A stretch of 64,000 nt of DNA from Ascidiaceihabitans sp. (GTDB lineage: Bacteria > Pseudomonadota > Alphaproteobacteria > Rhodobacterales > Rhodobacteraceae): positions 1-64,000 of the forward strand of contig JAQXDI010000061.1 of assembly GCA_029251465.1 (NCBI GenBank), written 5' to 3'. The translations under genes were made by a program, and so were the position numbers. Shown piece by piece: positions 1 to 64,000 of this stretch. Numbering within the stretch: the first letter of the stretch is position 1; each line of letters begins with the position of its first letter. Under the pieces are notes generated by a model, which worked only from the letters and a program-made list of their open reading frames with translations, did not search any database and had not been told where the DNA came from.

Positions 1-42
1 ATGAAAATTTTCGGGTTTTGGCGTAGCTCAGGTATAGCATAA

Positions 43-111
43 CTTCAGTAAATCAGAATTTTTCTAACTGAAGCATCGATAAATTGCAGATAGTAGTATA
101 GCATAGCTATA
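43..111. promoter_or_regulatory. Inverted repeats upstream of the LysR gene
   Basis: CTTCAGT (43-49) and ACTGAAG (67-73) form a perfect 7-bp inverted repeat with a 17-base spacer. TATAGC-ATA-GCTATA (97-111) is a second palindrome that runs into the A of the LysR start codon, and its half TATAGCAT also occurs at 33-40. LysR proteins usually bind such dyads near their own promoter, so autoregulation is a plausible inference. The target gene cannot be seen because the window starts here. Confidence 0.35.
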
Positions 112-998
112 TGAGGGAACTGAACGGAATCCATCTTGGCATGCTGCGTTCGGTCGAAGCTGTCGCGCGTCTTGGTAGTTTGCGTATTGCGGCCGATGAG
201 CTGGGTGTCACGCCAGGGGCTGTAAGTCAGCAGATCATAAAGGCCGAAGCTCAACTGGACCGGCAGTTGTTCGAACGCCTTCCAAAAGGTCTCGTTCCGA
301 CCGCCATTGGACATCAGCTTGCAGAGCATCTGAACGACGGGTTTCGCGAGCTCGCGAAAGGCATTACCGCAATGCGGCCCAACGCAACGGATGCAATCAC
401 AATTTCTGTCGCACCGGTGTTCGCTGGAAAGTGGCTTGTTTGGCGCTTGAGCCGTTTTTCGGCAGAGCATCCGTCCATCCGGGTGCGGATTGATGCCTCA
501 GTCGACGTGATTGACCCACGCGCAAACGCTGTGGACGCTTGTATTCGTGTCGGGTGGGGCGACTGGCCAAATGTTCATGCGGAAAAACTGTTCGACCAAC
601 GGGTGTTTCCTGTTTGCGCCCCGTCGCTGGCAGACACCATTGTGGCCCCTTCAGATTTGACAAAAGTTCCGATCATTCACGAGTCAACATCGATGTTCGG
701 CTGGGAAGTGTGGCTGGGCCCGAATGATATGCAGGCAAGCCAGCTTGGCGATGGACCAATGTATTCGGACGCGTCGCTATGTCTCGATGCGGCGATTGCC
801 GGTCAGGGGGTGTTTCTTGCATGGGAAACGCTTGCTCACGATGCCTTGATGGCGAAACGCCTTGTGGCTCCACTACCGGGACGTTTTCGAACTGGAATTG
901 CGTATTGGTTCGTCGAGCCAGAACGGGCGCTCCGGTCCCCCCAAGTAGAAGCCTTCCGTAACTGGTTGCTGAAAGAACTTGCGCAGGCGCGCTCATGA
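111..998 (+). CDS. LysR-family transcriptional regulator (GcvA-like)
   Basis: This is a 295-residue DNA-binding regulator of normal LysR length. An N-terminal winged helix-turn-helix lies at about residues 5-63, with the typical run LGSLRIAADELGVTPGAVSQ. A periplasmic-binding-like effector domain fills the rest, beginning near ITISVAPVFAGKWLVWRLSRF, a pattern common in the GcvA-like subgroup. The ATG at 111 follows paired inverted repeats. Its stop overlaps the next start by 4 bp (ATGA), so it is probably co-transcribed with the truncated dehydrogenase/epimerase gene. The effector and regulon are not visible from sequence. With its partner gene broken, the regulator may have lost one of its targets. 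Confidence 0.85.
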   Translation: MRELNGIHLGMLRSVEAVARLGSLRIAADELGVTPGAVSQQIIKAEAQLDRQLFERLPKGLVPTAIGHQLAEHLNDGFRELAKGITAMRPNATDAITISVAPVFAGKWLVWRLSRFSAEHPSIRVRIDASVDVIDPRANAVDACIRVGWGDWPNVHAEKLFDQRVFPVCAPSLADTIVAPSDLTKVPIIHESTSMFGWEVWLGPNDMQASQLGDGPMYSDASLCLDAAIAGQGVFLAWETLAHDALMAKRLVAPLPGRFRTGIAYWFVEPERALRSPQVEAFRNWLLKELAQARS

Positions 999-1402
999 AA
1001 GGTCTGCGTTCGATTGCTGTAACAGGTGCGGCTGGCCGGATCGGGCGCGTCATTTGTGCTGAAGCGCGCAAAAGAAACATTGATGTGGTTGGCATTGATG
1101 CCATCCGGAGTGATGGGGTTTTTCAAGCAGACGTGCGCGACACAAACCAGCTGAGCAGATTGCTTGAAGGCGTTGACTGTGTTTTCCATTGTGCGGGGTT
1201 GCATGCGCCACATGTTGGGCTGCAATCCGACGATACGTTCAAATCGATTAATATTGATGGGACTGCAAGCGTTCTGCGCGCCGTTGAGATCGCAGGTACA
1301 GGTCGTTTCGTGCTGACAAGTACGACCGCTATTTATGGAGGTGGTTCGGCAATCGGCCTCGCACCCGGCAGGAACGGCTTACACCATCCGCATTGTAACT
1401 AA
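995..1402 (+). pseudogene. Truncated NAD-dependent epimerase/dehydratase (extended SDR) fragment
   Basis: The first 115 or so residues are a good extended-SDR Rossmann half: TGAAGRIGR nucleotide-binding motif near residue 10, DVRD after the third strand, VFHCAGLHAPHVG, and the STTAIYG segment that precedes the catalytic Tyr-x3-Lys. The reading frame then runs into about 20 unrelated residues and stops at 135, whereas the family is usually 270-330 residues. The catalytic YxxxK half is missing, and no continuation is seen in other frames before the tRNA gene. A deletion after residue 115 is the simplest reading. It overlaps the LysR stop by 4 bp, so the intact ancestor was probably in an operon with the regulator. 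Function is probably lost. Confidence 0.7.
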
Positions 1403-1452
1403 TTCTAAAACCTTCGATACAACCAGTAAACAAAGTGGGTTTTTGGTGAGCT

Positions 1453-1500
1453 CTCTAAATCCCAAAACAATTAAGCATTTGATTTAGAGCATATTTTTTC
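1453..1500 (+). terminator. Stem-loop followed by a T-rich tract
   Basis: CTCTAAATC (1453-1461) pairs perfectly with GATTTAGAG (1481-1489). The + strand then reads CATATTTTTTC. The AT-rich 9-bp stem with a long 19-base loop is a weak intrinsic terminator candidate for the LysR/SDR transcript. Confidence 0.4.
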
Positions 1501-1507
1501 AATGCTA

Positions 1508-1583
<76 letters not shown>

Positions 1584-1625
1584 GATAACGCGGTGTTTAG
1601 ACAAACCTCTGGGGCGGCGCAACCC

Positions 1626-2198
1626 TCAAGTTAAACGTTTTTGTATGCCATCTTTCAGATGATAAACTACACCCTGCCCGCCCGGCATTTCTGCCAGTCC
1701 CGGAATCCCCAAACCCAGCACCGTTGCGCGCAACATTCGTGATGTAATGCCATGCGTTACCAACACGGCTGGTCCGTCCAAATCTGCCAAAAACGACTTG
1801 CAGCGGGCTTCGAGTGCGGCAAACCCTTCGCCCCCCGGTGCGCGTTCATAAAGCTCAAGCGCACCGTCCGGCGTGTCTGCGAATTCACCCGGAGCCGCCA
1901 AAGTACTGCGAACTTTACCAGACCATTCGCCAACTTCAATTTCGCGCAGACGATCTTCGGTTCGCACAAAGGCCACGGTCCCCGACAACGCGATCGCGGC
2001 CGTTTCAAACGCGCGCCCTTGCGGACTGGACAAGGATTTAAACCCATTTAAATCAATTGCTTGCAATATTTCAGCCTGCCGACGCGCTTGTTGTTTGCCC
2101 GCCTGCGTTAACGGAGAATTCAAGGCACCTTGCATCCGCCCTTCGGCGTTCCATTCGGTTTCGCCGTGGCGCAAAATATAGAGTTCGGGAAATGTCAT
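1626..2198 (-). CDS. Histidine phosphatase (phosphoglycerate mutase-like) family protein
   Basis: This 190-residue protein carries the RHGETEWN signature near its start (LYILRHGETEWNAEGRMQG, phospho-acceptor His at residue 11) and the second catalytic VLVTHGITSRML histidine near residue 148. Between them lie the usual Arg and Glu positions (REIEVGEWSG). The length fits small cofactor-independent family members. The family dephosphorylates phospho-metabolites such as phosphoglycerate or alpha-ribazole phosphate, but the substrate cannot be told from sequence. It lies downstream of the HU gene on the same strand but is separated from it by a strong stem-loop, so it is probably its own unit. No strong Shine-Dalgarno precedes the ATG at 2198. 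Confidence 0.88.
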   Translation of the reverse strand: MTFPELYILRHGETEWNAEGRMQGALNSPLTQAGKQQARRQAEILQAIDLNGFKSLSSPQGRAFETAAIALSGTVAFVRTEDRLREIEVGEWSGKVRSTLAAPGEFADTPDGALELYERAPGGEGFAALEARCKSFLADLDGPAVLVTHGITSRMLRATVLGLGIPGLAEMPGGQGVVYHLKDGIQKRLT

Positions 2199-2248
2199 CT
2201 AGGTCTGATCCATTGGCCGAGAAATCGGCGGTTCTGTCTCAGCTAGAG

Positions 2249-2282
2249 CAAAAACCGCCCTCTATGCAAGAAGGCGGTTTTG
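2249..2282. terminator. Intrinsic terminator downstream of the HU gene
   Basis: AAAACCGCC (2251-2259) pairs with GGCGGTTTT (2273-2281) across a 13-base loop. On the minus strand the stem ends in a T tract, as expected for a terminator of the HU-like gene at 2309-2767. It also separates that gene from the phosphatase downstream. Confidence 0.8.
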
Positions 2283-2308
2283 AAGTTGGTGTGAAATTTT
2301 ATCCGAAG

Positions 2309-2767
2309 CTATTCAGCGGCGCTCGGCAAAGTGTTGGTTCCGCTGGCCTCGGCATTCGCGTCCGACGGCATCAATTGACGAATTTTTGTCACCATAACGC
2401 GGCCATTCGGCATTTGCTTGACGCGATGCACTTTTAGTTTGCCCATTGGTTGCAAGTTCAACTCGCGACTGTCGCCGATGGCTTCACCCAAGACAGCAAG
2501 CGTTGCTTCCACGGCAGGTTTAGCGTCTTTCTTTTTGATGCCAGAGCGTTCGACAACCAGATCAATGAGCTCTTTTTTACGCATCATCGGACCGCTGATC
2601 ACTGGCTCAGGCGCGCCAACCACGACAGGAGTCGCTGCGGTCTGTGATAGGCTGACGGCTACTGGTTGTGTTGCAGCGGTAGGAGCTTTGGCCGTAGTGG
2701 ATTTCTTAGCGGTTGCTTTGGTCGCTGTTGTTTTCTTGGCCGTTGTCTTTGGTTTTGTGGTGCTCAT
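2309..2767 (-). CDS. HU-family DNA-binding protein with histone H1-like N-terminal tail
   Basis: This is a 152-residue nucleoid protein in two parts. Residues 1 to about 60 are a low-complexity Lys/Thr/Ala tail (KTTAKKTTATKATAKKSTTA), like histone H1 or the basic tail of mycobacterial HupB but at the other end. Residues 61 to about 140 match a short HU/IHF fold: MRKKELIDLVVERSGIKKKDAKPAVEATLAVLGEAI, then the strand region LNLQPMGKLKVHRVKQMPNGRVMVTKIRQL. The DNA-gripping arm is shorter than in canonical HU. The start at 2767 was chosen because GAGG precedes that ATG and the N-terminal extension upstream looks non-coding. It probably compacts DNA. A terminator follows. Confidence 0.85.
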   Translation of the reverse strand: MSTTKPKTTAKKTTATKATAKKSTTAKAPTAATQPVAVSLSQTAATPVVVGAPEPVISGPMMRKKELIDLVVERSGIKKKDAKPAVEATLAVLGEAIGDSRELNLQPMGKLKVHRVKQMPNGRVMVTKIRQLMPSDANAEASGTNTLPSAAE

Positions 2768-2923
2768 CTTTGCCTCGTGGGTCACGCGAGCACTTCGAAC
2801 GCCCGCTGTTTCTCGATTGGAAACAGTATATTCAACTCTGAGGCAAATATCCAGCGCAGGCTTGACCTTGGCGTTTAAATCACACACTGACGACGCTGTA
2901 TTGTAGAAATCTGGGGAGTAACA

Positions 2924-3112
2924 ATGAAAAATTCACTATATGCAGCGGCCGCACTCATCGCTCTTGGGGCAGCGCCTGCCATGGCAGGATCACTGAGTGA
3001 CCCGATCGTGACGCCTGTGTTGATCGCGCAAGAAACGACCGCCAGCAGTTCAAGTGCGACCGCGATGGTTGCGATGCTCGCGCTTCTTATGGCAATTCCG
3101 GTGCTAGACTGA
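2924..3112 (+). CDS. Small secreted/membrane protein of unknown function
   Basis: This 62-residue protein is preceded by a GGGGAG Shine-Dalgarno 5 bases before the ATG. It starts with a signal peptide (MKNSLYAAAALIALGAAPAMA, likely cleavage after AMA), has a short polar stretch SLSDPIVTPVLIAQETTASSSS, and ends in a hydrophobic segment (AMVAMLALLMAIPVLD) that could anchor it in the membrane. Small proteins of this design are common in Rhodobacteraceae and are sometimes mislabelled ferrochelatase because of their location in other genomes. No enzymatic domain is present. It is a single-gene unit ending at the shared terminator before lon. Confidence 0.75.
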   Translation: MKNSLYAAAALIALGAAPAMAGSLSDPIVTPVLIAQETTASSSSATAMVAMLALLMAIPVLD

Positions 3113-3135
3113 ACTGCAGAAAACACCGTTAAACT

Positions 3136-3175
3136 GAAAAAAGCCGCTCAACCATTTGAGCGGCCTTCTTATTTT
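3136..3175. terminator. Bidirectional intrinsic terminator between the small protein gene and lon
   Basis: GCCGCTCAA (3143-3151) and TTGAGCGGC (3156-3164) form a perfect 9-bp stem with a 4-base loop. A-rich sequence on the left and T-rich sequence on the right let it work on both strands for the two convergent genes. Confidence 0.9.
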
Positions 3176-3192
3176 CTAAAATCAACGACGCG

Positions 3193-5601
3193 TCAGTGTG
3201 CAGTCGCCGCAGGTTGAACACCTTGGGACGCCGCGGCCGCAGCAGCTGCCGCCTCTTCTGCAGCTTCATTCCATTCGATCGCGTCAGGTACAGAGGTCAG
3301 AGCATGCTTGAGTACTTCTGACACATGCGAAACAGGAATAATCTCGAGTCCAGCTTTCACATTTTCCGGAATATCCGGTAAGTCCTTTTCGTTTTCTTCG
3401 GGAATCAGAACTGTTTTGATTCCCCCCCTTAAGGCAGCTAAAAGTTTCTCTTTAAGGCCTCCGATCGGCATTGCATTGCCGCGAAGGGACACTTCGCCGG
3501 TCATTGCGATGTCTTTTCGCACGGGAATACCCGTCAAAACCGACACAATTGATGTGACCATTGCCAATCCAGCTGACGGACCATCTTTTGGAGTGGCGCC
3601 GTCTGGAACGTGCACGTGGATGTCGATTTTGTCGAATTTGGTCGGCTTTACCCCGATTTTCGGGCTGATAGAGCGCACATAAGATGACGCCGCGTCGATA
3701 GATTCCTTCATCACATCGCCGAGCTTACCGGTTGTTTTCATTCGCCCCTTACCCGGCAAGTTCAACGCTTCGATCTGCAACAGCTCTCCACCAACAGAAG
3801 TGTAGGCCAAACCTGTCACGACACCAATCTGGTCCTCTTTTTCGGCCAGACCATAACGATATTTTGGAACGCCCAAGAACTCATCAAGGTTGTCGGCAGA
3901 AACCGTGACAGATTCCGCTTCTTTTTTGATGATTTTAGTCAACGATTTACGCGCAGTTTTTGCAATTTCACGTTCAAGATTCCGAACCCCTGCTTCGCGT
4001 GTGTAGTGACGGATGATCGATGTCAAAGCATCTTCTTGAAGTTCAAATTCACCCTTTTTCAAGCCGTGGTTTTTAACCTGTTTGGCGACAAGATGCTGTT
4101 TTGCGATCTCGCGCTTTTCGTCCTCTGTGTAACCAGCAAGCGGTATGATTTCCATCCGATCAAGCAACGGGCCAGGCATATTGTAGCTGTTGGACGTGGT
4201 CAGGAACATCACGTTCGACAGGTCATACTCGACCTCTAAATAGTGATCGACAAACGTGCCGTTTTGTTCCGGATCAAGAACCTCAAGCATGGCTGATGCT
4301 GGATCGCCACGGAAGTCTTGTCCCATCTTGTCGATTTCATCGAGCAAGATCAGCGGATTGATCGTTTTCGCCTTTTTCAACGCCTGAATGATTTTACCGG
4401 GCATCGAGCCAATGTACGTGCGACGGTGACCGCGAATTTCGGATTCATCACGTACGCCGCCCAGCGAGATGCGAATAAATTCGCGCCCAGTTGCCTGGGC
4501 GACAGATTTTCCTAGCGACGTTTTACCAACCCCCGGAGGGCCAACCAAGCACATGATCGGGCCTTTGATCTTGGTCGAACGTAGTTGCACCGCGAGGTAT
4601 TCCACGATGCGCTCTTTGACCTTGTCTAGACCGTAGTGATCGTCATCGAGGATCTTTTCAGCGCGGCTCAGGTCTTTTTTCACACGGGATTTCACGCCCC
4701 ATGGAACGCCTAAAATCCAATCTAAATAATTGCGCACCACTGTCGCTTCGGCGGACATTGGCGACATATTCTTCAGTTTTTTGACTTCAGCGTCGACTTT
4801 TTCTCGCGCTTCTTTGCTCAGCTTGGTTTCGGCAATCTTTGATTCGAGCTCTTCGATCTCGTTTTTGCCGTCTTCGCCGTCGCCCAATTCTTGTTGGATT
4901 GCCTTCATCTGTTCGTTCAGATAATATTCGCGTTGCGTGCGTTCCATCTGGGTTTTGACGCGGGTTTTGATCTTTTTCTCGACTTGCAAAACGGACATTT
5001 CGCCCTGCATCAGGCCATAGACCTTTTCCAGACGTTCCGAGATCGACAGTGTTTCAAGCAGGTCCTGCTTTTGTTCAACTTCTATGCCCAAGTGGCCGGC
5101 CACGAGGTCGGCCAGTTTTGCAGGCTCAGTCGATTCACCAACAGCGGCAAGCGCCTCTTCGGGGATGTTTTTCTTGACCTTGGCGTAGCGTTCAAATTCG
5201 TCGCCAACCGTGCGCAACAGCGCCTCTGTGGTGACAACGTCACCCGGAATTTCGGTCAGATATTCGGCGCGCGCCTCGAAAAATCTATCGTTTTCAAGGT
5301 ATTCCGTGATGCGCACGCGTGCTTGACCTTCGACCAAGACCTTGACCGTGCCATCAGGTAGCTTGAGCAATTGCAGCACGTTGGCCAGCACGCCCACCTT
5401 GTAAATGCCGTCGCTTTCAGGGTCATCTTCGGACGGATCCATCTGGCTCGACAACAGGATTTGTTTGTCGTCTGCCATCACTTCTTCTAGCGCACGCACC
5501 GATTTATCACGGCCGACGAACAGCGGGACAATCATGTGCGGGAAGACCACGATATCGCGCAATGGCAATACGGGGTATGATGCGTTCAATGGCTCTTGCA
5601 T
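3193..5601 (-). CDS. lon: ATP-dependent protease Lon (La), substrate-binding, AAA+ and protease domains
   Basis: This 802-residue serine-lysine protease degrades misfolded and regulatory proteins in the cytoplasm. In order: LON N-terminal domain (YPVLPLRDIVVFPHMIVPLFVGR) to about residue 200, a coiled helical linker, the AAA+ module with Walker A GPPGVGKTS (Lys360) and Walker B LILLDEID, and the protease domain with the dyad Ser676 (DGPSAGLAM) and Lys719 (LKEKLLAALRGG). The Ser-Lys spacing of 43 matches E. coli Lon. The C-terminus has an extra Ala-rich tail of about 20 residues. It stands alone on the minus strand, ends in a bidirectional terminator, and is followed upstream by a possible heat-shock promoter. 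Confidence 0.98.
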   Translation of the reverse strand: MQEPLNASYPVLPLRDIVVFPHMIVPLFVGRDKSVRALEEVMADDKQILLSSQMDPSEDDPESDGIYKVGVLANVLQLLKLPDGTVKVLVEGQARVRITEYLENDRFFEARAEYLTEIPGDVVTTEALLRTVGDEFERYAKVKKNIPEEALAAVGESTEPAKLADLVAGHLGIEVEQKQDLLETLSISERLEKVYGLMQGEMSVLQVEKKIKTRVKTQMERTQREYYLNEQMKAIQQELGDGEDGKNEIEELESKIAETKLSKEAREKVDAEVKKLKNMSPMSAEATVVRNYLDWILGVPWGVKSRVKKDLSRAEKILDDDHYGLDKVKERIVEYLAVQLRSTKIKGPIMCLVGPPGVGKTSLGKSVAQATGREFIRISLGGVRDESEIRGHRRTYIGSMPGKIIQALKKAKTINPLILLDEIDKMGQDFRGDPASAMLEVLDPEQNGTFVDHYLEVEYDLSNVMFLTTSNSYNMPGPLLDRMEIIPLAGYTEDEKREIAKQHLVAKQVKNHGLKKGEFELQEDALTSIIRHYTREAGVRNLEREIAKTARKSLTKIIKKEAESVTVSADNLDEFLGVPKYRYGLAEKEDQIGVVTGLAYTSVGGELLQIEALNLPGKGRMKTTGKLGDVMKESIDAASSYVRSISPKIGVKPTKFDKIDIHVHVPDGATPKDGPSAGLAMVTSIVSVLTGIPVRKDIAMTGEVSLRGNAMPIGGLKEKLLAALRGGIKTVLIPEENEKDLPDIPENVKAGLEIIPVSHVSEVLKHALTSVPDAIEWNEAAEEAAAAAAAASQGVQPAATAH

Positions 5602-5675
5602 GCTCTTTTCCTTAGTTTGGCAAGACAGCGCGGTCCCTTATCAGGCAACTCTCAGCTGTCTCCTTCTCGGAGTTA

Positions 5676-5707
5676 ACAGATTGTTATCTTGCCTGCCTGT
5701 TTCAAGG
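5676..5707 (-). promoter_or_regulatory. Possible lon promoter
   Basis: Minus-strand reading gives CCTTGAAA (5707-5700), which matches the -35 half of a heat-shock (RpoH) or vegetative promoter, about 100 bases before the lon start. The expected C-rich or TATAAT-like -10 is not clear; ATAACAAT about 13 bases on is the best candidate. Lon is a classical RpoH target, but the -10 here is weak. Confidence 0.3.
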
Positions 5708-5780
5708 GTTAGAATGGCCTTCTGGCGCGGTGGGTGCAATGCTGTCTGCCCCAATTGCCCTGATTAATTACAAAAAACTC

Positions 5781-6683
5781 TTAAGATTGTTTATGCGTCT
5801 TCGAAGTTCGCGTAAAAAATGGTCCTGCGACTTCGACCAAAGCGGCAGAGACGATCAGTCCGGTGCCCAATGCTTCGCGCAGGCCAAAGGTTTCATCCGT
5901 CAGTACCGCGGCCGATATGACCGCCACGACGACTTCGCTCATGAGCAGCACGCCAACGCGTCCCGGCGTTAGATATGCGCAGGGCCAGATCGTCAGGAAG
6001 AACATCGGCAGGGTCAAAATGCCGATGACCAAAATCAAAACCCAAGCCGCCTGAATGTCACTAAATTCGGGGGTTTTGCCCATGATTTCGCCGCCCAGCG
6101 CCAGCATTAGCGCCGTGACGATCAATCCGCCCAAGATAAAGGCGATCATTTGATCGATCGGTGCCACCCTTTGCAATCGATACAATTGCAGACTGCCGAG
6201 CGACCACGCGATGCCGGACAACAGCGCCATCCAATCACCGATGCCTTGGGGGCGTGGGAACGCGCCGTTTGGCGACAGCACCACGATCAAACCACCAAGC
6301 CCCATGATCAAGGCCAACACGCGGAACCACGTCAGCCGTTCGCCCAAGAACACCAACCCCAGCAGCGTGCCCCAAACGGGGGCGAGGTAGAACAAAAGGA
6401 TCACGCGGATCACATCGGTGAAATAGATGCTGGTGGCATACAGGCTAAGGGCCGTGCCGGTCAGTGCGCCGCAAATCAGCAAGGCTAGCCCCCCTGCGCA
6501 CAGGCTGCGCGCCCGCATCACGATCACGGGCAACATGATCAGCGCGCTGACAGCGTAGATCGAAAACCCGGACCATGCGGCCTGAAACCCAGCCTCGCCC
6601 AGCATCCGCAGCGGGATCCAGAATAAGCCCCAGATTACGCCGCCGATCACCAGCCACAAAGATGGGGCCAAAGTGCTTTTCAA
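5781..6683 (-). CDS. EamA/DMT-family membrane transporter (start uncertain)
   Basis: This roughly 300-residue inner-membrane protein has about ten hydrophobic helices arranged as two EamA repeats (LWLVIGGVIWGLFWIPLRML at the start, then a second block from GIAWSLGSLQLYRL). The family exports metabolites or amino acids; the substrate is unknown. It follows tgt by 13 bp. The only in-frame start is TTG at 6683, with no good Shine-Dalgarno. An ATG at 6700 overlapping the tgt stop (ATGA) would be ideal for coupling but is out of frame by one base at a T4 run; one more T would give MKRTNFLKST as the N-terminus. The start, or a single-base deletion, needs resolving. Confidence 0.8.
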   Translation of the reverse strand: MKSTLAPSLWLVIGGVIWGLFWIPLRMLGEAGFQAAWSGFSIYAVSALIMLPVIVMRARSLCAGGLALLICGALTGTALSLYATSIYFTDVIRVILLFYLAPVWGTLLGLVFLGERLTWFRVLALIMGLGGLIVVLSPNGAFPRPQGIGDWMALLSGIAWSLGSLQLYRLQRVAPIDQMIAFILGGLIVTALMLALGGEIMGKTPEFSDIQAAWVLILVIGILTLPMFFLTIWPCAYLTPGRVGVLLMSEVVVAVISAAVLTDETFGLREALGTGLIVSAALVEVAGPFFTRTSKTHKQS

Positions 6684-6696
6684 AAGTTTGTGCGTT

Positions 6697-7824
6697 TCAT
6701 AAGGGTTCGATGTCGCCCTGCGCGCGCCCTGAATGGAAATCAGACTGCCACTGCGTGAACGTGCCAGCGACGATTGCGTGACGCATGCCGTCCATAATGT
6801 CCTGGAAGTACTGCAGGTTATGCCAGGTCAACAACATCCCCGAGATCATCTCGTTGCTGCGAAACACGTGGTGCAGATAGGCGCGGCTGTAGCTCGAACA
6901 GGCCGGACAGCTGCAATTTTCATCCAGAGGGCGCGGATCATCCGCGTGGCGCGCGTTCTTGATGTTGACCACACCGGCGCGCGTGAACACCTGCCCCGTG
7001 CGCCCTGAACGCGACGGCAGCACGCAGTCCATCATGTCGATGCCACGGGCCACAGCACCCACAATATCGTCGGGCTTGCCAACGCCCATCAGGTAGCGCG
7101 GTTTATCGACGGGCAGCTGATCGGGCGCGTAATCGAGGCAATCGAACATCGCCTGTTGCCCCTCGCCCACAGCCAGACCGCCCACCGCGTAGCCGTCAAA
7201 ACCGATGTTCTTCAGCGCCTCGGCAGATTCCTCGCGGAAGTCCTGCTCAAGCCCGCCTTGTTGGATGCCGAACAGCGCATGACCGGGGCGATCCCCGAAT
7301 GCATCCTTTGAGCGTTCAGCCCAGCGCATCGACAAACGCATGCTTTCGGCGATGCGATCACGATCCGCTGGCAGCGCCGGACATTCGTCAAAACACATGA
7401 CAATGTCAGAACCGAGCAGCTTTTGGATGTCCATCGAGCGTTCCGGCGTGATCTCGTGCTTGGACCCGTCGATGTGGGATCTGAACGTCACACCTTTTTC
7501 GGTCAGCTTGCGCAGGCTGGCAAGGCTCATCACTTGGAACCCACCGCTGTCCGTCAGGATTGGGCGATCCCAGTTCATGAACTTGTGCAAGCCCCCCAAA
7601 CGGTCGATCCGTTCAGCCGTCGGGCGCAACATCAAGTGATAGGTGTTGCCCAGCAGAATGTCGGCCCCTGTGGCGCGCACGCTTTCGGGCATCATCGCTT
7701 TGACGGTGGCGGCCGTGCCCACAGGCATGAACGCAGGCGTGCGGATATCGCCACGCGGCGTTTTGATCACGCCGGTGCGGGCTTTGCCATCAGTGGCGTG
7801 TAATTCATAACTAATTTTGGTCAT
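6697..7824 (-). CDS. tgt: Queuine/preQ1 tRNA-guanine transglycosylase
   Basis: This 375-residue enzyme swaps guanine 34 of GUN-anticodon tRNAs for preQ1 in queuosine synthesis. Visible signatures are the DSGGFQ motif with the catalytic Asp, [21 protein letters not shown], the second Asp region [10 protein letters not shown], and the zinc site [16 protein letters not shown]. Length is normal for bacterial TGT. It heads a short minus-strand unit with the EamA gene and diverges from the SPFH gene. QueA, which acts later in the same pathway, is at the far end of the window rather than adjacent. Confidence 0.97.
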
Positions 7825-7878
7825 GCCCCCCTGTGGCGCAAAACGCGTCTTGGGCCAAGCCCTGTTGCACGTCTATAG

Positions 7879-7909
7879 CTTGAATTTTCGCCAAAAAATC
7901 CCCATATAT
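7879..7909 (+). promoter_or_regulatory. Heat-shock-like (RpoH) promoter for the SPFH-NfeD genes
   Basis: CTTGAA (7879-7884), a 15-base spacer, and CCCCATATAT (7900-7909) closely match the E. coli sigma-32 consensus (CTTGAA, 13-16 bases, CCCCAT-T). It lies about 30 bases before the SPFH start, which has AAGGA as Shine-Dalgarno. The match is visible in sequence; heat-shock control is inferred. Confidence 0.55.
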
Positions 7910-7939
7910 AGCGGCAATAGTATATTTAAGGATACATAA

Positions 7940-8833
7940 ATGCCGTTCGAAGACCTGATACTGGACCTGTTGCAACAAAACGTAATCTACATCCTGCTGG
8001 CTTTGCTGTTCATCGTGCTGGTGTTCAAATCGGTCCGCATCGTGTCACAGTCAGAACAGCATGTGATTGAACGCTTTGGGCGGCTGCATTCGGTGCTTGG
8101 GCCTGGGATCAACATGATCGTGCCGTTCCTTGATCGGGTGGCGCATAAGATTTCCATTCTGGAACGTCAGCTGCCAACCGCATCTCAAGACGCGATAACG
8201 CGTGATAACGTGTTGGTGCAGGTGGACACATCGGTTTTCTACCGCATTATCGAGCCGGAAAAGACAGTCTACCGGATCCGCGACGTTGACAGCGCGATTT
8301 CCACAACTGTTGCAGGGATCGTGCGGGCCGAACTGGGTAAAATGGATCTGGACGAGGTGCAGGCCAACCGGTCTTCCTTGATCGAGACAATCCAAACACA
8401 TGTGGAAAGCGCTGTTGATGATTGGGGCATCGAGGTGACGCGCGCCGAAATTCTGGACGTGAACCTGGACCAAGCCACCCGCAACGCCATGATGCAGCAA
8501 CTGAATGCCGAACGTGCGCGTCGTGCGCAAGTGACCGAGGCCGAAGGGTCCAAACGTGCGGTCGAACTGTCTGCCGACGCTGAGCTATATGCGTCCGAGC
8601 AAACCGCCAAGGCGCGCCGGGTTCTGGCCGATGCCGAAGCCTATGCCACCCAAGTGGTTGCCACCGCGATCAACGAAAACGGCCTGGAAGCGGCGCAGTA
8701 CCAGATTGCCCTAAAGCAGGTCGAATCCATCAACAAAATGGGTGCCGGCGCTGGCAGTTCCACAATTCTGATCCCCGCCCAAGCGCTTGAGGCCTTTGGC
8801 GATGCGTTCAAACTGTTGAAGGGCAAAGGCTGA
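7940..8833 (+). CDS. SPFH/Band 7 membrane protein (QmcA/stomatin-like)
   Basis: This 297-residue protein has one N-terminal transmembrane helix (about residues 14-32, VIYILLALLFIVLVF) followed by an SPFH domain (QSEQHVIERFGRLHSVLGPGINMIVPFLDRVAHKISILERQ to about residue 190) and a long Ala/Glu-rich coiled coil (LNAERARRAQVTEAEGSKRAVELSADAELYASEQTAKARRVLADAEAYATQ). Homologues form large membrane rings that control proteases or membrane microdomains. Its stop overlaps the NfeD-like gene, the usual partner. A heat-shock-type promoter lies just upstream, which fits a membrane quality-control role. Confidence 0.93.
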   Translation: MPFEDLILDLLQQNVIYILLALLFIVLVFKSVRIVSQSEQHVIERFGRLHSVLGPGINMIVPFLDRVAHKISILERQLPTASQDAITRDNVLVQVDTSVFYRIIEPEKTVYRIRDVDSAISTTVAGIVRAELGKMDLDEVQANRSSLIETIQTHVESAVDDWGIEVTRAEILDVNLDQATRNAMMQQLNAERARRAQVTEAEGSKRAVELSADAELYASEQTAKARRVLADAEAYATQVVATAINENGLEAAQYQIALKQVESINKMGAGAGSSTILIPAQALEAFGDAFKLLKGKG

Positions 8834-9108
8834 TGGACATGCTGGTTTCGATCTGGTGGGTCTGGCTTGCCACGGCCTTGGGGTTGGCGGTGCTTGAGGT
8901 GCTGTTGCCCGGCTTTATCTTTCTGGGCTTTGCCATCGGCGCTGTGATCATGACAGGTATCATTGCCCTGTTCCCCACCGCGATGACCGCCCCCGTGGCG
9001 ATCGCCGTGTTCACAGGGTTGTCTTTGGTGTCTTGGATCGTCTTGCGGGTGATGTTTCGCAAGCAAAGCAGTGGCGCACGCCGCGTGATGCACGACATCA
9101 ACGACTGA
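8833..9108 (+). CDS. NfeD-family short membrane protein
   Basis: This 91-residue protein has three hydrophobic segments (WVWLATALGLAVLEVLLPGFIFLGFAIGAVIMTGIIALFP, then VAIAVFTGLSLVSWIVLRVMF). It resembles the membrane part of NfeD-like proteins, here without a separate C-terminal OB domain of normal size. Its ATG overlaps the SPFH stop (TGATG), so translation is coupled, and the pair very probably acts as one complex in membrane quality control. Identity rests on length, hydrophobic pattern and the SPFH neighbour. Confidence 0.82.
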   Translation: MDMLVSIWWVWLATALGLAVLEVLLPGFIFLGFAIGAVIMTGIIALFPTAMTAPVAIAVFTGLSLVSWIVLRVMFRKQSSGARRVMHDIND

Positions 9109-9166
9109 ACTTGAACCAACACACGTATCGCGGCACAGTGATGATGCAGATCAAAAGGGTGCCGCG

Positions 9167-9949
9167 ATGAACCAGATGCAATCTTCTCCGCTTGTTGATG
9201 TCACAGACGCAGTTGGCGTGCGCACTCTGACCTTGGGGGCCGCCCCCGCGCATCCCTTGTCGCTGGCGATGATCCAAAGCATTCATGCACACCTGCACGA
9301 TGCCGCGGGTGATCCTGACGTGAACGTCGTGATCCTGTCCGCCCCCGGCCACATCTTTTGCGCAGGCCACGACCTAAAAGAAATCAACCGCCACCGCGAT
9401 GCGGATGACCACGGCGAGGCGTTCTTGCATGAACTGTTCGACGCCTGCGCACAGATGATGCAAACCCTCGCTACCTTTGCGAAACCGACAATCGCTGTGG
9501 TTGACGGCATCGCCACGGCTGCTGGCCTGCAAATGGTGGCGTCCTGCGATCTGGCCTTTGCCAGCCCGCGCGCGCAGTTCTGCCTGCCCGGTGTCAACAA
9601 CGGCGGGTTCTGCACCACGCCAGCCGTCGGTGTCTCGCGCAGCATCGGGCACAAACACCTAATGGAATTGCTGCTGTCGGGCGAAAACAAATCCGCCGAG
9701 TGGGCGCTGAATGCAGGGCTGATCAACGAGGTGATAGCCTCTGATACCTTGTACGAACACGCCCACGGTTTCGCGATCAAGCTTGCCACCCGCAACGCAG
9801 GGCCGATCAGTGCCGGCAAAGCCGCCCTACACGCACATCGCGACCTGCCACTGGACCAAGCCTACGCGCTTGCCACCCCCGTCATGGTCAGCCATTTTAT
9901 GGACAAGGGCCGCCTTGCCGCTGAAAAAACCAGCAAGTTCAAAGGTTAA
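9167..9949 (+). CDS. Enoyl-CoA hydratase/isomerase family protein
   Basis: This 260-residue crotonase-fold protein has the oxyanion-hole segment SAPGHIFCAGHDLKEI at about residues 61-76 and the second one near GIATAAGLQMVASCDLAFASPRAQFCLPGVNNGGFCTTPAVG. At the positions of the two hydratase glutamates the sequence does not show an obvious pair, so the reaction may not be standard enoyl-CoA hydration. The substrate is not predictable. It is a lone gene with AAGGG before the ATG. The neighbouring SPFH pair and RimK fusion give no pathway clue. Confidence 0.85.
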   Translation: MNQMQSSPLVDVTDAVGVRTLTLGAAPAHPLSLAMIQSIHAHLHDAAGDPDVNVVILSAPGHIFCAGHDLKEINRHRDADDHGEAFLHELFDACAQMMQTLATFAKPTIAVVDGIATAAGLQMVASCDLAFASPRAQFCLPGVNNGGFCTTPAVGVSRSIGHKHLMELLLSGENKSAEWALNAGLINEVIASDTLYEHAHGFAIKLATRNAGPISAGKAALHAHRDLPLDQAYALATPVMVSHFMDKGRLAAEKTSKFKG

Positions 9950-9976
9950 CGCCGTTCCTGTTGTGAGGGTGCCCAA

Positions 9977-10004
9977 CCCCTGCTAGCCTGAGTGTTCACA
10001 GGGG
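9977..10004 (+). promoter_or_regulatory. Inverted repeat covering the Shine-Dalgarno of the RimK fusion
   Basis: CCCCTG (9977-9982) can pair with CAGGGG (9999-10004), which is the purine-rich ribosome-binding region of the next gene. If the hairpin forms it would hide the site. The stem is only 6 bp, so this is a weak call. Confidence 0.25.
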
Positions 10005-10016
10005 GAACCACATCAC

Positions 10017-11396
10017 ATGGAAAATTTGAATTTCGGCTGGGAAGAATGGATCGCATTGCCCGGCCTGGGCCTCCCTGCGCTAAAGGCTAAAATCGACACC
10101 GGCGCGCGCACGTCTGCGTTGCATGCCCATGACATCGAAGTGTTCGGGCCTGCGGCAAAACCCAAAGTGCGGTTTTTGGTGCATCCCATCGCGGGCAACG
10201 ATCGCGTCACGATCACCTGCTCTGCCGATATTGTGGACCGGCGCGAGGTGACCTCGTCCAATGGCGAATCCGAATTGCGCTATGTGATCGAAGTTGATTT
10301 ACACGTGGCCGGTCAAAACTGGCCCATCGAGGTGACGCTGACCAACCGTGCCGGCATGAACAGCCGCATGTTGCTGGGGCGCCAAGCGTTGCAAGACCAC
10401 ATTTCGATCACGGCCTCGGAAAAACGGCTGCAACCGGACCTGAGCTATGATGTCTACCATTCCGCCGATATGCGTCGCAGTGCCCCCAAACGCGCCTTGC
10501 GGATTGCGGTGCTAAGCCGCGAGGCAAACTATTCCACACAGCGTCTGGTCGATGTGGGCGAGGCGCGCGGTCACGTGGTCGAGGTTATCGACACCACCCG
10601 CTGCTACATGGCGATAAACGCGATGTCGCCCGAAGTGCACTACGACGGCAAACGCCTGCCCCGCTTTGATGCGGTTGTGCCGCGCATCGGGGCCTCGATC
10701 ACGCCCTACGGCTGCGCGGTGATCCGGCAGTTCGAAACCATCGGCACCTATTGTGTGAACGGCTCGGCCGGGATCACCGCGTCGCGCGACAAATTGCATG
10801 CGCATCAGGTTTTAGCCTCTAAACAGATCGGCATGCCGACCACCGCCTTTGCCGCATCCCCCAAAGACACCACCAACCTGATGGGTTTGGTCGGCACAGC
10901 GCCCCTGATTGTGAAACTGCTTGAATCCACCCAAGGCAAAGGCGTTGTGTTGGCCGAAACCAAAAAGGCAGCCGAGTCTGTCATTGACGCATTCCGCGGC
11001 TTGCGCGCCAACTTTTTGGTGCAGGATTTTGTCAAAGAGGCCGCGGGCGAAGACATCCGGTGCTTGGTCGTCGGAGGCAAAGTCGTGGCGGCGATGAAAC
11101 GCACAGGGGCTGACGGCGATTTCCGATCCAACCTGCACCGCGGCGGTTCTGCCAAAGTTGTGCGCATTTCAAAAGAAGAACGCGAGACAGCATTAAAAGC
11201 CGCGCGCGCGTTCAATCTGGGCAAAGCCGGCGTTGATCTGCTGCGCTCTGAAACCGGCCCCAAAGTGCTGGAGGTCAATTCATCCCCCGGATTTGAGGGC
11301 ATCGAAAAAGCATCCGGCAAGGACATTGTCGGCCTGATCTACGACATGATCGAAGAACGCGTGCGCCCGCAACCCGCACGAAAGCGTAAGGTGTAA
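10017..11396 (+). CDS. Retropepsin-like (RimB-type) protease domain fused to RimK ATP-grasp ligase
   Basis: This 459-residue protein has two domains normally encoded separately in many bacteria. Residues 1 to about 145 match the RimB/putative ATP-dependent zinc protease family, with the aspartyl-protease-like motif [15 protein letters not shown] (Asp27) and later [18 protein letters not shown]. Residues about 155-450 are a RimK-type ATP-grasp ligase: [38 protein letters not shown], the ATP lysine region [42 protein letters not shown], and the metal site [14 protein letters not shown]. RimK adds glutamate to the C-terminus of ribosomal protein S6 in E. coli. The target here is unknown. The ATG at 10017 follows AGGGGGAA at longer than usual spacing. 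Confidence 0.88.
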
Positions 11397-11478
11397 CGCG
11401 CCGCCACTGGACGGGGGCCAACGCAAACCCTATATAAACACTCAGGAAACGCCAAAAGACGAATAGACCGGAGCCACA

Positions 11479-11835
11479 ATGTCCAACGAAATGCTAGAAG
11501 GCGCACCTTTGATTGTGCCATCAACCACCGATCACCCGATGTATGACGCCGTGGTCGAGGCGTGCCGCTCGGTCTATGACCCTGAAATTCCGGTGAATAT
11601 TTACGAGCTGGGCCTGATCTACACCATCGACATCAACGCCGACAACGAAGTCAAAGTGTTGATGTCGCTGACTGCACCCGGATGCCCTGTTGCGGGTGAA
11701 ATGCCCGGTTGGGTCGCAGATGCGGTTGAACCCATCGCCGGCATCAAACAGGTCGATGTGGAATTGGTCTGGGAACCACCGTGGGGCATGGAAATGATGT
11801 CAGACGAGGCCCGCCTCGAGCTGGGCTTTATGTAA
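11479..11835 (+). CDS. SUF-system Fe-S assembly protein (MIP18/DUF59 family, SufT-like)
   Basis: This 118-residue DUF59 protein has the family core DPEIPVNIYELGLIYTIDI and the conserved cysteine stretch LTAPGCPVAGEM, ending with WEPPWGMEMMSDEARLELGFM, a tail typical of SufT/PaaD-like Fe-S maturation factors. It probably helps transfer or assemble iron-sulfur clusters. The next gene is an IscA-type carrier only 58 bp downstream, so the two are likely one functional unit, detached from the main suf operon, which is not in this window. Confidence 0.9.
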   Translation: MSNEMLEGAPLIVPSTTDHPMYDAVVEACRSVYDPEIPVNIYELGLIYTIDINADNEVKVLMSLTAPGCPVAGEMPGWVADAVEPIAGIKQVDVELVWEPPWGMEMMSDEARLELGFM

Positions 11836-11893
11836 GCGCGCTGCTTGTGATGCGTATGCAGTGCACCTAAGTTAGGATCAAAGGAGCCGATCC

Positions 11894-12244
11894 ATGTTTT
11901 CCATTCCCGGTAAAAATGCCGTGTCCATCACGCCAAAAGCAGCCTCGCAAATTGCCAAACTTATGGCGTCTGGCGGGCACAATGGCTTGCGCATCGGCGT
12001 CAAAAAAGGCGGCTGTGCGGGTATGGAATACACGATGGATTACGTGGCTGAACGCGATCCCAACGATGAAGTTGTGGAACAAGATGGCGCGCGCGTGTTG
12101 ATCGCGCCCATGGCGCAGATGTTCCTGTTTGGCACCGAAATTGATTATGAAACCACGCTGCTGGAATCTGGTTTCAAGTTCAAAAACCCCAATGTGACCG
12201 AAGCCTGTGGCTGCGGTGAATCGATCAAGTTCGACGGCATGTAA
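11894..12244 (+). CDS. IscA/SufA-type Fe-S cluster carrier (HesB-like)
   Basis: This 116-residue A-type carrier has all three cluster cysteines in the expected order: Cys in KKGGCAGMEY near residue 41, and the C-terminal pair CGCGES near residues 107-109. The fold pattern ISITPKAASQIAKLM-GLRIGVKKGGCAGM-Y is typical. It binds iron or a 2Fe-2S/4Fe-4S cluster and delivers it to apo-proteins. AAGGAG precedes the ATG. Its stop overlaps the start of the TfoX-like gene (TAATG). Confidence 0.93.
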   Translation: MFSIPGKNAVSITPKAASQIAKLMASGGHNGLRIGVKKGGCAGMEYTMDYVAERDPNDEVVEQDGARVLIAPMAQMFLFGTEIDYETTLLESGFKFKNPNVTEACGCGESIKFDGM

Positions 12245-12540
12245 TGGCACTGAGCGACGAAGAAATCGGTTTTGTCACTGACCTCTTCTCGGATTTGGGG
12301 CCTCTCACAACACGAAAAATGTTCGGCGGTTTGGGGATTTACCTGGACGGCTCAATCTTTGCGTTAATGCGCAGCGACGGGGCGCTTTTGCTAAAGGGCG
12401 CAGGCGACATGATCGACATCTATGACAACGCAGGCTGGGACCGCTGGACGTATCAACGCAAGAATGGCGCGCAATCCGCAATGCCCTATTGGGAAATACC
12501 GGACGAGTTGCGTGATGACCCATCTGCCGCCTGTGACTAG
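12244..12540 (+). CDS. TfoX/Sxy N-terminal-domain protein
   Basis: This 98-residue protein matches the TfoX N-terminal fold: LSDEEIGFVTDLFSDLGPLTTRKMFGGLGIYLDGSIFALMRSDGALLLKG, including the RKMFGG signature. In gammaproteobacteria TfoX/Sxy activates competence genes, but single-domain versions in alphaproteobacteria have no established role. The ATG overlaps the IscA-like stop, so translation is coupled. Confidence 0.85.
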   Translation: MALSDEEIGFVTDLFSDLGPLTTRKMFGGLGIYLDGSIFALMRSDGALLLKGAGDMIDIYDNAGWDRWTYQRKNGAQSAMPYWEIPDELRDDPSAACD

Positions 12541-12638
12541 GCACGACGCGCAATCGCCCACCTATAGGCAGCGCAATTCATTGCTCGCCCTGCCGCCAAG
12601 TGTTACCACGTTGAAAATTCAAAAAACGGGGATCAGCA

Positions 12639-13379
12639 ATGCGGCGTAAACTGGCAGCAGGCAACTGGAAAATGAACGGCTCGAGCGCGGCTTTGGCGGA
12701 ATTGTCAGCACTCACAGCGCCTGCAGACTGCACTGTCGTCATTTGCCCGCCTGCCCCCCTATTGTTCCGCGCAGCAGAAATCGGTGCAGCAAACAGCCTG
12801 CACATCGGTGCCCAGGATTGCCACCACGAGAACGGCGGCGCATTCACCGGCGACGTGTCAGCCCCGATGATCGCAGACGCTGGTGCCAGCTACGTCATCG
12901 TCGGCCATTCCGAGCGGCGCGAAGGTTGCAATGAACGCAACCGTGATGTGCGCGCCAAGGCCAAAGCCGCGTGGGCCGCGGGGCTCATTGCAATCCTGTG
13001 CATCGGCGAAAGCCTTGAGGATCGCGAGGCCGACAACACGCTGGATATCATCGCTGGGCAATTGTCAGGCTCTATTCCCAACGGCGCAACCGCAGACAAT
13101 CTGGTCGTCGCCTACGAACCGATCTGGGCCATTGGCACCGGCAAAGTCCCGACGCTGGATCAAATCAAAGAGGTCCATGATTTCATCCGCGCCGAACTCA
13201 CCGAACGTTTTGGCGCAACGGTCGCAAACAACATTTCCCTGCTATACGGCGGTTCCGTAAAACCGGGCAACGCTGCCGAAATCTTTCAGGCAGAAAACGT
13301 AGATGGCGCATTGGTCGGTGGCGCCAGCCTCAAAGCCGACGACTTCAATCCAATCATCGCAGCCCTCGCCGCATCCTAA
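12639..13379 (+). CDS. tpiA: Triosephosphate isomerase
   Basis: This 246-residue glycolytic enzyme interconverts dihydroxyacetone phosphate and glyceraldehyde 3-phosphate. All catalytic elements are visible: Lys11 in GNWKMNG, the histidine in IVGHSERR near residue 90, the glutamate in VAYEPIWAIGTGKVP near 160, and the phosphate loops LLYGGSVKPGN and VGGASL. GGGGA precedes the ATG. It is transcribed alone and converges with dctM. The two gap genes of the same pathway lie about 29 kb away. Confidence 0.98.
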   Translation: MRRKLAAGNWKMNGSSAALAELSALTAPADCTVVICPPAPLLFRAAEIGAANSLHIGAQDCHHENGGAFTGDVSAPMIADAGASYVIVGHSERREGCNERNRDVRAKAKAAWAAGLIAILCIGESLEDREADNTLDIIAGQLSGSIPNGATADNLVVAYEPIWAIGTGKVPTLDQIKEVHDFIRAELTERFGATVANNISLLYGGSVKPGNAAEIFQAENVDGALVGGASLKADDFNPIIAALAAS

Positions 13380-13437
13380 GCCTGTCTTGATCCAAAATAC
13401 TCCGGAGCGCGAGGCAGCGCCTCGCACCCCAGCTATC

Positions 13438-14832
13438 CTAATTCGTAATGATCTCAGGCCCCATCACCGCGTTCGGAATGAACGTCGAGATGATTGGAAT
13501 GTAGGTCACCATGATCAGGAACACGAACAGCACGGCCAAGAACGGCAAGGCTGCGCGCACGACTGACATCATTGGCATGCCCGCCACACCGGACGTCACG
13601 AACAGGTTCAGCCCAACCGGCGGCGTGATCATCCCGATTTCCATGTTGACCACCATGATGATGCCCAAGTGGATCGGATCAATACCCAGTTCAATCGCAA
13701 TCGGGAACACCAAGGGTGCCACGATCACCAACAAACCCGACGGTTCCATGAACTGACCACCGATCAGCAAAATCACGTTAACGAGGATCAAAAACACCAC
13801 AGGGCCAAAGCCAGCGCTCAGCATCGCCTCGGCAATGTGTTGCGGGATTTGTTCGTCCGTAAGCACGTGTTTCAGGATCAGCGCGTTGGCGATGATGAAC
13901 ATCAACGTGACCGTCAGCTTGCCAGCCTCAAACAGCGCATCGCGCACGTCGCGGTGAAAGAACGCCGTGATGATCGCATGCGGTTTTTGCAGCAGGGTCA
14001 GGTTTTTCTCGCCCTCGGGGCGGCTCAGCGGGCCCATGTCACGGTAGACAAACACCGCGACGAGGAATGCGTAGACCGACGCCACAGCAGCCGCTTCGGT
14101 CGGCGTGAACAACGCCTTGGTCAGGCCCGGAATGCCGTAAATTCCAACCATGATGATCACGATCAGCATCAGGCCCCAGAACGCGTCACCAAAGCTGCGC
14201 AGCACTTCGCCCCAGCCCTGCCACTGACCTGCCGGCATATTTTTGATGCGCGCCATGATGTAGATGGTGATCATCAGCATGGTGCCGGCCATCAGGCCTG
14301 GAATGATCCCTGCCAAAAACATCCGTCCCACGGACACGTCCGTGGCAGAAGCGTAGACCACCATCACGATACTCGGCGGGATCAAAATGCCAAGCGTGCC
14401 TGCGTTGGCAATCACCCCTGCGGCGAATTCTTTGGTGTAACCCGCCTGCGTCATTGCGGCGATCACGATGGATCCGATGGCGACCACAGTGGCAGGCGAA
14501 GAGCCCGACAAGGCTGCAAAGATCATGCACGCAAACACACCCGCAATCGCCAAACCGCCGCGAAAATGCCCGACGCAAGCGATAGAAAACCGGATGATCC
14601 GTTTAGCCACACCACCTGTCGACATGAACGTCGAGGCCAGAATGAAAAACGGGATTGCCAGCAGCGTGTAGTGGCCCGCCATGGCCTGAAACAACGTCTG
14701 CGCGATAGACGCCAGCGACGTGTCGCTCAGCACCAGTAAAAAGATAATCGATGACATGCCAAGCGAGACCGCGATCGGCACACCGATCAGCATCATGGTG
14801 ACAACCATGGCGAAAAGAACTGCGACTTCCAT
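13438..14832 (-). CDS. dctM: TRAP transporter large permease subunit DctM
   Basis: This 464-residue protein is almost wholly hydrophobic, with about 12 membrane helices in the DctM/IT-superfamily arrangement (ALSGSSPATVVAIGSIVIAAMTQAGY, GTLGILIPPSIVMVVYA, and MEIGMITPPVGLNLFV near the C-terminus). It forms the ion-coupled channel of a tripartite uptake system. It follows dctQ by 3 bp and is last in the dctP-dctQ-dctM unit. The substrate is probably a C4-dicarboxylate or another organic acid, judged from the neighbouring DctBD pair. Confidence 0.95.
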   Translation of the reverse strand: MEVAVLFAMVVTMMLIGVPIAVSLGMSSIIFLLVLSDTSLASIAQTLFQAMAGHYTLLAIPFFILASTFMSTGGVAKRIIRFSIACVGHFRGGLAIAGVFACMIFAALSGSSPATVVAIGSIVIAAMTQAGYTKEFAAGVIANAGTLGILIPPSIVMVVYASATDVSVGRMFLAGIIPGLMAGTMLMITIYIMARIKNMPAGQWQGWGEVLRSFGDAFWGLMLIVIIMVGIYGIPGLTKALFTPTEAAAVASVYAFLVAVFVYRDMGPLSRPEGEKNLTLLQKPHAIITAFFHRDVRDALFEAGKLTVTLMFIIANALILKHVLTDEQIPQHIAEAMLSAGFGPVVFLILVNVILLIGGQFMEPSGLLVIVAPLVFPIAIELGIDPIHLGIIMVVNMEIGMITPPVGLNLFVTSGVAGMPMMSVVRAALPFLAVLFVFLIMVTYIPIISTFIPNAVMGPEIITN

Positions 14833-14835
14833 AGC

Positions 14836-15525
14836 TTATGACCCTTGGTTCATGTGTTTGACGGCTTCGACATCGTCTTCGGCCTCGTGGCTGACGATCA
14901 GGCTTGTGGCCTCGTCTTTGACCAAACGCACGGTGGCTTGGATAAAGCGGAACAACAGCAAGCCGATGCCAATGGGCAGGATCGCGTAAGGAATAAAGCG
15001 TGGAATTTTCTCGTATTCTTCGCCCTCATTCATGATCGGTTCGATCCAGCGTAGCCATTCAGGCAACGGAATATCGATGACTTCGTACCAGCCGCGATAA
15101 GACGAGCGTTTCATTTCCTCAAACCCCGTCGGGAACCAGCGCCCCGTGGTCTGTGGCAGGTTGGCAAAGTTCGCCCAATAGTCCCACGCGCCCTTTAGAA
15201 CCAAGCTTGCGTAGACAAGGCAAACAGCGGCGGCAATCAACGCCAACAGTTTGCGGGTGGGTGGTAAAAACAGGTTGATGACGGCGTCGACACCCAAATG
15301 GGCGGTGACTTTGACAGCGTAGGACACTCCAAAAAGCACCAACCATGCGAACAGGAAGGTCACCATTTCAAGACCCCAGATCAGACCAGTACCAAAGCCG
15401 TAGCGCAACACGACATTCGCAAAGGTGATGATGGTCATAGCGCCCAGCAACAGCGCGATCACGGTCTCTTCAAACTCGTGTACAAAGCGCGCCAGCGCCG
15501 TTTTGGGTTCATAGCGTTGTGCCAC
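14836..15525 (-). CDS. dctQ: TRAP transporter small permease subunit DctQ
   Basis: This 229-residue protein has four membrane helices: ETVIALLLGAMTIITFANVVLRY, GLEMVTFLFAWLVLFGVSYAV, LLALIAAAVCLVYASLVL and FIPYAILPIGIGLLLFRFIQA. Between the third and fourth helices there is a polar loop of about 70 residues, longer than in small DctQ proteins but known in the longer subgroup. The start was set at GTG 15525 because GGGGAGGGCAG precedes it and a longer reading would run into dctP. The linker to dctP holds a strong hairpin and a short tandem repeat, so dctQM is likely expressed below dctP. Confidence 0.9.
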   Translation of the reverse strand: MAQRYEPKTALARFVHEFEETVIALLLGAMTIITFANVVLRYGFGTGLIWGLEMVTFLFAWLVLFGVSYAVKVTAHLGVDAVINLFLPPTRKLLALIAAAVCLVYASLVLKGAWDYWANFANLPQTTGRWFPTGFEEMKRSSYRGWYEVIDIPLPEWLRWIEPIMNEGEEYEKIPRFIPYAILPIGIGLLLFRFIQATVRLVKDEATSLIVSHEAEDDVEAVKHMNQGS

Positions 15526-15542
15526 GGACCTGCCCTCCCCGA

Positions 15543-15610
15543 TAAATCTTGGTGTGTAAATCTTGGTGTATTTGCAAACTGCGCCCGACCAGTTTGCAAA
15601 CCGGTCGGGC
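15543..15610. promoter_or_regulatory. dctP-dctQ intergenic hairpin and 14-bp-period tandem repeat
   Basis: GCCCGACC (15583-15590) pairs with GGTCGGGC (15603-15610), and the interior AGTTTG/CAAACC extends this to a 14-bp arm with one mismatch. No T run follows on the minus strand, so it looks more like an mRNA-stabilising or attenuating hairpin than a full terminator. TAAATCTTGGTGT occurs twice in tandem (15543-15555 and 15557-15569), and TTTGCAAAC occurs twice (from 15571 and from 15593). Confidence 0.7.
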
Positions 15611-15626
15611 ACGATAGCTTTGACGA

Positions 15627-16628
15627 TTAGTGCTTGGCGTTGATCGCTTGGGCTGCGTCGATGTTTTCTTGGCCAACGTCGCCAACAAACTCTTCCCAAA
15701 CAGGTTTCATCGTGGATACCCAAACTTCGCGTTGCTCAGCTGTTAGCGTGCGCACTGTGCCGCCCGCATCGATGATCGCTTGCTTGTTGGACGCGTTCAC
15801 AGAAGACGATTCACCGTTACGCGCGGTTGTGACTTCTTCGATGATGGTGGCCAGCTGGTCACGGACATCGTCTGGCAGGCTGTCCCAGAAATCAGTCGAG
15901 GTCACCAGCAAATAGTCGATGATGCCGTGATCGGTTTCGGTCACACCGTCTTGAACTTCAAAGAACTTTTTGCCATAGATGTTGGACCAGGTGTTTTCCT
16001 GACCATCGACAACGCCGGTTTGCAACGCACCGTACACTTCGGAAAACGCCATTGGCTGCGGGGATGCGCCCATCGCAGCCATTTGCGCCTTTAGCACGTC
16101 AGAGTTTTGTACGCGGAACTTCAGACCATTCGCATCTGACGGCACGTTCAAAGGCACGTTTGCCGACATTTGCTTCATGCCGTTGTGCCAGAACGCAACG
16201 CCCAAAAGACCACGACGTGTCATAGATTCTTTCATTGCCTGACCGGTTTCAGAGTTCTGAAACTCGTCTACAGCGTTGATGTTTTTGAACATGAACGGCA
16301 AGTCGAAGATGCGGAATTGCTTGGTGAACTGTTCGAATTTGGACAGCGATGGGGCCGCCAATTGAACGTCGCCTTGCAGCATCGCCTCAAGCACTTGGTT
16401 GTCGTTGTACAACGTCGAGTTCGGGAACACTTCGAGGCAAGCTTTGCCGTTCATTTCCTCGTTCACGCGCTTTTCAAGCAATGTGGCTGCGATGCCTTTT
16501 GGGTGCTTGTCGGTGTTGGTGACGTGGCTGAATTTGATGACGATTTCGCCATCATCACAAGCAGCCTGAACGGCACCTGCACTGACGGACATGGTCAGGG
16601 CCACAGCAGCGGCGGTAAAGAATTTCAT
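15627..16628 (-). CDS. dctP: TRAP transporter substrate-binding protein DctP
   Basis: This 333-residue periplasmic receptor has a signal peptide (MKFFTAAAVALTMSVSAGAVQAA) and the DctP/DctP7-like fold: VIKFSHVTNTDKHPKGIAATLLEKRVNE, LPFMFKNINAVDEF, GLKFRVQNSDVLKAQMAAMGASPQPMAFSEVYGALQTGVVDGQENTWSNIYGKKFFEVQDG. The arginine in KFRVQ that salt-bridges the ligand carboxylate is present, in line with an organic-acid ligand. GGAGGAGA precedes the ATG. It is the first gene of dctPQM, with two palindromic sites about 190-250 bases upstream. Confidence 0.95.
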   Translation of the reverse strand: MKFFTAAAVALTMSVSAGAVQAACDDGEIVIKFSHVTNTDKHPKGIAATLLEKRVNEEMNGKACLEVFPNSTLYNDNQVLEAMLQGDVQLAAPSLSKFEQFTKQFRIFDLPFMFKNINAVDEFQNSETGQAMKESMTRRGLLGVAFWHNGMKQMSANVPLNVPSDANGLKFRVQNSDVLKAQMAAMGASPQPMAFSEVYGALQTGVVDGQENTWSNIYGKKFFEVQDGVTETDHGIIDYLLVTSTDFWDSLPDDVRDQLATIIEEVTTARNGESSSVNASNKQAIIDAGGTVRTLTAEQREVWVSTMKPVWEEFVGDVGQENIDAAQAINAKH

Positions 16629-16778
16629 AAGATGTCTCCTCCCAGAGTTTTCAAAATGTCGTGCGCAGCCTCATTGGGCTTGCGTCGGGCATATTTGATA
16701 GGATTTGACAGGACGCGGCAACGAATTGTGTCGATCGTGCGCAAATCGCCTTAATATTTATAAATTACAGAGTGTTGA

Positions 16779-16869
16779 GGGAATTTCCCAATGTGCTCGC
16801 GCAGCGCATCATCGCTTTGTGTGCGGAAATCCGCACAGTGAAAATCGCGTTTGTGCGGATTTCCACACG
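16779..16869. promoter_or_regulatory. Paired palindromic operators upstream of dctP
   Basis: TGTGCGGAAATCCGCACA (16820-16837) is a perfect 8-2-8 palindrome. A second, imperfect copy, TGTGCGGA-TT-TCCACACG, lies at 16852-16869; the centres are 32 bp apart, about three helical turns. GGGAATTTCCC at 16779-16789 is a third small palindrome. Their position upstream of dctP and beside dctD suggests DctD binding sites. I found no -24/-12 sigma-54 promoter between them and dctP. A sigma-70-like TTGCCG-17-TCAAAT can be read on the minus strand about 60-100 bases before the dctP start. Confidence 0.6.
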
Positions 16870-16871
16870 TC

Positions 16872-18101
16872 TTATCGGCGGAAATCTTCTGGCCGAATCC
16901 CGTAGCGCGTCAGCTTGTCGTAAAAGGTTTTTCGCGGTAATTTCAGTACCTCTGCAGCCTCAATCGCGCGCCCGTTGTGACGGCCCAATGCGGCGACCAA
17001 CAGTGACTTTTCAACCCGCGCGAGCTGCTCTGACAACCCCATTTCGGCGGCTTGGGTCACGTCCTCGGGCATGCCCAACACAAACCGCATGGCGGCACTC
17101 ATTAAGGATCGCGCGTTTCCGGGCCAATCTTGGGTCATCAGGGCTGCCGCAAATTGCGGTTTAATTTCTGGCGCAGTCAGCCCCGCCTGCTCACTCGCTA
17201 AGGCCACGTATTGGCGGAACAACACGGGAATATCCTCGGGGCGTTCGGCCAAAGACGGTATGCGCACCGGCATCACATCGAGACGGTAGAACAAGTCAGC
17301 ATTCATTTGACCAGCCTGCACAGCCATCTGCAAATCGCCTGTGCTGCCAGCGAAAAGCCGCGTTTGCGCACCGCGTTCCAGCGCCTCAATCAGGGACAAT
17401 TGCGTGTCAGCGGGCAGTTGCACGATTTCGTCAATGAACAAGCAACCGGTTGCGGCCTCATCGAAGGCGTCGCTCAAAACCGCGGGCGTCATGCCGGACC
17501 CGGCACGTTTCACAAACGGCGCTTTTGAGCGCACGGAACTGAGGTGGATCACCTGGGCCACCTTGGAAATGCCGGTACCAGGAGCACCAGTGATCAGCAC
17601 CTCGGCGTCCAGTTGCGCGACGCGCCGCACACGGGCGCGCAGGTTGTCTGATAGTTCAGATTGCCCGAACAACATCCGCGCAGCAGGGTCGCCGGTTTCG
17701 ACCAAATGTTTAAGCCTGCGGTTTTCCAAAATTAGCCCACGAGTCTTAAGCGCTTGTTGAAGAACGGCAAGTAAATCACTGGGTGCGCATGGTTTTTCCA
17801 AAAACCCAAACGCGCCTTGCGCCATAGCTTGGACAGCCATGGGAATGTCACCTTCGCCGGTTAACAAGATCACAGGCAGGTCGGGATCCTGGGCTTTGGC
17901 GTAATCCAAAAGGTGAAAGCCATCCCGCCCCGGCATCCGAATATCCGACAAAATGACACCATCAAAGTCGGCTGTGATCCGGTCCTTGGCCGCAACAAAC
18001 GAACTGGCTGTGATCGCCTCAAGCTCGGCCAATTCCAGCGTTTGCGCCACAGCGTCGCGGACAGCGGCGTCATCATCAACCAACAAAACCTGGATGCTCA
18101 C
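16872..18101 (-). CDS. dctD: DctD-like response regulator with degenerate AAA+ domain
   Basis: This 409-residue NtrC-family protein is shorter than typical DctD (about 440-460). The receiver is intact with phospho-acceptor Asp53 (VILSDIRMPGRDG). The central AAA+ domain is altered: Walker A reads GAPGTGIS, with Ile178 where Lys is required, and the segment before Walker B (CLFIDEI, residues 220-226) lacks the GAFTGA loop that contacts sigma-54, about 20 residues being absent. The C-terminus has a Fis-type helix-turn-helix (NGRAIEAAEVLKLPRKTFYDKLTRYG). It overlaps dctB by 4 bp. It probably binds DNA in response to DctB but should not act as a sigma-54 ATPase activator. Confidence 0.88.
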   Translation of the reverse strand: MSIQVLLVDDDAAVRDAVAQTLELAELEAITASSFVAAKDRITADFDGVILSDIRMPGRDGFHLLDYAKAQDPDLPVILLTGEGDIPMAVQAMAQGAFGFLEKPCAPSDLLAVLQQALKTRGLILENRRLKHLVETGDPAARMLFGQSELSDNLRARVRRVAQLDAEVLITGAPGTGISKVAQVIHLSSVRSKAPFVKRAGSGMTPAVLSDAFDEAATGCLFIDEIVQLPADTQLSLIEALERGAQTRLFAGSTGDLQMAVQAGQMNADLFYRLDVMPVRIPSLAERPEDIPVLFRQYVALASEQAGLTAPEIKPQFAAALMTQDWPGNARSLMSAAMRFVLGMPEDVTQAAEMGLSEQLARVEKSLLVAALGRHNGRAIEAAEVLKLPRKTFYDKLTRYGIRPEDFRR

Positions 18102-19846
18102 GTGCTATTCCCTTCATCCCAGCGTTCCAGTTGCACGGTGAACATCGCCCCGCTCGGCGTGTTTGCGCCGCGAATTTCACCACCAAAGCTTTGGACGATG
18201 CCATAAGAAATCGACAATCCCAACCCCATGCCTTCGGACGCGCCGACCTCTTTGGTGGTGTAAAACGGATCGAAAACCTTGTCGGGCATGTCAATTCCGG
18301 GCCCTGTATCACAGATGTTAACAACGAGAAGATCGCCTTCTTTGATGCTGATTTCAATGAATTTTTTCACGCTTTGACCCATCGCATCCACCGCATTAGA
18401 GATCAAATTGATAAACACTTGGCTAAGGCGGACTTCTCCGCCGCGCACCCAAATGGGATGATCCGAGCGGGCGTAATTCAGAACGACACCCGCCTGATCC
18501 ATGCCCGGTTGCATCAGCTCAAGCGCACTGTCCAGAACTGCCACCAAATCAACCCGCGACAACGGTTCGCTTTCTTGTTTTGCAAACGCGCGCAGGTTTT
18601 TGATGATGCGCCCCATGCGTCGCGCCAGATCGGAAATCCGGATCAGGTTTTCGCCCGCACGCTCCGGCTTGCCCCGCTCCATGAATTGCGCGCCGTTTTC
18701 CGCAAACGAGCGGATCGCCATCAACGGTTGGTTCAATTCGTGGCTGATCCCCGCGCTCATCTGCCCCAACGCGCTAAGTTTGCCAGCCTGCACCAAATCA
18801 GATTGCGCGCGCGCCAGTGCGGTTTGGGCTTGTTCGCGTTCTTTGGCCTGTGCGCGCAGTTGCGTGTTGGTGTCTTCCAATTCTGCGGTGCGCGCCGCCA
18901 CGCGCGCCTCTAGCTGGGCGTTCGCCTCGGCCAAGGTGCGGCGTCGTTCTGTGGCCAAAAACAGCAATGCGCCAAACGCGAGGAAAAGGGCTGCCACAGC
19001 CAACGCTTGCAGCCGCGCCAAACGACGTGCAGGTCGCACATCCATCAACACTTCGCCGATGAAACCGATCACGGGCAGTTCGCGCGTGATATGCAGTGCA
19101 TTTTGCGGCAAATATGGCCCCCACCCAAGCTGCCAAACCTCGAACCGACCTTGAAAGAAACTATCAAAATCAGGAGCTTGCCCAACAGGAGGCACCAAAC
19201 CCGCCTGCCCCGAAGGTCTGCGCCAAAACACCAGCTCCGAGCGGTTAGAAATGAACACTTCGCCCGCTTGATCCGTGAAAAACACGGCAGGGTTGCCACC
19301 GACCCAATCCCATTCGATGCCCGCAATATTCGCCGCAACAACCACGGCACCGATCACCTTGCTTTGCCCGTCAAACACCGGTGCCGCGTAGTAATATGCG
19401 CGCGCAGCAAGCGGTCGACTTAGCCCGTGCGCCCAGCCCAACGCGCCCTGCATCGCGCGGCGTACGTATACGGTTTGGCTCAGATCGGCACCGGCATCGC
19501 TGCGTGCTGCCTGCACGACACGCCCCGTTCGATCCACCAACATCACATCTAACGCGGCGGTTTTATCAGCAATATCAAGCAGTAGTGCTTTGACAGATGT
19601 CGCACTCTGCCCGCGAATGGCTTGCGTGACTTCGCCACGATCCGCCGTCAGCACCGACAGTTCGCGGTAGCGTTGCAACTGCCCTGTCAAACGGTCGCTG
19701 GCCAAGGCCAGATCGACAGCGCCCTGCCGCGCCAGTTGGGTCAGCGCCTGCACATATCCATAGCGCCAAACGCCGCCTGACACGGCCGCCACCAGCGCCA
19801 AAAACGCCAATACGATCACCAATCTTTTGAAAACACCGCGCCCCAT
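18098..19846 (-). CDS. dctB: Sensor histidine kinase DctB
   Basis: This 582-residue inner-membrane kinase has one helix near the N-terminus (VIVLAFLALVAAVSGGVWRYGYV), a periplasmic double-PAS-like sensor region of about 240 residues, a second helix near LQALAVAALFLAFGALLFLAT, a coiled coil, and the kinase core. The phospho-acceptor histidine is in QMSAGISHELNQPLMAIRSFAENG, followed by the N, G1 and G2 boxes (LISNAVDAMGQ, VNICDTGPGIDMPDKVFDPF, GMGLGLSISYGIVQSFGG). This layout matches DctB, which senses C4-dicarboxylates. It is upstream of dctD with a 4-bp overlap and is divergent from the P450 gene. Confidence 0.93.
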   Translation of the reverse strand: MGRGVFKRLVIVLAFLALVAAVSGGVWRYGYVQALTQLARQGAVDLALASDRLTGQLQRYRELSVLTADRGEVTQAIRGQSATSVKALLLDIADKTAALDVMLVDRTGRVVQAARSDAGADLSQTVYVRRAMQGALGWAHGLSRPLAARAYYYAAPVFDGQSKVIGAVVVAANIAGIEWDWVGGNPAVFFTDQAGEVFISNRSELVFWRRPSGQAGLVPPVGQAPDFDSFFQGRFEVWQLGWGPYLPQNALHITRELPVIGFIGEVLMDVRPARRLARLQALAVAALFLAFGALLFLATERRRTLAEANAQLEARVAARTAELEDTNTQLRAQAKEREQAQTALARAQSDLVQAGKLSALGQMSAGISHELNQPLMAIRSFAENGAQFMERGKPERAGENLIRISDLARRMGRIIKNLRAFAKQESEPLSRVDLVAVLDSALELMQPGMDQAGVVLNYARSDHPIWVRGGEVRLSQVFINLISNAVDAMGQSVKKFIEISIKEGDLLVVNICDTGPGIDMPDKVFDPFYTTKEVGASEGMGLGLSISYGIVQSFGGEIRGANTPSGAMFTVQLERWDEGNST

Positions 19847-19907
19847 GACCGCATCCTATCAAACTGTGCCTTGCAAATACCAGCGCGCATACGCTTTGGT
19901 GGTTGCC

Positions 19908-21089
19908 ATGAAAGAGCTGTCAAAATCCCCGACCGATCCTGCGTTTGTGCAAGACCCTTATGCATTTTACGACCACGCCCGCACACAGGGGCCCGTCGTG
20001 TTTTGGAAAGACTACGGGATGCTTGCCGCCTTTGATCATGGCACGGTTCACGCGCTTTTGCGTGATCGCCGCTTGGGGCGCGAAGTTCCGCTCGATCAGC
20101 GCAAACCTGTGCCGGACCATCTGCAAGCCTTTGATGCGGTTGAGAAACACTCGATGCTGGAAAAAGAAGGTGACGGGCACCGGCGTTTGCGTGGCCTTGT
20201 TTTGCGCGCCTTTACCTCGCGCCGGATCGCGGCACTACACGATGATATCGTCGAAATCTGCGCCGAACTGATCGCGGATTTTCCTGATGCGCCCTTTGAT
20301 CTGATCCCTGCCTTTTGTACCCAAGTGCCCGTGCGCGTGATTGCCCGTCTTTTGGGTGTCCCCGAGGATCGCAGCGCCGATTTGTTGCGCTGGCCCAACG
20401 CGATGGTCGCGATGTATCAATCCAACCGCAACCGCCAGATCGAAGACGCGGCAGAATTTGCCGCCCGCGAATTCGCGACGTTTTTGCGCACCTACATCGA
20501 AACACGACGTGACGATCCGCGTGACGATCTGATCACCCACCTGATTGCAGCCGAAGAAGATGGTACCAAACTGTCCACGGACGAACTGATTGGCACCTGT
20601 GTTTTGCTGTTGAATGCAGGACACGAGGCCACTGTGCACTCGCTTGGCAATGCGATCAAAACGCTAGTGGAACACGGAAAAACAGGTGCCTGTCTGGAAC
20701 CTGACCAGATCGCAAATACCGTCGAAGAATTGCTACGCTACGACCCGCCCCTGCATATCTTTACCCGCTATGCCTATGAAGACATTGACGTTTTAGGTCA
20801 CACTCTCAGAAAAGGGCAACAGATTGCGTTAGTGCTTGGGGCTGCGGGACGTGATCCTGCGCTTTGGCCAAATGCGGATCATTTTGACCCCGATCACAAC
20901 GCCAAAGCACATCTGGCCTTTGGCGGCGGAGTGCATTTTTGCGTTGGTGCCCCTTTGGCGCGGTTAGAGCTGCAAATTGCGCTGCCAATGCTGTTTGCGG
21001 CATTGCCGGACATGACGTTCACCGCCCAGCCAATATACGCAAACAGCTACCATTTTCACAAGTTGGAAACCCTGATTGTGACGCCCTAA
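19908..21089 (+). CDS. Cytochrome P450
   Basis: This 393-residue soluble P450 shows the ExxR motif (EELLRYDPPLHIFTR), the heme loop FGGGVHFCVGAPLARLE with ligand Cys345, and an I-helix LLLNAGHEATVHSLGNAI. In the I-helix the position of the usual proton-relay threonine after the Glu is Ala (AGHEA), as in P450eryF, so oxygen activation may rely on substrate or water. The start was taken at 19908; earlier in-frame ATGs would overlap dctB. No ferredoxin or ferredoxin reductase is adjacent, so its redox partner is elsewhere, perhaps the reductase at 26.3 kb. The substrate is unknown. Confidence 0.92.
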   Translation: MKELSKSPTDPAFVQDPYAFYDHARTQGPVVFWKDYGMLAAFDHGTVHALLRDRRLGREVPLDQRKPVPDHLQAFDAVEKHSMLEKEGDGHRRLRGLVLRAFTSRRIAALHDDIVEICAELIADFPDAPFDLIPAFCTQVPVRVIARLLGVPEDRSADLLRWPNAMVAMYQSNRNRQIEDAAEFAAREFATFLRTYIETRRDDPRDDLITHLIAAEEDGTKLSTDELIGTCVLLLNAGHEATVHSLGNAIKTLVEHGKTGACLEPDQIANTVEELLRYDPPLHIFTRYAYEDIDVLGHTLRKGQQIALVLGAAGRDPALWPNADHFDPDHNAKAHLAFGGGVHFCVGAPLARLELQIALPMLFAALPDMTFTAQPIYANSYHFHKLETLIVTP

Positions 21090-21547
21090 AGCGGCAACAT
21101 CGTCGTCGATTTGATCTGTTCCATCGACAAAAGCGCCGTGACGTTGTGCACCCGCACCTCTGAAATCAGCGCTTGGTAGAACGCGTCGTACGCCCGCGCA
21201 TTCTGAACGCGCACCTTCAGAATATAGTCGATGTCACCTGCCAAACGGTGCGCTTCTTGTACTTCGGGACGGTCTTGCAGGGCCTTCAGAAACTTCGCCT
21301 GCCACTCGGCCTCGTGTTCTGACGTGCGGATCAAAACAAAGAAACACGCCTCGAATCCCAGTGCCTCTGCATCCAGATAAACCGTCTGCTGACCGATCAC
21401 CCCGGCCTCGCGTAATTTGCGGATGCGATTCCACACTGGCGTCTTGGAACTGCCCACAGCTTTGGCGATTTCGTCCAAAGATTGGCTGGCATCGCGTTGC
21501 AGCTCCGAGAGGATTTTCCGATCTGTTTCGTCAATACGAACGCTCAT
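21086..21547 (-). CDS. Lrp/AsnC-family regulator, probable cys operon regulator
   Basis: This 153-residue regulator has an N-terminal winged helix (IDETDRKILSELQRDASQSLDEIAKAVGSSKTPVWNRIRKLREAGVI) and a C-terminal RAM ligand/oligomerisation domain (VQEAHRLAGDIDYILKVRVQNARAYDAFYQALISEVRVHNVTALLSMEQIKSTTMLPL). It is divergent from cysG, the first gene of the sulfate-assimilation operon, so it probably controls that operon in response to a cysteine-related signal. The start MSVRIDETD was chosen over an Arg/Asn-rich extension. It overlaps the P450 stop by 4 bp in convergent orientation. Confidence 0.9.
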   Translation of the reverse strand: MSVRIDETDRKILSELQRDASQSLDEIAKAVGSSKTPVWNRIRKLREAGVIGQQTVYLDAEALGFEACFFVLIRTSEHEAEWQAKFLKALQDRPEVQEAHRLAGDIDYILKVRVQNARAYDAFYQALISEVRVHNVTALLSMEQIKSTTMLPL

Positions 21548-21639
21548 TCGCCTGTTCCTTTGATTTCTACGATTTCGTTCCTCTTGACCGCCAAATCGGA
21601 ACAATCATCCTTATCGACGCCAGCCTATGGCGCATTTTC

Positions 21640-21653
21640 GGGAATATTTCCTA
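21640..21653. promoter_or_regulatory. Palindromic site between the Lrp-type regulator and cysG
   Basis: GGAA-TAT-TTCC within GGGAATATTTCCT is a small dyad in the 144-bp divergent spacer, about 40 bases before cysG. AT-rich dyads of this kind are typical Lrp/AsnC targets. The assignment is by position only. Confidence 0.35.
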
Positions 21654-21691
21654 TATTGAGGGTCAAGTCAAACGACATCGAGGCGACACCC

Positions 21692-23086
21692 ATGGACCAT
21701 TTTCCGATCTTTGTTGCGACATCAGGCCGACGCATTGTGCTGTCTGGTGGTGGCGACGCGGCCTTGGCCAAATTGCGCTTGTTGCTAAAGACCAAGGCGA
21801 ACATCTCGGTCTTTACGCCAAAACCTGCGTCCGAGATCGTGCAATGGGCCGCCACCGGAAAACTGACTTTGATCAAACGCGCGATGGAACCCGGTGATGC
21901 CATGTGCGCCGTGCTGTTTTACGCAGCGGATGAGGATTCGGTCGAGGACGCGCGCACAAGTGCTATCGCAAATGCCGACGGCGCGTTGGTTAATGTGGTC
22001 GACAATCTTGCGGACAGCCAGTTCATCACGCCTGCCATCGTTGACCGTGATCCGGTCACCATCGCCATCGGCACCGAAGGGGCAGCGCCCGTTCTTGCCC
22101 GCGCGATCAAGGCGGATCTCGAAGAACGCCTGCCGGCAACGCTTGGCACACTGGCACGCATCGGCAAAACCTTTCGCAAGATGTCGTATTCCCTGCCATT
22201 CGGGCGCGCACGCCGCGATTTCTGGCGCGACTACTACTTTAACGCCGGTCCAAAGGCGATTGCCGATGGGGTCGATGCCGTGCGCCCTGCCTTGGACGAC
22301 TTGCTGAACGCGCACCTTGCCCGTGACGCCCGCGAAGGTCACATCGCCTTTGTCGGTGCTGGCCCCGGTGACCCCGAATTGCTGACACTCAAGGCCCGCC
22401 GCGCGCTGGATGAGGCAGACGTGGTGATCTACGACCGCCTGATCACCAAAGAAATCCTCGAACTGGCCCGCCGCGAAGCCATCATGCTGGACGTGGGCAA
22501 AGAAGGCTTTGGCCCCTCGACCCCCCAAGACACCATCAACGATTTACTCGTTGAACACGGCGCAAGCGGCGCACAAGTGGTGCGTTTGAAATCCGGCGAC
22601 GCGACTGTCTTTGGACGTCTCGACGAAGAACTGGACGCCGTGACCGCGGCAGGGATCGGCTGGCACATTGTGCCCGGTATCACCGCGGCCTCTGCTGCCG
22701 TTGCCTCAATCGGGCAAAGCCTGACAAAACGCGGGCGCAACGCCTCTGTGCGCTTTCTAACCGGTCACGACATGCAAGGGTTTGCGGATCACGATTGGGC
22801 AGCACTTGCAGCTCCGAACGAAGTCGCCGCAATCTACATGGGCAAGAAATCTGCCCGCTTTGTCCAAGGTCGCCTGATCATGCACGGCGCGGATCAAAGC
22901 ACACCAATCACGGTCATCGAAAACGCCTCACGCCCCGGTCAACGGGTGTTGTCCACAACGTTGGCGCATCTGCCGACCGATCTGGCCAATGCCAACATGA
23001 CTGGCCCTGCCCTCACCTTCTACGGCCTTGCACCGCGCGACGCATCCGAGGCCGCCGCAACACTCATCACCCGGGAATTTGCATAA
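21692..23086 (+). CDS. cysG: Siroheme synthase CysG (precorrin-2 oxidase/ferrochelatase + uroporphyrinogen-III methyltransferase)
   Basis: This 464-residue bifunctional enzyme makes siroheme for the sulfite reductase encoded next. The N-terminal CysGB half has an NAD-binding run (RRIVLSGGGDAALAKLRLLLK) and FITPAIVDRDPVTIAIGTEGAAPVLAR. From about residue 215 the SUMT half starts (GHIAFVGAGPGDPELLTLKARRALDEADVVIYDRLI) with VRLKSGDATVFGRLDEE, VPGITAASAAVASIGQSLTKRG and PALTFYGLA. Length matches E. coli CysG. The ATG at 21692 is the start that gives the canonical N-terminus. First gene of the cys operon, with the next gene overlapping by 1 bp. Confidence 0.96.
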   Translation: MDHFPIFVATSGRRIVLSGGGDAALAKLRLLLKTKANISVFTPKPASEIVQWAATGKLTLIKRAMEPGDAMCAVLFYAADEDSVEDARTSAIANADGALVNVVDNLADSQFITPAIVDRDPVTIAIGTEGAAPVLARAIKADLEERLPATLGTLARIGKTFRKMSYSLPFGRARRDFWRDYYFNAGPKAIADGVDAVRPALDDLLNAHLARDAREGHIAFVGAGPGDPELLTLKARRALDEADVVIYDRLITKEILELARREAIMLDVGKEGFGPSTPQDTINDLLVEHGASGAQVVRLKSGDATVFGRLDEELDAVTAAGIGWHIVPGITAASAAVASIGQSLTKRGRNASVRFLTGHDMQGFADHDWAALAAPNEVAAIYMGKKSARFVQGRLIMHGADQSTPITVIENASRPGQRVLSTTLAHLPTDLANANMTGPALTFYGLAPRDASEAAATLITREFA

Positions 23087-23397
23087 TGCCAAAGCCGTTC
23101 ACACCCAAAGTTGTCACCGCAAACGATCTGCTGATTGGCGACGTCATCTATCAGACAATCAGCGGTTGGTCGCGCGATTTGAACGATGCCGAAGTTCTAA
23201 CTGATGAAGCACACGCCGATCTGCGTAAAATTGAGGCATCCCAGCAGACCAACCACGTCGTCGGGGTCTATTTCATGGACATCGACGCCTCATCCAGCGA
23301 CTCTTTGCAGACAAAACACTTCCGCGAAGCATTCCGCGCCAAGGGCCCCTCCAACTACGCCCACGGCAAGCAAACTGCCCAAACAGAGGTTTCCTAA
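23086..23397 (+). CDS. DUF2849 protein of the sulfate-assimilation operon
   Basis: This 103-residue protein is of the DUF2849 type (KVVTANDLLIGDVIYQTISGWSRDLNDAEVLTDEAHADLRKIEASQQTNHVVGVYFMDID), usually found between cysG and cysI in alphaproteobacteria. No catalytic motif is visible. Its fixed position suggests an accessory role in sulfite reduction, perhaps in assembly or electron transfer, but this is only inferred from context. Start and cysG stop overlap (TAATG), and cysI begins 1 base after its stop. Confidence 0.88.
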   Translation: MPKPFTPKVVTANDLLIGDVIYQTISGWSRDLNDAEVLTDEAHADLRKIEASQQTNHVVGVYFMDIDASSSDSLQTKHFREAFRAKGPSNYAHGKQTAQTEVS

Positions 23398-23398
23398 G

Positions 23399-25060
23399 AT
23401 GTATCAATATTCAGAATTCGACACCGATTTCATCGCCTCGCGCAACGCCCAGTTCCGTGCGCAGGTTGAACGCCGTATCGACGGCTCTCTGACCGAAGAT
23501 GAATTCAAACCCCTGCGTTTGATGAACGGTCTGTATCTGCAATTGCACGCCTACATGCTGCGCGTTGCCATTCCGTATGGCACGCTGAACAGTCCCCAAA
23601 TGCATGTTTTGGCTGACATTTCCGAAAAATTTGACAAAGGCTACGGTCACTTTACCACCCGTCAAAACATCCAGTACAACTGGCCTGAGCTTCGCGATGT
23701 GCCTGACATGTTGGATGCGTTGGGCGCGGTTGGCATGCACGCCATCCAGACCTCTGGCAACACAATCCGCAACGTGACGGCGGACCATTTTGCAGGGGCT
23801 GCGGCCGACGAAATCGCCGATCCGCGCCCCGTGGCCGAGCTGATCCGCCAGTGGTCAACAGATCACCCGGAATTCCAGTTCATGCCGCGTAAATTCAAAA
23901 TTGCCATCACCGGATCACCAAATGACCGCGCCGTCACGCGCGCCCATGACATTGGCCTGCGCATGGTTGAAAAAGACGGTCTTGCCGGTTTTGAGGTCCT
24001 TGTTGGTGGTGGTCTTGGCCGCACACCGATGATCGGAAAGGTCATCACTGACTTCTTGCCGCAAGAAGACTTGTTGCCTTATCTCGAGGCCATCGTGTCC
24101 GTCTGGAACCAGATCGGTCGCCGTGACAACAAGTATAAAGCGCGCATCAAAATCACTGTGCACGAGCATGGCATTGATGAAATTCGCCGCCTTGTAGACG
24201 ACCGCTTTGCGATCCTGAAATCGACTTTTACCGGGATCGATCAACAGCTGCTTGCGCATTTTGTTGACCAGTTTGCCGCGCCGGAATTTGTGACCAAGTC
24301 CGAAGCGACGTTCAAAGACGCCTATCACCGCGATCCGATTTTCCGGTCTTGGGCCGACACCAACATCACGCCGCACAAGGCAGATGGGTACGCGATTGTG
24401 TCGATCAGCCTCAAGAAACACGGGGCCACGCCGGGGGATGCATCTGCGATCCAGATGCGCTTGATGGCAGAGCTGGCCAAACGCTTTGGCCATGACGAAT
24501 TGCGCATCAGCCACGAGCAAAACGTGATTCTGCCGCATGTTCATAAATCGGACCTGCCTTCGATCCATGCCGCGCTCAAGGCGCAGGATCTGGCGACTGC
24601 AAACATCGGCCTGATCAGCGATATTATCGCCTGCCCCGGCATGGATTATTGCGCGCTTGCGACGGCCCGTTCGATCCCGATTGCGCAAGAAATCGCCACA
24701 CGATTTGACGAACTCAAATTAGAACACGAGATTGGGAATCTGAAAATCAAGATTTCGGGATGCATCAACGCATGTGGACATCACCACGTTGGGCACATCG
24801 GAATTTTGGGTCTCGATCGTGCGGGTGTTGAAAACTACCAAATCACGTTGGGTGGTGATCACACTGAAACCGCCGCCGTTGGCGAGCGTGCAGGACCCGG
24901 ATTTTCAGCAGACGAGATTATCCCGGCGGTGGAACGTATCGTAACCACCTACCTTGACTTGCGAAATGAGGGCGAAGAATTTCTTGCAACTTACCGCCGT
25001 CTTGGTCTCGCCCCGTTCAAGGCTGCGCTTTATCCAGAGGCACAGGCTAATGCTGCATAG
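23399..25060 (+). CDS. cysI: Assimilatory sulfite (nitrite/sulfite-type) reductase, hemoprotein subunit
   Basis: This 553-residue siroheme enzyme performs six-electron reduction of sulfite to sulfide. Two ferredoxin-like repeats are seen (LYLQLHAYMLRVAIPYGTLN and YAIVSISLKKHGATPGDASAIQMR), a central Arg/Lys-rich sulfite-binding region (HFTTRQNIQYNWPEL), and the 4Fe-4S/siroheme cysteines in CPGMDYC and SGCINACGHH. It lies in the cys operon with siroheme synthase upstream. Its stop lies inside cysH (11-bp overlap). Electrons may come from the ferredoxin-NADP reductase downstream; no CysJ is present. Confidence 0.95.
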   Translation: MYQYSEFDTDFIASRNAQFRAQVERRIDGSLTEDEFKPLRLMNGLYLQLHAYMLRVAIPYGTLNSPQMHVLADISEKFDKGYGHFTTRQNIQYNWPELRDVPDMLDALGAVGMHAIQTSGNTIRNVTADHFAGAAADEIADPRPVAELIRQWSTDHPEFQFMPRKFKIAITGSPNDRAVTRAHDIGLRMVEKDGLAGFEVLVGGGLGRTPMIGKVITDFLPQEDLLPYLEAIVSVWNQIGRRDNKYKARIKITVHEHGIDEIRRLVDDRFAILKSTFTGIDQQLLAHFVDQFAAPEFVTKSEATFKDAYHRDPIFRSWADTNITPHKADGYAIVSISLKKHGATPGDASAIQMRLMAELAKRFGHDELRISHEQNVILPHVHKSDLPSIHAALKAQDLATANIGLISDIIACPGMDYCALATARSIPIAQEIATRFDELKLEHEIGNLKIKISGCINACGHHHVGHIGILGLDRAGVENYQITLGGDHTETAAVGERAGPGFSADEIIPAVERIVTTYLDLRNEGEEFLATYRRLGLAPFKAALYPEAQANAA

Positions 25061-25826
25061 ACCATCACACCCTTTCAGAGCGTCGGACACTTCACTTGTC
25101 GGCTCGCCCTCGGGCCTCCTTCGAGGGCGTATTGCCCGTCTGAACGCGCAATATGCCCATTCGGGTGCAACCGAAGTGTTCACGGCCGCCATGAGTTCTT
25201 TTAAAAATCTGGCCATGGTGTCCAGTTTTGGCGCGGATTCGGTCGTTCTGTTGCATTTGGCCGCGCAAATCAACAAGGACATCCCTGTTCTTTTCATCGA
25301 CACAGAGCTGCTGTTTGACGAAACCCTGCGCTATCAGGTGCGGGTGTCGCGGATGCTGGGCTTTACCAATGCGCGCGTGCTGCGCGCGTCGGATTTACAT
25401 AAAAACGACCCTGCCAACCAGCTGCATAAAACCGATCCGGATGCCTGCTGTCACTTGCGCAAAACCGTGCCTTTGAATGCCGCGCTGGGTGAATTTGACG
25501 GTTGGATCAGTGGCCGCAAACGCCATCAATCGGGCACCCGTGCGCGGTTGAACATGTTCGAAGTCGAAGACAACACGCAGCGGATCAAGGTCAATCCCCT
25601 TGCGTTGTGGAACAGCGACGACATGCGCCGCTACATGAATGCCACCCAATTGCCGCGCCATCCGCTGGTGGCAAAAGGCTATCCATCTATCGGCTGTGAA
25701 CCCTGCACAACGCCTGTGGCCGAGGGTGAAGATCCGCGCGCAGGACGCTGGCGTGAAACGGAAAAAGAAGAATGTGGCATCCATTTTGTCGATGGCAAAA
25801 TGGTCCGCTCAGGAGAACCGACATGA
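25050..25826 (+). CDS. cysH: Adenylylsulfate/phosphoadenylylsulfate reductase CysH (APS-reductase type)
   Basis: This 258-residue enzyme reduces APS (or PAPS) to sulfite with thioredoxin. It has the nucleotide-binding SSFGADSVVLLHLAAQINKDIPVLFIDTELLFDET region, the KRHQSGTRA motif, and both cysteine pairs DACCHLRK and GCEPCTTPV of the 4Fe-4S-containing APS-reductase type. The ATG at 25050 overlaps the cysI end. The C-terminus ends in EKEECGIHFVDGKMVR with the catalytic cysteine (ECG), as in plant-type and bacterial APS reductases. Confidence 0.95.
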   Translation: MLHRPSHPFRASDTSLVGSPSGLLRGRIARLNAQYAHSGATEVFTAAMSSFKNLAMVSSFGADSVVLLHLAAQINKDIPVLFIDTELLFDETLRYQVRVSRMLGFTNARVLRASDLHKNDPANQLHKTDPDACCHLRKTVPLNAALGEFDGWISGRKRHQSGTRARLNMFEVEDNTQRIKVNPLALWNSDDMRRYMNATQLPRHPLVAKGYPSIGCEPCTTPVAEGEDPRAGRWRETEKEECGIHFVDGKMVRSGEPT

Positions 25827-26227
25827 GCATTATCGTCAATGACACAGGATTTACCCCCGACACATGGGAGCAAGGTTACGCTGCATTTGGCGACGCTGCC
25901 AACGACGTGCAGGCCTTGGACATTCCGTCTGACACGGACCCTGCCGACATCGCTTTGACGCCCTGCTTGCAGATGATCCGCGTGGATTTTCCAAGCTTTG
26001 CTGACGGGCGCGGCTTTACCATTGCGCGCATGTTGCGCCTTGCGGGCTACACTGGTCGGTTGCGTGCGCGGGGTCATATCATCTCTGATCAATACGCCAT
26101 GGCGCGGCGCGCGGGCTTTGACGAGGTTGAAATCACCCAAGACATGGCCGCCCGCCAACCCCAAGCCCAATGGCAATTCCGTGCCAATTGGAAAGCCAAC
26201 GATTACCAAGCCCGTGTGCGTGGTTAG
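25823..26227 (+). CDS. DUF934 protein of the sulfate-assimilation operon
   Basis: This 134-residue protein has the DUF934 core (DIALTPCLQMIRVDFPSFADGRGFTIARMLRLAGYTGRLRARGHIISDQYAMARRAGFDEVEI), usually adjacent to cysI/cysH in proteobacteria. Its function is not established; it is thought to act as an accessory of sulfite reductase. Start and cysH stop overlap (ATGA), so it is translationally coupled. It is the last gene of the tight part of the operon. Confidence 0.9.
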   Translation: MSIIVNDTGFTPDTWEQGYAAFGDAANDVQALDIPSDTDPADIALTPCLQMIRVDFPSFADGRGFTIARMLRLAGYTGRLRARGHIISDQYAMARRAGFDEVEITQDMAARQPQAQWQFRANWKANDYQARVRG

Positions 26228-26267
26228 GTTGCGCGGCTGAACGCCACATCGCTATTTTTCGAAAACC

Positions 26268-26291
26268 ACTGTTCAACAGCGTTTGAACAGT
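26268..26291. promoter_or_regulatory. Perfect inverted repeat upstream of the ferredoxin-NADP reductase
   Basis: ACTGTTCAA (26268-26276) and TTGAACAGT (26283-26291) are perfect 9-bp arms around CAGCGT, 23 bases before the fpr start. A related half (AACTGTTAG) follows. It could be an operator for fpr or a weak terminator of the cys operon; there is no T run, so an operator is more likely. Confidence 0.5.
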
Positions 26292-26314
26292 CTAAAACTG
26301 TTAGTGCACAAACA

Positions 26315-27163
26315 ATGACTGAAGCTTTGCCCGTGAACGATACATCTGCCGTAAAAGTCCCGACCCTACCCGATGCGCAAACCGTAACTGCGGTGAAACA
26401 TTGGACGGATCACCTGTTTTCATTCCGCGTGACGCGACCTGCGTCTTTGCGTTTCCGCTCTGGCGAATTCGTGATGATCGGGTTGATGGGCGATCCGCAT
26501 TCCGAAACCGGCAAGCAAAAACCACTGCTGCGCGCCTATTCCATCGCTTCGCCCGCGTGGGACGAAGAGCTGGAGTTTTACTCGATCAAGGTCCAAGATG
26601 GCCCGCTGACCTCGAAATTGCAGCACATCAAGGTCGGTGACGAGCTGATCTTGCGCCCCAAACCCGTTGGCACATTGGTGCATGACGCGCTGTTGCCCGG
26701 CAAACGGATCTGGTTTTTCTCGACCGGCACGGGCTTTGCCCCCTTTGCGTCCTTGTTGCGCGAACCGCAAACCTACGAGGACTACGACGAGGTCATCATC
26801 ACCCACACCTGCCGCGATGTAGCCGAGCTGGAATACAGCCGTCAGCTGATCGAAAACCTGAAATCAGACGAGCTGATGCAGGAATTGATCGGCCCTGAGA
26901 ACCTCGCGAAAATCCGCTATTACCCAACGACAACCCGTGAAGACAGCCCTAAAATGGGCCGCATCACCACATTGTTGCAGGACGGAACCGTGTTCAAAGA
27001 CCTCGGGATTGATGGCATGTCAGCGGACACAGACCGCGCGATGGTCTGCGGATCGATGGGTCTGAACACCGACATCAAAGTGATCCTCGAAGGCTTTGGC
27101 CTTGAGGAAGGTGCGAACTCTGATCCCAAGCACTACGTGGTCGAAAAAGCCTTCGTCGGCTGA
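26315..27163 (+). CDS. fpr: Ferredoxin--NADP+ reductase
   Basis: This 282-residue FAD flavoprotein transfers electrons between NADPH and ferredoxin/flavodoxin. Visible are the FAD-binding RAYSIAS and DGPLTSKLQHIKVGDELILRPKPVGTLVHD, the NADPH loop FFSTGTGFAPFASLLREP, and MVCGSMGLNTDIKVILEGFGLEEG near the C-terminus, ending in KHYVVEKAFVG, typical of the bacterial Fpr subclass. It sits after the cys operon and may supply CysI. A palindrome precedes it. The ATG at 26315 has no strong Shine-Dalgarno; downstream starts are possible. Confidence 0.94.
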   Translation: MTEALPVNDTSAVKVPTLPDAQTVTAVKHWTDHLFSFRVTRPASLRFRSGEFVMIGLMGDPHSETGKQKPLLRAYSIASPAWDEELEFYSIKVQDGPLTSKLQHIKVGDELILRPKPVGTLVHDALLPGKRIWFFSTGTGFAPFASLLREPQTYEDYDEVIITHTCRDVAELEYSRQLIENLKSDELMQELIGPENLAKIRYYPTTTREDSPKMGRITTLLQDGTVFKDLGIDGMSADTDRAMVCGSMGLNTDIKVILEGFGLEEGANSDPKHYVVEKAFVG

Positions 27164-27165
27164 TT

Positions 27166-27984
27166 TTAAGCCGCGTCCAAGGGCACGCCTTGAACCGTGA
27201 TGCGGTGCATCAGGCGGGCGTGTCCTGAATAATCTGCGGTCGCGTAATGCTGCACCAGACGGTTGTCCCAAATTGCCACCATGCCCGGTTCCCAAACCAC
27301 CCTTGCCGTGAAAATCGGCTGGGTGACAAAGGCGTAAAGATAGGTGAGCAGCGGCGCGCTTTCCTCAACGCTCCAGCCTTCAAAATGCGTGGTGAAATCA
27401 CCGTTGACGTAGATGCACGGCGCGCCTGTGACGGGGTGCTTGATGAGTGCTGGATGCAACACAGGATCGCGAAACGCGTCTTGCGCGCTGTCGATCCCGA
27501 CCTTGCTGTCCGCAAAACTGCCGTCCGAATGCCACGCCTGCACACCCTCTAGCATCTTGCGCAGACCGGGCGACAAGGCCGCACAAGCCGCTGACATTGA
27601 AGCAAAATGTGTGTCCCCGCCGAAGGGTGGCAGGGTTTGTGCGCTCAGGATCGAACACATCGCAGGTGCTGCGTCATAGGAATGGTCGGTGTGCCACGTG
27701 CCGCCAATTACCGCCGCCTGCTCGGGCGCTGTACGGACCTCGGCGATCATCGGGTGGGTGGCGACAGGCGTGAAGAAACGGTTCACATCGATAGGCCCGA
27801 AAAATTCCGCCAGCGTGATGTGTGCCTCGGGGCTCAGGTGCTGATCCGGTATAACGATGACGCCGTGTTCGAACAGGGCCGCACGCATCTGTTCCAACGC
27901 GCTTTGGTTGGCCGTTTCGAGGCGCACGCCGGTTAAGCGCGCACCGCAATGCCCCGCCATTTTGTCGATGGTCCAATCGCTCAT
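27166..27984 (-). CDS. TauD/TfdA-family 2-oxoglutarate-dependent dioxygenase
   Basis: This 272-residue non-heme iron dioxygenase has the HxD pair in GGTWHTDHSYDAAP near residue 97, the distal histidine in WDNRLVQHYATADY, and the 2-oxoglutarate arginine in SGHARLMHRITVQG. The family hydroxylates compounds such as taurine, sulfonates and herbicides. Being next to the sulfate-assimilation genes, an organosulfur substrate is tempting, but no sulfonate transporter is adjacent and it is transcribed in the opposite direction. Its stop is 2 bases from fpr's stop, with no terminator between. Confidence 0.9.
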   Translation of the reverse strand: MSDWTIDKMAGHCGARLTGVRLETANQSALEQMRAALFEHGVIVIPDQHLSPEAHITLAEFFGPIDVNRFFTPVATHPMIAEVRTAPEQAAVIGGTWHTDHSYDAAPAMCSILSAQTLPPFGGDTHFASMSAACAALSPGLRKMLEGVQAWHSDGSFADSKVGIDSAQDAFRDPVLHPALIKHPVTGAPCIYVNGDFTTHFEGWSVEESAPLLTYLYAFVTQPIFTARVVWEPGMVAIWDNRLVQHYATADYSGHARLMHRITVQGVPLDAA

Positions 27985-28036
27985 ATTTCCCCCTGCCTAC
28001 ACGCCCGAAGTTTGGCAAAGAAAATCCACCGCGCAA

Positions 28037-28071
28037 GCAAAAGCCGCGCCCCCGATCTGGGGACGCGGCTT
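28037..28071 (-). terminator. Intrinsic terminator of the Ala-rich repeat protein gene
   Basis: AAGCCGCG (28041-28048) with CCCC (50-53) pairs with GGGG (59-62) and CGCGGCTT (28064-28071). On the minus strand the stem is followed by TTTTGC. It lies directly after the Ala-rich gene. Confidence 0.85.
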
Positions 28072-28094
28072 AAATCGTAACTGGTTGGCGTGGC

Positions 28095-29147
28095 TTACAG
28101 GCCGACGGCCGCTTTGATTTTGTCCAGAACGCCTTGCAGCACTTCAGGATTGTCTTTGGCTTTGTCCAACGCTGTTTTCAGAGCTGTCTTTTGGAACGCG
28201 CCCAATTCAGAACCGTCGATCATCTCGGAGACTTTTTCCAAGTTGAAGCCGTCAACTGTCAGCAATTCAGCCATGTCGCCTGTGCCTTCGGTTGCTGCGG
28301 CGGTCGCAGTTTCCGCTGTCGCGTCGACCGCTGCGGTTGCAGTGTCGGTGGCCGCGTCAGTTGTGGCTTCTGCTGCTGCCGTTGCGGTGTCTGTCGCCGC
28401 TTCGGTTGTCGCGTCTGCTGCTGCCGTGGCAGTGTCTGTCGCCGCTGTTGTCGTGTCCGTCACAGCGTCGGCGGCTGCCGTTGCGGTGTCAGTTGCGGTT
28501 TCAGTCACAGCTTCGGCGGCACTTGTTGCGGTATCAGCTGCTGCGGTTGCGGTGTCTGTCACTGCGTCTGTTGCTGCTGTTGCTGTGTCCGTTGCAACGT
28601 CGGCAGCCGCGGTGGCTGTGTCGGTTGCCGTTTCAACGGCTGCGGCGGCTGTGTCTGTCGCTGCATCTGCTGTCGCAGAGGCCGCTTCGGTCGCTGTATC
28701 AACGGCGGCTGTTGCAGTGTCTGTCACCGCATCTGCTGCTGCAGTTGCCGTGTCAGTCGCGGTTTCGACTGCGGCTGCTGCCGTGTCTGTGGCCGCGTCA
28801 GTTGCTGCTGCCGCTGTGTCGGCAACCGCGTCTGCTGCTGCAGTTGCTGTGTCTGTGGCTGCATCAACCGCTTCGCCTGCGGTTTCAGCAACAGCATCGG
28901 CTGCGTCAGCGGCGGTGTCTGCTACTGCTTCGGCCACGTCAGAAGCTGCGTCAACCGCACCTTCAACAGCGCCTTCGGCTGTTTCAACTGCGGCACCTAC
29001 GGCGTCAGATGCGCTTTCCAGAATTTCTGGTGCTTTGACAGCTTCAGCAGCATCATTCATGACTTCTTTTGGGCTTTGGCCCGAATACAACATGTAACCG
29101 CCACCTGCGACTACGGCTGCAACTACAATCCACAACAGATTTTTCAT
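28095..29147 (-). CDS. Membrane-anchored Ala/Thr/Asp-rich 11-residue-repeat protein
   Basis: This 350-residue protein of unknown function has an N-terminal signal anchor (MKNLLWIVVAAVVAGGGYMLYSG, residues 1-23), then about 60 residues of Ala/Glu/Asp-rich sequence (ESASDAVGAAVETAEGAVEGAVDAASDVAEAVADTA), then roughly 17 diverged 11-residue units with core ATDTATAAADA/V, and a separate C-terminal domain of about 60 residues (VDGFNLEKVSEMIDGSELGAFQKTALKTALDKAKDNPEVLQGVLDKIKAAVGL). The 11-mers predict a long amphipathic helix similar to LEA and apolipoprotein repeats. ATG 29147 was chosen because the preceding TTG is not needed; GAGGGGAC is its Shine-Dalgarno. It is a single-gene unit with its own terminator and diverges from infC. 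Confidence 0.85.
   Translation of the reverse strand: MKNLLWIVVAAVVAGGGYMLYSGQSPKEVMNDAAEAVKAPEILESASDAVGAAVETAEGAVEGAVDAASDVAEAVADTAADAADAVAETAGEAVDAATDTATAAADAVADTAAAATDAATDTAAAAVETATDTATAAADAVTDTATAAVDTATEAASATADAATDTAAAAVETATDTATAAADVATDTATAATDAVTDTATAAADTATSAAEAVTETATDTATAAADAVTDTTTAATDTATAAADATTEAATDTATAAAEATTDAATDTATAAVDATAETATAAATEGTGDMAELLTVDGFNLEKVSEMIDGSELGAFQKTALKTALDKAKDNPEVLQGVLDKIKAAVGL
28300..28920 (-). repeat. 33-bp coding repeat inside the Ala-rich gene
   Basis: The gene's middle repeats a degenerate 33-bp unit that encodes ATDTATAAADA-like 11-mers, with substitutions mostly at the valine/alanine and aspartate/threonine positions. The units are diverged rather than identical, so it is an old repeat kept by selection on the helix. 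Copy number is likely to vary between strains. Confidence 0.75.
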
Positions 29148-29251
29148 CAATTTGTCCCCTCAGACTGGATCAAAGGCAATCAAACACCTCTGTTTCTTCT
29201 CCTGTGTCAGATGCGCCGCGCAATCGGAAGGTGCAAGGGGGAAAATCACGC

Positions 29252-29275
29252 AAATCAGCGCATCCTAGCTGATTT
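29252..29275. promoter_or_regulatory. Hairpin in the spacer before infC
   Basis: AAATCAGC (29252-29259) and GCTGATTT (29268-29275) are perfect 8-bp arms with an 8-base loop, 75 bases upstream of the infC start. It could be a leader structure for infC or an operator for the divergent pair. No transcript upstream on the + strand would need a terminator here. Confidence 0.4.
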
Positions 29276-29349
29276 TGCCGCTTGCGCAGTGTGTTAGGTC
29301 AGTTTAACTTGCCTTCTCGATATATGCCAATAACCAAAGGACGAAAGCC

Positions 29350-29895
29350 ATCGCTCGCAGACCTCATAACGCGCCGCCACAACGTGATACTGGCCCGCGC
29401 ATCAACGATAAAATCCGCAACGCCGAGATCCGCCTGATTGGCGCAGATGGCGAAAATGTCGGTGTCGTAACGCCAACCCGTGCTATGGAAATGTCAGAAG
29501 AAGCCGGACTTGATCTGGTTGAAATCTCGCCCAACGCCAACCCGCCCGTGTGCAAAATCATGGACTTTGGCAAGTACAAGTACGAGACGCAAAAGCGCGA
29601 ATCCGAGGCCCGCAAGAAACAGAAGATCATTGAGATCAAGGAAGTAAAATTCCGTCCGAACACGGACACCAATGATTACGAAGTCAAGATGCGCAACGTC
29701 TACAAGTTCCTGGAAAACGGCGACAAGGTAAAGATCACCTTGCGGTTCCGTGGCCGTGAAATGGCGCACCAGAACTTGGGTCGCGAACTGCTAGAACGGG
29801 TTGCCGAGGACACCAAAGAGGCCGGCAAAGTGGAAAACTTTCCAAAGATGGAAGGTCGCCAGATGGTCATGCTGATTGGGCCGTTGTCGAAATAA
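29350..29895 (+). CDS. infC: Translation initiation factor IF-3 (ATC start)
   Basis: This 181-residue factor binds the 30S subunit and checks the initiator tRNA-start codon match. The start is ATC at 29350: translation from there gives [20 protein letters not shown], the standard N-terminus, and AGGA lies 8 bases ahead. No ATG/GTG in frame before codon 46 fits. Non-standard starts (AUU in E. coli) are typical of infC and let IF-3 repress its own translation. The N-domain ([57 protein letters not shown]) and C-domain ([44 protein letters not shown]) are complete. rpmI and rplT are not adjacent. Confidence 0.95.
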
Positions 29896-29927
29896 GTAAG
29901 CGTCGCAATCATCACATAATTTCATAC

Positions 29928-29964
29928 AAAAAAGGCCCCGCGATTTTCGCAGGGCCTTTTTTCG
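29928..29964. terminator. Bidirectional terminator between infC and coxM
   Basis: GGCCC (29934-29938) and GGGCC (29952-29956), with the inner GCG/CGC pair, form a stem flanked by AAAAAA on the left and TTTTTT on the right. It serves infC on + and coxM on the minus strand. Confidence 0.93.
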
Positions 29965-29979
29965 TTTGTGTTGATGACC

Positions 29980-30768
29980 TTAGCCCGCAGCGTTGACTGC
30001 GCGTTTCGTCATGACAGCACACAGATGCGCGCGGTAGTCGCCCGATCCGTGCAGATCGCCGATCATGCCGTCACCGGGCAGGCTCAGACCGTCAAGTGCG
30101 GAGACCGCGAAGTTGGCAGACAAGGCCGCTTCGGCTTCGGTCCAGCGGAATACGCCGCCCTCGGATGCACCCGTGATCGCCACGCGCACGCCGTCGGCGT
30201 ATTTTGCGACAAACACACCCACAAGCGCAAAGCGCGAGGCAGGTTGCACGAATTTCTGGTAATTCGCGGCCTCAGGTACGGGAAAGCGCACCTCGGTGAT
30301 GATCTCGCCCTCATTCAAGGCCGTGTCGAACATGCCTTGGAAATAGTCATCTGCCGCGATTTCACGGGTGTTGGTTTTGATGACCGCGCCCGAGGCCAAG
30401 GCCGCCGCCGGATAGCACGCGGACGGGTCGTTGTTCGCCAGTGATCCGCCGATTGTGCCGCGATTGCGCACCGCAGGATCACCGATGTGGCTGGCGAGGT
30501 CTGCCAGTGCCGGATAGACACCCGCGCCCGCAGCCACTGCACCGTGGGTTGTCGCCCCACCGATGCACAGCGATCCGTCATCGCCGGTGCAGATGCCCTG
30601 CATTTCGGAAATACCCGTCAGGCTGACCAATGTCGCAGGGCTCGCAAGGCGTTGTTTCATCGTCGGGATCAGCGTTTGACCGCCGCCCAACGCTTGGGCC
30701 TCTTCGCCGCCCAATGCCGCAACCGCATCTGCGATCGTGTCCGGCTTTTCAAATTCAAAGTTGTACAT
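29980..30768 (-). CDS. coxM: CO-dehydrogenase-like medium subunit, FAD binding (CoxM)
   Basis: This 262-residue flavoprotein of the xanthine oxidase/CODH family has the N-terminal FAD segments ALGGGQTLIPTMKQRLASPATLVSL and SHIGDPAVRNRGTIGGSLANNDPSACYPAAALASGAVI. It passes electrons from the small subunit to FAD. It is third in coxS-coxL-coxM, separated from coxL by 98 bp with a hairpin. AAAGGA precedes the ATG at 30768. Confidence 0.92.
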   Translation of the reverse strand: MYNFEFEKPDTIADAVAALGGEEAQALGGGQTLIPTMKQRLASPATLVSLTGISEMQGICTGDDGSLCIGGATTHGAVAAGAGVYPALADLASHIGDPAVRNRGTIGGSLANNDPSACYPAAALASGAVIKTNTREIAADDYFQGMFDTALNEGEIITEVRFPVPEAANYQKFVQPASRFALVGVFVAKYADGVRVAITGASEGGVFRWTEAEAALSANFAVSALDGLSLPGDGMIGDLHGSGDYRAHLCAVMTKRAVNAAG

Positions 30769-30793
30769 TTTTTTGTCCTTTCGTCAGCACATC

Positions 30794-30811
30794 AAAAACG
30801 GTTCCGTTTTT
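30794..30811. terminator. Hairpin between coxL and coxM
   Basis: AAAAACGG (30794-30801), a 2-base loop, and CCGTTTTT (30804-30811) form a self-complementary element. On the minus strand it ends in TTTTTG, so it may partly terminate the coxL transcript or set coxM mRNA levels. Confidence 0.5.
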
Positions 30812-30866
30812 AGAGTGCCAAATAATCCTTGTAGGTCAGAGAGTTACCCCTCGGACGCACCGTTAC

Positions 30867-33245
30867 TCAGGCGTTGTTGATCGCATTCCATACGCGGTCC
30901 GGCGAAAGCGGCATGTCGATGTGTGCCACCTTTTTGCCCCCCGAATTCAACGCATCAATCACCGCATTCACCACCGACGGAGGTGAGCCAATCGCGCCTG
31001 CCTCGCCGCAGCCTTTGACGCCCAACGGGTTGTGCGTGCAAGGCGTTTGGCAGGAATGGTCGACCGCATAGAACGGCAAATCATCCGCGCGCGGCATGGC
31101 GTAATCCATGTAGGACCCCGTCAACAATTGGCCGTTGTCGTCGTACGAACAGCCCTCGAGCAGGGCTTGGCCCACACCTTGGGCGATGCCACCGTGCACT
31201 TGGCCAGACACGATCATCGGGTTGATGACGTTGCCAAAATCATCCGCCGCCGAGAACCGTTCGATCGTGACTTTGCCAGTGTCTGGATCAACTTCGACCT
31301 CGCAGGCATAGGCCCCTGCGGGGTAGGTAAAGTTGGACGGATCGTAGAACGCGGTTTCTTCTAACCCCGGTTCGATTTCTTCCAACGGGTAGTTGTGCGG
31401 CACGTAGGCGGCCAGTGTCACGTCCCCCCAAGCGACGGATTTATCCGTGCCGGCAACGCTGAACACGCCGTCCTTCAGTTCCACATCCATGTCGGAGGCT
31501 TCCATCAAATGCGCCGCGATTTTCTTAGATTTCGCGATGATTTTTTCCGTCGCGCGCACCATGGCAGAGCCACACACCGCGAGGCTGCGTGATCCGTAAG
31601 TGCCCATTCCGAAAGGGATTTTGGACGTGTCGCCGTGCACGATGTCGATCTGATCCTCTGGGATACCGATCATTTCAGCAACAACTTGCGGAAAGGACGT
31701 CTCGTGCCCTTGCCCGTGGCTGTGTGCGCCAACCATCACCGAAATCGAGCCTGTCGCGTTCACACGCACGGTGGCCGCGTCGTACAGACCAGCGCGCGCA
31801 CCGAGCTGCCCGACCAAGTTCGACGGCGCGATGCCGCAAGCCTCGATGTAGTTGTTGATACCAAGGCCACGCCATTTGCCTTTGGCCTCGGATGCTTTGC
31901 GGCGGGCGTCAAAGCCTGCGAAATCACCGATTTCGATCAGCTTGTCCATTGTCGCGTGGTAGTCGCCGGTGTCGTATTCCACAGCCACAGGTGTGGCGTA
32001 GGGGAATTCGGTGACGTAGTTTTGACGACGCAAATCAATCGGGTCAACACCCAATTCGCGCGCGGCCATGTCGATGACACGCTCGATCTGGTAGGTCGCC
32101 TCGGGGCGCCCAGCGCCGCGGTAAGCGTCAACCGGAACCGTGTTGGTGAACACCGCTTTGACATTCACGTAGATCAGCGGCGTTTTGTAGTTTCCGGCCA
32201 TCAGCGTGCCATGCAGCCACGTCGGAACCGACGATGCAAACGTGGACAAATACGCGCCCATGTTGGCTTGTGTGTCTGTGCGCAGAGCGACAAAATTGTT
32301 GTCCTTGTCCAGCGCCAGTTGGATCGTGGTGACGTGGTCACGGCCATGCGCGTCTGACATGAATGCCTCGGAGCGGGACGAGGTCCATTTGACCGGACGA
32401 TTGCAGGCCTTGGCGGCAAACGTGCAGAACGCTTCTTCTTGGTAGTGAAAGATTTTGGTGCCAAAACCGCCGCCCACATCGGGGGCAACCACACGCAGTT
32501 TATGTTCAGGGATGCCCAGAACAAACGCGCCCATCAGCAGACGAATAACGTGCGGGTTTTGCGAGGTTGTGTACAGCGTGTGCTGATCGTCCGCGCGGGA
32601 ATAATCACCCAGCGCCACGCGTGGCTCCATCGGGTTGGCAACCAGACGGTTGTTCACCAGATCAAGGGTTGTGACGTGATGCGCAGTTTCGAACGCAGCG
32701 TCTGTGGCGGCTTTGTTTTCTTCAACAAAACCCCAATCGTAGCATAGGTTCGATGTCAGATCGTCGTGGACCTTGGTGGCCCCGTCTTTGAGCGCGTCCT
32801 TCATGTTTACGACGGCCGGTAGCTCGGAAATATCCACAACGATGGCTTCGGCGGCGTCGCGGGCCTCTGCAAGGCTTTCGGCGACAACGGCGGCGATCGG
32901 TTCACCGACGTGGCGGACTTTGCCTTCGGCCAGAACCGGATGGCGGGGTTCTTGCATCGGCGCGCCGTGTTTGTCTGTCACTTCCCAACCGCACGGAATT
33001 GACCCAACGGCTTCGAATTCTGCGCCGGTAAAGATCTGCACAACGCCGGGCATCGCGGCCGCAGCAGAAGTGTCGAGGGAATTGATTGTTCCGTGCGCGA
33101 TGTCCGAGCGCAGGAAGAACACGTGGGCCTGGCCGCGCATGTTCATGTCGTCTGTGTAATTACCGGCTCCGGTTAGAAACCGAATGTCTTCGCGCCGCTT
33201 GCTGCTGGCGCCGATACCGCTTTTGATGTCACCGTCTTTTGGCAT
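30867..33245 (-). CDS. coxL: CO-dehydrogenase-like large molybdenum subunit, form II (CoxL)
   Basis: This 792-residue molybdopterin enzyme belongs to the xanthine oxidase family. The active-site loop reads AYRGAGR (residues 374-380), which marks form II CoxL; form I, the proven CO oxidiser, has AYxCSFR with the Cu-binding cysteine. The conserved active-site glutamate is in GCGEAGAIG (Glu748). Form II enzymes often have other or unknown substrates. Start: ATG at 33245, with AGGGAG before it. Other signatures such as GGGFGTKIFHYQEEAF and GSGQGHETSFPQ-like SHGQGHETSFPQ are present. Downstream is coxM; upstream lies coxS across a hairpin-rich spacer. Confidence 0.94.
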   Translation of the reverse strand: MPKDGDIKSGIGASSKRREDIRFLTGAGNYTDDMNMRGQAHVFFLRSDIAHGTINSLDTSAAAAMPGVVQIFTGAEFEAVGSIPCGWEVTDKHGAPMQEPRHPVLAEGKVRHVGEPIAAVVAESLAEARDAAEAIVVDISELPAVVNMKDALKDGATKVHDDLTSNLCYDWGFVEENKAATDAAFETAHHVTTLDLVNNRLVANPMEPRVALGDYSRADDQHTLYTTSQNPHVIRLLMGAFVLGIPEHKLRVVAPDVGGGFGTKIFHYQEEAFCTFAAKACNRPVKWTSSRSEAFMSDAHGRDHVTTIQLALDKDNNFVALRTDTQANMGAYLSTFASSVPTWLHGTLMAGNYKTPLIYVNVKAVFTNTVPVDAYRGAGRPEATYQIERVIDMAARELGVDPIDLRRQNYVTEFPYATPVAVEYDTGDYHATMDKLIEIGDFAGFDARRKASEAKGKWRGLGINNYIEACGIAPSNLVGQLGARAGLYDAATVRVNATGSISVMVGAHSHGQGHETSFPQVVAEMIGIPEDQIDIVHGDTSKIPFGMGTYGSRSLAVCGSAMVRATEKIIAKSKKIAAHLMEASDMDVELKDGVFSVAGTDKSVAWGDVTLAAYVPHNYPLEEIEPGLEETAFYDPSNFTYPAGAYACEVEVDPDTGKVTIERFSAADDFGNVINPMIVSGQVHGGIAQGVGQALLEGCSYDDNGQLLTGSYMDYAMPRADDLPFYAVDHSCQTPCTHNPLGVKGCGEAGAIGSPPSVVNAVIDALNSGGKKVAHIDMPLSPDRVWNAINNA

Positions 33246-33264
33246 GGTTTTGCTCCCTATGTCG

Positions 33265-33361
33265 GGTGGATCAAGATCCACCTTACAGTTTGGTCTGGCT
33301 CAAGGCGGCCGAAACGCCGCCTTTCCATGATGTCGGATGTTGCTGCGGCGGACCAAGGTCC
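33265..33361. repeat. Three hairpins in the coxS-coxL spacer, two of them repeat copies
   Basis: GGTGGATC-AA-GATCCACC (33265-33282) and GGACC-AA-GGTCC (33350-33361) share the pattern TAAGGTGGAyCTTGrTCC when read on the minus strand. Between them AAGGCGGC (33302-33309) pairs with GCCGCCTT (33316-33323). Three hairpins in a 150-bp intergenic stretch may stabilise coxS mRNA or reduce coxL expression. Two belong to the dispersed GTAAGGTG family also seen at 36.8 and 44.2 kb. Confidence 0.7.
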
Positions 33362-33395
33362 ACCTTACCCTCCCCAGGGTTTGAACGTGGATGGA

Positions 33396-33881
33396 TTATT
33401 CTGCGGCGAGCGCAGAAACGTCCTGACCAGAGGCGGCGAGGATCGCCTTGATAATGTTGTGATACCCTGTGCAACGGCAAATATTGCCCTCGAGGTGCTC
33501 ACGAATTTCTTGCTCGGATGGCTTGGGGTTGTCTTTCAACAACGCCGCAGTTGTCATCACCATTCCCGGTGTGCAGAACCCGCATTGCAAGCCGTGGTGA
33601 TCCTGAAACGCCTGCTGGATTGTGTTCAGCGTGCCGTCAGGGGCGGCTTGTCCTTCGATGGTTGAAACCTCAGCGCCTTCAGCCTCGGCAGCCAGCATTG
33701 TGCAGGATTTCACCGCAACGCCGTCTACGTGCACAACGCACGCGCCGCATTGGCTGGTGTCGCATCCTACGTGCGTCCCCGTCAGAAATAGGCTGTCGCG
33801 CAGAAAGGATGACAACAGCGTGCGTCCTTCGACCTCTCCGGACGCGGCTTTGCCATTCACGGTCATTTTGACCTGAGCCAT
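33396..33881 (-). CDS. coxS: CO-dehydrogenase-like small 2Fe-2S subunit (CoxS)
   Basis: This 161-residue iron-sulfur subunit carries two 2Fe-2S clusters. The ferredoxin-type cluster uses Cys40, Cys45, Cys48 and Cys60 ([14 protein letters not shown]), and the second uses Cys100, Cys103, Cys135 and Cys137 ([22 protein letters not shown]). All eight cysteines are present. It is first in the cox unit, with GGGAGAG before the ATG, and passes electrons from the molybdenum centre to FAD. Confidence 0.96.
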
Positions 33882-33999
33882 AGTTCTCTCCCTTATTATT
33901 TTTAGACTTCTTGCTCCGAGTTAAGCATGGCAATGCGCACATGAGAACCAAAAACTTCGCTGTTTAAGCGAGTTGTTACTTTATCCCGCGCTTGCGCCG

Positions 34000-35010
34000 T
34001 TACGTCACGGATGTGCTGCGCGGTTGCGGACGCGTCGGGATTTCCTTCAGCAGACCACCCACGCCCATGGCCGCGATGTCGCCTTGGGTCAGGGTCAAAC
34101 CGCAGATCAACCGCTCTAGCACCCAGTCAGCCCCATTGAGCGCAGGCGAGCGTGCGCAGCCCGGCAATCCGATCACAGGTTTGTCACCTAAGATGCCGAA
34201 AAACAGCAGGTTTCCGGGATCAACGGGCATACCGAACCCGGTCACTGTTCCCCCCGCCTCGCGCAGCGCCTGCGGCCCCACGTCTAACGGATCAGAGGTG
34301 GCCGAGGCGGTCAGCACAAAGATCACCTCGCCAACGGCGTCCCTGATCGCCTGCGCCAAAGGCTGTTCGCTATGCGCCGTCACGCAGCGATCCGACAACA
34401 CCAGCCCCATACGATGCAATCGCCCGGTCAGCGCATTGCGTCCCTTTTCTGAAGGGCTGTCAGTGCCAACTTGTGTTTCGATCAACGTCGCTGATCCAAA
34501 TGTCGGGGCCTGCACGCGAATCGCATTGCGGGCTGCTGTTTGTGCCTCTTGCAAAGCGATCTCAGGCACGCCGTAGGCGATGATCTTGATCGTGGCGATC
34601 ATGCTGTTGGCATCCGTGCGATGGAACGGTGCAACGGTGGCGATGGTGATCATCGGGTCAACCGCGTTCAGCGCGTGGATCGCAGCCTCGTCAAGATCAC
34701 AGACCCCTGCATGCAACGCATAAAGGTTCACGCGCCCTGCCCCGGCGGCTGAAATCCGCAGCCCCAATGCGGCCGCGTCAGGTGCGATGGCATGGGCAAG
34801 CCGCGTGGCCGCTTCGTTTTCTTCGACGTCGCCGTGTTCAAGCTGCGCAACCACAATTGTGTCATGCCCGCCCTGCGCCAAATCACGCAGGTGAGCGGCC
34901 TTTAGCACCGTACCTTTGGGCACACGGTAGTGCGTATCGCCCGTCGCGGTCATGGAATGTGCTAGAATGGTGCCTGCAGCCTCGGCAATCGGAACCGCGC
35001 CGAATTTCAT
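34000..35010 (-). CDS. Molybdopterin-binding protein (MoCF-biosynthesis/MogA-like domain)
   Basis: This 336-residue protein has a C-terminal MoCF_biosynth-type fold near residues 170-330 (ALTGRLHRMGLVLSDRCVTAHSEQPLAQAIRDAVGEVIFVLTASATSDPLDVGPQALREAGGTVTGFGMPVDPGNLLFFGILGDKPVIGLPGCARSP). The N-terminal part has no clear domain. It overlaps xdhC by 4 bp (ATGA) and sits upstream of coxS, so it probably prepares or inserts the Mo cofactor of CoxL. It is not a full MoeA. Confidence 0.85.
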   Translation of the reverse strand: MKFGAVPIAEAAGTILAHSMTATGDTHYRVPKGTVLKAAHLRDLAQGGHDTIVVAQLEHGDVEENEAATRLAHAIAPDAAALGLRISAAGAGRVNLYALHAGVCDLDEAAIHALNAVDPMITIATVAPFHRTDANSMIATIKIIAYGVPEIALQEAQTAARNAIRVQAPTFGSATLIETQVGTDSPSEKGRNALTGRLHRMGLVLSDRCVTAHSEQPLAQAIRDAVGEVIFVLTASATSDPLDVGPQALREAGGTVTGFGMPVDPGNLLFFGILGDKPVIGLPGCARSPALNGADWVLERLICGLTLTQGDIAAMGVGGLLKEIPTRPQPRSTSVT

Positions 35011-35975
35011 GGCATTTGCCGCAGGGTCTGGATCATCGCGCCAAGGATAGACACGGCGATTTCTTGGGGGCTGCTGGCACCGATGTCCAAACCAACGGGG
35101 CCGTTGATGCGCGCAAGTGTGTCAGCCTCGAACCCGTCTGCGGCAAGCCGTTCCAGTCGCTTTGCGTGGGTCCGTTTTGACCCCAAGGCACCGATGTAAA
35201 ACGCGCCCGACCTCAGGCCAACGTGCAGGGCCGGATCGTCCAGTTTTGGATCATGGGTCAGCAACACCAAGGCAGTGCGCGCATCAAGACCAAAGGTCGC
35301 TAAGGCATCGTCCGGCCAATCCTCGATCACGGTTTCGCCGGGAAAACGCGCCTGTGCGCCAAAAGCCCCGCGCGGGTCGATCACAACCGGATCAAAGCCG
35401 GCGATACGGGCCATGGGCATCAACGCTTGGGCGATGTGAACCGCGCCGACAATGGCCAAGCGTAGCGGCGGATTGTGGATTGCAACAAAGGTTTGGCCAT
35501 CTTCTTCAAAGCCTGAGCGGTCCTTGGCAAAGCGTTCGGTGTAACCGTTTTCAACCAAACGGCGCGCGCCTGTGGCGATGTTGACCTCGTAGGCGGACGG
35601 CGTTCGGGTTGCGCGGGTAGCCACCAGATCGGCCAGCATTTGCTCAGGCATCGCGGCACCTACGGGTTCAACGTAGATTTTGATCGTGCCGCCGCAGGCC
35701 AGACCAACCGCAAAGGCATCGCCGTCACTGATCCCGTATTCCAAAACGCGCGGTTTGCTGTCTTGCAACGCCTCGATCGCCTCGACAACCACGGCGCCCT
35801 CGACGCAGCCCCCTGAAACGGAGCCTTGCATTTGCCCCTCGGCGTTCACCACCAATTGCGCGCCTACGCGTCGCGGCGCGCTGCCCCACGTTTGAATGAC
35901 TGTGGCCAACGCCGCACCTTTGCCCGCGCGGTGCCAGTCCAGTGCTTGTTCCGGTATGTTTTCGAACAGATCCAT
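35007..35975 (-). CDS. XdhC/CoxI-family molybdenum enzyme maturation protein
   Basis: This 322-residue protein has the XdhC N-terminal region (DWHRAGKGAALATVIQTWGSAPRRVGAQLVVNAEGQMQGSVSGGCVEGAVVVEAIEAL), the conserved ACGGTIKIYVEP, and a Rossmann domain (RLAIVGAVHIAQALMPMARIAGFDPVVIDPRGAFGAQARFPGETVI). XdhC protects and delivers sulfurated Mo cofactor to xanthine dehydrogenase/CODH-like enzymes. First gene of the xdhC-MoCF pair feeding the coxSLM genes. Confidence 0.93.
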   Translation of the reverse strand: MDLFENIPEQALDWHRAGKGAALATVIQTWGSAPRRVGAQLVVNAEGQMQGSVSGGCVEGAVVVEAIEALQDSKPRVLEYGISDGDAFAVGLACGGTIKIYVEPVGAAMPEQMLADLVATRATRTPSAYEVNIATGARRLVENGYTERFAKDRSGFEEDGQTFVAIHNPPLRLAIVGAVHIAQALMPMARIAGFDPVVIDPRGAFGAQARFPGETVIEDWPDDALATFGLDARTALVLLTHDPKLDDPALHVGLRSGAFYIGALGSKRTHAKRLERLAADGFEADTLARINGPVGLDIGASSPQEIAVSILGAMIQTLRQMP

Positions 35976-36083
35976 GGTGTGGTGCCCCCTTGCGCCCCAC
36001 CTTAAAGGTCATTCAAAGCGGCGCAATGGTCCAACTGACTTGCACAACGGCCAAAGCCCGCCTAAATCTGTCAGGCAATTCCA

Positions 36084-36347
36084 ATGACCGGAGCACCTCA
36101 GCCCATGCCGATGCAGGCCCACGACATCGAAGCCCTGATCCGCGAGGCGTTCCCGTCCGCGAAAATCACCATCACGGACCTTGCCGGCGACGGCAATCAC
36201 TATGCCGCCGAAGTGATCGACGACAGTTTCAAAGGCAAAAACCGGGTGCAACAACAACGCGCGGTCTATGCCTCGCTTAAGGGCAAAATGGACGGCGCAC
36301 ACGGCGAACTGCACGCACTGGCCCTGACCACAAAGGCGCCGGACTGA
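36084..36347 (+). CDS. BolA-family protein
   Basis: This 80-87 residue BolA protein reads MPMQAHDIEALIREAFPSAKITITDLAGDGNHYAAEVIDDSFKGKNRVQQQRAVYASLKGKMDGAHGELHALALTTKAPD. The conserved DGNHY and FKG-VQQQRAVY segments are clear. BolA works with a CGFS-type monothiol glutaredoxin in Fe-S handling, and exactly that glutaredoxin gene follows 42 bp downstream. The start is 36084 or, more in line with homologues, ATG at 36105. Confidence 0.9.
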   Translation: MTGAPQPMPMQAHDIEALIREAFPSAKITITDLAGDGNHYAAEVIDDSFKGKNRVQQQRAVYASLKGKMDGAHGELHALALTTKAPD

Positions 36348-36389
36348 ACGGCCCGCGCCAAACGCATATTTTATTCAAGGAACACCCAC

Positions 36390-36752
36390 ATGACCGACGC
36401 TGCAACCCAGATCAAAGACACAGTCACCACCAACGATGTTGTGCTGTTTATGAAGGGCACCAAAGAGATGCCGCAATGTGGCTTTTCCAGCCGCGTGGCC
36501 GGTGTGCTGAACTATATGGGCGTCGAATTCGCTGACGTGAACGTGTTGGCAGACGACGCGCTGCGCCAAGGGATCAAGGACTATTCCGACTGGCCAACCG
36601 TGCCGCAGTTGTACGTCAAAGGCGAATTTGTTGGCGGCTGCGATATCATCACAGAAATGACGCTGTCGGGCGAGTTGGACACTCTGTTCACGGACAACAG
36701 CGTCACGTTTGATCAGGACGCTGCGGATAAAATTCGCGAAGCCAACGGCTAA
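36390..36752 (+). CDS. grxD: Monothiol glutaredoxin, Grx4/CGFS type
   Basis: This 120-residue protein binds a 2Fe-2S cluster with its CGFS motif (Cys30 in EMPQCGFSSRVAGVL), shared with BolA. WPTVPQLYVKGEFVGGCDIITEM is the conserved glutathione-binding segment. AAGGAA precedes the ATG. Gene order bolA-grxD is common in alphaproteobacteria and fits an iron/Fe-S sensing or delivery role. A GTAAGGTG-type hairpin terminates it. Confidence 0.95.
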   Translation: MTDAATQIKDTVTTNDVVLFMKGTKEMPQCGFSSRVAGVLNYMGVEFADVNVLADDALRQGIKDYSDWPTVPQLYVKGEFVGGCDIITEMTLSGELDTLFTDNSVTFDQDAADKIREANG

Positions 36753-36828
36753 TCAACGGGGTTTGGGGCTTTGCCCCTCGCGCGTTCCGCGCTCACCCCA
36801 GAGTATTTGTGATCAGAACAATGGCAAT

Positions 36829-36856
36829 GGTAAGGTGCGGGTGTCCCGCACCTTTT
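36829..36856. terminator. Terminator between grxD and zapA (dispersed repeat copy)
   Basis: AAGGTGCGGG (36832-36841), loop TGT, and CCCGCACCTT (36845-36854) form a perfect 10-bp stem preceded by GGT and followed by TT. It is shared by the convergent grxD and zapA genes and is one copy of the dispersed GTAAGGTG palindrome. Confidence 0.8.
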
Positions 36857-36862
36857 CGCGTT

Positions 36863-37258
36863 TTAGGTCGATGTTTTCTCGTCAACTTCTGCGGCCAGTG
36901 CTTCGGCACGTGCTGCGATTTCGGCCAGTGTGTCTGTGACAGCATCCGGCACCACCGGCACTTCGATACGCACAGGTTCTGGCGCTGCGGCGTTTTTCAG
37001 GCCTTCAAGTTCTGCTTCGCGTTCGTTCAATTTGCCATGCACTTCGTTCACCTGATCCTCAAAGCTTGCAGTTTTATCCGCCAGCATCAGGCCTGCCATC
37101 AGCAGCATCCGTGCCTCTGGCATCCGCCCTACTTGGTCTGACAGCACTTGAGCTTGGTCGTCCAGCATTTTGGCGGCAGAGTGCAGATAGTGTTCTTCGC
37201 CTTCTTGGCAGGCAACTTCGAACTGGCGGCCGCCAATGGTGATTGTGATTTCTGGCAT
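36863..37258 (-). CDS. zapA: Cell division protein ZapA
   Basis: This 131-residue FtsZ-associated protein starts with the ZapA fold (MPEITITIGGRQFEVACQEGEEHYLHSAAKMLDDQAQVLSDQVGRMPEARMLLMAGLMLADKT), then a coiled coil and an Ala/Glu tail. ZapA cross-links FtsZ filaments at the septum. Its ATG overlaps the stop of the upstream coiled-coil gene (TGATG). Confidence 0.93.
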   Translation of the reverse strand: MPEITITIGGRQFEVACQEGEEHYLHSAAKMLDDQAQVLSDQVGRMPEARMLLMAGLMLADKTASFEDQVNEVHGKLNEREAELEGLKNAAAPEPVRIEVPVVPDAVTDTLAEIAARAEALAAEVDEKTST

Positions 37259-37737
37259 CAGGCATCCTCCCCTGTTGCTGCGCTGCTAACCAAGGGGGTC
37301 AGAGCGTCGATAATTACGTTGGTTTCAGACACATCTGCGGCTCGGATGGCGCGCAGGGCTTCTAGTTCGGCCATCATCGATTTGTTGATCAAATGCGGCT
37401 CGCCCACACCTGCCTCGTTGGCGGTGCGCAGGGCTTGGTTCGATTGGCGCAGCTCGGCGTTGGCTTTGCGCAGCCGTTGCAGTTCCAAATCGAGCTCTTG
37501 GGTGCGCGACGCTGTCGTCTCGGTCGCCTCTTTCAGCGCGCCCAGCTCTTGTTCCTGGCGATCGGTCAAGACCCGCATCCGTTCGGACAGTTGGGCGTTG
37601 GCCAGTTTCTCATCCTCAAGGGCGCGCGTGACTTCGGCCACATCGCCGCTTGCTGCTCCTGACAACTGCTCCAACCCGTAGGCCACCCGGTCCATCGCCG
37701 CCGTGATCCGGCGCTGAAGCTCTTCTATGTCGTTCAT
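37258..37737 (-). CDS. DUF4164-type coiled-coil protein upstream of zapA
   Basis: This 159-residue protein is almost entirely helical and polar (MNDIEELQRRITAAMDRVAYGLEQLSG, LANAQLSERMRVLTDRQEQELGALKEATETTASRTQELDLELQRLRKANAELRQSNQALRTANEAG), a coiled coil without enzymatic motif. In alphaproteobacteria such a gene precedes zapA and probably helps it at the division site (ZapB-like by position). ATG 37737 has AAGGA ahead of it. It is divergent from tkt. Confidence 0.85.
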   Translation of the reverse strand: MNDIEELQRRITAAMDRVAYGLEQLSGAASGDVAEVTRALEDEKLANAQLSERMRVLTDRQEQELGALKEATETTASRTQELDLELQRLRKANAELRQSNQALRTANEAGVGEPHLINKSMMAELEALRAIRAADVSETNVIIDALTPLVSSAATGEDA

Positions 37738-38013
37738 GCTCAATCCTTCGTATCCGTCGCATCACCTTTTGGCGCAGCACCTTTTGGGCACCGTTGCCGC
37801 GGGCCATGCGAATCGCCGCGCTTGCGAGTATTTAACCAAGTCTACCTAGATGTGTAAAAAATTGCGCCCCCTTTACGATCAACGACTTGGCGCGGGATGC
37901 TCATGTAAGGCATGATACCGCGCACGCTACGACGCCCAGTTCGACTTGATCTTTGGGGCAGCACTGGTATGCAGCCCTAAATGACGCCCAATTTTGCCAA
38001 AGGAAGCTGCCCC

Positions 38014-40029
38014 GTGGATTTAACTGCCCTTCGCACCGCCCATCCTGAACACTGGTCCAAAGCCACAGCCATTCGCGCCCTGACGTTGGATGCGGTTGCG
38101 GCCGCCAATTCCGGTCACTCTGGCATGCCAATCGGTATGGCCGATGTTGCTACGGTTCTGTTTGAAAAGCACCTGAAATTTGATGCATCTGCCCCGCATT
38201 GGCCAGATCGCGACCGCTTTATTCTGTCTGCCGGTCACGGGTCGATGTTGCTGTATTCGCTGCTGCATCTGACGGGCTACGAAGACATGACGTTGGAGCA
38301 GATCAAGAATTTCCGCCAGTGGGGTGCGATCACTGCGGGACACCCTGAATACGGCCACGCGACCGGCATCGAGACAACCACCGGTCCCTTAGGTCAAGGT
38401 ATCGCGAACTCGGTCGGCTTTGCCATGGCAGAAGAAATCCAGCGCGCCACTTACGGCAAAAAAGCTGTCAATCACTACACCTATGTCATCGCTGGCGACG
38501 GTTGCTTGATGGAAGGCGTCAGCCAAGAAGCGATCACATTGGCAGGCCGCCACGCGCTGAGCAAACTGATCGTGATGTGGGACAATAACAACATCACCAT
38601 CGACGGCACGGTTGAATTGTCAGACCGCACCGATCAGGTTTCGCGTTTCAAATCAGCCGGTTGGGCCGTTCTTGAAATCGACGGGCACGATCCTGTTGCC
38701 ATTGACGCGGCGTTGACCCAAGCCAAAAAAGGCAACAAGCCGACGATGATCGCCTGCAAAACCCACATCGCTTTGGGTCACGCAGCACAAGACACATCCA
38801 AAGGCCACGGCGCTTTGACCGACCCCGATCAAATGGCCGCCGCCAAGGCCGCATACGGCTGGACAACAGGCCCGTTTGAAGTGCCAGCAGACGTGAAATC
38901 CGCGTGGGAAGCCATCGGCGCGCGCGGCACCGAAGCCCGCAAAGCATGGGAAGCAGATTTCGAAACCCTGCCCCGTTCCAAGCGCGAAACCTTCGAGCGC
39001 GCCTATGCTTTGGACGCCCCGAAAAAACTGTCGGCCACCGTTAAAGCGTTCAAAAAACAGATGTCCGAAAGCGCGCCGAAACTGGCGACACGAGCGTCTT
39101 CTGAAAAGGTTCTCGAAGTCTTGAACCCGATCCTGCCAGAGACCGTTGGCGGCTCTGCTGATTTGACCGGATCCAACAACACCAAAACATCTGATTTGGG
39201 CGTGTTCGACATCGACAGCCGCGATGGCCGCTATGTTTACTGGGGCATTCGCGAACACGGCATGTCGTCTGCGATGAACGGAATGGCCCTGCACGGCGGC
39301 ATCCGCCCTTACGGCGGCACGTTCATGTGTTTCACCGATTATGCGCGTCCGGCCATGCGTCTGGCAGCCTTGATGAAGATCCCGACAGTGTTCGTGATGA
39401 CCCATGATTCTATCGGCCTGGGCGAAGATGGCCCAACCCACCAACCAGTTGAGCATTTGGCAATTTCGCGTGCGACGCCAAACACTTATGTGTTCCGCCC
39501 TGCTGACACGATTGAAACAGCCGAGGCGTGGGAAATCGCGCTGACGACCAAAGAAACGCCGTCTGTTTTGTCCCTGACCCGCCAAGGGTTGCCGACGGTC
39601 CGCACCGAGCACAAAACCAAGAACCTGACCGCCCAAGGTGGTTATGTTCTGGCCGACGCAGAGGGTCGCCGTCAGGTGATCTTGATGGCCTCAGGGTCCG
39701 AGGTTGAAATCGCCCTTGCCGCGCGTGATCTGTTGCAGTCTGAGGGCATCGGAACCCGTGTTGTTTCAATGCCTTGCATGGAATTGTTCGCCGAACAAGA
39801 AGAGACATATCGCAAGCGCGTTCTGCCCGGTGGTCCGGTGCGTGTGGGGGTTGAAGCGGCTGTGCGTCAAGGTTGGGATCAGTGGTTGCTGGGCGAGCGC
39901 GGCAAATCCAACAAGGCAGATTTCGTCGGCATGGACAGCTTTGGGGCGTCTGCCCCTGCAGGCGAATTGTACGAAAACTTTGAGATCACAGCGGCAAATG
40001 TCGCGGCCAAGGCCAAAGCCCTGCTTTAA
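38014..40029 (+). CDS. tkt: Transketolase
   Basis: This 671-residue thiamine-diphosphate enzyme moves two-carbon units in the pentose-phosphate pathway. Seen are [22 protein letters not shown] at the N-terminus, the ThDP site [18 protein letters not shown] with [10 protein letters not shown], the catalytic [16 protein letters not shown] region, and [24 protein letters not shown]. The start was taken as GTG at 38014, 7 bases after AAAGGAAG, which gives the usual N-terminus; an in-frame ATG at 37981 has no such site. Confidence 0.97.
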
Positions 40030-40080
40030 CAAAGGCGAAATGCTGCGCTGTTGGTATCGCCCGACAGCGCAGCAAACATT

Positions 40081-40407
40081 TTAAAACTTACAACGTTTCT
40101 TTTTAGCCAATGCCACAAGAACTTCGTTGCGCTTGTTTGCCGCTTCCAAAGCTTGCTTGGCGTTCTGATAATTCCCGATCACAGCCGGCCAAAAAATAAT
40201 GGCTGCAGCAACGTTGGCACCCGAGGCTGTCTGGCCCTTTGCGGCCTGCGCTCGGATTTCTTCCAATTGCGTCAATTGAACTTTGATTTGTTCGCAACTT
40301 AGCCCGTCGTCTGCCACTGTGCTTGTCTGCACCACCGCAGGAGAAACACAACCTGCCAATAAAACTGCAAGTATTGCAAACGCGCCGCTTGTTCTTTTCA
40401 TATTCAT
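40081..40407 (-). CDS. Small putative lipoprotein
   Basis: This 106-108 residue protein has a lipoprotein signal peptide with lipobox LLAGC near residue 20 (MKRTSGAFAILAVLLAGC). After lipidation the mature part is helical: DDGLSCEQIKVQLTQLEEIRAQAAKGQTASGANVAAAIIFWPAVIGNYQNAKQALEAANKRNEVLVALAKKKRCKF. It holds a conserved hydrophobic AAIIFWPA patch, so it may insert into membrane. Two near-overlapping ATGs are possible starts. Palindromes lie upstream. Function unknown. Confidence 0.8.
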   Translation of the reverse strand: MNMKRTSGAFAILAVLLAGCVSPAVVQTSTVADDGLSCEQIKVQLTQLEEIRAQAAKGQTASGANVAAAIIFWPAVIGNYQNAKQALEAANKRNEVLVALAKKKRCKF

Positions 40408-40509
40408 TCCGCTCCAATTAAGTTCAATCGTTTGTTACAAACCAAGACATTACAAAAAAGTTTAATTTAAAAACAATGCTCTGCACCTATACTGGACCCG
40501 TATTCTGCC

Positions 40510-40584
40510 TGACACTAATTGTGTCAAGTGAAATTAGCCTAACCCAAGTTAGATTCTGCAAAGACTGCACTTCAGATTAGTGCA
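40510..40584. promoter_or_regulatory. Two palindromes upstream of the lipoprotein gene
   Basis: TGACAC-TAATT-GTGTCA (40510-40526) and TGCACT-TCAGATT-AGTGCA (40566-40584) are perfect dyads about 100-180 bases before the start. On the minus strand TTGACA overlaps the first, with AATACG 17 bases on, so a regulator bound there would cover a likely -35 box. In the surrounding 40408-40716 stretch (309 bp without a gene) I saw only these dyads and the DUF808 terminator. Confidence 0.45.
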
Positions 40585-40631
40585 ATGGATTTGCTTTTTT
40601 GCAGAACCAAAGTCGACCACTATTCCTACAC

Positions 40632-40653
40632 GAAAGGCGCTAAGCATAGCGCC
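40632..40653 (-). terminator. Terminator of the DUF808 gene
   Basis: GGCGCT (40636-40641), loop AAGCAT, AGCGCC (40648-40653). Read on the minus strand it is followed by TTTCG. Confidence 0.5.
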
Positions 40654-40716
40654 CAGCGAACTCCGTCACTCGCAAACGGTGCCTTTGGGCGACAAGATTT
40701 GGCAGGGTATCAAACC

Positions 40717-41685
40717 CTAGCGAACAAACGCTTTGCGCCACAGCGGCGTAATGATTTTTTCGCCCAGCGGGATCAGGGTCAGCCCCAAAGCGACGCCAAA
40801 TACGCCATCCAATGCCGCTGTGATCACCCATTCGCCAAAGCCAATGAACGCGTCGGGCAAGGTGTGACCGACGGCGTAGGCGATCCTGTGGAATAGGTCA
40901 TAAACCTGTCCAAATCCCAGCACATCAAGTCCGTGGATGATGATTGATCCGCCGACCCACAGCATCGCGGCGGTGCCGATGACGGTCAGCAGCCACATCA
41001 CTTGCGGCATCGCCTTGACGACACCGCGCCCCAAGGATCGTGTCGCGCCAAGCCGCCCATGCGCGGCCATTGCCAGCCCCAGATCGTCCATCTTAACGAT
41101 CAACGCTACAGCACCGTAGACCGCAAAGGTGATCATGACGGCGACGGCGGCAAGGGTCGCGGCCTCCATCCAGAAATTGCTTTGCGGAATGGCGGCCAGC
41201 GCGATGGTCATGATTTCGGCAGACAGGATAAAATCGGTTTTGATCGCGCCTTTGGCTTTTTCTTCTTCCAGATGTGCGGGGTCTTCAACGGTTTCTTCCG
41301 CGTGCGGATAATCGGCGTGCCCGTGCCCGCCGACCCCGACCGCGTGGGCGATTTTTTCGGCCCCCTCGAAACACAGATAGGCCCCGCCGATCATCAGCAA
41401 TGGCGTGATCGCCCAAGGCGCAAAAGCAGACAGCGCAAGGCCCGCAGGCAGCAGATACACCAGCTTGTTTTTCAGTGATCCTTTGGCGATGCGCCAGATG
41501 ATTGGCAGTTCACGATCAGCCGAAAACCCTTGGACGTATTTCGGCGTCACCGCGGCATCATCAATCACTGCCCCTGCCGCTTTGGCCCCGGCCTTGGCCG
41601 CCTGCCCGATCACGTCGTCGACCGAGGCTGCTGCCACTTTGGCAATCGCTGCCACGTCATCAAACAATGCCAAAAGTCCGCTCAT
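40717..41685 (-). CDS. DUF808 membrane protein
   Basis: This 322-residue inner-membrane protein begins MSGLLALFDDVAAIAKVAAASVDDVIGQAAKAGAKAAGAVIDDAAVTPKYVQGFSADRELPIIWRIAKGSLKNKLVYLLPAGLALSAFAPWAITPLLMIGGAYLCFEGAEK, the DUF808 signature, followed by several membrane helices. Related to E. coli YedI. No established biochemical role. It is a single unit with its own terminator, preceding gap divergently. Confidence 0.92.
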   Translation of the reverse strand: MSGLLALFDDVAAIAKVAAASVDDVIGQAAKAGAKAAGAVIDDAAVTPKYVQGFSADRELPIIWRIAKGSLKNKLVYLLPAGLALSAFAPWAITPLLMIGGAYLCFEGAEKIAHAVGVGGHGHADYPHAEETVEDPAHLEEEKAKGAIKTDFILSAEIMTIALAAIPQSNFWMEAATLAAVAVMITFAVYGAVALIVKMDDLGLAMAAHGRLGATRSLGRGVVKAMPQVMWLLTVIGTAAMLWVGGSIIIHGLDVLGFGQVYDLFHRIAYAVGHTLPDAFIGFGEWVITAALDGVFGVALGLTLIPLGEKIITPLWRKAFVR

Positions 41686-41749
41686 GCCTGCCCCCTTGTT
41701 TTGGTGATATGTTCAAGGCTAGCACGCAGATCCGCCGAAACAACCAAAC

Positions 41750-41793
41750 TGTTAGCGCCAACGTTGAAATTGCCCACAGGTTTATCGCTAACA
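41750..41793. promoter_or_regulatory. Two LacI-family-like operators upstream of the first gap gene
   Basis: TGTTAGCGCCAACG (41750-41763) and the inverted TTTATCGCTAACA (41781-41793) both match the TGTTAGCG half of the site found before the second gap gene. Such TGTTA-rich dyads are bound by LacI-family regulators such as CceR of Rhodobacter, which controls central carbon genes. The assignment is from recall of that motif and should be checked. Confidence 0.5.
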
Positions 41794-41885
41794 GTTTGAA
41801 ACTGCGCGGGTTTCCCTCTTTCTTGTTCATCACCACGGGTCTAAGGACACCTCAACGGGGACACGGGTTCTGTAGGAGTTCAGAC

Positions 41886-42887
41886 ATGACGATCAAAGTG
41901 GGTATCAACGGTTTTGGACGGATCGGGCGCTGCACCCTGTCGCATATTTCGCAAACAATGCGCGACGACATCGAGGTGATCAAGGTCAACGCAACCGGCC
42001 CGCTGGACACGGCCGCGCATCTGATCAAATACGATTCTGTGCAAGGGCGCTATCCGCTGGATGTGACTGTTGGCGACAAAACACTGGATCTGGGCCGTGG
42101 GCCGATGCAGATGTTTTCGACCTACAAAATGGAAGAACTCGACTGGTCCGGCTGTGACGTGGTTCTGGAATGTACCGGCAACTTTAACGACGGCCTGAAG
42201 GCGAACAAACACCTCGAGCAAGGTGCGAAAAAAGTTCTGTTGTCCGCCCCCGGCACCAACGTCGACAAGACCATTGTGTTTGGTGTGAACGACGAATTGC
42301 TGACCGCCTCTGACATCATGGTGTCGAATGGATCCTGCACCACCAACTGCCTTGCGCCTTTGGCCAAAGCGCTGGATGACGGCATCGGGATCGAACGCGG
42401 CATCATGACCACGATCCACAGCTATACCGGTGATCAGCCAACGCTAGACCGTCGCCACGACGATCTGTACCGCGCCCGTGCGGCGGCGATGTCGATGATC
42501 CCGACCTCGACGGGTGCGGCCAAAGCCTTGGGTGACGTGTTGCCAAACCTGAAAGGTCGTTTGGACGGCTCAGCGATGCGGGTGCCAACGCCTAATGTGT
42601 CTGCCGTGTTCCTGACATTTGAAGCCAAGCGCGAAGTGACGGTCGAGGAAATCAACGCCCACATGGCCGCCACAGCCGCAGGCCCGATGGGCCGCGTTTT
42701 GGCCTACGACGAAGAGAAAAAAGTCTCGGTCGACTTTACCCACACCGAGCATAGCTGCATCTTTGCGCCGGACCAAACCAAGGTTGTTGGCGGCCGCTCT
42801 GTGCGGGTTCTGGCGTGGTACGACAATGAATGGGCGTTTTCTGTGCGCATGGCCGACGTCGCCGTGGCGATGGGTCAATTGGGCTAA
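41886..42887 (+). CDS. gap: Glyceraldehyde-3-phosphate dehydrogenase, first copy
   Basis: This 333-residue enzyme converts glyceraldehyde 3-phosphate and 1,3-bisphosphoglycerate. Catalytic Cys151 sits in SNGSCTTNCLAPL, with GINGFGRIGR for NAD(P) and WYDNEWAFSVRM near the C-terminus. At the cofactor position the sequence is VNAT (Ala36), whereas NAD-specific enzymes keep an Asp there; Ala is typical of NADP-accepting, gluconeogenic GapB. TAGGAG precedes the ATG. It is followed by a small membrane peptide gene and a second gap. Confidence 0.96.
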   Translation: MTIKVGINGFGRIGRCTLSHISQTMRDDIEVIKVNATGPLDTAAHLIKYDSVQGRYPLDVTVGDKTLDLGRGPMQMFSTYKMEELDWSGCDVVLECTGNFNDGLKANKHLEQGAKKVLLSAPGTNVDKTIVFGVNDELLTASDIMVSNGSCTTNCLAPLAKALDDGIGIERGIMTTIHSYTGDQPTLDRRHDDLYRARAAAMSMIPTSTGAAKALGDVLPNLKGRLDGSAMRVPTPNVSAVFLTFEAKREVTVEEINAHMAATAAGPMGRVLAYDEEKKVSVDFTHTEHSCIFAPDQTKVVGGRSVRVLAWYDNEWAFSVRMADVAVAMGQLG

Positions 42888-42973
42888 GCGCTGCTTTTCA
42901 AACCAAACTCTTGCGACATTGGGGCAAGGCTGGCATATCAGTCTTGCCCCTTTTATTTGTTGCAGGCGGATCA

Positions 42974-43117
42974 ATGACCAACCCCATCGCAGTCGTTCTT
43001 GGCCTGATCCTGATCGGTATGATCGTCGGTGACGTGATCGTGTTTGATGCCGCCAACCTGCTGTTTCTGGGCAAAAAGCTTGCTGATTTGATCGAATGGA
43101 TCGCTTTCTGGCGATAA
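42974..43117 (+). CDS. Small (47-residue) membrane protein between the gap genes
   Basis: ATG 42974 with GGCGGA upstream encodes MTNPIAVVLGLILIGMIVGDV and a C-terminal half with charged GKK and WIAFWR. One transmembrane helix covers about residues 4-26, followed by a short amphipathic tail ending in LIEWIAFWR. Similar short proteins next to gap are, as I recall, seen in roseobacters. Its conserved place suggests a role tied to gap expression or membrane association, but none is known. Confidence 0.7.
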   Translation: MTNPIAVVLGLILIGMIVGDVIVFDAANLLFLGKKLADLIEWIAFWR

Positions 43118-43160
43118 GCCGGGTTTTGATTGATGGTTGACAATATCGCTGAAATGCAAT

Positions 43161-43174
43161 TGTTAGCGTTAACA
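43161..43174. promoter_or_regulatory. LacI-family-like operator before the second gap gene
   Basis: TGTTAGCGTTAACA is a 14-bp near-perfect palindrome (TGTTA-nCGn-TAACA), 22 bases before the gap start and close to where a promoter would lie. It is the best copy of the motif also found twice before the first gap gene, so both are likely controlled by one regulator. Confidence 0.65.
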
Positions 43175-43196
43175 TTACATCAAAAAGGACCAGATC

Positions 43197-44201
43197 ATGA
43201 CACTTAACGTAGGTATTAACGGATTTGGTCGCATTGGGCGCAACGTACTGCGCGCGCTATTGGAATCTGGGCGCGATGATATTCGCGTGGTGGCGATCAA
43301 CGATCTGGCCCCGCTTGAGACCAATACGCATTTGCTGGAATTTGACTCGGTCCATGGACGTCTGCGCGCACCGATCACGCTGGGCGAAAACACGCTGGAC
43401 GTGGGCACCGGCCCGATCCGCGTGAGCGCAGAACGTAGCCCCGACAAACTGGCATGGGACGACGTTGATGTGGCGCTGGAATGCACCGGCATTTTCCGCA
43501 GCACCGACGCCGCCGAACTGTACCTGAAAGCGGGTGCCAGTAAGGTGCTGATATCAGCTCCGTCCAAATCTGACGGCGTCAAAACCATCGTGTTCGGTGT
43601 GAACGACGATATCCTCGCTGACGGGGATCGTATCGCCTCAAACGGGTCGTGCACGACGAACTGTCTGGCCCCTGTCGCCAAGGTTTTGGACGACAATTTC
43701 GGCATTTTGCGCGGCACGATGACCACAGTGCACGCCTACACCGGCGGGCAGCCAACCCATGACCGCGCCAATTCCGATTTGGCCCGTGGGCGCGCGGCTG
43801 CGATGTCGATAGTGCCTACGTCTACCGGTGCGGCCAAGGCCATCGGTTTGGTGATGCCGCATTTGGCAGGCAAGCTGTATGGCACGTCGATCCGCGTTCC
43901 AACGCCGAATGTGTCCTGCGTAGATCTGACGGTTGAGGTCAAAACAGCCACCACAACCGAAGCGGTCAACGCAGCGTTTTCCGCCGCTGCAAACGGTCCG
44001 ATGGATCGTATTCTAGCCGTCGAATCCCGCCCTCTGGTGTCGGTTGATTTCAACCACGACCCGCACAGTTCGACCGTCGCGCTGGACGGCACCCACGTTC
44101 AGGACGGCACAATGATCCGTGTGATGGCATGGTACGACAACGAATGGGGGTTCTCGAACCGGATGCTGGATACGGCCGCTAAACTGGGTAAGTGCCTGTA
44201 A
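43197..44201 (+). CDS. gap: Glyceraldehyde-3-phosphate dehydrogenase, second copy (NAD type)
   Basis: This 334-residue paralogue shares GINGFGRIGRNVLRALLE, SNGSCTTNCLAPVAK (catalytic cysteine near 153) and WYDNEWGFSNRM with the first copy. It has Asp36 in AINDLAPLETNTHLLEFDSVHG, the residue that favours NAD, unlike Ala36 in its neighbour. The two are diverged enough to be separate lineages rather than a recent duplicate. It ends before a dispersed GTAAGGTG palindrome, and its promoter carries a TGTTAGCGTTAACA operator. Confidence 0.96.
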   Translation: MTLNVGINGFGRIGRNVLRALLESGRDDIRVVAINDLAPLETNTHLLEFDSVHGRLRAPITLGENTLDVGTGPIRVSAERSPDKLAWDDVDVALECTGIFRSTDAAELYLKAGASKVLISAPSKSDGVKTIVFGVNDDILADGDRIASNGSCTTNCLAPVAKVLDDNFGILRGTMTTVHAYTGGQPTHDRANSDLARGRAAAMSIVPTSTGAAKAIGLVMPHLAGKLYGTSIRVPTPNVSCVDLTVEVKTATTTEAVNAAFSAAANGPMDRILAVESRPLVSVDFNHDPHSSTVALDGTHVQDGTMIRVMAWYDNEWGFSNRMLDTAAKLGKCL

Positions 44202-44210
44202 AAAATGCGG

Positions 44211-44233
44211 GTAAGGTGGGCGTGTCGCCCACC
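44211..44233. terminator. Hairpin after the second gap gene (dispersed repeat copy)
   Basis: GGTGGGCG (44215-44222), loop TGT, CGCCCACC (44226-44233), preceded by GGGTAA. It lies between the convergent gap and coaD genes. It has the same GTAAGGTG lead and the same TGT loop as the grxD/zapA copy at 36.8 kb. Confidence 0.7.
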
Positions 44234-44243
44234 AATGCCCTAA

Positions 44244-44735
44244 CTAGCCAAGCCGCTTTTTCAGTTCTTCATTCACCAGTGGCGTCACGAATTTACTAAC
44301 GTCACCGTCAAGGCGCGCGATCTCTTTCACCAGCTTTGACGCAATCGCCTGGTGCTTAGCTTCGGCCATCAAAAACACCGTCTCGATGCTATTGTCCAAC
44401 GCACGGTTCATGCCAACCATTTGATATTCGTATTCAAAATCAGCAACAGCCCGCAGACCGCGGATGATCAGCGACGCATTCACGTCTGCGGCACATTTGA
44501 TCAAAAGGTTCTCGAACGGATGCACCACGATCTCGGTGCCCGTCTGTTCAGACAGTTTGGCGCACTCCGCCTCGATCATCGCCACGCGTTCTTCGAGGTT
44601 AAAAAGCGGCCCCTTGTCGCGGTTAATCGCGACCCCGATCACCAGTCGATCTACCAGCGCACTGGCGCGACGAATGATGTCGATATGGCCCAAAGTAATG
44701 GGATCGAAGGTTCCGGGATATAGGCCGACGCGCAT
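44244..44735 (-). CDS. coaD: Phosphopantetheine adenylyltransferase
   Basis: This 163-residue enzyme makes dephospho-CoA from 4'-phosphopantetheine and ATP. The nucleotidyl-transferase motif is YPGTFDPITLGHIDII, with RGLRAVADFEYEYQMVGMNRALD and the C-terminal ATP loop typical of CoaD. ATG 44735 with GGAG 7 bases upstream was chosen over a longer reading. Transcribed alone on the minus strand. Confidence 0.96.
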   Translation of the reverse strand: MRVGLYPGTFDPITLGHIDIIRRASALVDRLVIGVAINRDKGPLFNLEERVAMIEAECAKLSEQTGTEIVVHPFENLLIKCAADVNASLIIRGLRAVADFEYEYQMVGMNRALDNSIETVFLMAEAKHQAIASKLVKEIARLDGDVSKFVTPLVNEELKKRLG

Positions 44736-44816
44736 GGGTATGCTCCGAGTTCTAGAGACGTTAATGCAAACCACCATTTTGCGTTACGAAATGCAAGCAG
44801 GTGTTCCGCAGCGTCG

Positions 44817-45251
44817 TTAGTGCCCCATGATCATGCCTTGCAGCGCGTCTTTTTCCATTGAAAGTTCGCTCAGCCGCGCCTTGACCACGTCGCCCAACGT
44901 GATCAGCCCGATCATCGCCCCGTCTTCTATCACCGGCATGTGGCGAAACCGTCCTTCGGTCATTTTGGCAAGGATCGCGTCGGCCCGGTCACTGCGCTGG
45001 CAGCTGACCAGCTTGGACGTCATGTACGCGTCGACGGTTTTCTCAAGGCAGCCAGCCCCCTGCTTGCCGATTTCGCGCACGATGTCGCGTTCTGACAAAA
45101 TGCCCTGCGCCTCGCTGCCATCAGGCGAAATCACCACCGCCCCGATCCGTCGTTCCCCAAGGATTTTTGCCGCATCCGACATCGACGTGCCGGGCGTTAC
45201 GGTGACAACGGCATCATCGGATTTCGATTTCAGGATTTGGTGGACTTGCAT
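44817..45251 (-). CDS. CBS-domain protein
   Basis: This 144-residue protein consists of a pair of CBS motifs (VTVTPGTSMSDAAKILGERRIGAVVISPDGSEAQGILSERDIVREIGKQG and TSKLVSCQRSDRADAILAKMTEGRFRHMPVIEDGAMIGLITLGDVVKARLSEL). CBS pairs bind adenosyl ligands such as AMP, ATP or SAM and act as energy sensors. No partner domain is fused. GAGG precedes the ATG. Its partner is unknown. Confidence 0.92.
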   Translation of the reverse strand: MQVHQILKSKSDDAVVTVTPGTSMSDAAKILGERRIGAVVISPDGSEAQGILSERDIVREIGKQGAGCLEKTVDAYMTSKLVSCQRSDRADAILAKMTEGRFRHMPVIEDGAMIGLITLGDVVKARLSELSMEKDALQGMIMGH

Positions 45252-45305
45252 GGCTGACCTCGTGAATTGTGATGTGGTCCCCCCAGCCTCGCCGCAAAGG
45301 GTCGA

Positions 45306-46208
45306 TCAAGTCAAGGTTGCCGCTTGTAATTTTGCAACCTCCGCGCGCACCCCTGCCCCCAGTTCAGCCGCAAATCGCGCAAGTTTTGCGTTCTGGCGGT
45401 CATCTTCGTGACGGATCAGGTAAAAGCTGCGGGTGAGGCTGATGTGATCCATCAGGATGCGTTTGACTTTCGGGGCCGAGGGCAGCGCAAAATCGTGCAC
45501 GACTCCAACGCCGCCGCCGTGGCGCAGCAAGTTCAGCTGCACCGAGACGGAATTGCTGGCCAGCGGCACCCGCCCGACGCCGATGTCAGCAAGATAGTCC
45601 AGTTCGCGGTCAAAAATCATGTCGGGGATATAGCCGACAATGCGGTGCGCCCTGAGGTCTTCGATGGTTTCGATGGGGCCATGCCGTTTCAGATAGTTTT
45701 GCGCGGCGGCCAGATGCAGGGAATAATCGGTGATTTTCTGCACAGTCAGCCGCCCTGCGGTGGGTGCGCTGACGCCAATCGCCAAATCCGCCTCGCGCCG
45801 CGACAGGTTGAACACACGCGGCAGCGCGACGATCTGGATATCTAAGTCGGGGTGGTCCTGTGCCAGGGCCGCGCAGACTTGCGGCAAGATGTAGTTCGCA
45901 CAGCCATCGGGCGCACCGATGCGCATCTGCCCTTTCAGGCTTTCGCTGTGATCCGGCAGGCTAGCGGTGGCAAGACGCATCGCAGCCTCAGCCGTTTCAG
46001 CGCGTGCAAGCAGTTCTGCCCCCGCTTCGGTCAGCGCGTAGCCTTGGGGTGATTTCATGAACAGTCCCGCGCCCACAGCATCCTCAAGCCGCGCCATGCG
46101 TCGCCCTAATGTTGCCGGGTCAAGGCGCAGCAGTTTGCCTGCCGCTGACAACCCACCCTCGCGCGCGACGGAAAGAAACAGGCGCAGATCATCCCAGTTG
46201 GTGTGCAT
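45306..46208 (-). CDS. LysR-family regulator, probable regulator of mmsA
   Basis: This 300-residue LysR protein has the helix-turn-helix at residues 6-65 (WDDLRLFLSVAREGGLSAAGKLLRLDPATLGRRMARLEDAVG) and an effector domain from about 93. The start was set at 46208 because it gives the standard N-terminus. It is divergent from mmsA, with a TTTTGC palindrome between them, so it most likely controls mmsA and perhaps the downstream valine genes. Confidence 0.9.
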   Translation of the reverse strand: MHTNWDDLRLFLSVAREGGLSAAGKLLRLDPATLGRRMARLEDAVGAGLFMKSPQGYALTEAGAELLARAETAEAAMRLATASLPDHSESLKGQMRIGAPDGCANYILPQVCAALAQDHPDLDIQIVALPRVFNLSRREADLAIGVSAPTAGRLTVQKITDYSLHLAAAQNYLKRHGPIETIEDLRAHRIVGYIPDMIFDRELDYLADIGVGRVPLASNSVSVQLNLLRHGGGVGVVHDFALPSAPKVKRILMDHISLTRSFYLIRHEDDRQNAKLARFAAELGAGVRAEVAKLQAATLT

Positions 46209-46224
46209 GTGAGGCTCCCGTTCA

Positions 46225-46242
46225 TTTTGCGAAAATGCAAAA
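46225..46242. promoter_or_regulatory. LysR-type operator candidate before mmsA
   Basis: TTTTGC-GAAAAT-GCAAAA is a perfect 6-6-6 dyad that fits the LysR T-N11-A rule, in the 109-bp divergent spacer. A related GTTTTTGCAAG lies at 46271-46281. Confidence 0.6.
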
Positions 46243-46317
46243 CGACTTTGGTATATTTCCTCTGTTGCCTGCGTTTTTGCAAGGGTACTGTGTGGCAAAT
46301 TCCAAAGGGAGACTTCC

Positions 46318-47817
46318 ATGCAAGAACTCACACACTTTATCAACGGCGAACACGTCAAAGGCACAACCGGCCGTTTTGCCGACGTCATGAACCCCGCCAC
46401 GGGCGAAGTTCAGGCGCAATGCCCGCTCGCATCTGCCGCTGAAATGGACATTGCGGTGCAACACGCCACCGCCGCACAGCCAAAATGGGCCGCAACAAAC
46501 CCACAACGCCGCGCCCGGGTGATGATGAAATTCGTCGGTCTTTTGAACGACAACATGGATAAATTGGCCGAGGCCTTGTCGCGCGAGCACGGCAAAACCT
46601 TGCCAGATGCGGCCGGTGACGTGCAGCGCGGACTGGAAGTGGTCGAATATTGCATCGGCGCGCCTGAGCTGCTGAAAGGTGATTACACCGACAGCGCGGG
46701 CCCCGGCATCGACATGTATTCCATGCGTCAGGCCTTGGGTGTCACGGCCGGCATCACGCCGTTCAACTTTCCGGCGATGATCCCGATGTGGATGTTTGCG
46801 CCAGCCATCGCGTGCGGCAACGCGTTCATCCTGAAACCGTCCGAGCGTGATCCGTCTGTGCCGCTTATGCTGGCCGAATTGATGCTGGAAGCGGGCCTGC
46901 CAAAAGGCATCCTGCAAGTCGTAAACGGTGACAAAGAAGCGGTTGATGCAATCCTGCACCACGACGTGATCCAGTCGGTTGGCTTTGTCGGATCGACCCC
47001 AATCGCCGAATACATTTATGCGACGGGCTGTGCGAACGGCAAACGCGTGCAGTGCTTTGGCGGCGCGAAAAACCATATGATCATCATGCCAGACGCGGAC
47101 ATGGACCAAGCAGCAGACGCGCTGATTGGTGCCGGTTACGGTGCGGCAGGCGAACGTTGTATGGCGATTTCGGTGGCGGTGCCTGTGGGCGACGACACGG
47201 CAGATCGTTTGATCGACAAATTGGTGCCCCGCATCGAGGCGCTCAAAGTCGGGCCATACACCTCAGGCAATGACGTCGATTACGGGCCCGTTGTGACGGC
47301 GGCGGCTAAGGCCAACATCGAACGTCTGGTCCAAACCGGCATCGATCAAGGTGCGGAACTGGTTGTGGACGGGCGCGATTTCTCGTTGCAAGGCTATGAG
47401 GACGGTTTCTTTGTCGGGCCGCATTTGTTCGACAAAGCCACCAAAGACATGGACATCTACAAGCACGAGATTTTCGGCCCCGTGCTGACCTGCGTACGCG
47501 CCCAAAGCTACGAAGAAGCGATTGGTTTGGCGATGGACCACGAATACGGCAACGGCACCGCGATCTTTACCCGCGACGGCGACGCCGCGCGTGATTTTGC
47601 CAACCGGATCAACGTCGGCATGGTCGGTATCAACGTGCCAATCCCTGTGCCATTGGCCTACCACACGTTTGGCGGTTGGAAAAAGTCGGTGTTTGGCGAT
47701 CTGAACCAGCACGGACCAGATGCGTTCAAATTCTACACGCGCACCAAAACTGTGACAGCGCGCTGGCCTTCAGGCATCAAAGAAGGTGGCGAATTCTCAA
47801 TTCCAGTCATGGAATAA
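46318..47817 (+). CDS. mmsA: CoA-acylating methylmalonate-semialdehyde dehydrogenase
   Basis: This 499-residue enzyme converts methylmalonate semialdehyde to propionyl-CoA in valine degradation. It has the NAD-binding segment ITPFNFPAMIPMWMFAPAIACGNAFILKPSERDPSVP and the catalytic cysteine in GAGYGAAGERCMAIS near residue 282, and FGGAKNHMIIMPDADMDQA, which is specific to MmsA. GGGAGA precedes the ATG. Divergent from the LysR gene and followed by a strong terminator, so it is its own unit. Confidence 0.97.
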   Translation: MQELTHFINGEHVKGTTGRFADVMNPATGEVQAQCPLASAAEMDIAVQHATAAQPKWAATNPQRRARVMMKFVGLLNDNMDKLAEALSREHGKTLPDAAGDVQRGLEVVEYCIGAPELLKGDYTDSAGPGIDMYSMRQALGVTAGITPFNFPAMIPMWMFAPAIACGNAFILKPSERDPSVPLMLAELMLEAGLPKGILQVVNGDKEAVDAILHHDVIQSVGFVGSTPIAEYIYATGCANGKRVQCFGGAKNHMIIMPDADMDQAADALIGAGYGAAGERCMAISVAVPVGDDTADRLIDKLVPRIEALKVGPYTSGNDVDYGPVVTAAAKANIERLVQTGIDQGAELVVDGRDFSLQGYEDGFFVGPHLFDKATKDMDIYKHEIFGPVLTCVRAQSYEEAIGLAMDHEYGNGTAIFTRDGDAARDFANRINVGMVGINVPIPVPLAYHTFGGWKKSVFGDLNQHGPDAFKFYTRTKTVTARWPSGIKEGGEFSIPVME

Positions 47818-47836
47818 TCGCGCCAGACTAAACGGT

Positions 47837-47874
47837 AAAACGCCGCCGCATGAGTGATCTTGCGGCGGCGTTTT
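47837..47874. terminator. Bidirectional terminator between mmsA and the phosphatase pseudogene
   Basis: AAAACGCCGCCGCA (47837-47850) and TGCGGCGGCGTTTT (47861-47874) are perfect 14-bp arms with a 10-base loop, with A and T runs on both sides. It serves both convergent genes. Confidence 0.96.
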
Positions 47875-47876
47875 CG

Positions 47877-49318
47877 TTAGTTCGCAACAGATGCTGAATG
47901 CAGCACGTTACCGGCTTTGCCGTGGAAATCGACAGCCCACGCGCCGGTCTTTGGCGTGATGATCCCAAAACTGAAATCATACGACGTGAAAAACGTGCCG
48001 GTGTCACCGCCAAGGTTGGTGATGATGGTGCCAACTTTGGGATGCAGCGACCCGTCCGCTTGTTTCAGGCTAGGATCACGGCTGGTGCCGCCGTTGCCAA
48101 ACACCAATTGTGTCGGGCGCCCGTTGTCCAGATCCATCTGCTGGGCGAGGTGAATGTGCCCTGCCATCGTCATTTTGATCTGCGCGGGCAGTTTCTTCCA
48201 GACGCTGGCGGCTAAGGCCTGTTGCAGGGTTTTGTCCGTCGCGCCAAAGCTTGGGTAGGTGGGGTTACCCCAGCTGGCGACGGCCCAGAACGGACGGTGC
48301 GTGACCAGCCACGCAGGCTTGGTCCCTCTCCCTTTGGCGATCAATTCGACGCCACTGAATTCGGCGGCGTATTGTTTGACCATCGCGGGATCAGGGGTCT
48401 GATGCGTGTCGCGATCAATGCGCGATCAATGCGCGATGTGTCCATGACAATGACCTGAAAATCATCGAACACCACAGGATACGGTAGCGTATAGTTCCAA
48501 TCGTTGCCCCCCGCATCCACTGGAGTGTTGGGCTGGCCGTTTTGGCCCAGCGTGCCCGGGCATGTGGTGGGCCAATCACCTGTCAGCTCAATCGGGTTCG
48601 GATCCAGCAGGTAAAACCACCCGTTCCACGCGCGGCTGCAGTCTTCGTGATTGCCGCGCACAGGGATCATCGGGGCCGCTGCGAACAGGTTTTTGGAGGG
48701 CGCGAAATAGTCAGCCTGCCAGCTGATCCAGCTGTAGCCAACCGTGCGCTGATCGCATTTGGTGCCACAATATCCGTATTCGCGGTAGTGCATGTCGCCC
48801 ACGTGGATCAGCAAATCGGGGGACTGGGCGGCGGTCGCATTGGCGAGGCCCACGTAGTCCCAAGGCGGGCGCACGAGAGTTAAATCCCCTGAGGTATCAG
48901 TGGCTTGGGGCGTGGCTTTCGCAGCCTTTGCCCCGTCGCAATCCTGTACGTCGCCGCCTTTGACGCGGCAGCCTGTGTCCCCGACCACCGCCACTTTTTG
49001 CGGAGACGTTGTCGGCGTGGGCAAGCTGATGCCTGCGACAGTCATGTTCGCCATGCTGGCGTCAACGGCACCAACACACACGCGGATTTCGTCGAAATTA
49101 GCGGGGGCCACATCGCTGCGCAAGGTCAGCGAAACAGTGCCTGCGTCATGCGTGAGATCAGGGCACATTGTGGCCCCGTTTGCGCCCTTGGGTACAATCA
49201 CCCGCGCCTGCGCTTTGCCCAAACCGTCGTATTGAACCCAAGCATGCTGCGCCGTCGCCCCTGCACTGCCCAAGCCCGTCAGCGCAAACGCGGCAAGCAT
49301 CGATTGAAAAACTTTCAT
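47877..49318 (-). pseudogene. Secreted metallophosphoesterase broken by an 11-bp tandem duplication
   Basis: Two minus-strand pieces belong together. The N-terminal part (from 49318) has a signal peptide (MKVFQSMLAAFALTGLGSAGATAQ) and metallophosphoesterase blocks VVGDTGCRVKGGDVQDCDG, LIHVGDMHYREYGYCG and PVRGNHEDCSRAWNGWFY. The C-terminal part has VTHRPFWAVASW and MAGHIHLAQQMD. The unit CGCGATCAATG at 48410-48420 is repeated at 48421-48431. With both copies the frame goes MDTSRIDRALIATRIRP and ends; with one copy it reads MDTSRIDRDTHQTPDPAMVKQY straight into the C-terminal part, giving 476 residues. The break is recent, since the rest of both frames is intact. Confidence 0.88.
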
Positions 49319-49480
49319 AAAATGTTCCCTAGAAACGGATCAGGCCAAAAATGCAGCCCAAAATACAAACTTAACTTATGCGCAAAGCCTTGCATGTGTG
49401 CTTTGGGCTTGCAACATTCTCGAAACTTTCAGAATTTAACACATGTTCAATTCGACACATCCCCACCGCGAGGCACCCAA

Positions 49481-50623
49481 ATGGATTTTGCACTAAGCGA
49501 AGAACAAACCGCGATTTTTGACATGGCCCACAGCTTTGGCCAAGACAACATTGCGCCTTTTGCACGCCAATGGGAGGCCGACGGCACGATCCCGAAAACG
49601 CTCTGGCCAGAGGTCGGCGCGCTGGGATTTGGTGGGCTTTACGTGTCCGAAGACGGCGGCGGCGCGGGGCTGTCACGCCTCGACGCAACGATGGTGTTCG
49701 AGGCCTTGTCGATGGCCTGCCCGTCGGTCGCCGCGTTCCTATCGATCCACAACATGTGCGCCAAAATGATCGACAGCTTTGGCAGCGATGAATTAAAATC
49801 ACGCGTTATGCCGGACGTTTTGACGATGAAAACCGTGCTGAGCTATGCGCTGACGGAACCGGGGTCAGGCTCTGATGCGTCGGCGTTGAAAACCCGCGCG
49901 GCCCGCACAAACGAAGGCTACACGCTGAACGGTACCAAGGCGTTTATTTCCGGTGGCGGCTATTCGGATGCGTATGTTTGCATGGTGCGCACCGGCGAAG
50001 ATGGCGCAAAAGGTGTGTCCGCGATGTTGGTCGAAGACGGTGCTGCAGGCCTGAGTTTTGGCGCGCTAGAGGACAAAATGGGCTGGCGGTCACAACCCAC
50101 AGCGCAGGTCCAATTTGACGACTGCCAAATCGATGCCGCCAACCTGATCGGCGACGAAGGCCGCGGATTCAAATACGCGATGATGGGGCTGGATGGGGGC
50201 CGTTTGAACATCGCCGCGTGTTCGATTGGTGCCGCGCAAACCGCGTTAACCACCACGCTGGCCTACATGGGCGAACGCAAAGCCTTTGGCCAATCCATCG
50301 ATCAATTCCAAGGGCTGCAATGGCGTCTTGCCGACATGGAAATTGAACTGCAAGCCGCCCGTACCTTTCTGCGCCACGCCGCATGGAAACTGGACACCGG
50401 CGCGCCCGATGCGACAAAATTCTGCGCGATGGCCAAGAAATTCGTGACCGACGCAGGCAGCAAAATCGTTGATCAATGCCTGCAATTGCACGGTGGCTAT
50501 GGCTATCTGGCCGACTACGGGATCGAAAAATTGGTGCGCGATTTGCGGGTGCATCAAATCCTTGAAGGCACCAACGAAATCATGCGCGTGATCGTCGCCC
50601 GTGATATGTTGAAAAACCGCTAA
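49481..50623 (+). CDS. Acyl-CoA dehydrogenase, probably isobutyryl-CoA dehydrogenase
   Basis: This 380-residue FAD flavoprotein follows the acyl-CoA dehydrogenase order: N-terminal helices, LSYALTEPGSGSDASALKTRA, WRSQPTAQVQFDDCQI, GRLNIAACSIGAAQTAL and the catalytic base in LEGTNEIMRVIVARDML. It is immediately followed (12 bp) by HIBYL-CoA hydrolase/3-hydroxyisobutyrate dehydrogenase sequence, so it very likely oxidises isobutyryl-CoA from valine. GAGG lies ahead of the ATG at 49481 but at a longer than usual spacing. Confidence 0.92.
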   Translation: MDFALSEEQTAIFDMAHSFGQDNIAPFARQWEADGTIPKTLWPEVGALGFGGLYVSEDGGGAGLSRLDATMVFEALSMACPSVAAFLSIHNMCAKMIDSFGSDELKSRVMPDVLTMKTVLSYALTEPGSGSDASALKTRAARTNEGYTLNGTKAFISGGGYSDAYVCMVRTGEDGAKGVSAMLVEDGAAGLSFGALEDKMGWRSQPTAQVQFDDCQIDAANLIGDEGRGFKYAMMGLDGGRLNIAACSIGAAQTALTTTLAYMGERKAFGQSIDQFQGLQWRLADMEIELQAARTFLRHAAWKLDTGAPDATKFCAMAKKFVTDAGSKIVDQCLQLHGGYGYLADYGIEKLVRDLRVHQILEGTNEIMRVIVARDMLKNR

Positions 50624-50635
50624 GGAGCCGACAGG

Positions 50636-52546
50636 ATGAGCGATATTTCAATCCGCATAACCGGCCACGCAGGACGGATCACGTTGCAGCGCCCCCAAGC
50701 GTTGAACGCCATGACCTACGAAATGTGCCTCGCGATCGAGGCCGCGCTGGACGCATGGCGCGATGACGATGCGGTTTGCGTCGTGGTTTTGGACGCCGAG
50801 GGCGACCGCGCCTTTTGTTCCGGTGGCGACATTGCAGACCTTTATGCGACAGGCCTTAACGGCGATTTCAGTTATGGGCAGACGTTTTGGGCGGATGAAT
50901 ACCGCCTGAACGCCAAGCTGTTTGAGTACCCGAAACCGGTGGTCAGTTTCCTGCAAGGGTTCACCATGGGTGGCGGCGTTGGCATTGGCTGTCACGGATC
51001 GCACCGCGTGGTCGGCGACACCAGCCAGATCGCAATGCCCGAGGTTGGCATTGGTCTGGTGCCTGATGTCGGTGGGTCTTTGATGCTGGCGCTGGCCCCT
51101 GAGCGGCTTGGCGAATACCTTGGCACAACGGCGTCGCGCATGAACGCTTCGGATGCAATTTTTGCAGGATTTGCAGACCTCTACATAGCGGAGCTAAAGT
51201 GGCCTACCTTGATCGAGGCACTTGAGACAACTGGTGATGCTGACATTCTGATCGGGGAAACCCCCGCCGAGATTGGCCCGATCCAAGCCCAGATGGATGA
51301 CATCAATCGCCACTTTCACGGGGCGACGCTTGGCGACGTACTGACCACTTTGCAAAGTGATGACAGCGACTTTGCAAACAAGACGCTGAAGGCCATGCGC
51401 CGCAACAGCCCCCTGTCGATGGCCTGTACCTTTGAAATGCTCAGCCGCCTGCGTGGTCCGTCGATCAGCATGGCAAAAGCGTTGGACCTTGAATACCGTT
51501 TCACCGCCCGCGCGATGGAACATGGTGACTTTATCGAAGGCATCCGTGCCGCTATCATCGACAAAGATCGCACGCCCAAGTGGCAATTCGCAGATGGGAA
51601 CGTGCCACCGATGGCCGTGTCCAAAATGCTGATGCCTCTAGGTGATTTGGCGCTTAAATTAAAAGGAAACGGCATGAACATCGGCTTTATCGGTTTGGGC
51701 AACATGGGCGCACCAATGGCGGCCAATTTGGCAGCAGCAGGGCACAACGTCAGCGGATTTGATCCAGCAGGCACAACAGCAGATGGCGTCACCGTCGCGG
51801 CGAATGCGGTCGAGGCGGCAACCGGCGCGGATGTTGTCATCACGATGCTGCCAAATGGCTCGATCCTGCGATCCGTCGCAGCCGAAGTGATCGCGGCAAT
51901 GCAAGCGGGCGCGACCTTGCTCGACTGTTCAACCGTTGATGTAGAAAGCGCGCGCGCTGTGGCCACAGACGCGGCCGCCGCCGGGTTGTTGGCAGTCGAT
52001 GCCCCTGTGTCAGGCGGCATTGGCGGCGCGGCAGGTGGGACGTTAACCTTTATGGCCGGTGGGTCCGACGCGGGCTTTGCCAAGGTGCAGCCATTGTTTG
52101 AAATCATGGGCCAAAAGGCCGTGCATTGCGGTGAATCCGGCGCAGGCCAAGCCGCAAAGATCTGCAATAACATGATCTTGGGCGCAACAATGATCGCAAC
52201 CTGCGAGGCATTCTCTTTGGCTGACAAGCTGGGGCTGGACCGTCAAAAAATGTTCGATGTGGTGTCGACATCCTCTGGTTACAGCTGGTCGATGAACGCC
52301 TACTGCCCTGCCCCGGGCGTCGGGCCAACCAGCCCTGCGGACAACGATTACACCCCCGGCTTTGCCGCTGAGTTGATGCTAAAAGACCTTGGGTTAAGCC
52401 AACAAGCGGCAGAGGCTGCCAACGCGGACACGCCCATGGGTGCGCTGGCACTGGCGCTGTACAAACAGTTTGTCGAGGATGAAGGCGGATTGGGCAAGGA
52501 TTTCAGCGCGATGCTGCCGCGCTTTGAGGCCCGAGATCGCGGATGA
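50636..52546 (+). CDS. Fusion of 3-hydroxyisobutyryl-CoA hydrolase and 3-hydroxyisobutyrate dehydrogenase
   Basis: This 636-residue reading frame joins two enzymes that are normally separate. Residues 1-345 are a crotonase-fold hydrolase with RAFCSGGDIADLY, the oxyanion loop GFTMGGGVGIGCHGSHRVVGDTSQIAMPEVGIGLVPDVGG. From Met347 comes a full 290-residue MmsB dehydrogenase: GFIGLGNMGAPMAANLAAAG, VSGGIGGAAGGTLTFMAGG, and catalytic Lys in GAGQAAKICNNMILG. There is no stop between them: TTG GCG CTT AAA TTA AAA GGA AAC GGC ATG. An AAGGAAA Shine-Dalgarno before ATG 51674 is kept, so MmsB may also start there. One T/A change (TTA from TAA) would restore a stop. Confidence 0.9.
   Translation: MSDISIRITGHAGRITLQRPQALNAMTYEMCLAIEAALDAWRDDDAVCVVVLDAEGDRAFCSGGDIADLYATGLNGDFSYGQTFWADEYRLNAKLFEYPKPVVSFLQGFTMGGGVGIGCHGSHRVVGDTSQIAMPEVGIGLVPDVGGSLMLALAPERLGEYLGTTASRMNASDAIFAGFADLYIAELKWPTLIEALETTGDADILIGETPAEIGPIQAQMDDINRHFHGATLGDVLTTLQSDDSDFANKTLKAMRRNSPLSMACTFEMLSRLRGPSISMAKALDLEYRFTARAMEHGDFIEGIRAAIIDKDRTPKWQFADGNVPPMAVSKMLMPLGDLALKLKGNGMNIGFIGLGNMGAPMAANLAAAGHNVSGFDPAGTTADGVTVAANAVEAATGADVVITMLPNGSILRSVAAEVIAAMQAGATLLDCSTVDVESARAVATDAAAAGLLAVDAPVSGGIGGAAGGTLTFMAGGSDAGFAKVQPLFEIMGQKAVHCGESGAGQAAKICNNMILGATMIATCEAFSLADKLGLDRQKMFDVVSTSSGYSWSMNAYCPAPGVGPTSPADNDYTPGFAAELMLKDLGLSQQAAEAANADTPMGALALALYKQFVEDEGGLGKDFSAMLPRFEARDRG
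51674..52546 (+). CDS. mmsB: Possible internal start: stand-alone 3-hydroxyisobutyrate dehydrogenase (MmsB)
   Basis: ATG 51674 has AAAGGAAA 5-11 bases before it and begins exactly at the canonical MmsB N-terminus (MNIGFIGLGNMGAPMAANL). The 290-residue product would be a normal, complete enzyme that oxidises 3-hydroxyisobutyrate to methylmalonate semialdehyde, the MmsA substrate. Whether the cell makes this, the fusion, or both cannot be told from sequence. Confidence 0.7.
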   Translation: MNIGFIGLGNMGAPMAANLAAAGHNVSGFDPAGTTADGVTVAANAVEAATGADVVITMLPNGSILRSVAAEVIAAMQAGATLLDCSTVDVESARAVATDAAAAGLLAVDAPVSGGIGGAAGGTLTFMAGGSDAGFAKVQPLFEIMGQKAVHCGESGAGQAAKICNNMILGATMIATCEAFSLADKLGLDRQKMFDVVSTSSGYSWSMNAYCPAPGVGPTSPADNDYTPGFAAELMLKDLGLSQQAAEAANADTPMGALALALYKQFVEDEGGLGKDFSAMLPRFEARDRG

Positions 52547-52614
52547 ACCCTAGGTTGCAATCACCCATGTCGATTGTGGCAATACAGGTTTAAAGATGTC
52601 AAAATCAACACAAT

Positions 52615-52638
52615 GGGCCTGCTGAGGGCCCGTTTTTT
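52615..52638 (+). terminator. Terminator after the valine genes
   Basis: GGGCC (52615-52619) pairs with GGCCC (52627-52631) and is followed by GTTTTTTGC. Ends the acyl-CoA dehydrogenase/fusion transcript. The remaining 190 bases to the next gene show no clear element apart from a short TTGCC...GGCAA dyad near 52770. Confidence 0.88.
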
Positions 52639-52825
52639 GCTTTCACTCACGTGGTGATTCCTTGAAAAATCATTTAATTTCAAAACACTAAACCTATTTT
52701 TGCGAAAAACCCGACAATACGGACAGTTTTCGACAAATGTTCACAATCTGATCCCAGCCTTGCCCGATTGATCAGGCAATTTCGACCTCGAACGCCGTTT
52801 ATGTGGCGATGAATTTGAGGTTAAG

Positions 52826-54400
52826 ATGCCGACAGCGACAGAACTACCGATTGACAGCACAGCTGATGCCATGGCTATGGCCAACGAGATTTTCGGCGAC
52901 GGGATCCTTGTGGACTCCGCCTCCTACACGGGCGATGCGTTATCCTCGGGCATTTACTCGAACGGCGATGCGATCTCGAACGAGGCCACGCCGGGCGACA
53001 CTGGTGTGATTTTATCGACCGGATATGTCGCTGATTTCACCAATTCGGATGGCACCACGAACACCAACCAAAACACCGGAACCAGCACCAACACTGCGGG
53101 CAACGCTGATGGAGATTTCACCACCTTAGCCGGTGCGGCGACAAACGACGCGGCCTTTCTTGAGGTCGATTTTTACCCAACAGGCGACACGATCACCATC
53201 GATTTTGTGCTGAGTTCTGAGGAATATCCAGAATTTGCCAACTCGCAATACAACGACGTGATTGGCGTTTGGGTTAACGGGCAGTTGGCCCAAGTCAGCG
53301 TCGGCGACGGCACAGCATCGATCGGAAACATCAACGGCGGCGAGACCCAGAACATCTACCTCGACAACACCACCGATGCCTACAACACTGAAATGGACGG
53401 GTTCACTGTGACCCTGACGTTTGTGGCGACGGTTAATTCTGGTGAACTGAACACCCTGAAAATCGGCGTCGCGGATGTGGGTGACAGCAACTACGACACC
53501 AACCTGCTGATCGCCGGCGGATCGGTCCAATCCACGATTGTTGCCCAAGATGACAGCGTCAACATGGGCCACAACGACACCAAAATCCTCGATGTACTGG
53601 ACAACGACAGCTCGACCGGCGGTCTGTTGACCGTGACCCACATCAACGGCACGCCTGTTGTCGTCGGCACCACGGTGACCTTGGCGACAGGTCAGCAGAT
53701 CACATTATTGGCCGATGGCACGTTCGAAATTGTCGGGGATGCGAATGCGGAAACCGTCTATTTCAACTACTCAATCGAGGATGAAATTGGCAACACGGAC
53801 ACGGCTTTGGTCGAGGTTAATCAAGTGCCCTGCTTTGCTAAGGGTACGTTGATCGAAACCATCGAAGGCTTTGTTAAGGTTGAGGATTTACACACAGGAT
53901 CGCTGATTTTGACGCGTGATGATGGCCCTCAACCGATCCTTTGGATTGGCAATCGGTCGGTGCGCGCAACAGGTGATCATCAGCCGATCCGCCTGCGCAA
54001 AGGACAGTTTGGAGCAACCCAAGATTTGCTTTTGTCGCCGCAGCACCGCATTTTAGTCGAAGGCTATTGGTCAGAATTATTGTTTGGCGAACTTGAGGTT
54101 TTGGTCAAAGCCAAGGACCTTTTGAACGACCTAAGCGTGCGCCCGGATACTACGCTGACCCGCGTCACCTACTATCACATGATGTTTGATCGCCACCAAA
54201 TCGTGTGCGCAAACGGGGTGGAATGCGAAAGCTATCTGCCGGGACCCAGCACGATGAAAGGGTTTGATCGACAAACCCAGGCCGAGATCCTACAGCTGTT
54301 CCCGAAAATGGCACCAGACGGATCAGGGTACAGCCAAGCGGCGCGCGCGATCATCAAATCACGCGAAGCGGCCCCGTTGTTGGCCGCCCTCGCCGCTTAG
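52826..54400 (+). CDS. Choice-of-anchor L and Hint-domain surface protein
   Basis: This 524-residue protein has three parts. Residues about 15-230 match a choice-of-anchor L domain (GDTGVILSTGYVADFTNSDGTTNTN, FLEVDFYPTGDTITIDFVLSSEEYPEFANSQYNDVIGVWVNGQ). A short Ig/cadherin-like linker (DDSVNMGHNDTKILDVLDNDSSTGGLLTVTHINGTPV) follows. From Cys336 a Hint domain runs to about 480 (VPCFAKGTLIETIEGFVKVEDLHTGSLILTRDDGPQPILWIGNRSV, SPQHRILV). No signal peptide is visible, as for proteins exported by type I systems in roseobacters. Hint domains self-cleave at the Cys in hedgehog-like proteins. GAGG precedes the ATG. It converges with uvrA. Confidence 0.9.
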   Translation: MPTATELPIDSTADAMAMANEIFGDGILVDSASYTGDALSSGIYSNGDAISNEATPGDTGVILSTGYVADFTNSDGTTNTNQNTGTSTNTAGNADGDFTTLAGAATNDAAFLEVDFYPTGDTITIDFVLSSEEYPEFANSQYNDVIGVWVNGQLAQVSVGDGTASIGNINGGETQNIYLDNTTDAYNTEMDGFTVTLTFVATVNSGELNTLKIGVADVGDSNYDTNLLIAGGSVQSTIVAQDDSVNMGHNDTKILDVLDNDSSTGGLLTVTHINGTPVVVGTTVTLATGQQITLLADGTFEIVGDANAETVYFNYSIEDEIGNTDTALVEVNQVPCFAKGTLIETIEGFVKVEDLHTGSLILTRDDGPQPILWIGNRSVRATGDHQPIRLRKGQFGATQDLLLSPQHRILVEGYWSELLFGELEVLVKAKDLLNDLSVRPDTTLTRVTYYHMMFDRHQIVCANGVECESYLPGPSTMKGFDRQTQAEILQLFPKMAPDGSGYSQAARAIIKSREAAPLLAALAA

Positions 54401-54406
54401 GCTAAG

Positions 54407-57268
54407 TTACTTTGCCGCAACCTTTTTCTTGGGCTTCAGCATTTCTTTGAGGTAGCGGCCTGTGTGGCTTGCCTCGACTGTCGCGACCTTTTCAGGCGTG
54501 CCGGTTGCGACCACTGTGCCGCCGCCATCGCCGCCTTCGGGCCCGATGTCGATGATGTGGTCTGCGGTTTTGACAACGTCCAGATTGTGTTCGATGACGA
54601 TCACCGAATTGCCCTGATCGACCAGTTCGTGCAGCACCTCAAGCAGCTTGCGCACATCCTCAAAATGCAGGCCCGTTGTTGGTTCATCCAAGATGTACAA
54701 CGTGCGACCAGTGGACCGTTTGGCAAGCTCTTTGGACAGCTTGACACGCTGCGCTTCGCCCCCCGATAGGGTCGTCGCTTGTTGCCCGACTTTGATGTAA
54801 CCGAGGCCCACGCGCATCAACGCATCCATCTTGTCGCGGATCAATGGAACTGCGGTGAAGAACGTCTGCGCGTCTTCAACAGTCATGTTAAGAACGTCTG
54901 CTATGCTCTTGCCTTTAAATCGAACTTCAAGCGTCTCACGGTTGTAGCGCGCACCCCGACAGGTTTCGCATTCGACGTAAACATCGGGCAAAAAGTGCAT
55001 CTCGATCTTGATGACACCGTCGCCCTGGCACGCCTCGCAACGCCCACCTTTGACGTTGAAACTAAAGCGACCAGGTTTGTAGCCACGCGCTTTGGATTCC
55101 GGCAGGCCCGCGAACCAATCGCGGATCGGCGTGAATGCTCCGGTGTAGGTCGCGGGGTTAGATCGCGGCGTGCGCCCGATGGCGCGTTGATCGATGTCGA
55201 TCACCTTATCCAGATGTTCGAGCCCCTTGATGGTTTCGCACGGCGCCGGCGTCTGGCGCGCGCCGTTCAGGTTCATCGACGCGGTCTTGAACAACGTCTC
55301 GATTGTGAGCGTGGATTTGCCCCCACCCGAGACGCCTGTGACGCACACAAACTGCCCTAGTGGGAATTCCACAGTCACTTTTTTCAGATTGTTCCCTGTG
55401 GCTTTGACAACTTTGACCGACTTTTTCTTGCCTTTGCGACGGGTCGCAGGGATTGGAATTTCACGCGTACCTGTCAGGTATTGACCCGTCAGCGAATTGG
55501 GGTCGTTGGCGACCACATCAGGCGTGCCGTGGCTGACGACCTGACCGCCGTGCACACCGGCACCCGGGCCGATATCGAACACGTAATCCGCCTCGCGAAT
55601 GGCTTCCTCGTCATGCTCAACCACGATCACCGTGTTGCCTTGGTCGCGCAGGTTTTTGAGCGTCTCAAGCAGGCGGTCATTGTCGCGTTGGTGCAGGCCG
55701 ATGGACGGCTCATCAAGGACGTAAAGAACGCCTGTTAGGCCAGAACCAATCTGACTGGCCAAACGGATACGCTGGCTTTCACCACCACTTAACGTGCCAC
55801 TTACACGTGACAACGTAAGATACTCTAAACCAACATTATTTAGAAATCCAAGGCGTTCGCGGATTTCCTTGAGAATGGCTTTTGCGATCTCGTTTTTCTG
55901 CGCGCTCAGATGCTCTGGAACCGTGTCGCACCAGTCAGCTGCATCACGGATCGACATCTTGACGACGTCGCCTGCGTGCAAGCCTGCGATCTTGACAGCC
56001 AAGGCCTCTGCGCGCAAGCGATTGCCTTCGCAGGTGCCGCAATGACGGTTGTTTTGGTAGCGCTCGAACTCTTCGCGAATCCAGTTGCTGTCGGTCTCGC
56101 GGTAGCGCCGCTCCATGTTTGGAATGACCCCTTCAAAGACGCGTGTGACTTCATAAACGCGGCCACCTTCGTCATAGCGGAACGGCAATTCTTCGTCACC
56201 AGAACCGTAGAGAAACACCTGTTGCACGTGGGCTGGCAGATCTTTCCATTTGGTTTGCGGATCGAATTCGTAATGCTTGGCAATGGCCTCGATGGTTTGC
56301 AGAAAATACGGGCTTTTGCCTTTGCGCCATGGGGCAAGTGCGCCGTCGTAAACCTTGAGCGTTTGGTCAGGAACAACCAACCGTTCGTCGAAAAACAGCT
56401 CGACCCCTAGCCCGTCGCAATCAGGGCAAGCGCCAAACGGGGCGTTAAACGAGAACAAGCGCGGCTCGATCTCGGGGATGGTGAAGCCGCTGACCGGGCA
56501 GGCAAATTTCTCGGAAAATGTCGTGCGAACGGGGTCACCTTCAGCCGGAGCGGTTTCGATAATCGCGATGCCATCGGCCAGATCAAGAGCAGTGCGCAGG
56601 CTGTCAGCCAGCCGCGTTTCCAGCCCCTCGCGCACCACAATGCGGTCCACTACAACGTCAATATCGTGGCGGAATTTCTTGTCCAGCGTCGGTGGCTCGT
56701 CCAGATCGTAGAATTCGCCGTCAACTTTGACACGCTGAAACCCTTGCTTGCGCAGCTCAAGAAATTCTTTGCGGTACTCGCCTTTGCGATCGCGAATGAT
56801 CGGAGCCAGCAAAAAGGCGCGCGTTCCGTCCTCCATCGTCATGGTGCGATCGACCATGTCCTGGACTTGTTGCGCCTCGATTGGCTTGCCTGTCGAGGGT
56901 GAATACGGCGTGCCAGCGCGCGCAAACAGCAGACGCATATAGTCGTAAATTTCGGTGACTGTACCCACAGTCGAGCGCGGGTTTTTCGACGTGGTTTTCT
57001 GTTCAATCGAAATTGCTGGCGACAGACCACTGATGTGATCCACGTCAGGTTTCTGCATCATATCAAGGAATTGACGGGCATAGGCCGACAGAGATTCAAC
57101 GTAGCGACGCTGCCCTTCGGCATAGATCGTATCAAACGCGAGGCTCGATTTTCCGGAGCCCGACAAACCCGTAATCACCACCAATTGATCGCGTGGAATG
57201 TCCACATCGATGTTTTTCAAATTGTGCTCGCGTGCACCGCGCACTTCGATATTTTTCAGCTCAGCCAT
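54407..57268 (-). CDS. uvrA: Excinuclease ABC subunit A
   Basis: This 953-residue DNA-damage sensor of nucleotide excision repair has two ABC ATPase modules (Walker [36 protein letters not shown], later [16 protein letters not shown]; signature [16 protein letters not shown] and [15 protein letters not shown]) and zinc-binding cysteines ([50 protein letters not shown]). Length is standard. A LexA box of the alphaproteobacterial kind lies 64 bases before its start. It is separated from the MFS gene, with which it shares orientation. Confidence 0.98.
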
Positions 57269-57331
57269 CAGACGCCCCCTTTAACGGTTTAGACATAGTT
57301 TGGTCTGTAGGATTCTCCAATGGAAAAATGA

Positions 57332-57346
57332 GAACACATCGCGAAC
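57332..57346. promoter_or_regulatory. LexA SOS box upstream of uvrA
   Basis: GAACACATCGCGAAC is GAAC-N7-GAAC, that is GTTC-N7-GTTC on the uvrA strand, the consensus LexA site of alphaproteobacteria. It lies 64-78 bases before the uvrA ATG, within the spacer. Confidence 0.85.
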
Positions 57347-57347
57347 A

Positions 57348-58511
57348 TCAAACGGTTTTGCGCATCTGCCCCAAGGCAAGGTGTACACAAAGTCCTGCGA
57401 TCAGCGCGATGCCAACAAAGATCGGCAAGGCCGCGTAACCCAGCCATGCCAACGCGGCGACCATGATCGGTGTGCCGATGGTATTGCCGAGGTTGCCCAT
57501 CTGCGCCATCGCGCCGTTGGCCTGCGCTTGGGACGACGCGCTGTCGTTCAACTGCGGCACTGCGGTGAAACTGGCCCCTTGGATCAGCCCCAAACAGGCA
57601 GCCAAGGCGACGCATGCAAATGGCCCACCGGGGTTGATCCACAGCCACCCCATACACAGCGCGCTGCTGGAAAAGCCAATGATGACAACGCGAACAGCCG
57701 TCACATGCCGCAACAAATAAACTCCCAATGTCATCGAACTGACGATGGATGCCAAGGGCATCGTCCCCATGACCCAAACGCGGGATTCTTCCGGGATGAA
57801 CGGCGGCAGAACGGTCAAAACCGACACGAAACAGAAGGTGTAAAACAGCCATCCAAGGCCGGGTGCCGCGATGCTCGCAGATTTGTATATCACCGCATGG
57901 CGCTTGAGGATCGCAGAAAAAGAGACCGGGTCAGGTTGCGCGCCGCCGATCCCTTTGGTCAGTACCAGCGACAAAATGCACGCAAAAACAGCCATGTAGA
58001 CCGCGTGTGCGGCGAATAGTACTGGTACGCCAAATGCATCGACCAAGGGCAATCCGGCCCATGCCAACACAGCGAATGCGACACCAAAGAATGTCCCCCA
58101 AAGGGTTAACGTGAACCCGCGATCCTTTGGCGCGCTAAGTTGGGCGATCAGAGTTGGGGCCGCGACGACCATGGCCAAATGCGACAAACCTTCGATTGCG
58201 CGCGAGACCAAGAACCACTCGAACGGCGGCACAAACGCTTGTACAGCGGACACAGCAGCGCCCAGCCACAACGCGTAAATCAGGGCGCGACGATACCGGA
58301 TTTGGGCCACGAGCACTCCGGCGACAACACCAAAAATAATGCCCAAAAAACCGACCAATGATACCGCAAAGCCGATCAGCGCACCTGCGTTCGGGTAAAG
58401 CTGCGGCAGTTGATCAAAAACCACACTGACTTTGGCGTATTGAGCGGCCGCACCCAATCCCGCACCCCACAACAAAAAGATCAGCACAAATGGCGTTCTT
58501 TCAGAGGTCAT
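57348..58511 (-). CDS. MFS transporter
   Basis: This 387-residue inner-membrane protein has 12 helices in the major-facilitator pattern (FVLIFLLWGAGLGAAAQYAKVSVVF, LIGFAVSLVGFLGIIFGVVAGVLVAQIRYRRALIYALWLG, HRAIEGLSHLAMVVAAPTLIAQLSAPKDRGFTLTLWGTFFG-like SRAIEGLSHLAMV). Its substrate is not predictable. The start is ATG 58511, overlapping the methyltransferase stop (ATGA), so it is translated after the frameshifted methyltransferase gene. Confidence 0.9.
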   Translation of the reverse strand: MTSERTPFVLIFLLWGAGLGAAAQYAKVSVVFDQLPQLYPNAGALIGFAVSLVGFLGIIFGVVAGVLVAQIRYRRALIYALWLGAAVSAVQAFVPPFEWFLVSRAIEGLSHLAMVVAAPTLIAQLSAPKDRGFTLTLWGTFFGVAFAVLAWAGLPLVDAFGVPVLFAAHAVYMAVFACILSLVLTKGIGGAQPDPVSFSAILKRHAVIYKSASIAAPGLGWLFYTFCFVSVLTVLPPFIPEESRVWVMGTMPLASIVSSMTLGVYLLRHVTAVRVVIIGFSSSALCMGWLWINPGGPFACVALAACLGLIQGASFTAVPQLNDSASSQAQANGAMAQMGNLGNTIGTPIMVAALAWLGYAALPIFVGIALIAGLCVHLALGQMRKTV

Positions 58512-59067
58512 GTTTTTCGTGCCATCGCCCAAGAACAGATTGGCATTTTGGGGTCATTGTCCAACACATCTCTTTTTGCTTCAAAATCAGGGGGCCAGGG
58601 ACGTTCCAGATTGCGCGCAGCGGTTTCGCGGTTGCCCCATTGCTCCGCGACAATCGCGCCTTCGGCAAAGCCTGCCTCGATCAACAAATTCTTTAGCCCG
58701 CGCGCGGACCAACGTGAATTTTCCATTGGGGCTGCGTGAAACGGCAAAAAAACGGCACTGCGATCCAGAAATGCCCACCTTTTTTCAACATCCGGCGCAC
58801 GTTTTTGACGGCACCGTAGGGGCGATCAAGATGTTCCCACACTTGATTGGCCATAATTAAATCAAATTTGAGCGGCTTGCCGTCATCATCCAGATACGGG
58901 CCCGTGCAGATGTCGTGTTTGGGGTACAAAAAGCGTCTGTAGCTTTTGAAATTGAACACCTGCCCCCATTTGCCCGAAACTTCCGCCACATCCAGTGATG
59001 GTGGGTCCAGCTCTTGGATCATTTGGCGGCTGGATCGTTGCATCACGATGCGGTTTAGGCTCGGCAT
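58508..59067 (-). pseudogene. SAM-dependent methyltransferase with a one-base frameshift
   Basis: Two overlapping pieces form one class I methyltransferase of about 203 residues. The first has the post-motif KFDLIMANQVWEHLDRPYGAVKNVRRMLKKGGHFWIAVPFF, then leaves frame at a run of seven T (58752-58746 on the minus strand). The second continues as PFHAAPMENSRWSARGLKNLLIEAGFAEGAIVAEQWGNRETAARNLERPWPPDFEAKRDVLDNDPKMPICSWAMARKT. One extra T would give AVPFFLPFHAAPMENSRW, the usual family sequence. It may be a pseudogene, a phase-variable gene or a sequencing error. It overlaps the MFS start. A GGGGCGC stem covers the region just before its ATG. Confidence 0.8.
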
Positions 59068-59091
59068 GGGGCGCGTCTTTCGTTGCGCCCC
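59068..59091. promoter_or_regulatory. Hairpin directly before the methyltransferase start
   Basis: GGGGCGC (59068-59074) pairs with GCGCCCC (59085-59091). On the minus strand the stem ends directly at the ATG and no clear Shine-Dalgarno is present, so translation may be low or coupled to lpd. Confidence 0.45.
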
Positions 59092-59098
59092 GAACCGA

Positions 59099-60493
59099 TC
59101 ACATGTGAATCACACGATCGTAAGCATCCAGAACGCTTTCGTGCATCATTTCAGAAAGCGTCGGATGCGGAAAGACCGTGTTCATCAGATCTTCTTCTGT
59201 TGTCTCGAGCTGGCGGCCCACAACATAGCCTTGGATCAGTTCTGTGACCTCGGCGCCGATCATGTGCGCGCCCAAAAGTTCGCCGGTTTTGGCGTCAAAG
59301 ATGGTTTTAACCAGACCTTCGGGTTCGCCCAAAGCGATGGCCTTGCCGTTGCCCATAAACGGGAAACGACCAACTTTGATGTCGTACCCAAGCTCTTTCG
59401 CGCGGGCTTCGGTGTAGCCCACGGACGCGACTTGCGGGTGGCAATAGGTGCAGCCGGCAATGGTTTCGGGTTTGACTGGGTGGGCATGTTTTCCGGCGAT
59501 CAAATCGGCGACCATGACGCCCTCGTGGCTGGCTTTGTGCGCGAGCCACGGGGCCCCGGCGATGTCGCCGATGGCGTACAGCCCGTCGACGCCTGTACGG
59601 CAGAACTCATCGGTTACAACATGGGTGCGGTCCAATTTTACACCCAATTCCTCAAGCCCCAGTCCTTCTACATTTCCAAAAATTCCGACGGCAGAAATGA
59701 CTGTATCAAAGTCCATTCTTTCAATTTTACCATCTTTTTCGATATGCGCGGTGACTTTACCTTTGGAACGGTCAAGCTGTTTGACCATCGCCTTTTGCAT
59801 GATTTTCATGCCTTGTTTCTCGAATGATTTCTTGGCGAAGGCGCTAATTTCTGCGTCTTCAACAGGCAACACGCGGTCCATGACTTCGACCACAGTCGTG
59901 TCGGCGCCCAGCGTGTTATAGAAGCTCGCGAATTCGATTCCGATGGCGCCAGAGCCGATCACTAGCAGCTTTTTAGGCATGCGAGGCGGGGTCAGCGCGT
60001 GTTTGTAGGTCCAAACCAAATCACCGTCCGCCTCGAGACCCGGCAATTCGCGGGCACGTGCGCCTGTTGCCAACACGATGTTCTTGGCAGTCAATTCCTC
60101 GGTACCTTTGTCGGTCTTTACCGTCACTTTGCCTTTGGCAGGGATTGAGGCCGCGCCCATGAACACGGTCACTTTGTTCTTTTTCATCAGATGACCAATG
60201 CCGCCTGATAACTGCCCTGCGACTTGACGCGAGCGTTTCACAACAGCGTCCAGATCGTAGTTAATGTTGTCAGCGCTGAGGCCAAATTCCTTGGCGCGGT
60301 GCATCAAATGGAAGACATCGGAAGAGCGCAGCATCGCTTTGGTCGGAATACAGCCCCAGTTCAAGCAAATGCCGCCTAGATGCTCACGTTCAACGATGGC
60401 CACGTTCATGCCAAGCTGAGCGCCGCGAATAGCGGCAACATAGCCGCCCGGCCCTGCCCCGATTACAATCAAATCAAAGGATTTCGACGCCAT
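59099..60493 (-). CDS. lpdA: Dihydrolipoyl dehydrogenase
   Basis: This 464-residue FAD-disulfide oxidoreductase is the E3 part of 2-oxoacid dehydrogenase complexes. Cys43 and Cys48 of the redox disulfide are in GGICLNWGCIPTKAML, the FAD site is VIGAGPGGYVAAIRGAQLG, NAD site VIGSGAIGIEFASFYNTLGADTTVVE, and the C-terminal active-site His-Glu pair is in VFPHPTLSEMMHESVLDAY. A palindrome sits just upstream of the start. Confidence 0.97.
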   Translation of the reverse strand: MASKSFDLIVIGAGPGGYVAAIRGAQLGMNVAIVEREHLGGICLNWGCIPTKAMLRSSDVFHLMHRAKEFGLSADNINYDLDAVVKRSRQVAGQLSGGIGHLMKKNKVTVFMGAASIPAKGKVTVKTDKGTEELTAKNIVLATGARARELPGLEADGDLVWTYKHALTPPRMPKKLLVIGSGAIGIEFASFYNTLGADTTVVEVMDRVLPVEDAEISAFAKKSFEKQGMKIMQKAMVKQLDRSKGKVTAHIEKDGKIERMDFDTVISAVGIFGNVEGLGLEELGVKLDRTHVVTDEFCRTGVDGLYAIGDIAGAPWLAHKASHEGVMVADLIAGKHAHPVKPETIAGCTYCHPQVASVGYTEARAKELGYDIKVGRFPFMGNGKAIALGEPEGLVKTIFDAKTGELLGAHMIGAEVTELIQGYVVGRQLETTEEDLMNTVFPHPTLSEMMHESVLDAYDRVIHM

Positions 60494-60525
60494 TATTTAG
60501 CCCTCGCGCAGTGGTGTTTCAAAAG

Positions 60526-60543
60526 TAGTTTACCATTAAACTA
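60526..60543. promoter_or_regulatory. Palindrome upstream of lpdA
   Basis: TAGTTTA-CCAT-TAAACTA is a perfect 7-4-7 dyad, about 33-50 bases before the lpdA ATG, where it would overlap a promoter. No regulator can be named. Confidence 0.5.
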
Positions 60544-60616
60544 AATTTCCATGCAGCGCAATTACAGCCGTGCGCGACATTTGGACACCGTTTTATCTGC
60601 GCAATCAACGCATGAT

Positions 60617-60649
60617 TTTGGCGGCTATGCAAACGCACAAACCGCCAAA
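60617..60649. terminator. Stem-loop downstream of the DUF924 gene
   Basis: TTTGGCGG (60617-60624) pairs with CCGCCAAA (60642-60649) around a 17-base loop, 28 bases after the DUF924 stop. There is no clear T run on the minus strand, so it may be a weak terminator or RNA-stabilising stem. Confidence 0.4.
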
Positions 60650-60676
60650 CAGTTCAAATCGAGGATAGTTTATGGA

Positions 60677-61279
60677 TCAGGCTGCTTTGGCCTGCATGTC
60701 CCGAACGGTATAGCCGTAGCCACCAGCAGCAATGTAATCCAGTTCAGCCTGTGTCGATTTACGCCCAAGGGCTGCGTTGCGATACGGGAAACGACCAAAT
60801 TGGCGGATCACTTGGCGGTGCGCGCGCGTATGTAGCAGATTGCTAGAGTCCGAGGCCAAGCGGTCACACATCAGGCGCACGCAGCGATCCTGATCGCACA
60901 AGTTTTCGGAATGCATCAGCGGCATGTAGAAAAACTGGCGGCCGGGTTCGTCGATGCGCATGTCCCAGCCTTTGTCGATGGCAGATTTTGCCGCTGCGAG
61001 GGCGGCGCGGTCCGTTGAAAACGCATCGCCACTGTCGCGGAACATGTTACGCGAAAACTGATCGGTCAAAATGATGTAGGCCAAGGCCCCGTTCGGGTAG
61101 GTTAACCAGAGTGAGAATTTGCCAGTTGCGGCAGCTTTCCATGTGTCAAGAAACGTATCGCCAATCTTTTTATCAAGCGCATCGTCCTGCATGTACCAAT
61201 CAGATGGATTACACTCATCCAACCAAAACTTTAAGACTTCCTCGGGACTTACCAGTGTCTCTGCCGTCATCGCAACCAT
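60677..61279 (-). CDS. DUF924 protein
   Basis: This 200-residue protein has the DUF924 core: EEVLKFWLDECNPSDWYMQDDALDKKIGDTFLDTWKAAATGKFSLWLTYPNGALAYIILTDQFSRNMFRDSGDAFSTDRAALAAAKSAIDKGWD, then QFFYMPLMHSENLCDQDRCVRLM. The family is helical, TPR-like, and of unknown function. Two ATGs are near the start: 61279 and the fourth codon. It is transcribed alone. Confidence 0.9.
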   Translation of the reverse strand: MVAMTAETLVSPEEVLKFWLDECNPSDWYMQDDALDKKIGDTFLDTWKAAATGKFSLWLTYPNGALAYIILTDQFSRNMFRDSGDAFSTDRAALAAAKSAIDKGWDMRIDEPGRQFFYMPLMHSENLCDQDRCVRLMCDRLASDSSNLLHTRAHRQVIRQFGRFPYRNAALGRKSTQAELDYIAAGGYGYTVRDMQAKAA

Positions 61280-61369
61280 TGTGCACTCTCCACTTTACAC
61301 GAGCTGTTATCCTACTGTTACCTGAGGTTAATCCAATCTCCAGTCACGAATTACGACAGTTGCGTCACA

Positions 61370-62647
61370 TTATGCGCCGGGTGTGTCGCTTTCATCCTCC
61401 AACTCGGATTCAAGTTCGGTTTCGATCGCATATTCCTGCGCAATTTCCATGGCCACCGGGGTCGCAGATTGCGTCATATAGACGTATGCGCCGGTGTCTT
61501 CGATCGCGATTGTGGAGCGCTGGGTGGCACGGTAGGTCGCATAAATCACCAAAACCACGTTCAGCACTGCGATGAAAATGTAGAAACCGGATGGTCCGAA
61601 TTGCCCCATCATCCAGCCTGTGATCAGAGGGCCGGAAATCGCCCCGAGCCCGTTAATAAAAATCAAACCACCGGAGGCCGCAGCCATATCATCGTGGTCC
61701 AGATAGTCGTTGGTGTGCGCAAGCAGCAGCGAATACAGCGGATTTGAAACGCCGCCCATCACAAAGGCAGAGGCCAGGATCATGTTAAAGCTGCCGCCCG
61801 AAAAATAACCGATCAGCGCGCCGAGCACGCCAATTGCCGCAGTCACAACAACCAAAGCGCGACGGTCAAACCGGTCAGACACCCACCCGATCGGGTATTG
61901 CAGCAGCATCGCACCGACAAAAAACATCGCCACAAAAGTCGAAATTTGCCCAACCGACAGCCCGATCAACGCGCCATAGACCGACGACATGCCAAACTGC
62001 GCAGAAAACACGCCACCAAGCAAAAACATCCCGATGCAGCCCAATGGCGACACATTGAACAGCGCACGCAGGCTCATGGGTTTGGTGGTGTCAAAAGCCG
62101 GCGTCGGGCTGATCGACAACAAAATTGGCGTAATTGCGAGACTAACGAGGATCGACGGGATCACAAAAAGCACGTAGCCGGATGGGTCTGCCGTGACCAT
62201 CAATACCTGCGCAATCACGATGCCGCCAGTTTGCACAATCATATAGAGAGACAGCGCTTGGCCGCGGTTTTCATTGCTGGCTGCGTCGTTCAGCCAGCTT
62301 TCTGCGGTCACGTAAACGGCAGAGAAACAGAACCCGATCAGCACCCGCCCCATCATCCAAACCCAAGGGTCTGTGATCGTCGGATACAAAATCATGACGG
62401 CGGAAATAAGCGAGGCCAGCGCTGCAAAAACCCGAACGTGACCAACGCGCCGGATCATCCGAGGAGCCGTACGCGAGCCGCCCAAGAAACCGACAAAATA
62501 CGCCGACATCACCAATGACATCTCGAATGTGCCAAACCCTTCGAGCTGGCCGCGCACCGCCAAAAGCGTGCCTTGCATGCCGTTGGCGACCATCAACAGC
62601 CCCATCCCAAACAGCAACGCCCACGCGCTGGAAAGTACCTGAATCAT
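61370..62647 (-). CDS. MFS transporter (YcaD-like)
   Basis: This 425-residue protein has 12 membrane helices and an MFS pattern (GMGLLMVANGMQGTLLAVRGQLEGFGTFEMSLVMSAYFVGFLGGSRTAPRMIRRVGHVRVFAALASL, GRVLIGFCFSAVYVTAESWLNDAASNENRGQALSLYMIVQTGGI). The second stretch resembles the YcaD family, substrate unknown. The C-terminus has a soluble acidic tail (TELESELEDESDTPGA). GGAG lies before the ATG at 62647. Confidence 0.92.
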   Translation of the reverse strand: MIQVLSSAWALLFGMGLLMVANGMQGTLLAVRGQLEGFGTFEMSLVMSAYFVGFLGGSRTAPRMIRRVGHVRVFAALASLISAVMILYPTITDPWVWMMGRVLIGFCFSAVYVTAESWLNDAASNENRGQALSLYMIVQTGGIVIAQVLMVTADPSGYVLFVIPSILVSLAITPILLSISPTPAFDTTKPMSLRALFNVSPLGCIGMFLLGGVFSAQFGMSSVYGALIGLSVGQISTFVAMFFVGAMLLQYPIGWVSDRFDRRALVVVTAAIGVLGALIGYFSGGSFNMILASAFVMGGVSNPLYSLLLAHTNDYLDHDDMAAASGGLIFINGLGAISGPLITGWMMGQFGPSGFYIFIAVLNVVLVIYATYRATQRSTIAIEDTGAYVYMTQSATPVAMEIAQEYAIETELESELEDESDTPGA

Positions 62648-62773
62648 GACATGCTCCGTCGTTTAATCTGGGGGTGGTTTTGATGGAATCAGCGGGTCGG
62701 CTATTGTCTTTGTCGTCTCATAACGCCGCGCCCAAGTCAGCACCATGCGCGACATTTCATCGGTCGAATTCGC

Positions 62774-63832
62774 CTACCGTGATCGATTTGGGATCAGCAG
62801 CGACGAATCTCCATAACTGAAAAACCTGTATTTTTCATCAATCGCATGGGCATAGATGTCGCGGATTTCCTGTTGCCCCATCAAGGCAGACACCAACATC
62901 ATCAGCGTCGATTTCGGCAAATGGAAATTGGTCATTAGCGCGTCGGCGACATGAAATTCGAACCCTGGATAGATAAAGATGTCCGTGTCCCCTTCCCACG
63001 CTGTGATCACGCCCGTGCGCGCAGCGGTTTCAATCAATCGCAACGCTGTTGTGCCCACAGGAATGATGCGCCCGCCGGCGGTTTTGGTGGCTTGGATTTC
63101 TGCGGCCGCCTGCGCGCTGACACGGCCCCATTCGGCGTGCATTTTGTGGCTTAGCACGTCGTCGACCTTGACCGGCAAGAACGTGCCCGCGCCAACGTGT
63201 AGGGTAACTTCGGTAAAGGTCACGCCCATGTCTGCAAGTTGATCCAACAGGTTTTGGTCAAAGTGTAGGGAGGCTGTAGGCGCGGCAACAGCGCCAGAAT
63301 GTTGTGCAAAAACAGTTTGGTAGTCGATGTGATCCTGACCGTCCGCAGGGCGTTTTGCGGCAATGTAGGGTGGCAAGGGCATCGCACCTGCGGCAGCCAA
63401 AGCGCTGTCGAACACATCGCCGTTGACGTTAAATTGCAAATGCGCCTGCCCATCTTGGACGTGCTCCAAGGTCGCGGACAGATCGGGGGAAAACACGATT
63501 TCCTCGCCCAGTTTTACCTTTTTCAACGGCTTCAACAAGGCGGCCCACGTGCCGTTTGCTTGGGGTTCCAGCAGGGTCACTTCGATGCGTGCTGTGGTGT
63601 CACCTTGGGCCGATGTGCGCGCCCGTGTGCCGGACAAACGGGCAGGAATAACTTTGGTGTTGTTCAGCACCAAACGGTCGCCTGCGCGCAGCCAATCGGG
63701 CAAATCGTGCACGTGGTTGTCGGTAACCGTATCGCCTTGTGCCACCAGCAAACGCGCAGACGTGCGCGGCACCGCGGGGCGGGTTGCGATCAGATCGTCG
63801 GAGAGGTCAAAATCAAAGTCGGATAACTGCAT
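62774..63832 (-). CDS. queA: S-adenosylmethionine:tRNA ribosyltransferase-isomerase QueA
   Basis: This 352-residue enzyme adds the epoxycyclopentane ring to preQ1-tRNA using SAM. Typical features are [51 protein letters not shown], and [30 protein letters not shown], with [17 protein letters not shown] and [12 protein letters not shown] near the end. It works after Tgt (at 6.7-7.8 kb) in queuosine synthesis. Its start is 21 bases after the stop of the next gene upstream. Confidence 0.97.
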
Positions 63833-63853
63833 GCCCGCGCCATACCTGCCTGC

Positions 63854-64000
63854 TTAGCGATCTTCAACATTGCTGTTTTGCCGAATTTTGGGCTCTTGGG
63901 TTTCGCTGGCTTCGGGCAGCAGTGCTTTGGGTGCTGTGGGTGCGGCAATCCCATCCGCTGTTGCGGACAATTTCGGTGCTGGCGCGCGGAACAAATCACG
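63854..64000 (-). CDS. Unidentified gene, C-terminal 48 codons only
   Basis: A minus-strand frame open at the window edge ends with RDLFRAPAPKLSATADGIAAP, then residues ending QNSNVEDR and a TAA at 63856-63854. The low-complexity Pro/Ala/Lys-rich tail suggests the end of a larger protein. It lies just upstream of queA and in the same direction, so they may be co-transcribed. The rest of the gene lies outside the window, so no function can be given. Confidence 0.65.
   Translation of the reverse strand, partial: RDLFRAPAPKLSATADGIAAPTAPKALLPEASETQEPKIRQNSNVEDR

Follow-up and report, generated by a model that had tools for sequence, protein, structure and literature searches.

In the window, that is, the whole 64,000-nucleotide stretch analysed, a two-component gene pair adjoins a set of TRAP transporter genes: dctD sits between dctB and the genes dctP, dctQ and dctM (Table 1). 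The pair has the parts of a DctBD system, namely a receiver with a phospho-acceptor aspartate, a Fis-type helix-turn-helix (HTH), a DctB kinase and an adjoining dct transporter. Divergent from dctB, at 19827-21089 on the plus strand, lies a cytochrome P450-like gene, known from its reading frame only.

Table 1. Genes, protein motifs and regulatory elements at the dct locus (window coordinates)
Feature	Position	Strand	Remark
dctB, sensor histidine kinase (dCache-like, HisKA, HATPase_c)	18098..19846	(-)	overlaps the start of dctD
dctD, 409-aa response regulator with Fis-type HTH and degenerate AAA+ domain	16872..18101	(-)	GTG start
dctP, TRAP transporter substrate-binding protein	15627..16628	(-)	presumed DctD target
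dctQ-like small TRAP subunit	14836..15525	(-)	start inferred; basis includes gene order
dctM-like large TRAP subunit	13438..14832	(-)	basis includes gene order
Degenerate Walker A, GAPGTGIS	17565..17588	(-)	residues 172-179; Ile178 replaces Lys
Site of the 19-residue L1/GAFTGA deletion	17454..17504	(-)	residues about 200-216, then Walker B FIDE
Site of the L2/pre-sensor-1 deletion, about 12 residues	17364..17384	(-)	residues about 240-246
Distal DctD enhancer palindrome (putative)	16852..16869		CGTGTGGAAATCCGCACA (minus-strand letters)
Proximal DctD enhancer palindrome (putative)	16820..16837		TGTGCGGAAATCCGCACA (plus-strand letters); equals S. meliloti dctA site
Conserved IHF-like site and A/T tract	16751..16777	(-)	CAACACTCTGTAA (16777-16765)
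-35-like TTGCCG	16716..16721	(-)	
-10-like TCAAAT	16693..16698	(-)	17-bp spacer; expected transcription start near 16687

The initial annotation described DctD as a regulator that keeps its receiver and its DNA-binding end, with an AAA+ core that has isoleucine at the Walker A lysine and is missing about 20 residues, GAFTGA included. This description holds: Asp53, a Walker B motif and the Fis-type HTH are all retained, position 178 is isoleucine, and 19 residues, GAFTGA among them, are gone between F196 and the pre-Walker B strand when the protein is compared with S. meliloti DctD. In the same comparison about 12 further residues, absent from the initial annotation's description, are gone from the L2/pre-sensor-1 region; both sigma-54-contacting loops are thus absent. 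The first arginine-finger position has changed as well: the motif is of the FRADL type in classical DctD, MNADL in the window and FNADL, with asparagine, in most relatives. AlphaFold2 predicts the AAA+ domain as a confident fold (pLDDT about 90), and the nearest solved structures to it are those of NtrX, NtrC4, NtrC1, VpsR and FleQ; the arrangement of the domains is uncertain, because the pTM of the protein is only 0.56.

The alterations extend well beyond this genome. Among 136 DctD orthologues gathered from Rhodobacteraceae (a few genomes being counted twice, as a named and a nameless entry), none has lysine at the Walker A position, which is occupied by I (101), T (16), V (15), L (2), S (1) or N (1), and none has GAFTGA. 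Asp53, K103 and the HTH core PRKT are present in all 136, the Walker B aspartate in 132 and glutamate in 124, the sensor II arginine in 135, and the P-loop glycines G172, G175 and G177 are conserved. Between close pairs of dctD genes, dN/dS is 0.03-0.08 for the whole gene and 0.03-0.12 for the AAA+ part. On these figures DctD appears to be under selection, though not as an ordinary ATPase. The recurrence of the same changes in 136 orthologues rules out a local mutation or a sequencing error; the pattern reads as a family-wide, staged rewiring in marine roseobacters. One orthologue (L164, genome G009) has an internal TAA, the remaining reading frames being intact.

The partner that such a protein would classically need is missing too. 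No rpoN was found in the genome (a 91% complete assembly), and the gene is missing from 11 of the 12 genomes of the genus, one of them listed as 100% complete, an agreement that rules out assembly gaps as the sole cause. The twelfth genome holds an rpoN relic broken by in-frame stops (G199:C40:8236-8716), which suggests a loss of sigma-54 inside the genus or shortly before it arose. Across 198 genomes of the family, 83 carry DctD of the window class, 66 of these without rpoN and 17 with it (Fisher p = 0.012, relatedness not being corrected for). The existence of the 17 means that the change in DctD need not have followed rpoN loss in every lineage; those rpoN-positive carriers that were read share the DctD changes and lack a -24/-12 site where one would be expected. 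GAFTGA is absent from every other EBP-like protein read from the genome of the window, which rules out compensation by any of these as a sigma-54 activator; they are NtrC-like, NtrX-like and two more (G000:C51, C77, C60; L001-L004). Five defining features of sigma-54 EBPs, namely the Walker A lysine, GAFTGA, L2, a -24/-12 promoter and rpoN, were sought and all five are lacking; because of this we class DctD, by sequence, as functionally outside the sigma-54-dependent EBPs, though descended from them.

The DNA sites, by comparison with rhizobia, look retained. The two palindromes that had been reported 32 bp apart are there at that distance, start to start, the proximal one with perfect arms and the distal one with 2 arm mismatches. 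All 18 bp of the proximal palindrome recur unchanged upstream of S. meliloti dctA, where a canonical TGGCACGCATGTTGC follows downstream. Binding of rhizobial DctD at the dctA palindrome is established, and rhizobial DctD is an activator at its enhancer palindromes. By this identity the window palindromes qualify as classical DctD enhancer sites. Of 136 loci, 124 preserve the pair (107 of 116 in a 116-locus set), at a spacing of 32 or 33 bp and rarely of 31 or 34 bp. In the entire 3.3-Mb assembly the perfect-arm pattern TGTGNGGN4CCNCACA has a single occurrence, which makes it probable that DctD has one main target in its own genome; a wider regulon built on perfect-arm palindromes is ruled out there. 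A stringent search for tandem palindromes in 41 relatives gave matches in three genomes only, because the second site is mostly imperfect.

What follows downstream of the palindromes is of another kind. In the 243-bp interval upstream of dctP the best match to TGGCACN5TTGC is 6 of 10, not above shuffles, in line with the absence of such a site from the first reading, and GG-N10-GC has zero occurrences. Loose matches in five relatives (L069, L113, L114, L151 and L158) were rejected as hidden -24/-12 elements, none of them standing where such a site would be expected downstream of the palindromes. When dctP upstream regions are aligned on the proximal palindrome, likeness appears at three places only: an IHF-like element, YAAN4TTGATW, which starts at +43 from the palindrome and leads into an A/T tract; a TTG near +99; and a -10 hexamer of the form T....T, 17 bp after the TTG hexamer. 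Of 105 loci filtered to <60% identity and set against shuffles (relatedness of the loci not being corrected for), 82% have a TTG 96-101 nt downstream of the proximal palindrome (shuffles: mean 7%, maximum 14%), 57% have both the first and the last T of the -10 at the 17-bp spacing (mean 6%, maximum 14%), and the IHF-like site has a mean score of 6.8 out of 9 (5.2, maximum 5.5). The sigma-70-like pair that could at first only be drawn in one sequence is thus conserved, and its distance from the palindromes is fixed. Such conservation argues that the elements belong together; it does not give the sign of regulation.

Counted from the predicted start, the enhancer positions are about -142 and -174 and the IHF-like site spans roughly -90 to -78, so that a predicted sigma-70-type promoter stands downstream of distal sites. 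A scan of the window for the strict sigma-70 consensus found nothing, a result compatible with a weak, activator-dependent promoter yet no support for one. The -10 consensus across loci is poor, about TTYACT, which leaves room for a different member of the sigma-70 family, such as RpoH. Genes of the HU/IHF family are present in the genome; the window itself has an HU/IHF-family domain match at 2384-2584 on the minus strand, inside an open reading frame some 207 aa long. In R. leguminosarum, IHF is reported to stimulate the transcription of dctA that depends on DctD, an effect not reported for S. meliloti in vitro (PMC9827912); use of IHF at the window dctP could therefore be inherited.

Relatives preserve what look like stages of the change. 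In the tree the window class forms one clade (some inner nodes are poorly supported). One rpoN-positive relative, L126, carries both GETGTGKE and GAFTGA; its tandem palindromes stand 32 bp apart, and the -24/-12 site TGGCATGGATTCTGC lies upstream of dctP. A further relative, L122, keeps the lysine (GATGTGKD) and has no GAFTGA; it has a palindrome pair, the second imperfect, and a sigma-70-type promoter, TTGATC-N17-TTCTGT. From these the order of loss would be GAFTGA first, at an L122-like stage, and the lysine later, in the window class. A sister lineage (L123, L124, L125, L128, L129, L131, L140 and L141) has lost Walker B and mostly kept the P-loop lysine; its dctP is divergent, the same palindrome stands upstream in most members, and three have a second copy at 41-bp spacing. 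Beyond these lineages, DctD of Sphingobium and Paracoccus (L166 and L168), encoded beside dctA, keeps the lysine and the tandem palindromes, GAFTGA being gone, and no -24/-12 site was found at these two loci. Four DctD-like proteins in loci that hold no dctP (L127, L130, L132 and L139) have Thr-variant forms of GAFTGA: GAYPGA, GAFAGA, GAFPGA and GAFVGA.

The suggestion that the system had been rewired to sigma-70 or to repression fares differently in its two halves. The missing rpoN, the conserved promoter and L126, with its GAFTGA and -24/-12 site, strongly support, as far as sequence comparison can tell, a DctD cut off from sigma-54 and turned over to sigma-70; repression is possible and finds no positive support.

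Comparison with known systems sharpens the picture. S. meliloti DctD shares the receiver, the HTH core PRKTFYDKL, the 18-bp-identical enhancer palindrome and a DctB partner; it differs in having GETGSGKE, GAFTGA, L2 and a -24/-12 promoter, none of which the window DctD has, and in its target, dctA, where the window DctD adjoins the TRAP operon dctPQM. In R. capsulatus, HupR acts from a distal palindrome near -160, with IHF near -87, on a sigma-70 promoter; its regulon and binding site differ from those of the window DctD. The parallel with Rhodobacter NtrC that had been drawn is apt in one respect and fails in another. R. capsulatus NtrC, from the same bacterial order, is a GAFTGA-less EBP-like activator that is reported to act with sigma-70 and to need ATP binding (PMC10274813), whereas the window DctD, likewise without GAFTGA and so far in keeping with the sigma-54-uncoupled EBP-like type, has lost the Walker A lysine and with it the intact ATP-binding site that NtrC retains. 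Caulobacter crescentus NtrC also lacks GAFTGA and regulates sigma-70 promoters (PMC10274813), and it too, unlike the window DctD, requires a Walker A lysine together with Walker B. VpsR of Vibrio cholerae is GAFTGA-less and EBP-like, acts at sigma-70 promoters and is reported not to need ATP (PMC10274813, where it is printed VspR; PMC9303241). Because the ATP-site lysine is gone, DctD stands nearer in this respect to VpsR, a structural match, than to R. capsulatus NtrC, although VpsR uses c-di-GMP and has another regulon. By analogy, DctD most likely works like R. capsulatus NtrC and HupR.

The reading we favour, with a probability of roughly 0.7, is that phosphorylation-gated DctD, without ATP hydrolysis, activates a sigma-70-family promoter from distal enhancers with the help of IHF. 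DctB would sense C4-dicarboxylate and phosphorylate Asp53; DctD dimers would occupy the two enhancer palindromes; IHF would bend the DNA between these and the promoter; and DctD would then aid RNA polymerase with a sigma-70-family factor, most likely RpoD, at the weak TTGCCG-N17-TCAAAT pair, giving transcription of dctPQM. The AAA+ domain would serve as fold and as oligomerisation or contact surface, hydrolysing no ATP.

Activation at these sites has a competitor in repression: palindrome-bound DctD might hold the sigma-70 promoter off in an IHF-assisted loop until released by DctB. Some GAFTGA-less relatives do repress (TyrR; Caulobacter NtrC at hvyA and sciP), and the architecture of the sites permits looping. 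The sites, however, are centred about 142 and 174 bp before the predicted start, clear of the promoter; the -35 and -10 hexamers are weak, as expected where an activator is needed; and the ancestral role at the same enhancers, known for rhizobial DctD, is activation. We regard repression as unlikely. Unlikelier again is a conserved promoter served by a different factor of the sigma-70 family, for example RpoH, in place of RpoD. The conserved motif, CTTG(A/T)G-N17, would suit alphaproteobacterial RpoH promoters as well, and the -10 is poor by comparison with TATAAT; but no RpoH-type -10 (CTATAT-like) is conserved, and a carbon-uptake operon would not be expected among the targets of RpoH. A variant that overlaps the favoured reading has DctD still dependent on nucleotide binding, without hydrolysis, through its P-loop glycines and Walker B. 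The conservation of G172, G175, G177 and the Walker B D/E speaks for it, but the lysine is absent from every orthologue, Caulobacter NtrC needs its own (K178A is inactive), and the first arginine-finger position is altered; this variant is doubtful.

The remaining explanations are far weaker. That DctD still acts with sigma-54 in some unconventional way could appeal to the 17 of 83 carrier genomes that keep rpoN, but with L1 and L2 deleted, no -24/-12 site in place and rpoN absent from most carriers, the genus included, it is very improbable. A decaying or mis-sequenced dctD with constitutive dctP would account for the loss of key catalytic residues, but not for the sharing of the changes by 136 orthologues at low dN/dS, with frames intact except in L164 and palindromes conserved; the comparative data refute it, and we give it next to no weight.

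Beyond activation by ATP-independent DctD at this one promoter, a wider proposition seems to us evenly balanced between true and false: that here is a DctD family which links classical tandem enhancers to a sigma-70 promoter without ever binding ATP; that after one ancestral GAFTGA loss the ATPase was dismantled in at least two ways, at the Walker A lysine and, in the sister lineage, at Walker B; and that an AAA+ motor has so become a passive, phosphorylation-gated scaffold activating at a distance with IHF. GAFTGA-less EBP-like regulators are already known. The apparent novelty lies in a DctBD system that belongs to the sigma-54-uncoupled type, in its spread across the family, in the retention of its enhancers and in the two routes of ATPase decay; a literature search, most subscription journals lying outside it, found no study of roseobacter DctD regulation.

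The label 'sigma-54 dependent transcriptional regulator', carried by DctD-like proteins in the plasmid records examined, can mislead where GAFTGA is gone or the genome is without sigma-54. For the roseobacters, the locus offers a case, with intermediates, of a sigma-54 enhancer circuit passing to a sigma-70 type while its DNA sites and two-component input are retained; it shows what may become of an ATPase once it is no longer needed, and makes DctD a candidate for direct study as an ATP-free activator of the enhancer type.

Follow-up and report, generated by a model that had tools for sequence, protein, structure and literature searches.

The minus strand of the 64,000-nucleotide stretch analysed here (the window) encodes a 350-aa protein (ATG start at 29147, stop codon at 28095-28097) with an N-terminal transmembrane (TM) anchor, MKNLLWIVVAAVVAGGGYMLYSG, a long acidic stalk of 11-residue repeats, and a small C-terminal domain (CTD). 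The reading that we favour, with about even confidence, is a passive rod, anchored in the inner membrane and located in the periplasm, which serves as a spacer or tether and presents the CTD to a partner. In this proposal, the TM helix would anchor the protein in the inner membrane, and the stalk, an acidic hendecad helix with Ala, Val and Leu on one side and Asp and Glu on the other, would project through the periplasm. Stalks would probably pack with copies of themselves along the Ala/Val stripe, and the three-helix CTD, putatively a protein-binding domain, may engage a partner at the cell wall or the outer membrane. The protein would thereby space or tether parts of the envelope. Its layout is best read as similar to that of TolA or Omp-alpha, without kinship to either. 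The Rhodobacteraceae are an abundant marine group, and a separate, passive helical rod present throughout them would amount to an envelope component so far unrecognised.

Table 1. Features of the gene and its divergent neighbour, in window coordinates
Feature	Position	Strand	Basis
Whole gene, 350 aa	28095..29147	-	ORF and translation
TM anchor, approximately residues 4-22; predicted N-terminus inside, remainder periplasmic	29082..29138	-	Sequence; positive-inside count
Stalk, predicted acidic Ala/Thr/Asp/Glu hendecad helix, residues 38-290	28278..29036	-	Periodicity; AF2
CTD, predicted C-terminal three-helix domain, residues 295-350 (56 residues)	28098..28265	-	Family alignments; AF2; dN/dS
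Terminator-like hairpin with a 13-bp stem, then UUUGCUU, right past the stop codon	28041..28071	-	Fold z -3.78, computed for 28026-28094 (minus strand)
infC (IF-3), divergent neighbour	29350..29895	+	Pfam IF3_N and IF3_C

The start codon is preceded at a distance of 7 nt by a ribosome-binding site, GAGGGGA (29155-29161, read by eye). Terminator-like sites such as the one past the stop codon were no more frequent than expected by chance in a consensus scan. The long plus-strand ORFs across the gene are antisense frames of the repeat, and the Rfam search of the window returned only a tRNA, with no RNA element at the gene. A phage origin was discarded, as there was no relative among viral contigs, and the PHROGs search gave only a match to the CTD with an E value of 0.015. 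The search of PDB sequences found nothing believable, the best whole-sequence E value (0.0094) being built from repeated fragments.

The neighbouring infC gene lacks an in-frame ATG ahead of its conserved region; its probable start is the ATC at 29350, after AAAGGACGAAAGCC, reminiscent of the non-AUG start of infC in E. coli. The divergent arrangement is common: of 108 loci (the window, L065-L071 and L072-L171), 95 have infC on the opposite strand. With a stricter script, infC was placed immediately upstream, at a distance of up to 1.2 kb, in 89 of 105 loci, a set from which the chance loci L142 and L147 are left out. Among the 16 misses are second copies located away from infC, as well as some loci in which infC had been seen earlier. 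On the other flank, 71-79 loci contain matches to the window genes for sulphite reductase, PAPS reductase and DUF934 (named by Pfam) and to a ferredoxin-NADP-reductase-like gene (without a Pfam match, named by reading). Within the window, the family gene is separated from the sulphur-assimilation genes by a TauD-type gene. The neighbours reflect a conserved block order, with no clear functional link to infC or to sulphur assimilation. Further along, at 29980-33281 on the minus strand, the window encodes molybdopterin dehydrogenase subunits (FAD_binding_5, MoCoBD).

The first-pass annotation had described a membrane-anchored helix of about 17 copies of an 11-residue repeat, almost free of Lys, and a separate conserved C-terminal domain, and this description holds up well. 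The 253 residues of the stalk comprise 108 Ala, 62 Thr, 33 Asp, 18 Val and 17 Glu, with a single Lys and no Arg, and carry a net charge of -49. Non-overlapping 11-mers resembling ATDTATAAADA number 15 at a threshold of at least 7 of 11 matching positions, and 16 at a threshold of at least 6, close to the earlier count. In 300 shuffled stalks, the mean at the former threshold was 4.96 copies and the maximum 10. Residue identity is 0.50 at lag 11 (z 9.2) and 0.58 at lag 33 (z 11.7), and the hydrophobicity power at a period of 11/3 is 51.6, compared with approximately 1 in shuffles. By power at 3.667, the gene ranks first among the 167 stop-to-stop ORFs of at least 120 codons in the window, and ranks 2 and 3 are taken by antisense frames of the same DNA.

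At the DNA level, the repeat is weak, with 59-78% matches according to TRF and main periods of 33, 45 and 66. Codon identity at lags 11, 22 and 33 does not rise above the permutation null in the window gene (z 1.4, 0.2 and -1.8). Since the codons have no memory at the repeat lags, selection at the protein level is likelier than recent duplication, and it appears from these comparisons that the amphipathic helix is maintained, and not the DNA repeat. The suggestion that repeat copy number be compared between strains is therefore unpromising, and the idea of a VNTR was ruled out, because the synonymous codons bear no trace of recent tandem duplication.

Among 102 members of the family, proteins range from 120 to 601 aa and stalks from 42 to 495 residues, with a median of 178 residues (10-90% range 103-275). 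Stalk compositions vary between A/T/D, A/E and A/E/K. In the 96 members with stalks of at least 90 residues, the hydrophobicity peak falls at 3.60-3.74 in 83, z11 exceeds 3 in 70, and the top lag is 11, 22 or 33 in 62. Asp and Glu occupy one face of the helix and Val, Leu and Ala the opposite one. The stalk is net negative in all 98 of 98 CTD-bearing members, with a median of -0.23 charges per residue. The 11/3 (3.67) period persists despite free change in the sequence and length of the stalk. The family is a clear natural example of turnover in both that leaves one physical property, the stripe of period 11/3, intact.

AlphaFold2 (AF2) models agree with a helical stalk and a folded CTD. The full-length model, built on an alignment of seven sequences, is weak (pLDDT 65.5, pTM 0.34) and places stalk helices at 40-152 and 157-292, with block pLDDT values mostly between 57 and 78. 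A 65-residue CTD construct was modelled with a pLDDT of 87.1 and a pTM of 0.68 as a three-helix bundle without strands (helical segments 5-10, 18-27, 32-45 and 49-63). Within the CTD, Phe 7 and Lys 26 are at least 90% conserved in an alignment of 80 rows, and dN/dS between close relatives is 0.01-0.19, which indicates that the CTD is under purifying selection. The CTD by itself was not matched by any Pfam or NCBIfam model, and a Foldseek search with it gave no E value below 0.001 and no significant fold match. VIA returned only generic bundles (best Z 6.6), an output in which the absence of other folds carries no evidential weight.

With the CTD profile A1, matches were found in 124 of 149 high-quality genomes of the order sample, every one of them from the Rhodobacteraceae. 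In the Rhodobacteraceae sample, the profile matched 121 of 198 genomes, which is below the order-sample frequency, and in the class sample 3 of 240, all three from the Rhodobacteraceae. The wider profile A5 (80 rows) matched 13 of 385 genomes, 5 within the Rhodobacteraceae and 8 outside, the latter at E values of 0.001-0.009. Five of these eight outsiders were made into loci, and none of the eight was counted as real. On re-search, four of the five (L177, L178, L179 and L181) proved to be unrelated-looking proteins, by reading two sugar-nucleotide reductase-like, one chemotaxis-receptor-like and one unplaced, and the fifth (L180) gave no match at the locus. The distribution suggests that the family is restricted to the Rhodobacteraceae, with no convincing genome outside. 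Further matches discarded as due to chance were L002 and L142 (MerR-like), L030 (PopZ-like), L147 and L183. The full-length window protein matched 28 of 61 relatives, a few of which (L029 and L030, for example) do not belong to the protein family. The L029 protein (genome G045, of another bacterial family) is lipoprotein-like and has similar acidic repeats but no CTD, perhaps a case of convergence.

Most genomes carry one copy, and most of the approximately 105 loci read share the TM-stalk-CTD layout. The eight named loci are all from Rhodobacteraceae, including Ascidiaceihabitans sp., Lentibacter algarum and Sulfitobacter sp. EhC04. Four loci (L109, L128, L129 and L130) contain tandem short CTD paralogues of approximately 120-135 aa directly after the main gene. 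Two others (L119 and L136) encode a second CTD protein, the linker of which is acidic and free of the 11-residue repeat; the gene next to it specifies a protein that looks secreted and has no Pfam match. A re-search with A5 of 40 family genomes without a CTD produced 2 new matches, one of them MerR-like. Some CTD-less genomes belong to the same genus as CTD carriers, for example G525 of g80, and loss is therefore recent and easy. In other genomes the gene is gone and an fpr-like gene adjoins infC, so the family gene is dispensable. Our literature searches turned up no obvious description of the family, which may be in print elsewhere.

The placement of the stalk and CTD in the periplasm relies on the charge distribution around the TM helix and on the kinds of protein that share the CTD or the anchor. 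In 102 members, there are more Lys and Arg residues before the TM core than after it in 49, equal numbers in 44 and fewer in 9, a moderate positive-inside signal for a periplasmic stalk and CTD. The CTD also ends lipoprotein-like proteins in three loci (L101, L141 and L116), with anchors assigned by the lipobox criterion, and secreted LysM proteins in three genomes (L138, L132 and L134). The LysM match scores 21.2 against a Pfam cut-off of 20.9 in L138 and falls below the cut-off in L132; L134 is similar by sequence. The L134 gene (3986-6002, minus strand) adjoins CopD and CopC genes, and a link of the CTD to periplasmic copper handling is possible. In at least 6 of 24 Rhodobacteraceae genomes, picked from among those listed as lacking a CTD match, a TM-hendecad or TM-Ala-rich protein without a CTD occupies the place beside infC (L184, L187, L199, L202, L204 and G012/L025). 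The CTD is thus not always needed. In L201 (genome G204), on the strand opposite to infC, a similar anchor and an A/K stalk are fused to a cytochrome P460 with a CxxCH motif (31.9 bits, Pfam cut-off 27). Unlike the stalks of CTD-bearing proteins, those of L201 and L202 are Lys/Arg-rich, and acidity is therefore not universal. LysM proteins, lipoproteins and cytochrome P460 are all extracytoplasmic kinds, and these relatives point to a periplasmic location for the window protein.

The wide range of stalk lengths speaks against a fixed ruler and favours a tether or a brush. In the latter case, a membrane-tethered acidic helix would fill or hydrate the periplasm as a polyanionic brush, with cation-binding, osmotic or spacing effects and the CTD as a helper. 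The uniformly negative charge of CTD-bearing stalks, the free drift of their composition and length, and the stalks retained without a CTD agree with such a role. However, the 11/3 period is conserved, and a brush would not require an amphipathic stripe of this kind. Moreover, the CTD is under purifying selection and reused on a LysM protein, and the L201 and L202 stalks are not acidic. We therefore regard the brush as possible but unlikely.

The first-pass annotation had pointed to LEA and apolipoprotein helices that coat or protect membranes. An LEA- or apolipoprotein-type protectant of membranes or proteins, lying on membranes during drying or freezing, would account for the 11-residue amphipathic helix and for a weak similarity to the Pfam Apolipoprotein family in the window protein (16.1 bits), three scanned CTD orthologues and two CTD-less stalks (16-21 bits overall). 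These scores are far under the gathering score of 90, and no LEA model was among the Pfam matches to the window protein at E values up to 10. The hydrophobic face consists of just Ala and Val, the stalk is strongly anionic and has no cationic flank, and its lipid-binding score is negative throughout (mean D -0.95, no 18-mer above 0.68). In the whole set, an 18-residue stretch that exceeds the lipid-binding cut-off of HELIQUEST type occurs in only 2 of 98 members, and not in the window protein. Negative charge and poor lipid-binding scores make a membrane-coating or LEA-like role improbable, and this part of the earlier proposal is not upheld.

A membrane-anchored, phasin-like coat of polyhydroxyalkanoate granules is very improbable. 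Phasin_2 exceeds its Pfam cut-off of 24.9 in two orthologues, L069 (27.7) and L168 (32.8), but the window protein stays below it (16.6), and L071 has no listed match. The Phasin_2 matches fall within the repeat and may therefore reflect composition. The genome also encodes a separate phasin of 147 aa beside a PHA-synthase-like gene (a neighbour named by reading). Phasins (PF09361) are soluble cytoplasmic granule-coating proteins without a TM anchor, whereas the window protein is anchored, and the LysM and P460 relatives point to the periplasm. Phasin_2 and Apolipoprotein likewise describe amphipathic 11-residue helices, and the window protein reaches the cut-off of neither.

Among known systems, TolA and TonB share with the window protein an N-terminal TM helix, an extended periplasmic rod and a C-terminal domain (excerpts of PMC12204202 and PMC10666116). 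TolA domain II is 110-335 residues long (median 192) and, where alpha-helical, is reported to be mainly gammaproteobacterial; the family median of 178 is close, and the ranges overlap (excerpts of PMC12204202). The similar layout and rod length could suggest an energised force transducer of the true TolA/TonB type, which we consider hardly credible. The SHLS motif in the TolA TM helix, which contacts the motor (excerpts of PMC10666116), is absent from the window protein, which has no His. TolA domain III binds by beta-strand addition, whereas the AF2 model of the CTD is helical without a strand. The gene lies near infC, a TauD-type gene and sulphur-assimilation genes instead of in a tol-pal context, and no motor genes were found among the scanned neighbours. 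The stalk differs further from TolA in its acidic hendecads almost without Lys, encoded outside a tol/ton operon. TolA was tested as TIGR02794 and relatives, and the genome has a better TolA candidate of its own, L210, which lies elsewhere, beside a TolB-like gene (TolB named by reading). As the layout is TolA-like but these TolA hallmarks are absent, a passive spacer or tether is favoured.

Similarly remote is the possibility that the rod of the family was retuned, in this marine lineage, as a membrane-anchored helix that orders ice or water in the manner of type I antifreeze protein. Type I antifreeze protein is an Ala-rich 11-residue helix (TX10) with Thr/Ala rows 16.5 A apart (excerpts of PMC5304152), and the window stalk resembles it in having Thr columns on an Ala-rich 11-residue helix. 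Thr occupies three columns in 15, 14 and 11 of 21 units, Thr-Thr pairs at lag 11 reach 2.34 times expectation, and the Thr fraction of 0.23 is the highest among the 96 stalks. Some of the closest relatives are MAGs, the record names of which (FRAM, ANT) suggest polar seas. However, the same register also has Asp/Glu rows, many family members keep the period nearly without Thr, and the window protein, unlike the antifreeze, is TM-anchored, CTD-bearing and rich in Asp and Glu.

For the CTD, the paramyxovirus phosphoprotein X domain offers a likeness in fold only, as a small C-terminal three-helix bundle that ends a long protein. The comparison (VIA Z 6.6, rmsd 2.1 over 51 residues, Foldseek E above 1) probably reflects a generic bundle, the Z being too low for kinship.

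For the passive rod that we favour, coiled-coil proteins offer further parallels. The hydrophobic stripe of period 11/3 expected of a hendecad coiled coil is present, and the window stalk is a putative coiled coil. NadA3 has two undecads within a heptad stalk (excerpts of PMC6191539), and has in common with the window stalk 11-residue units, putatively of coiled-coil type in the latter, where they are the rule. Omp-alpha of Thermotoga maritima is a long coiled-coil rod that acts as a periplasm-spanning spacer (excerpts of PMC5082667); it is an outer-membrane protein from another lineage, whereas the rod proposed here would span out from the inner membrane.
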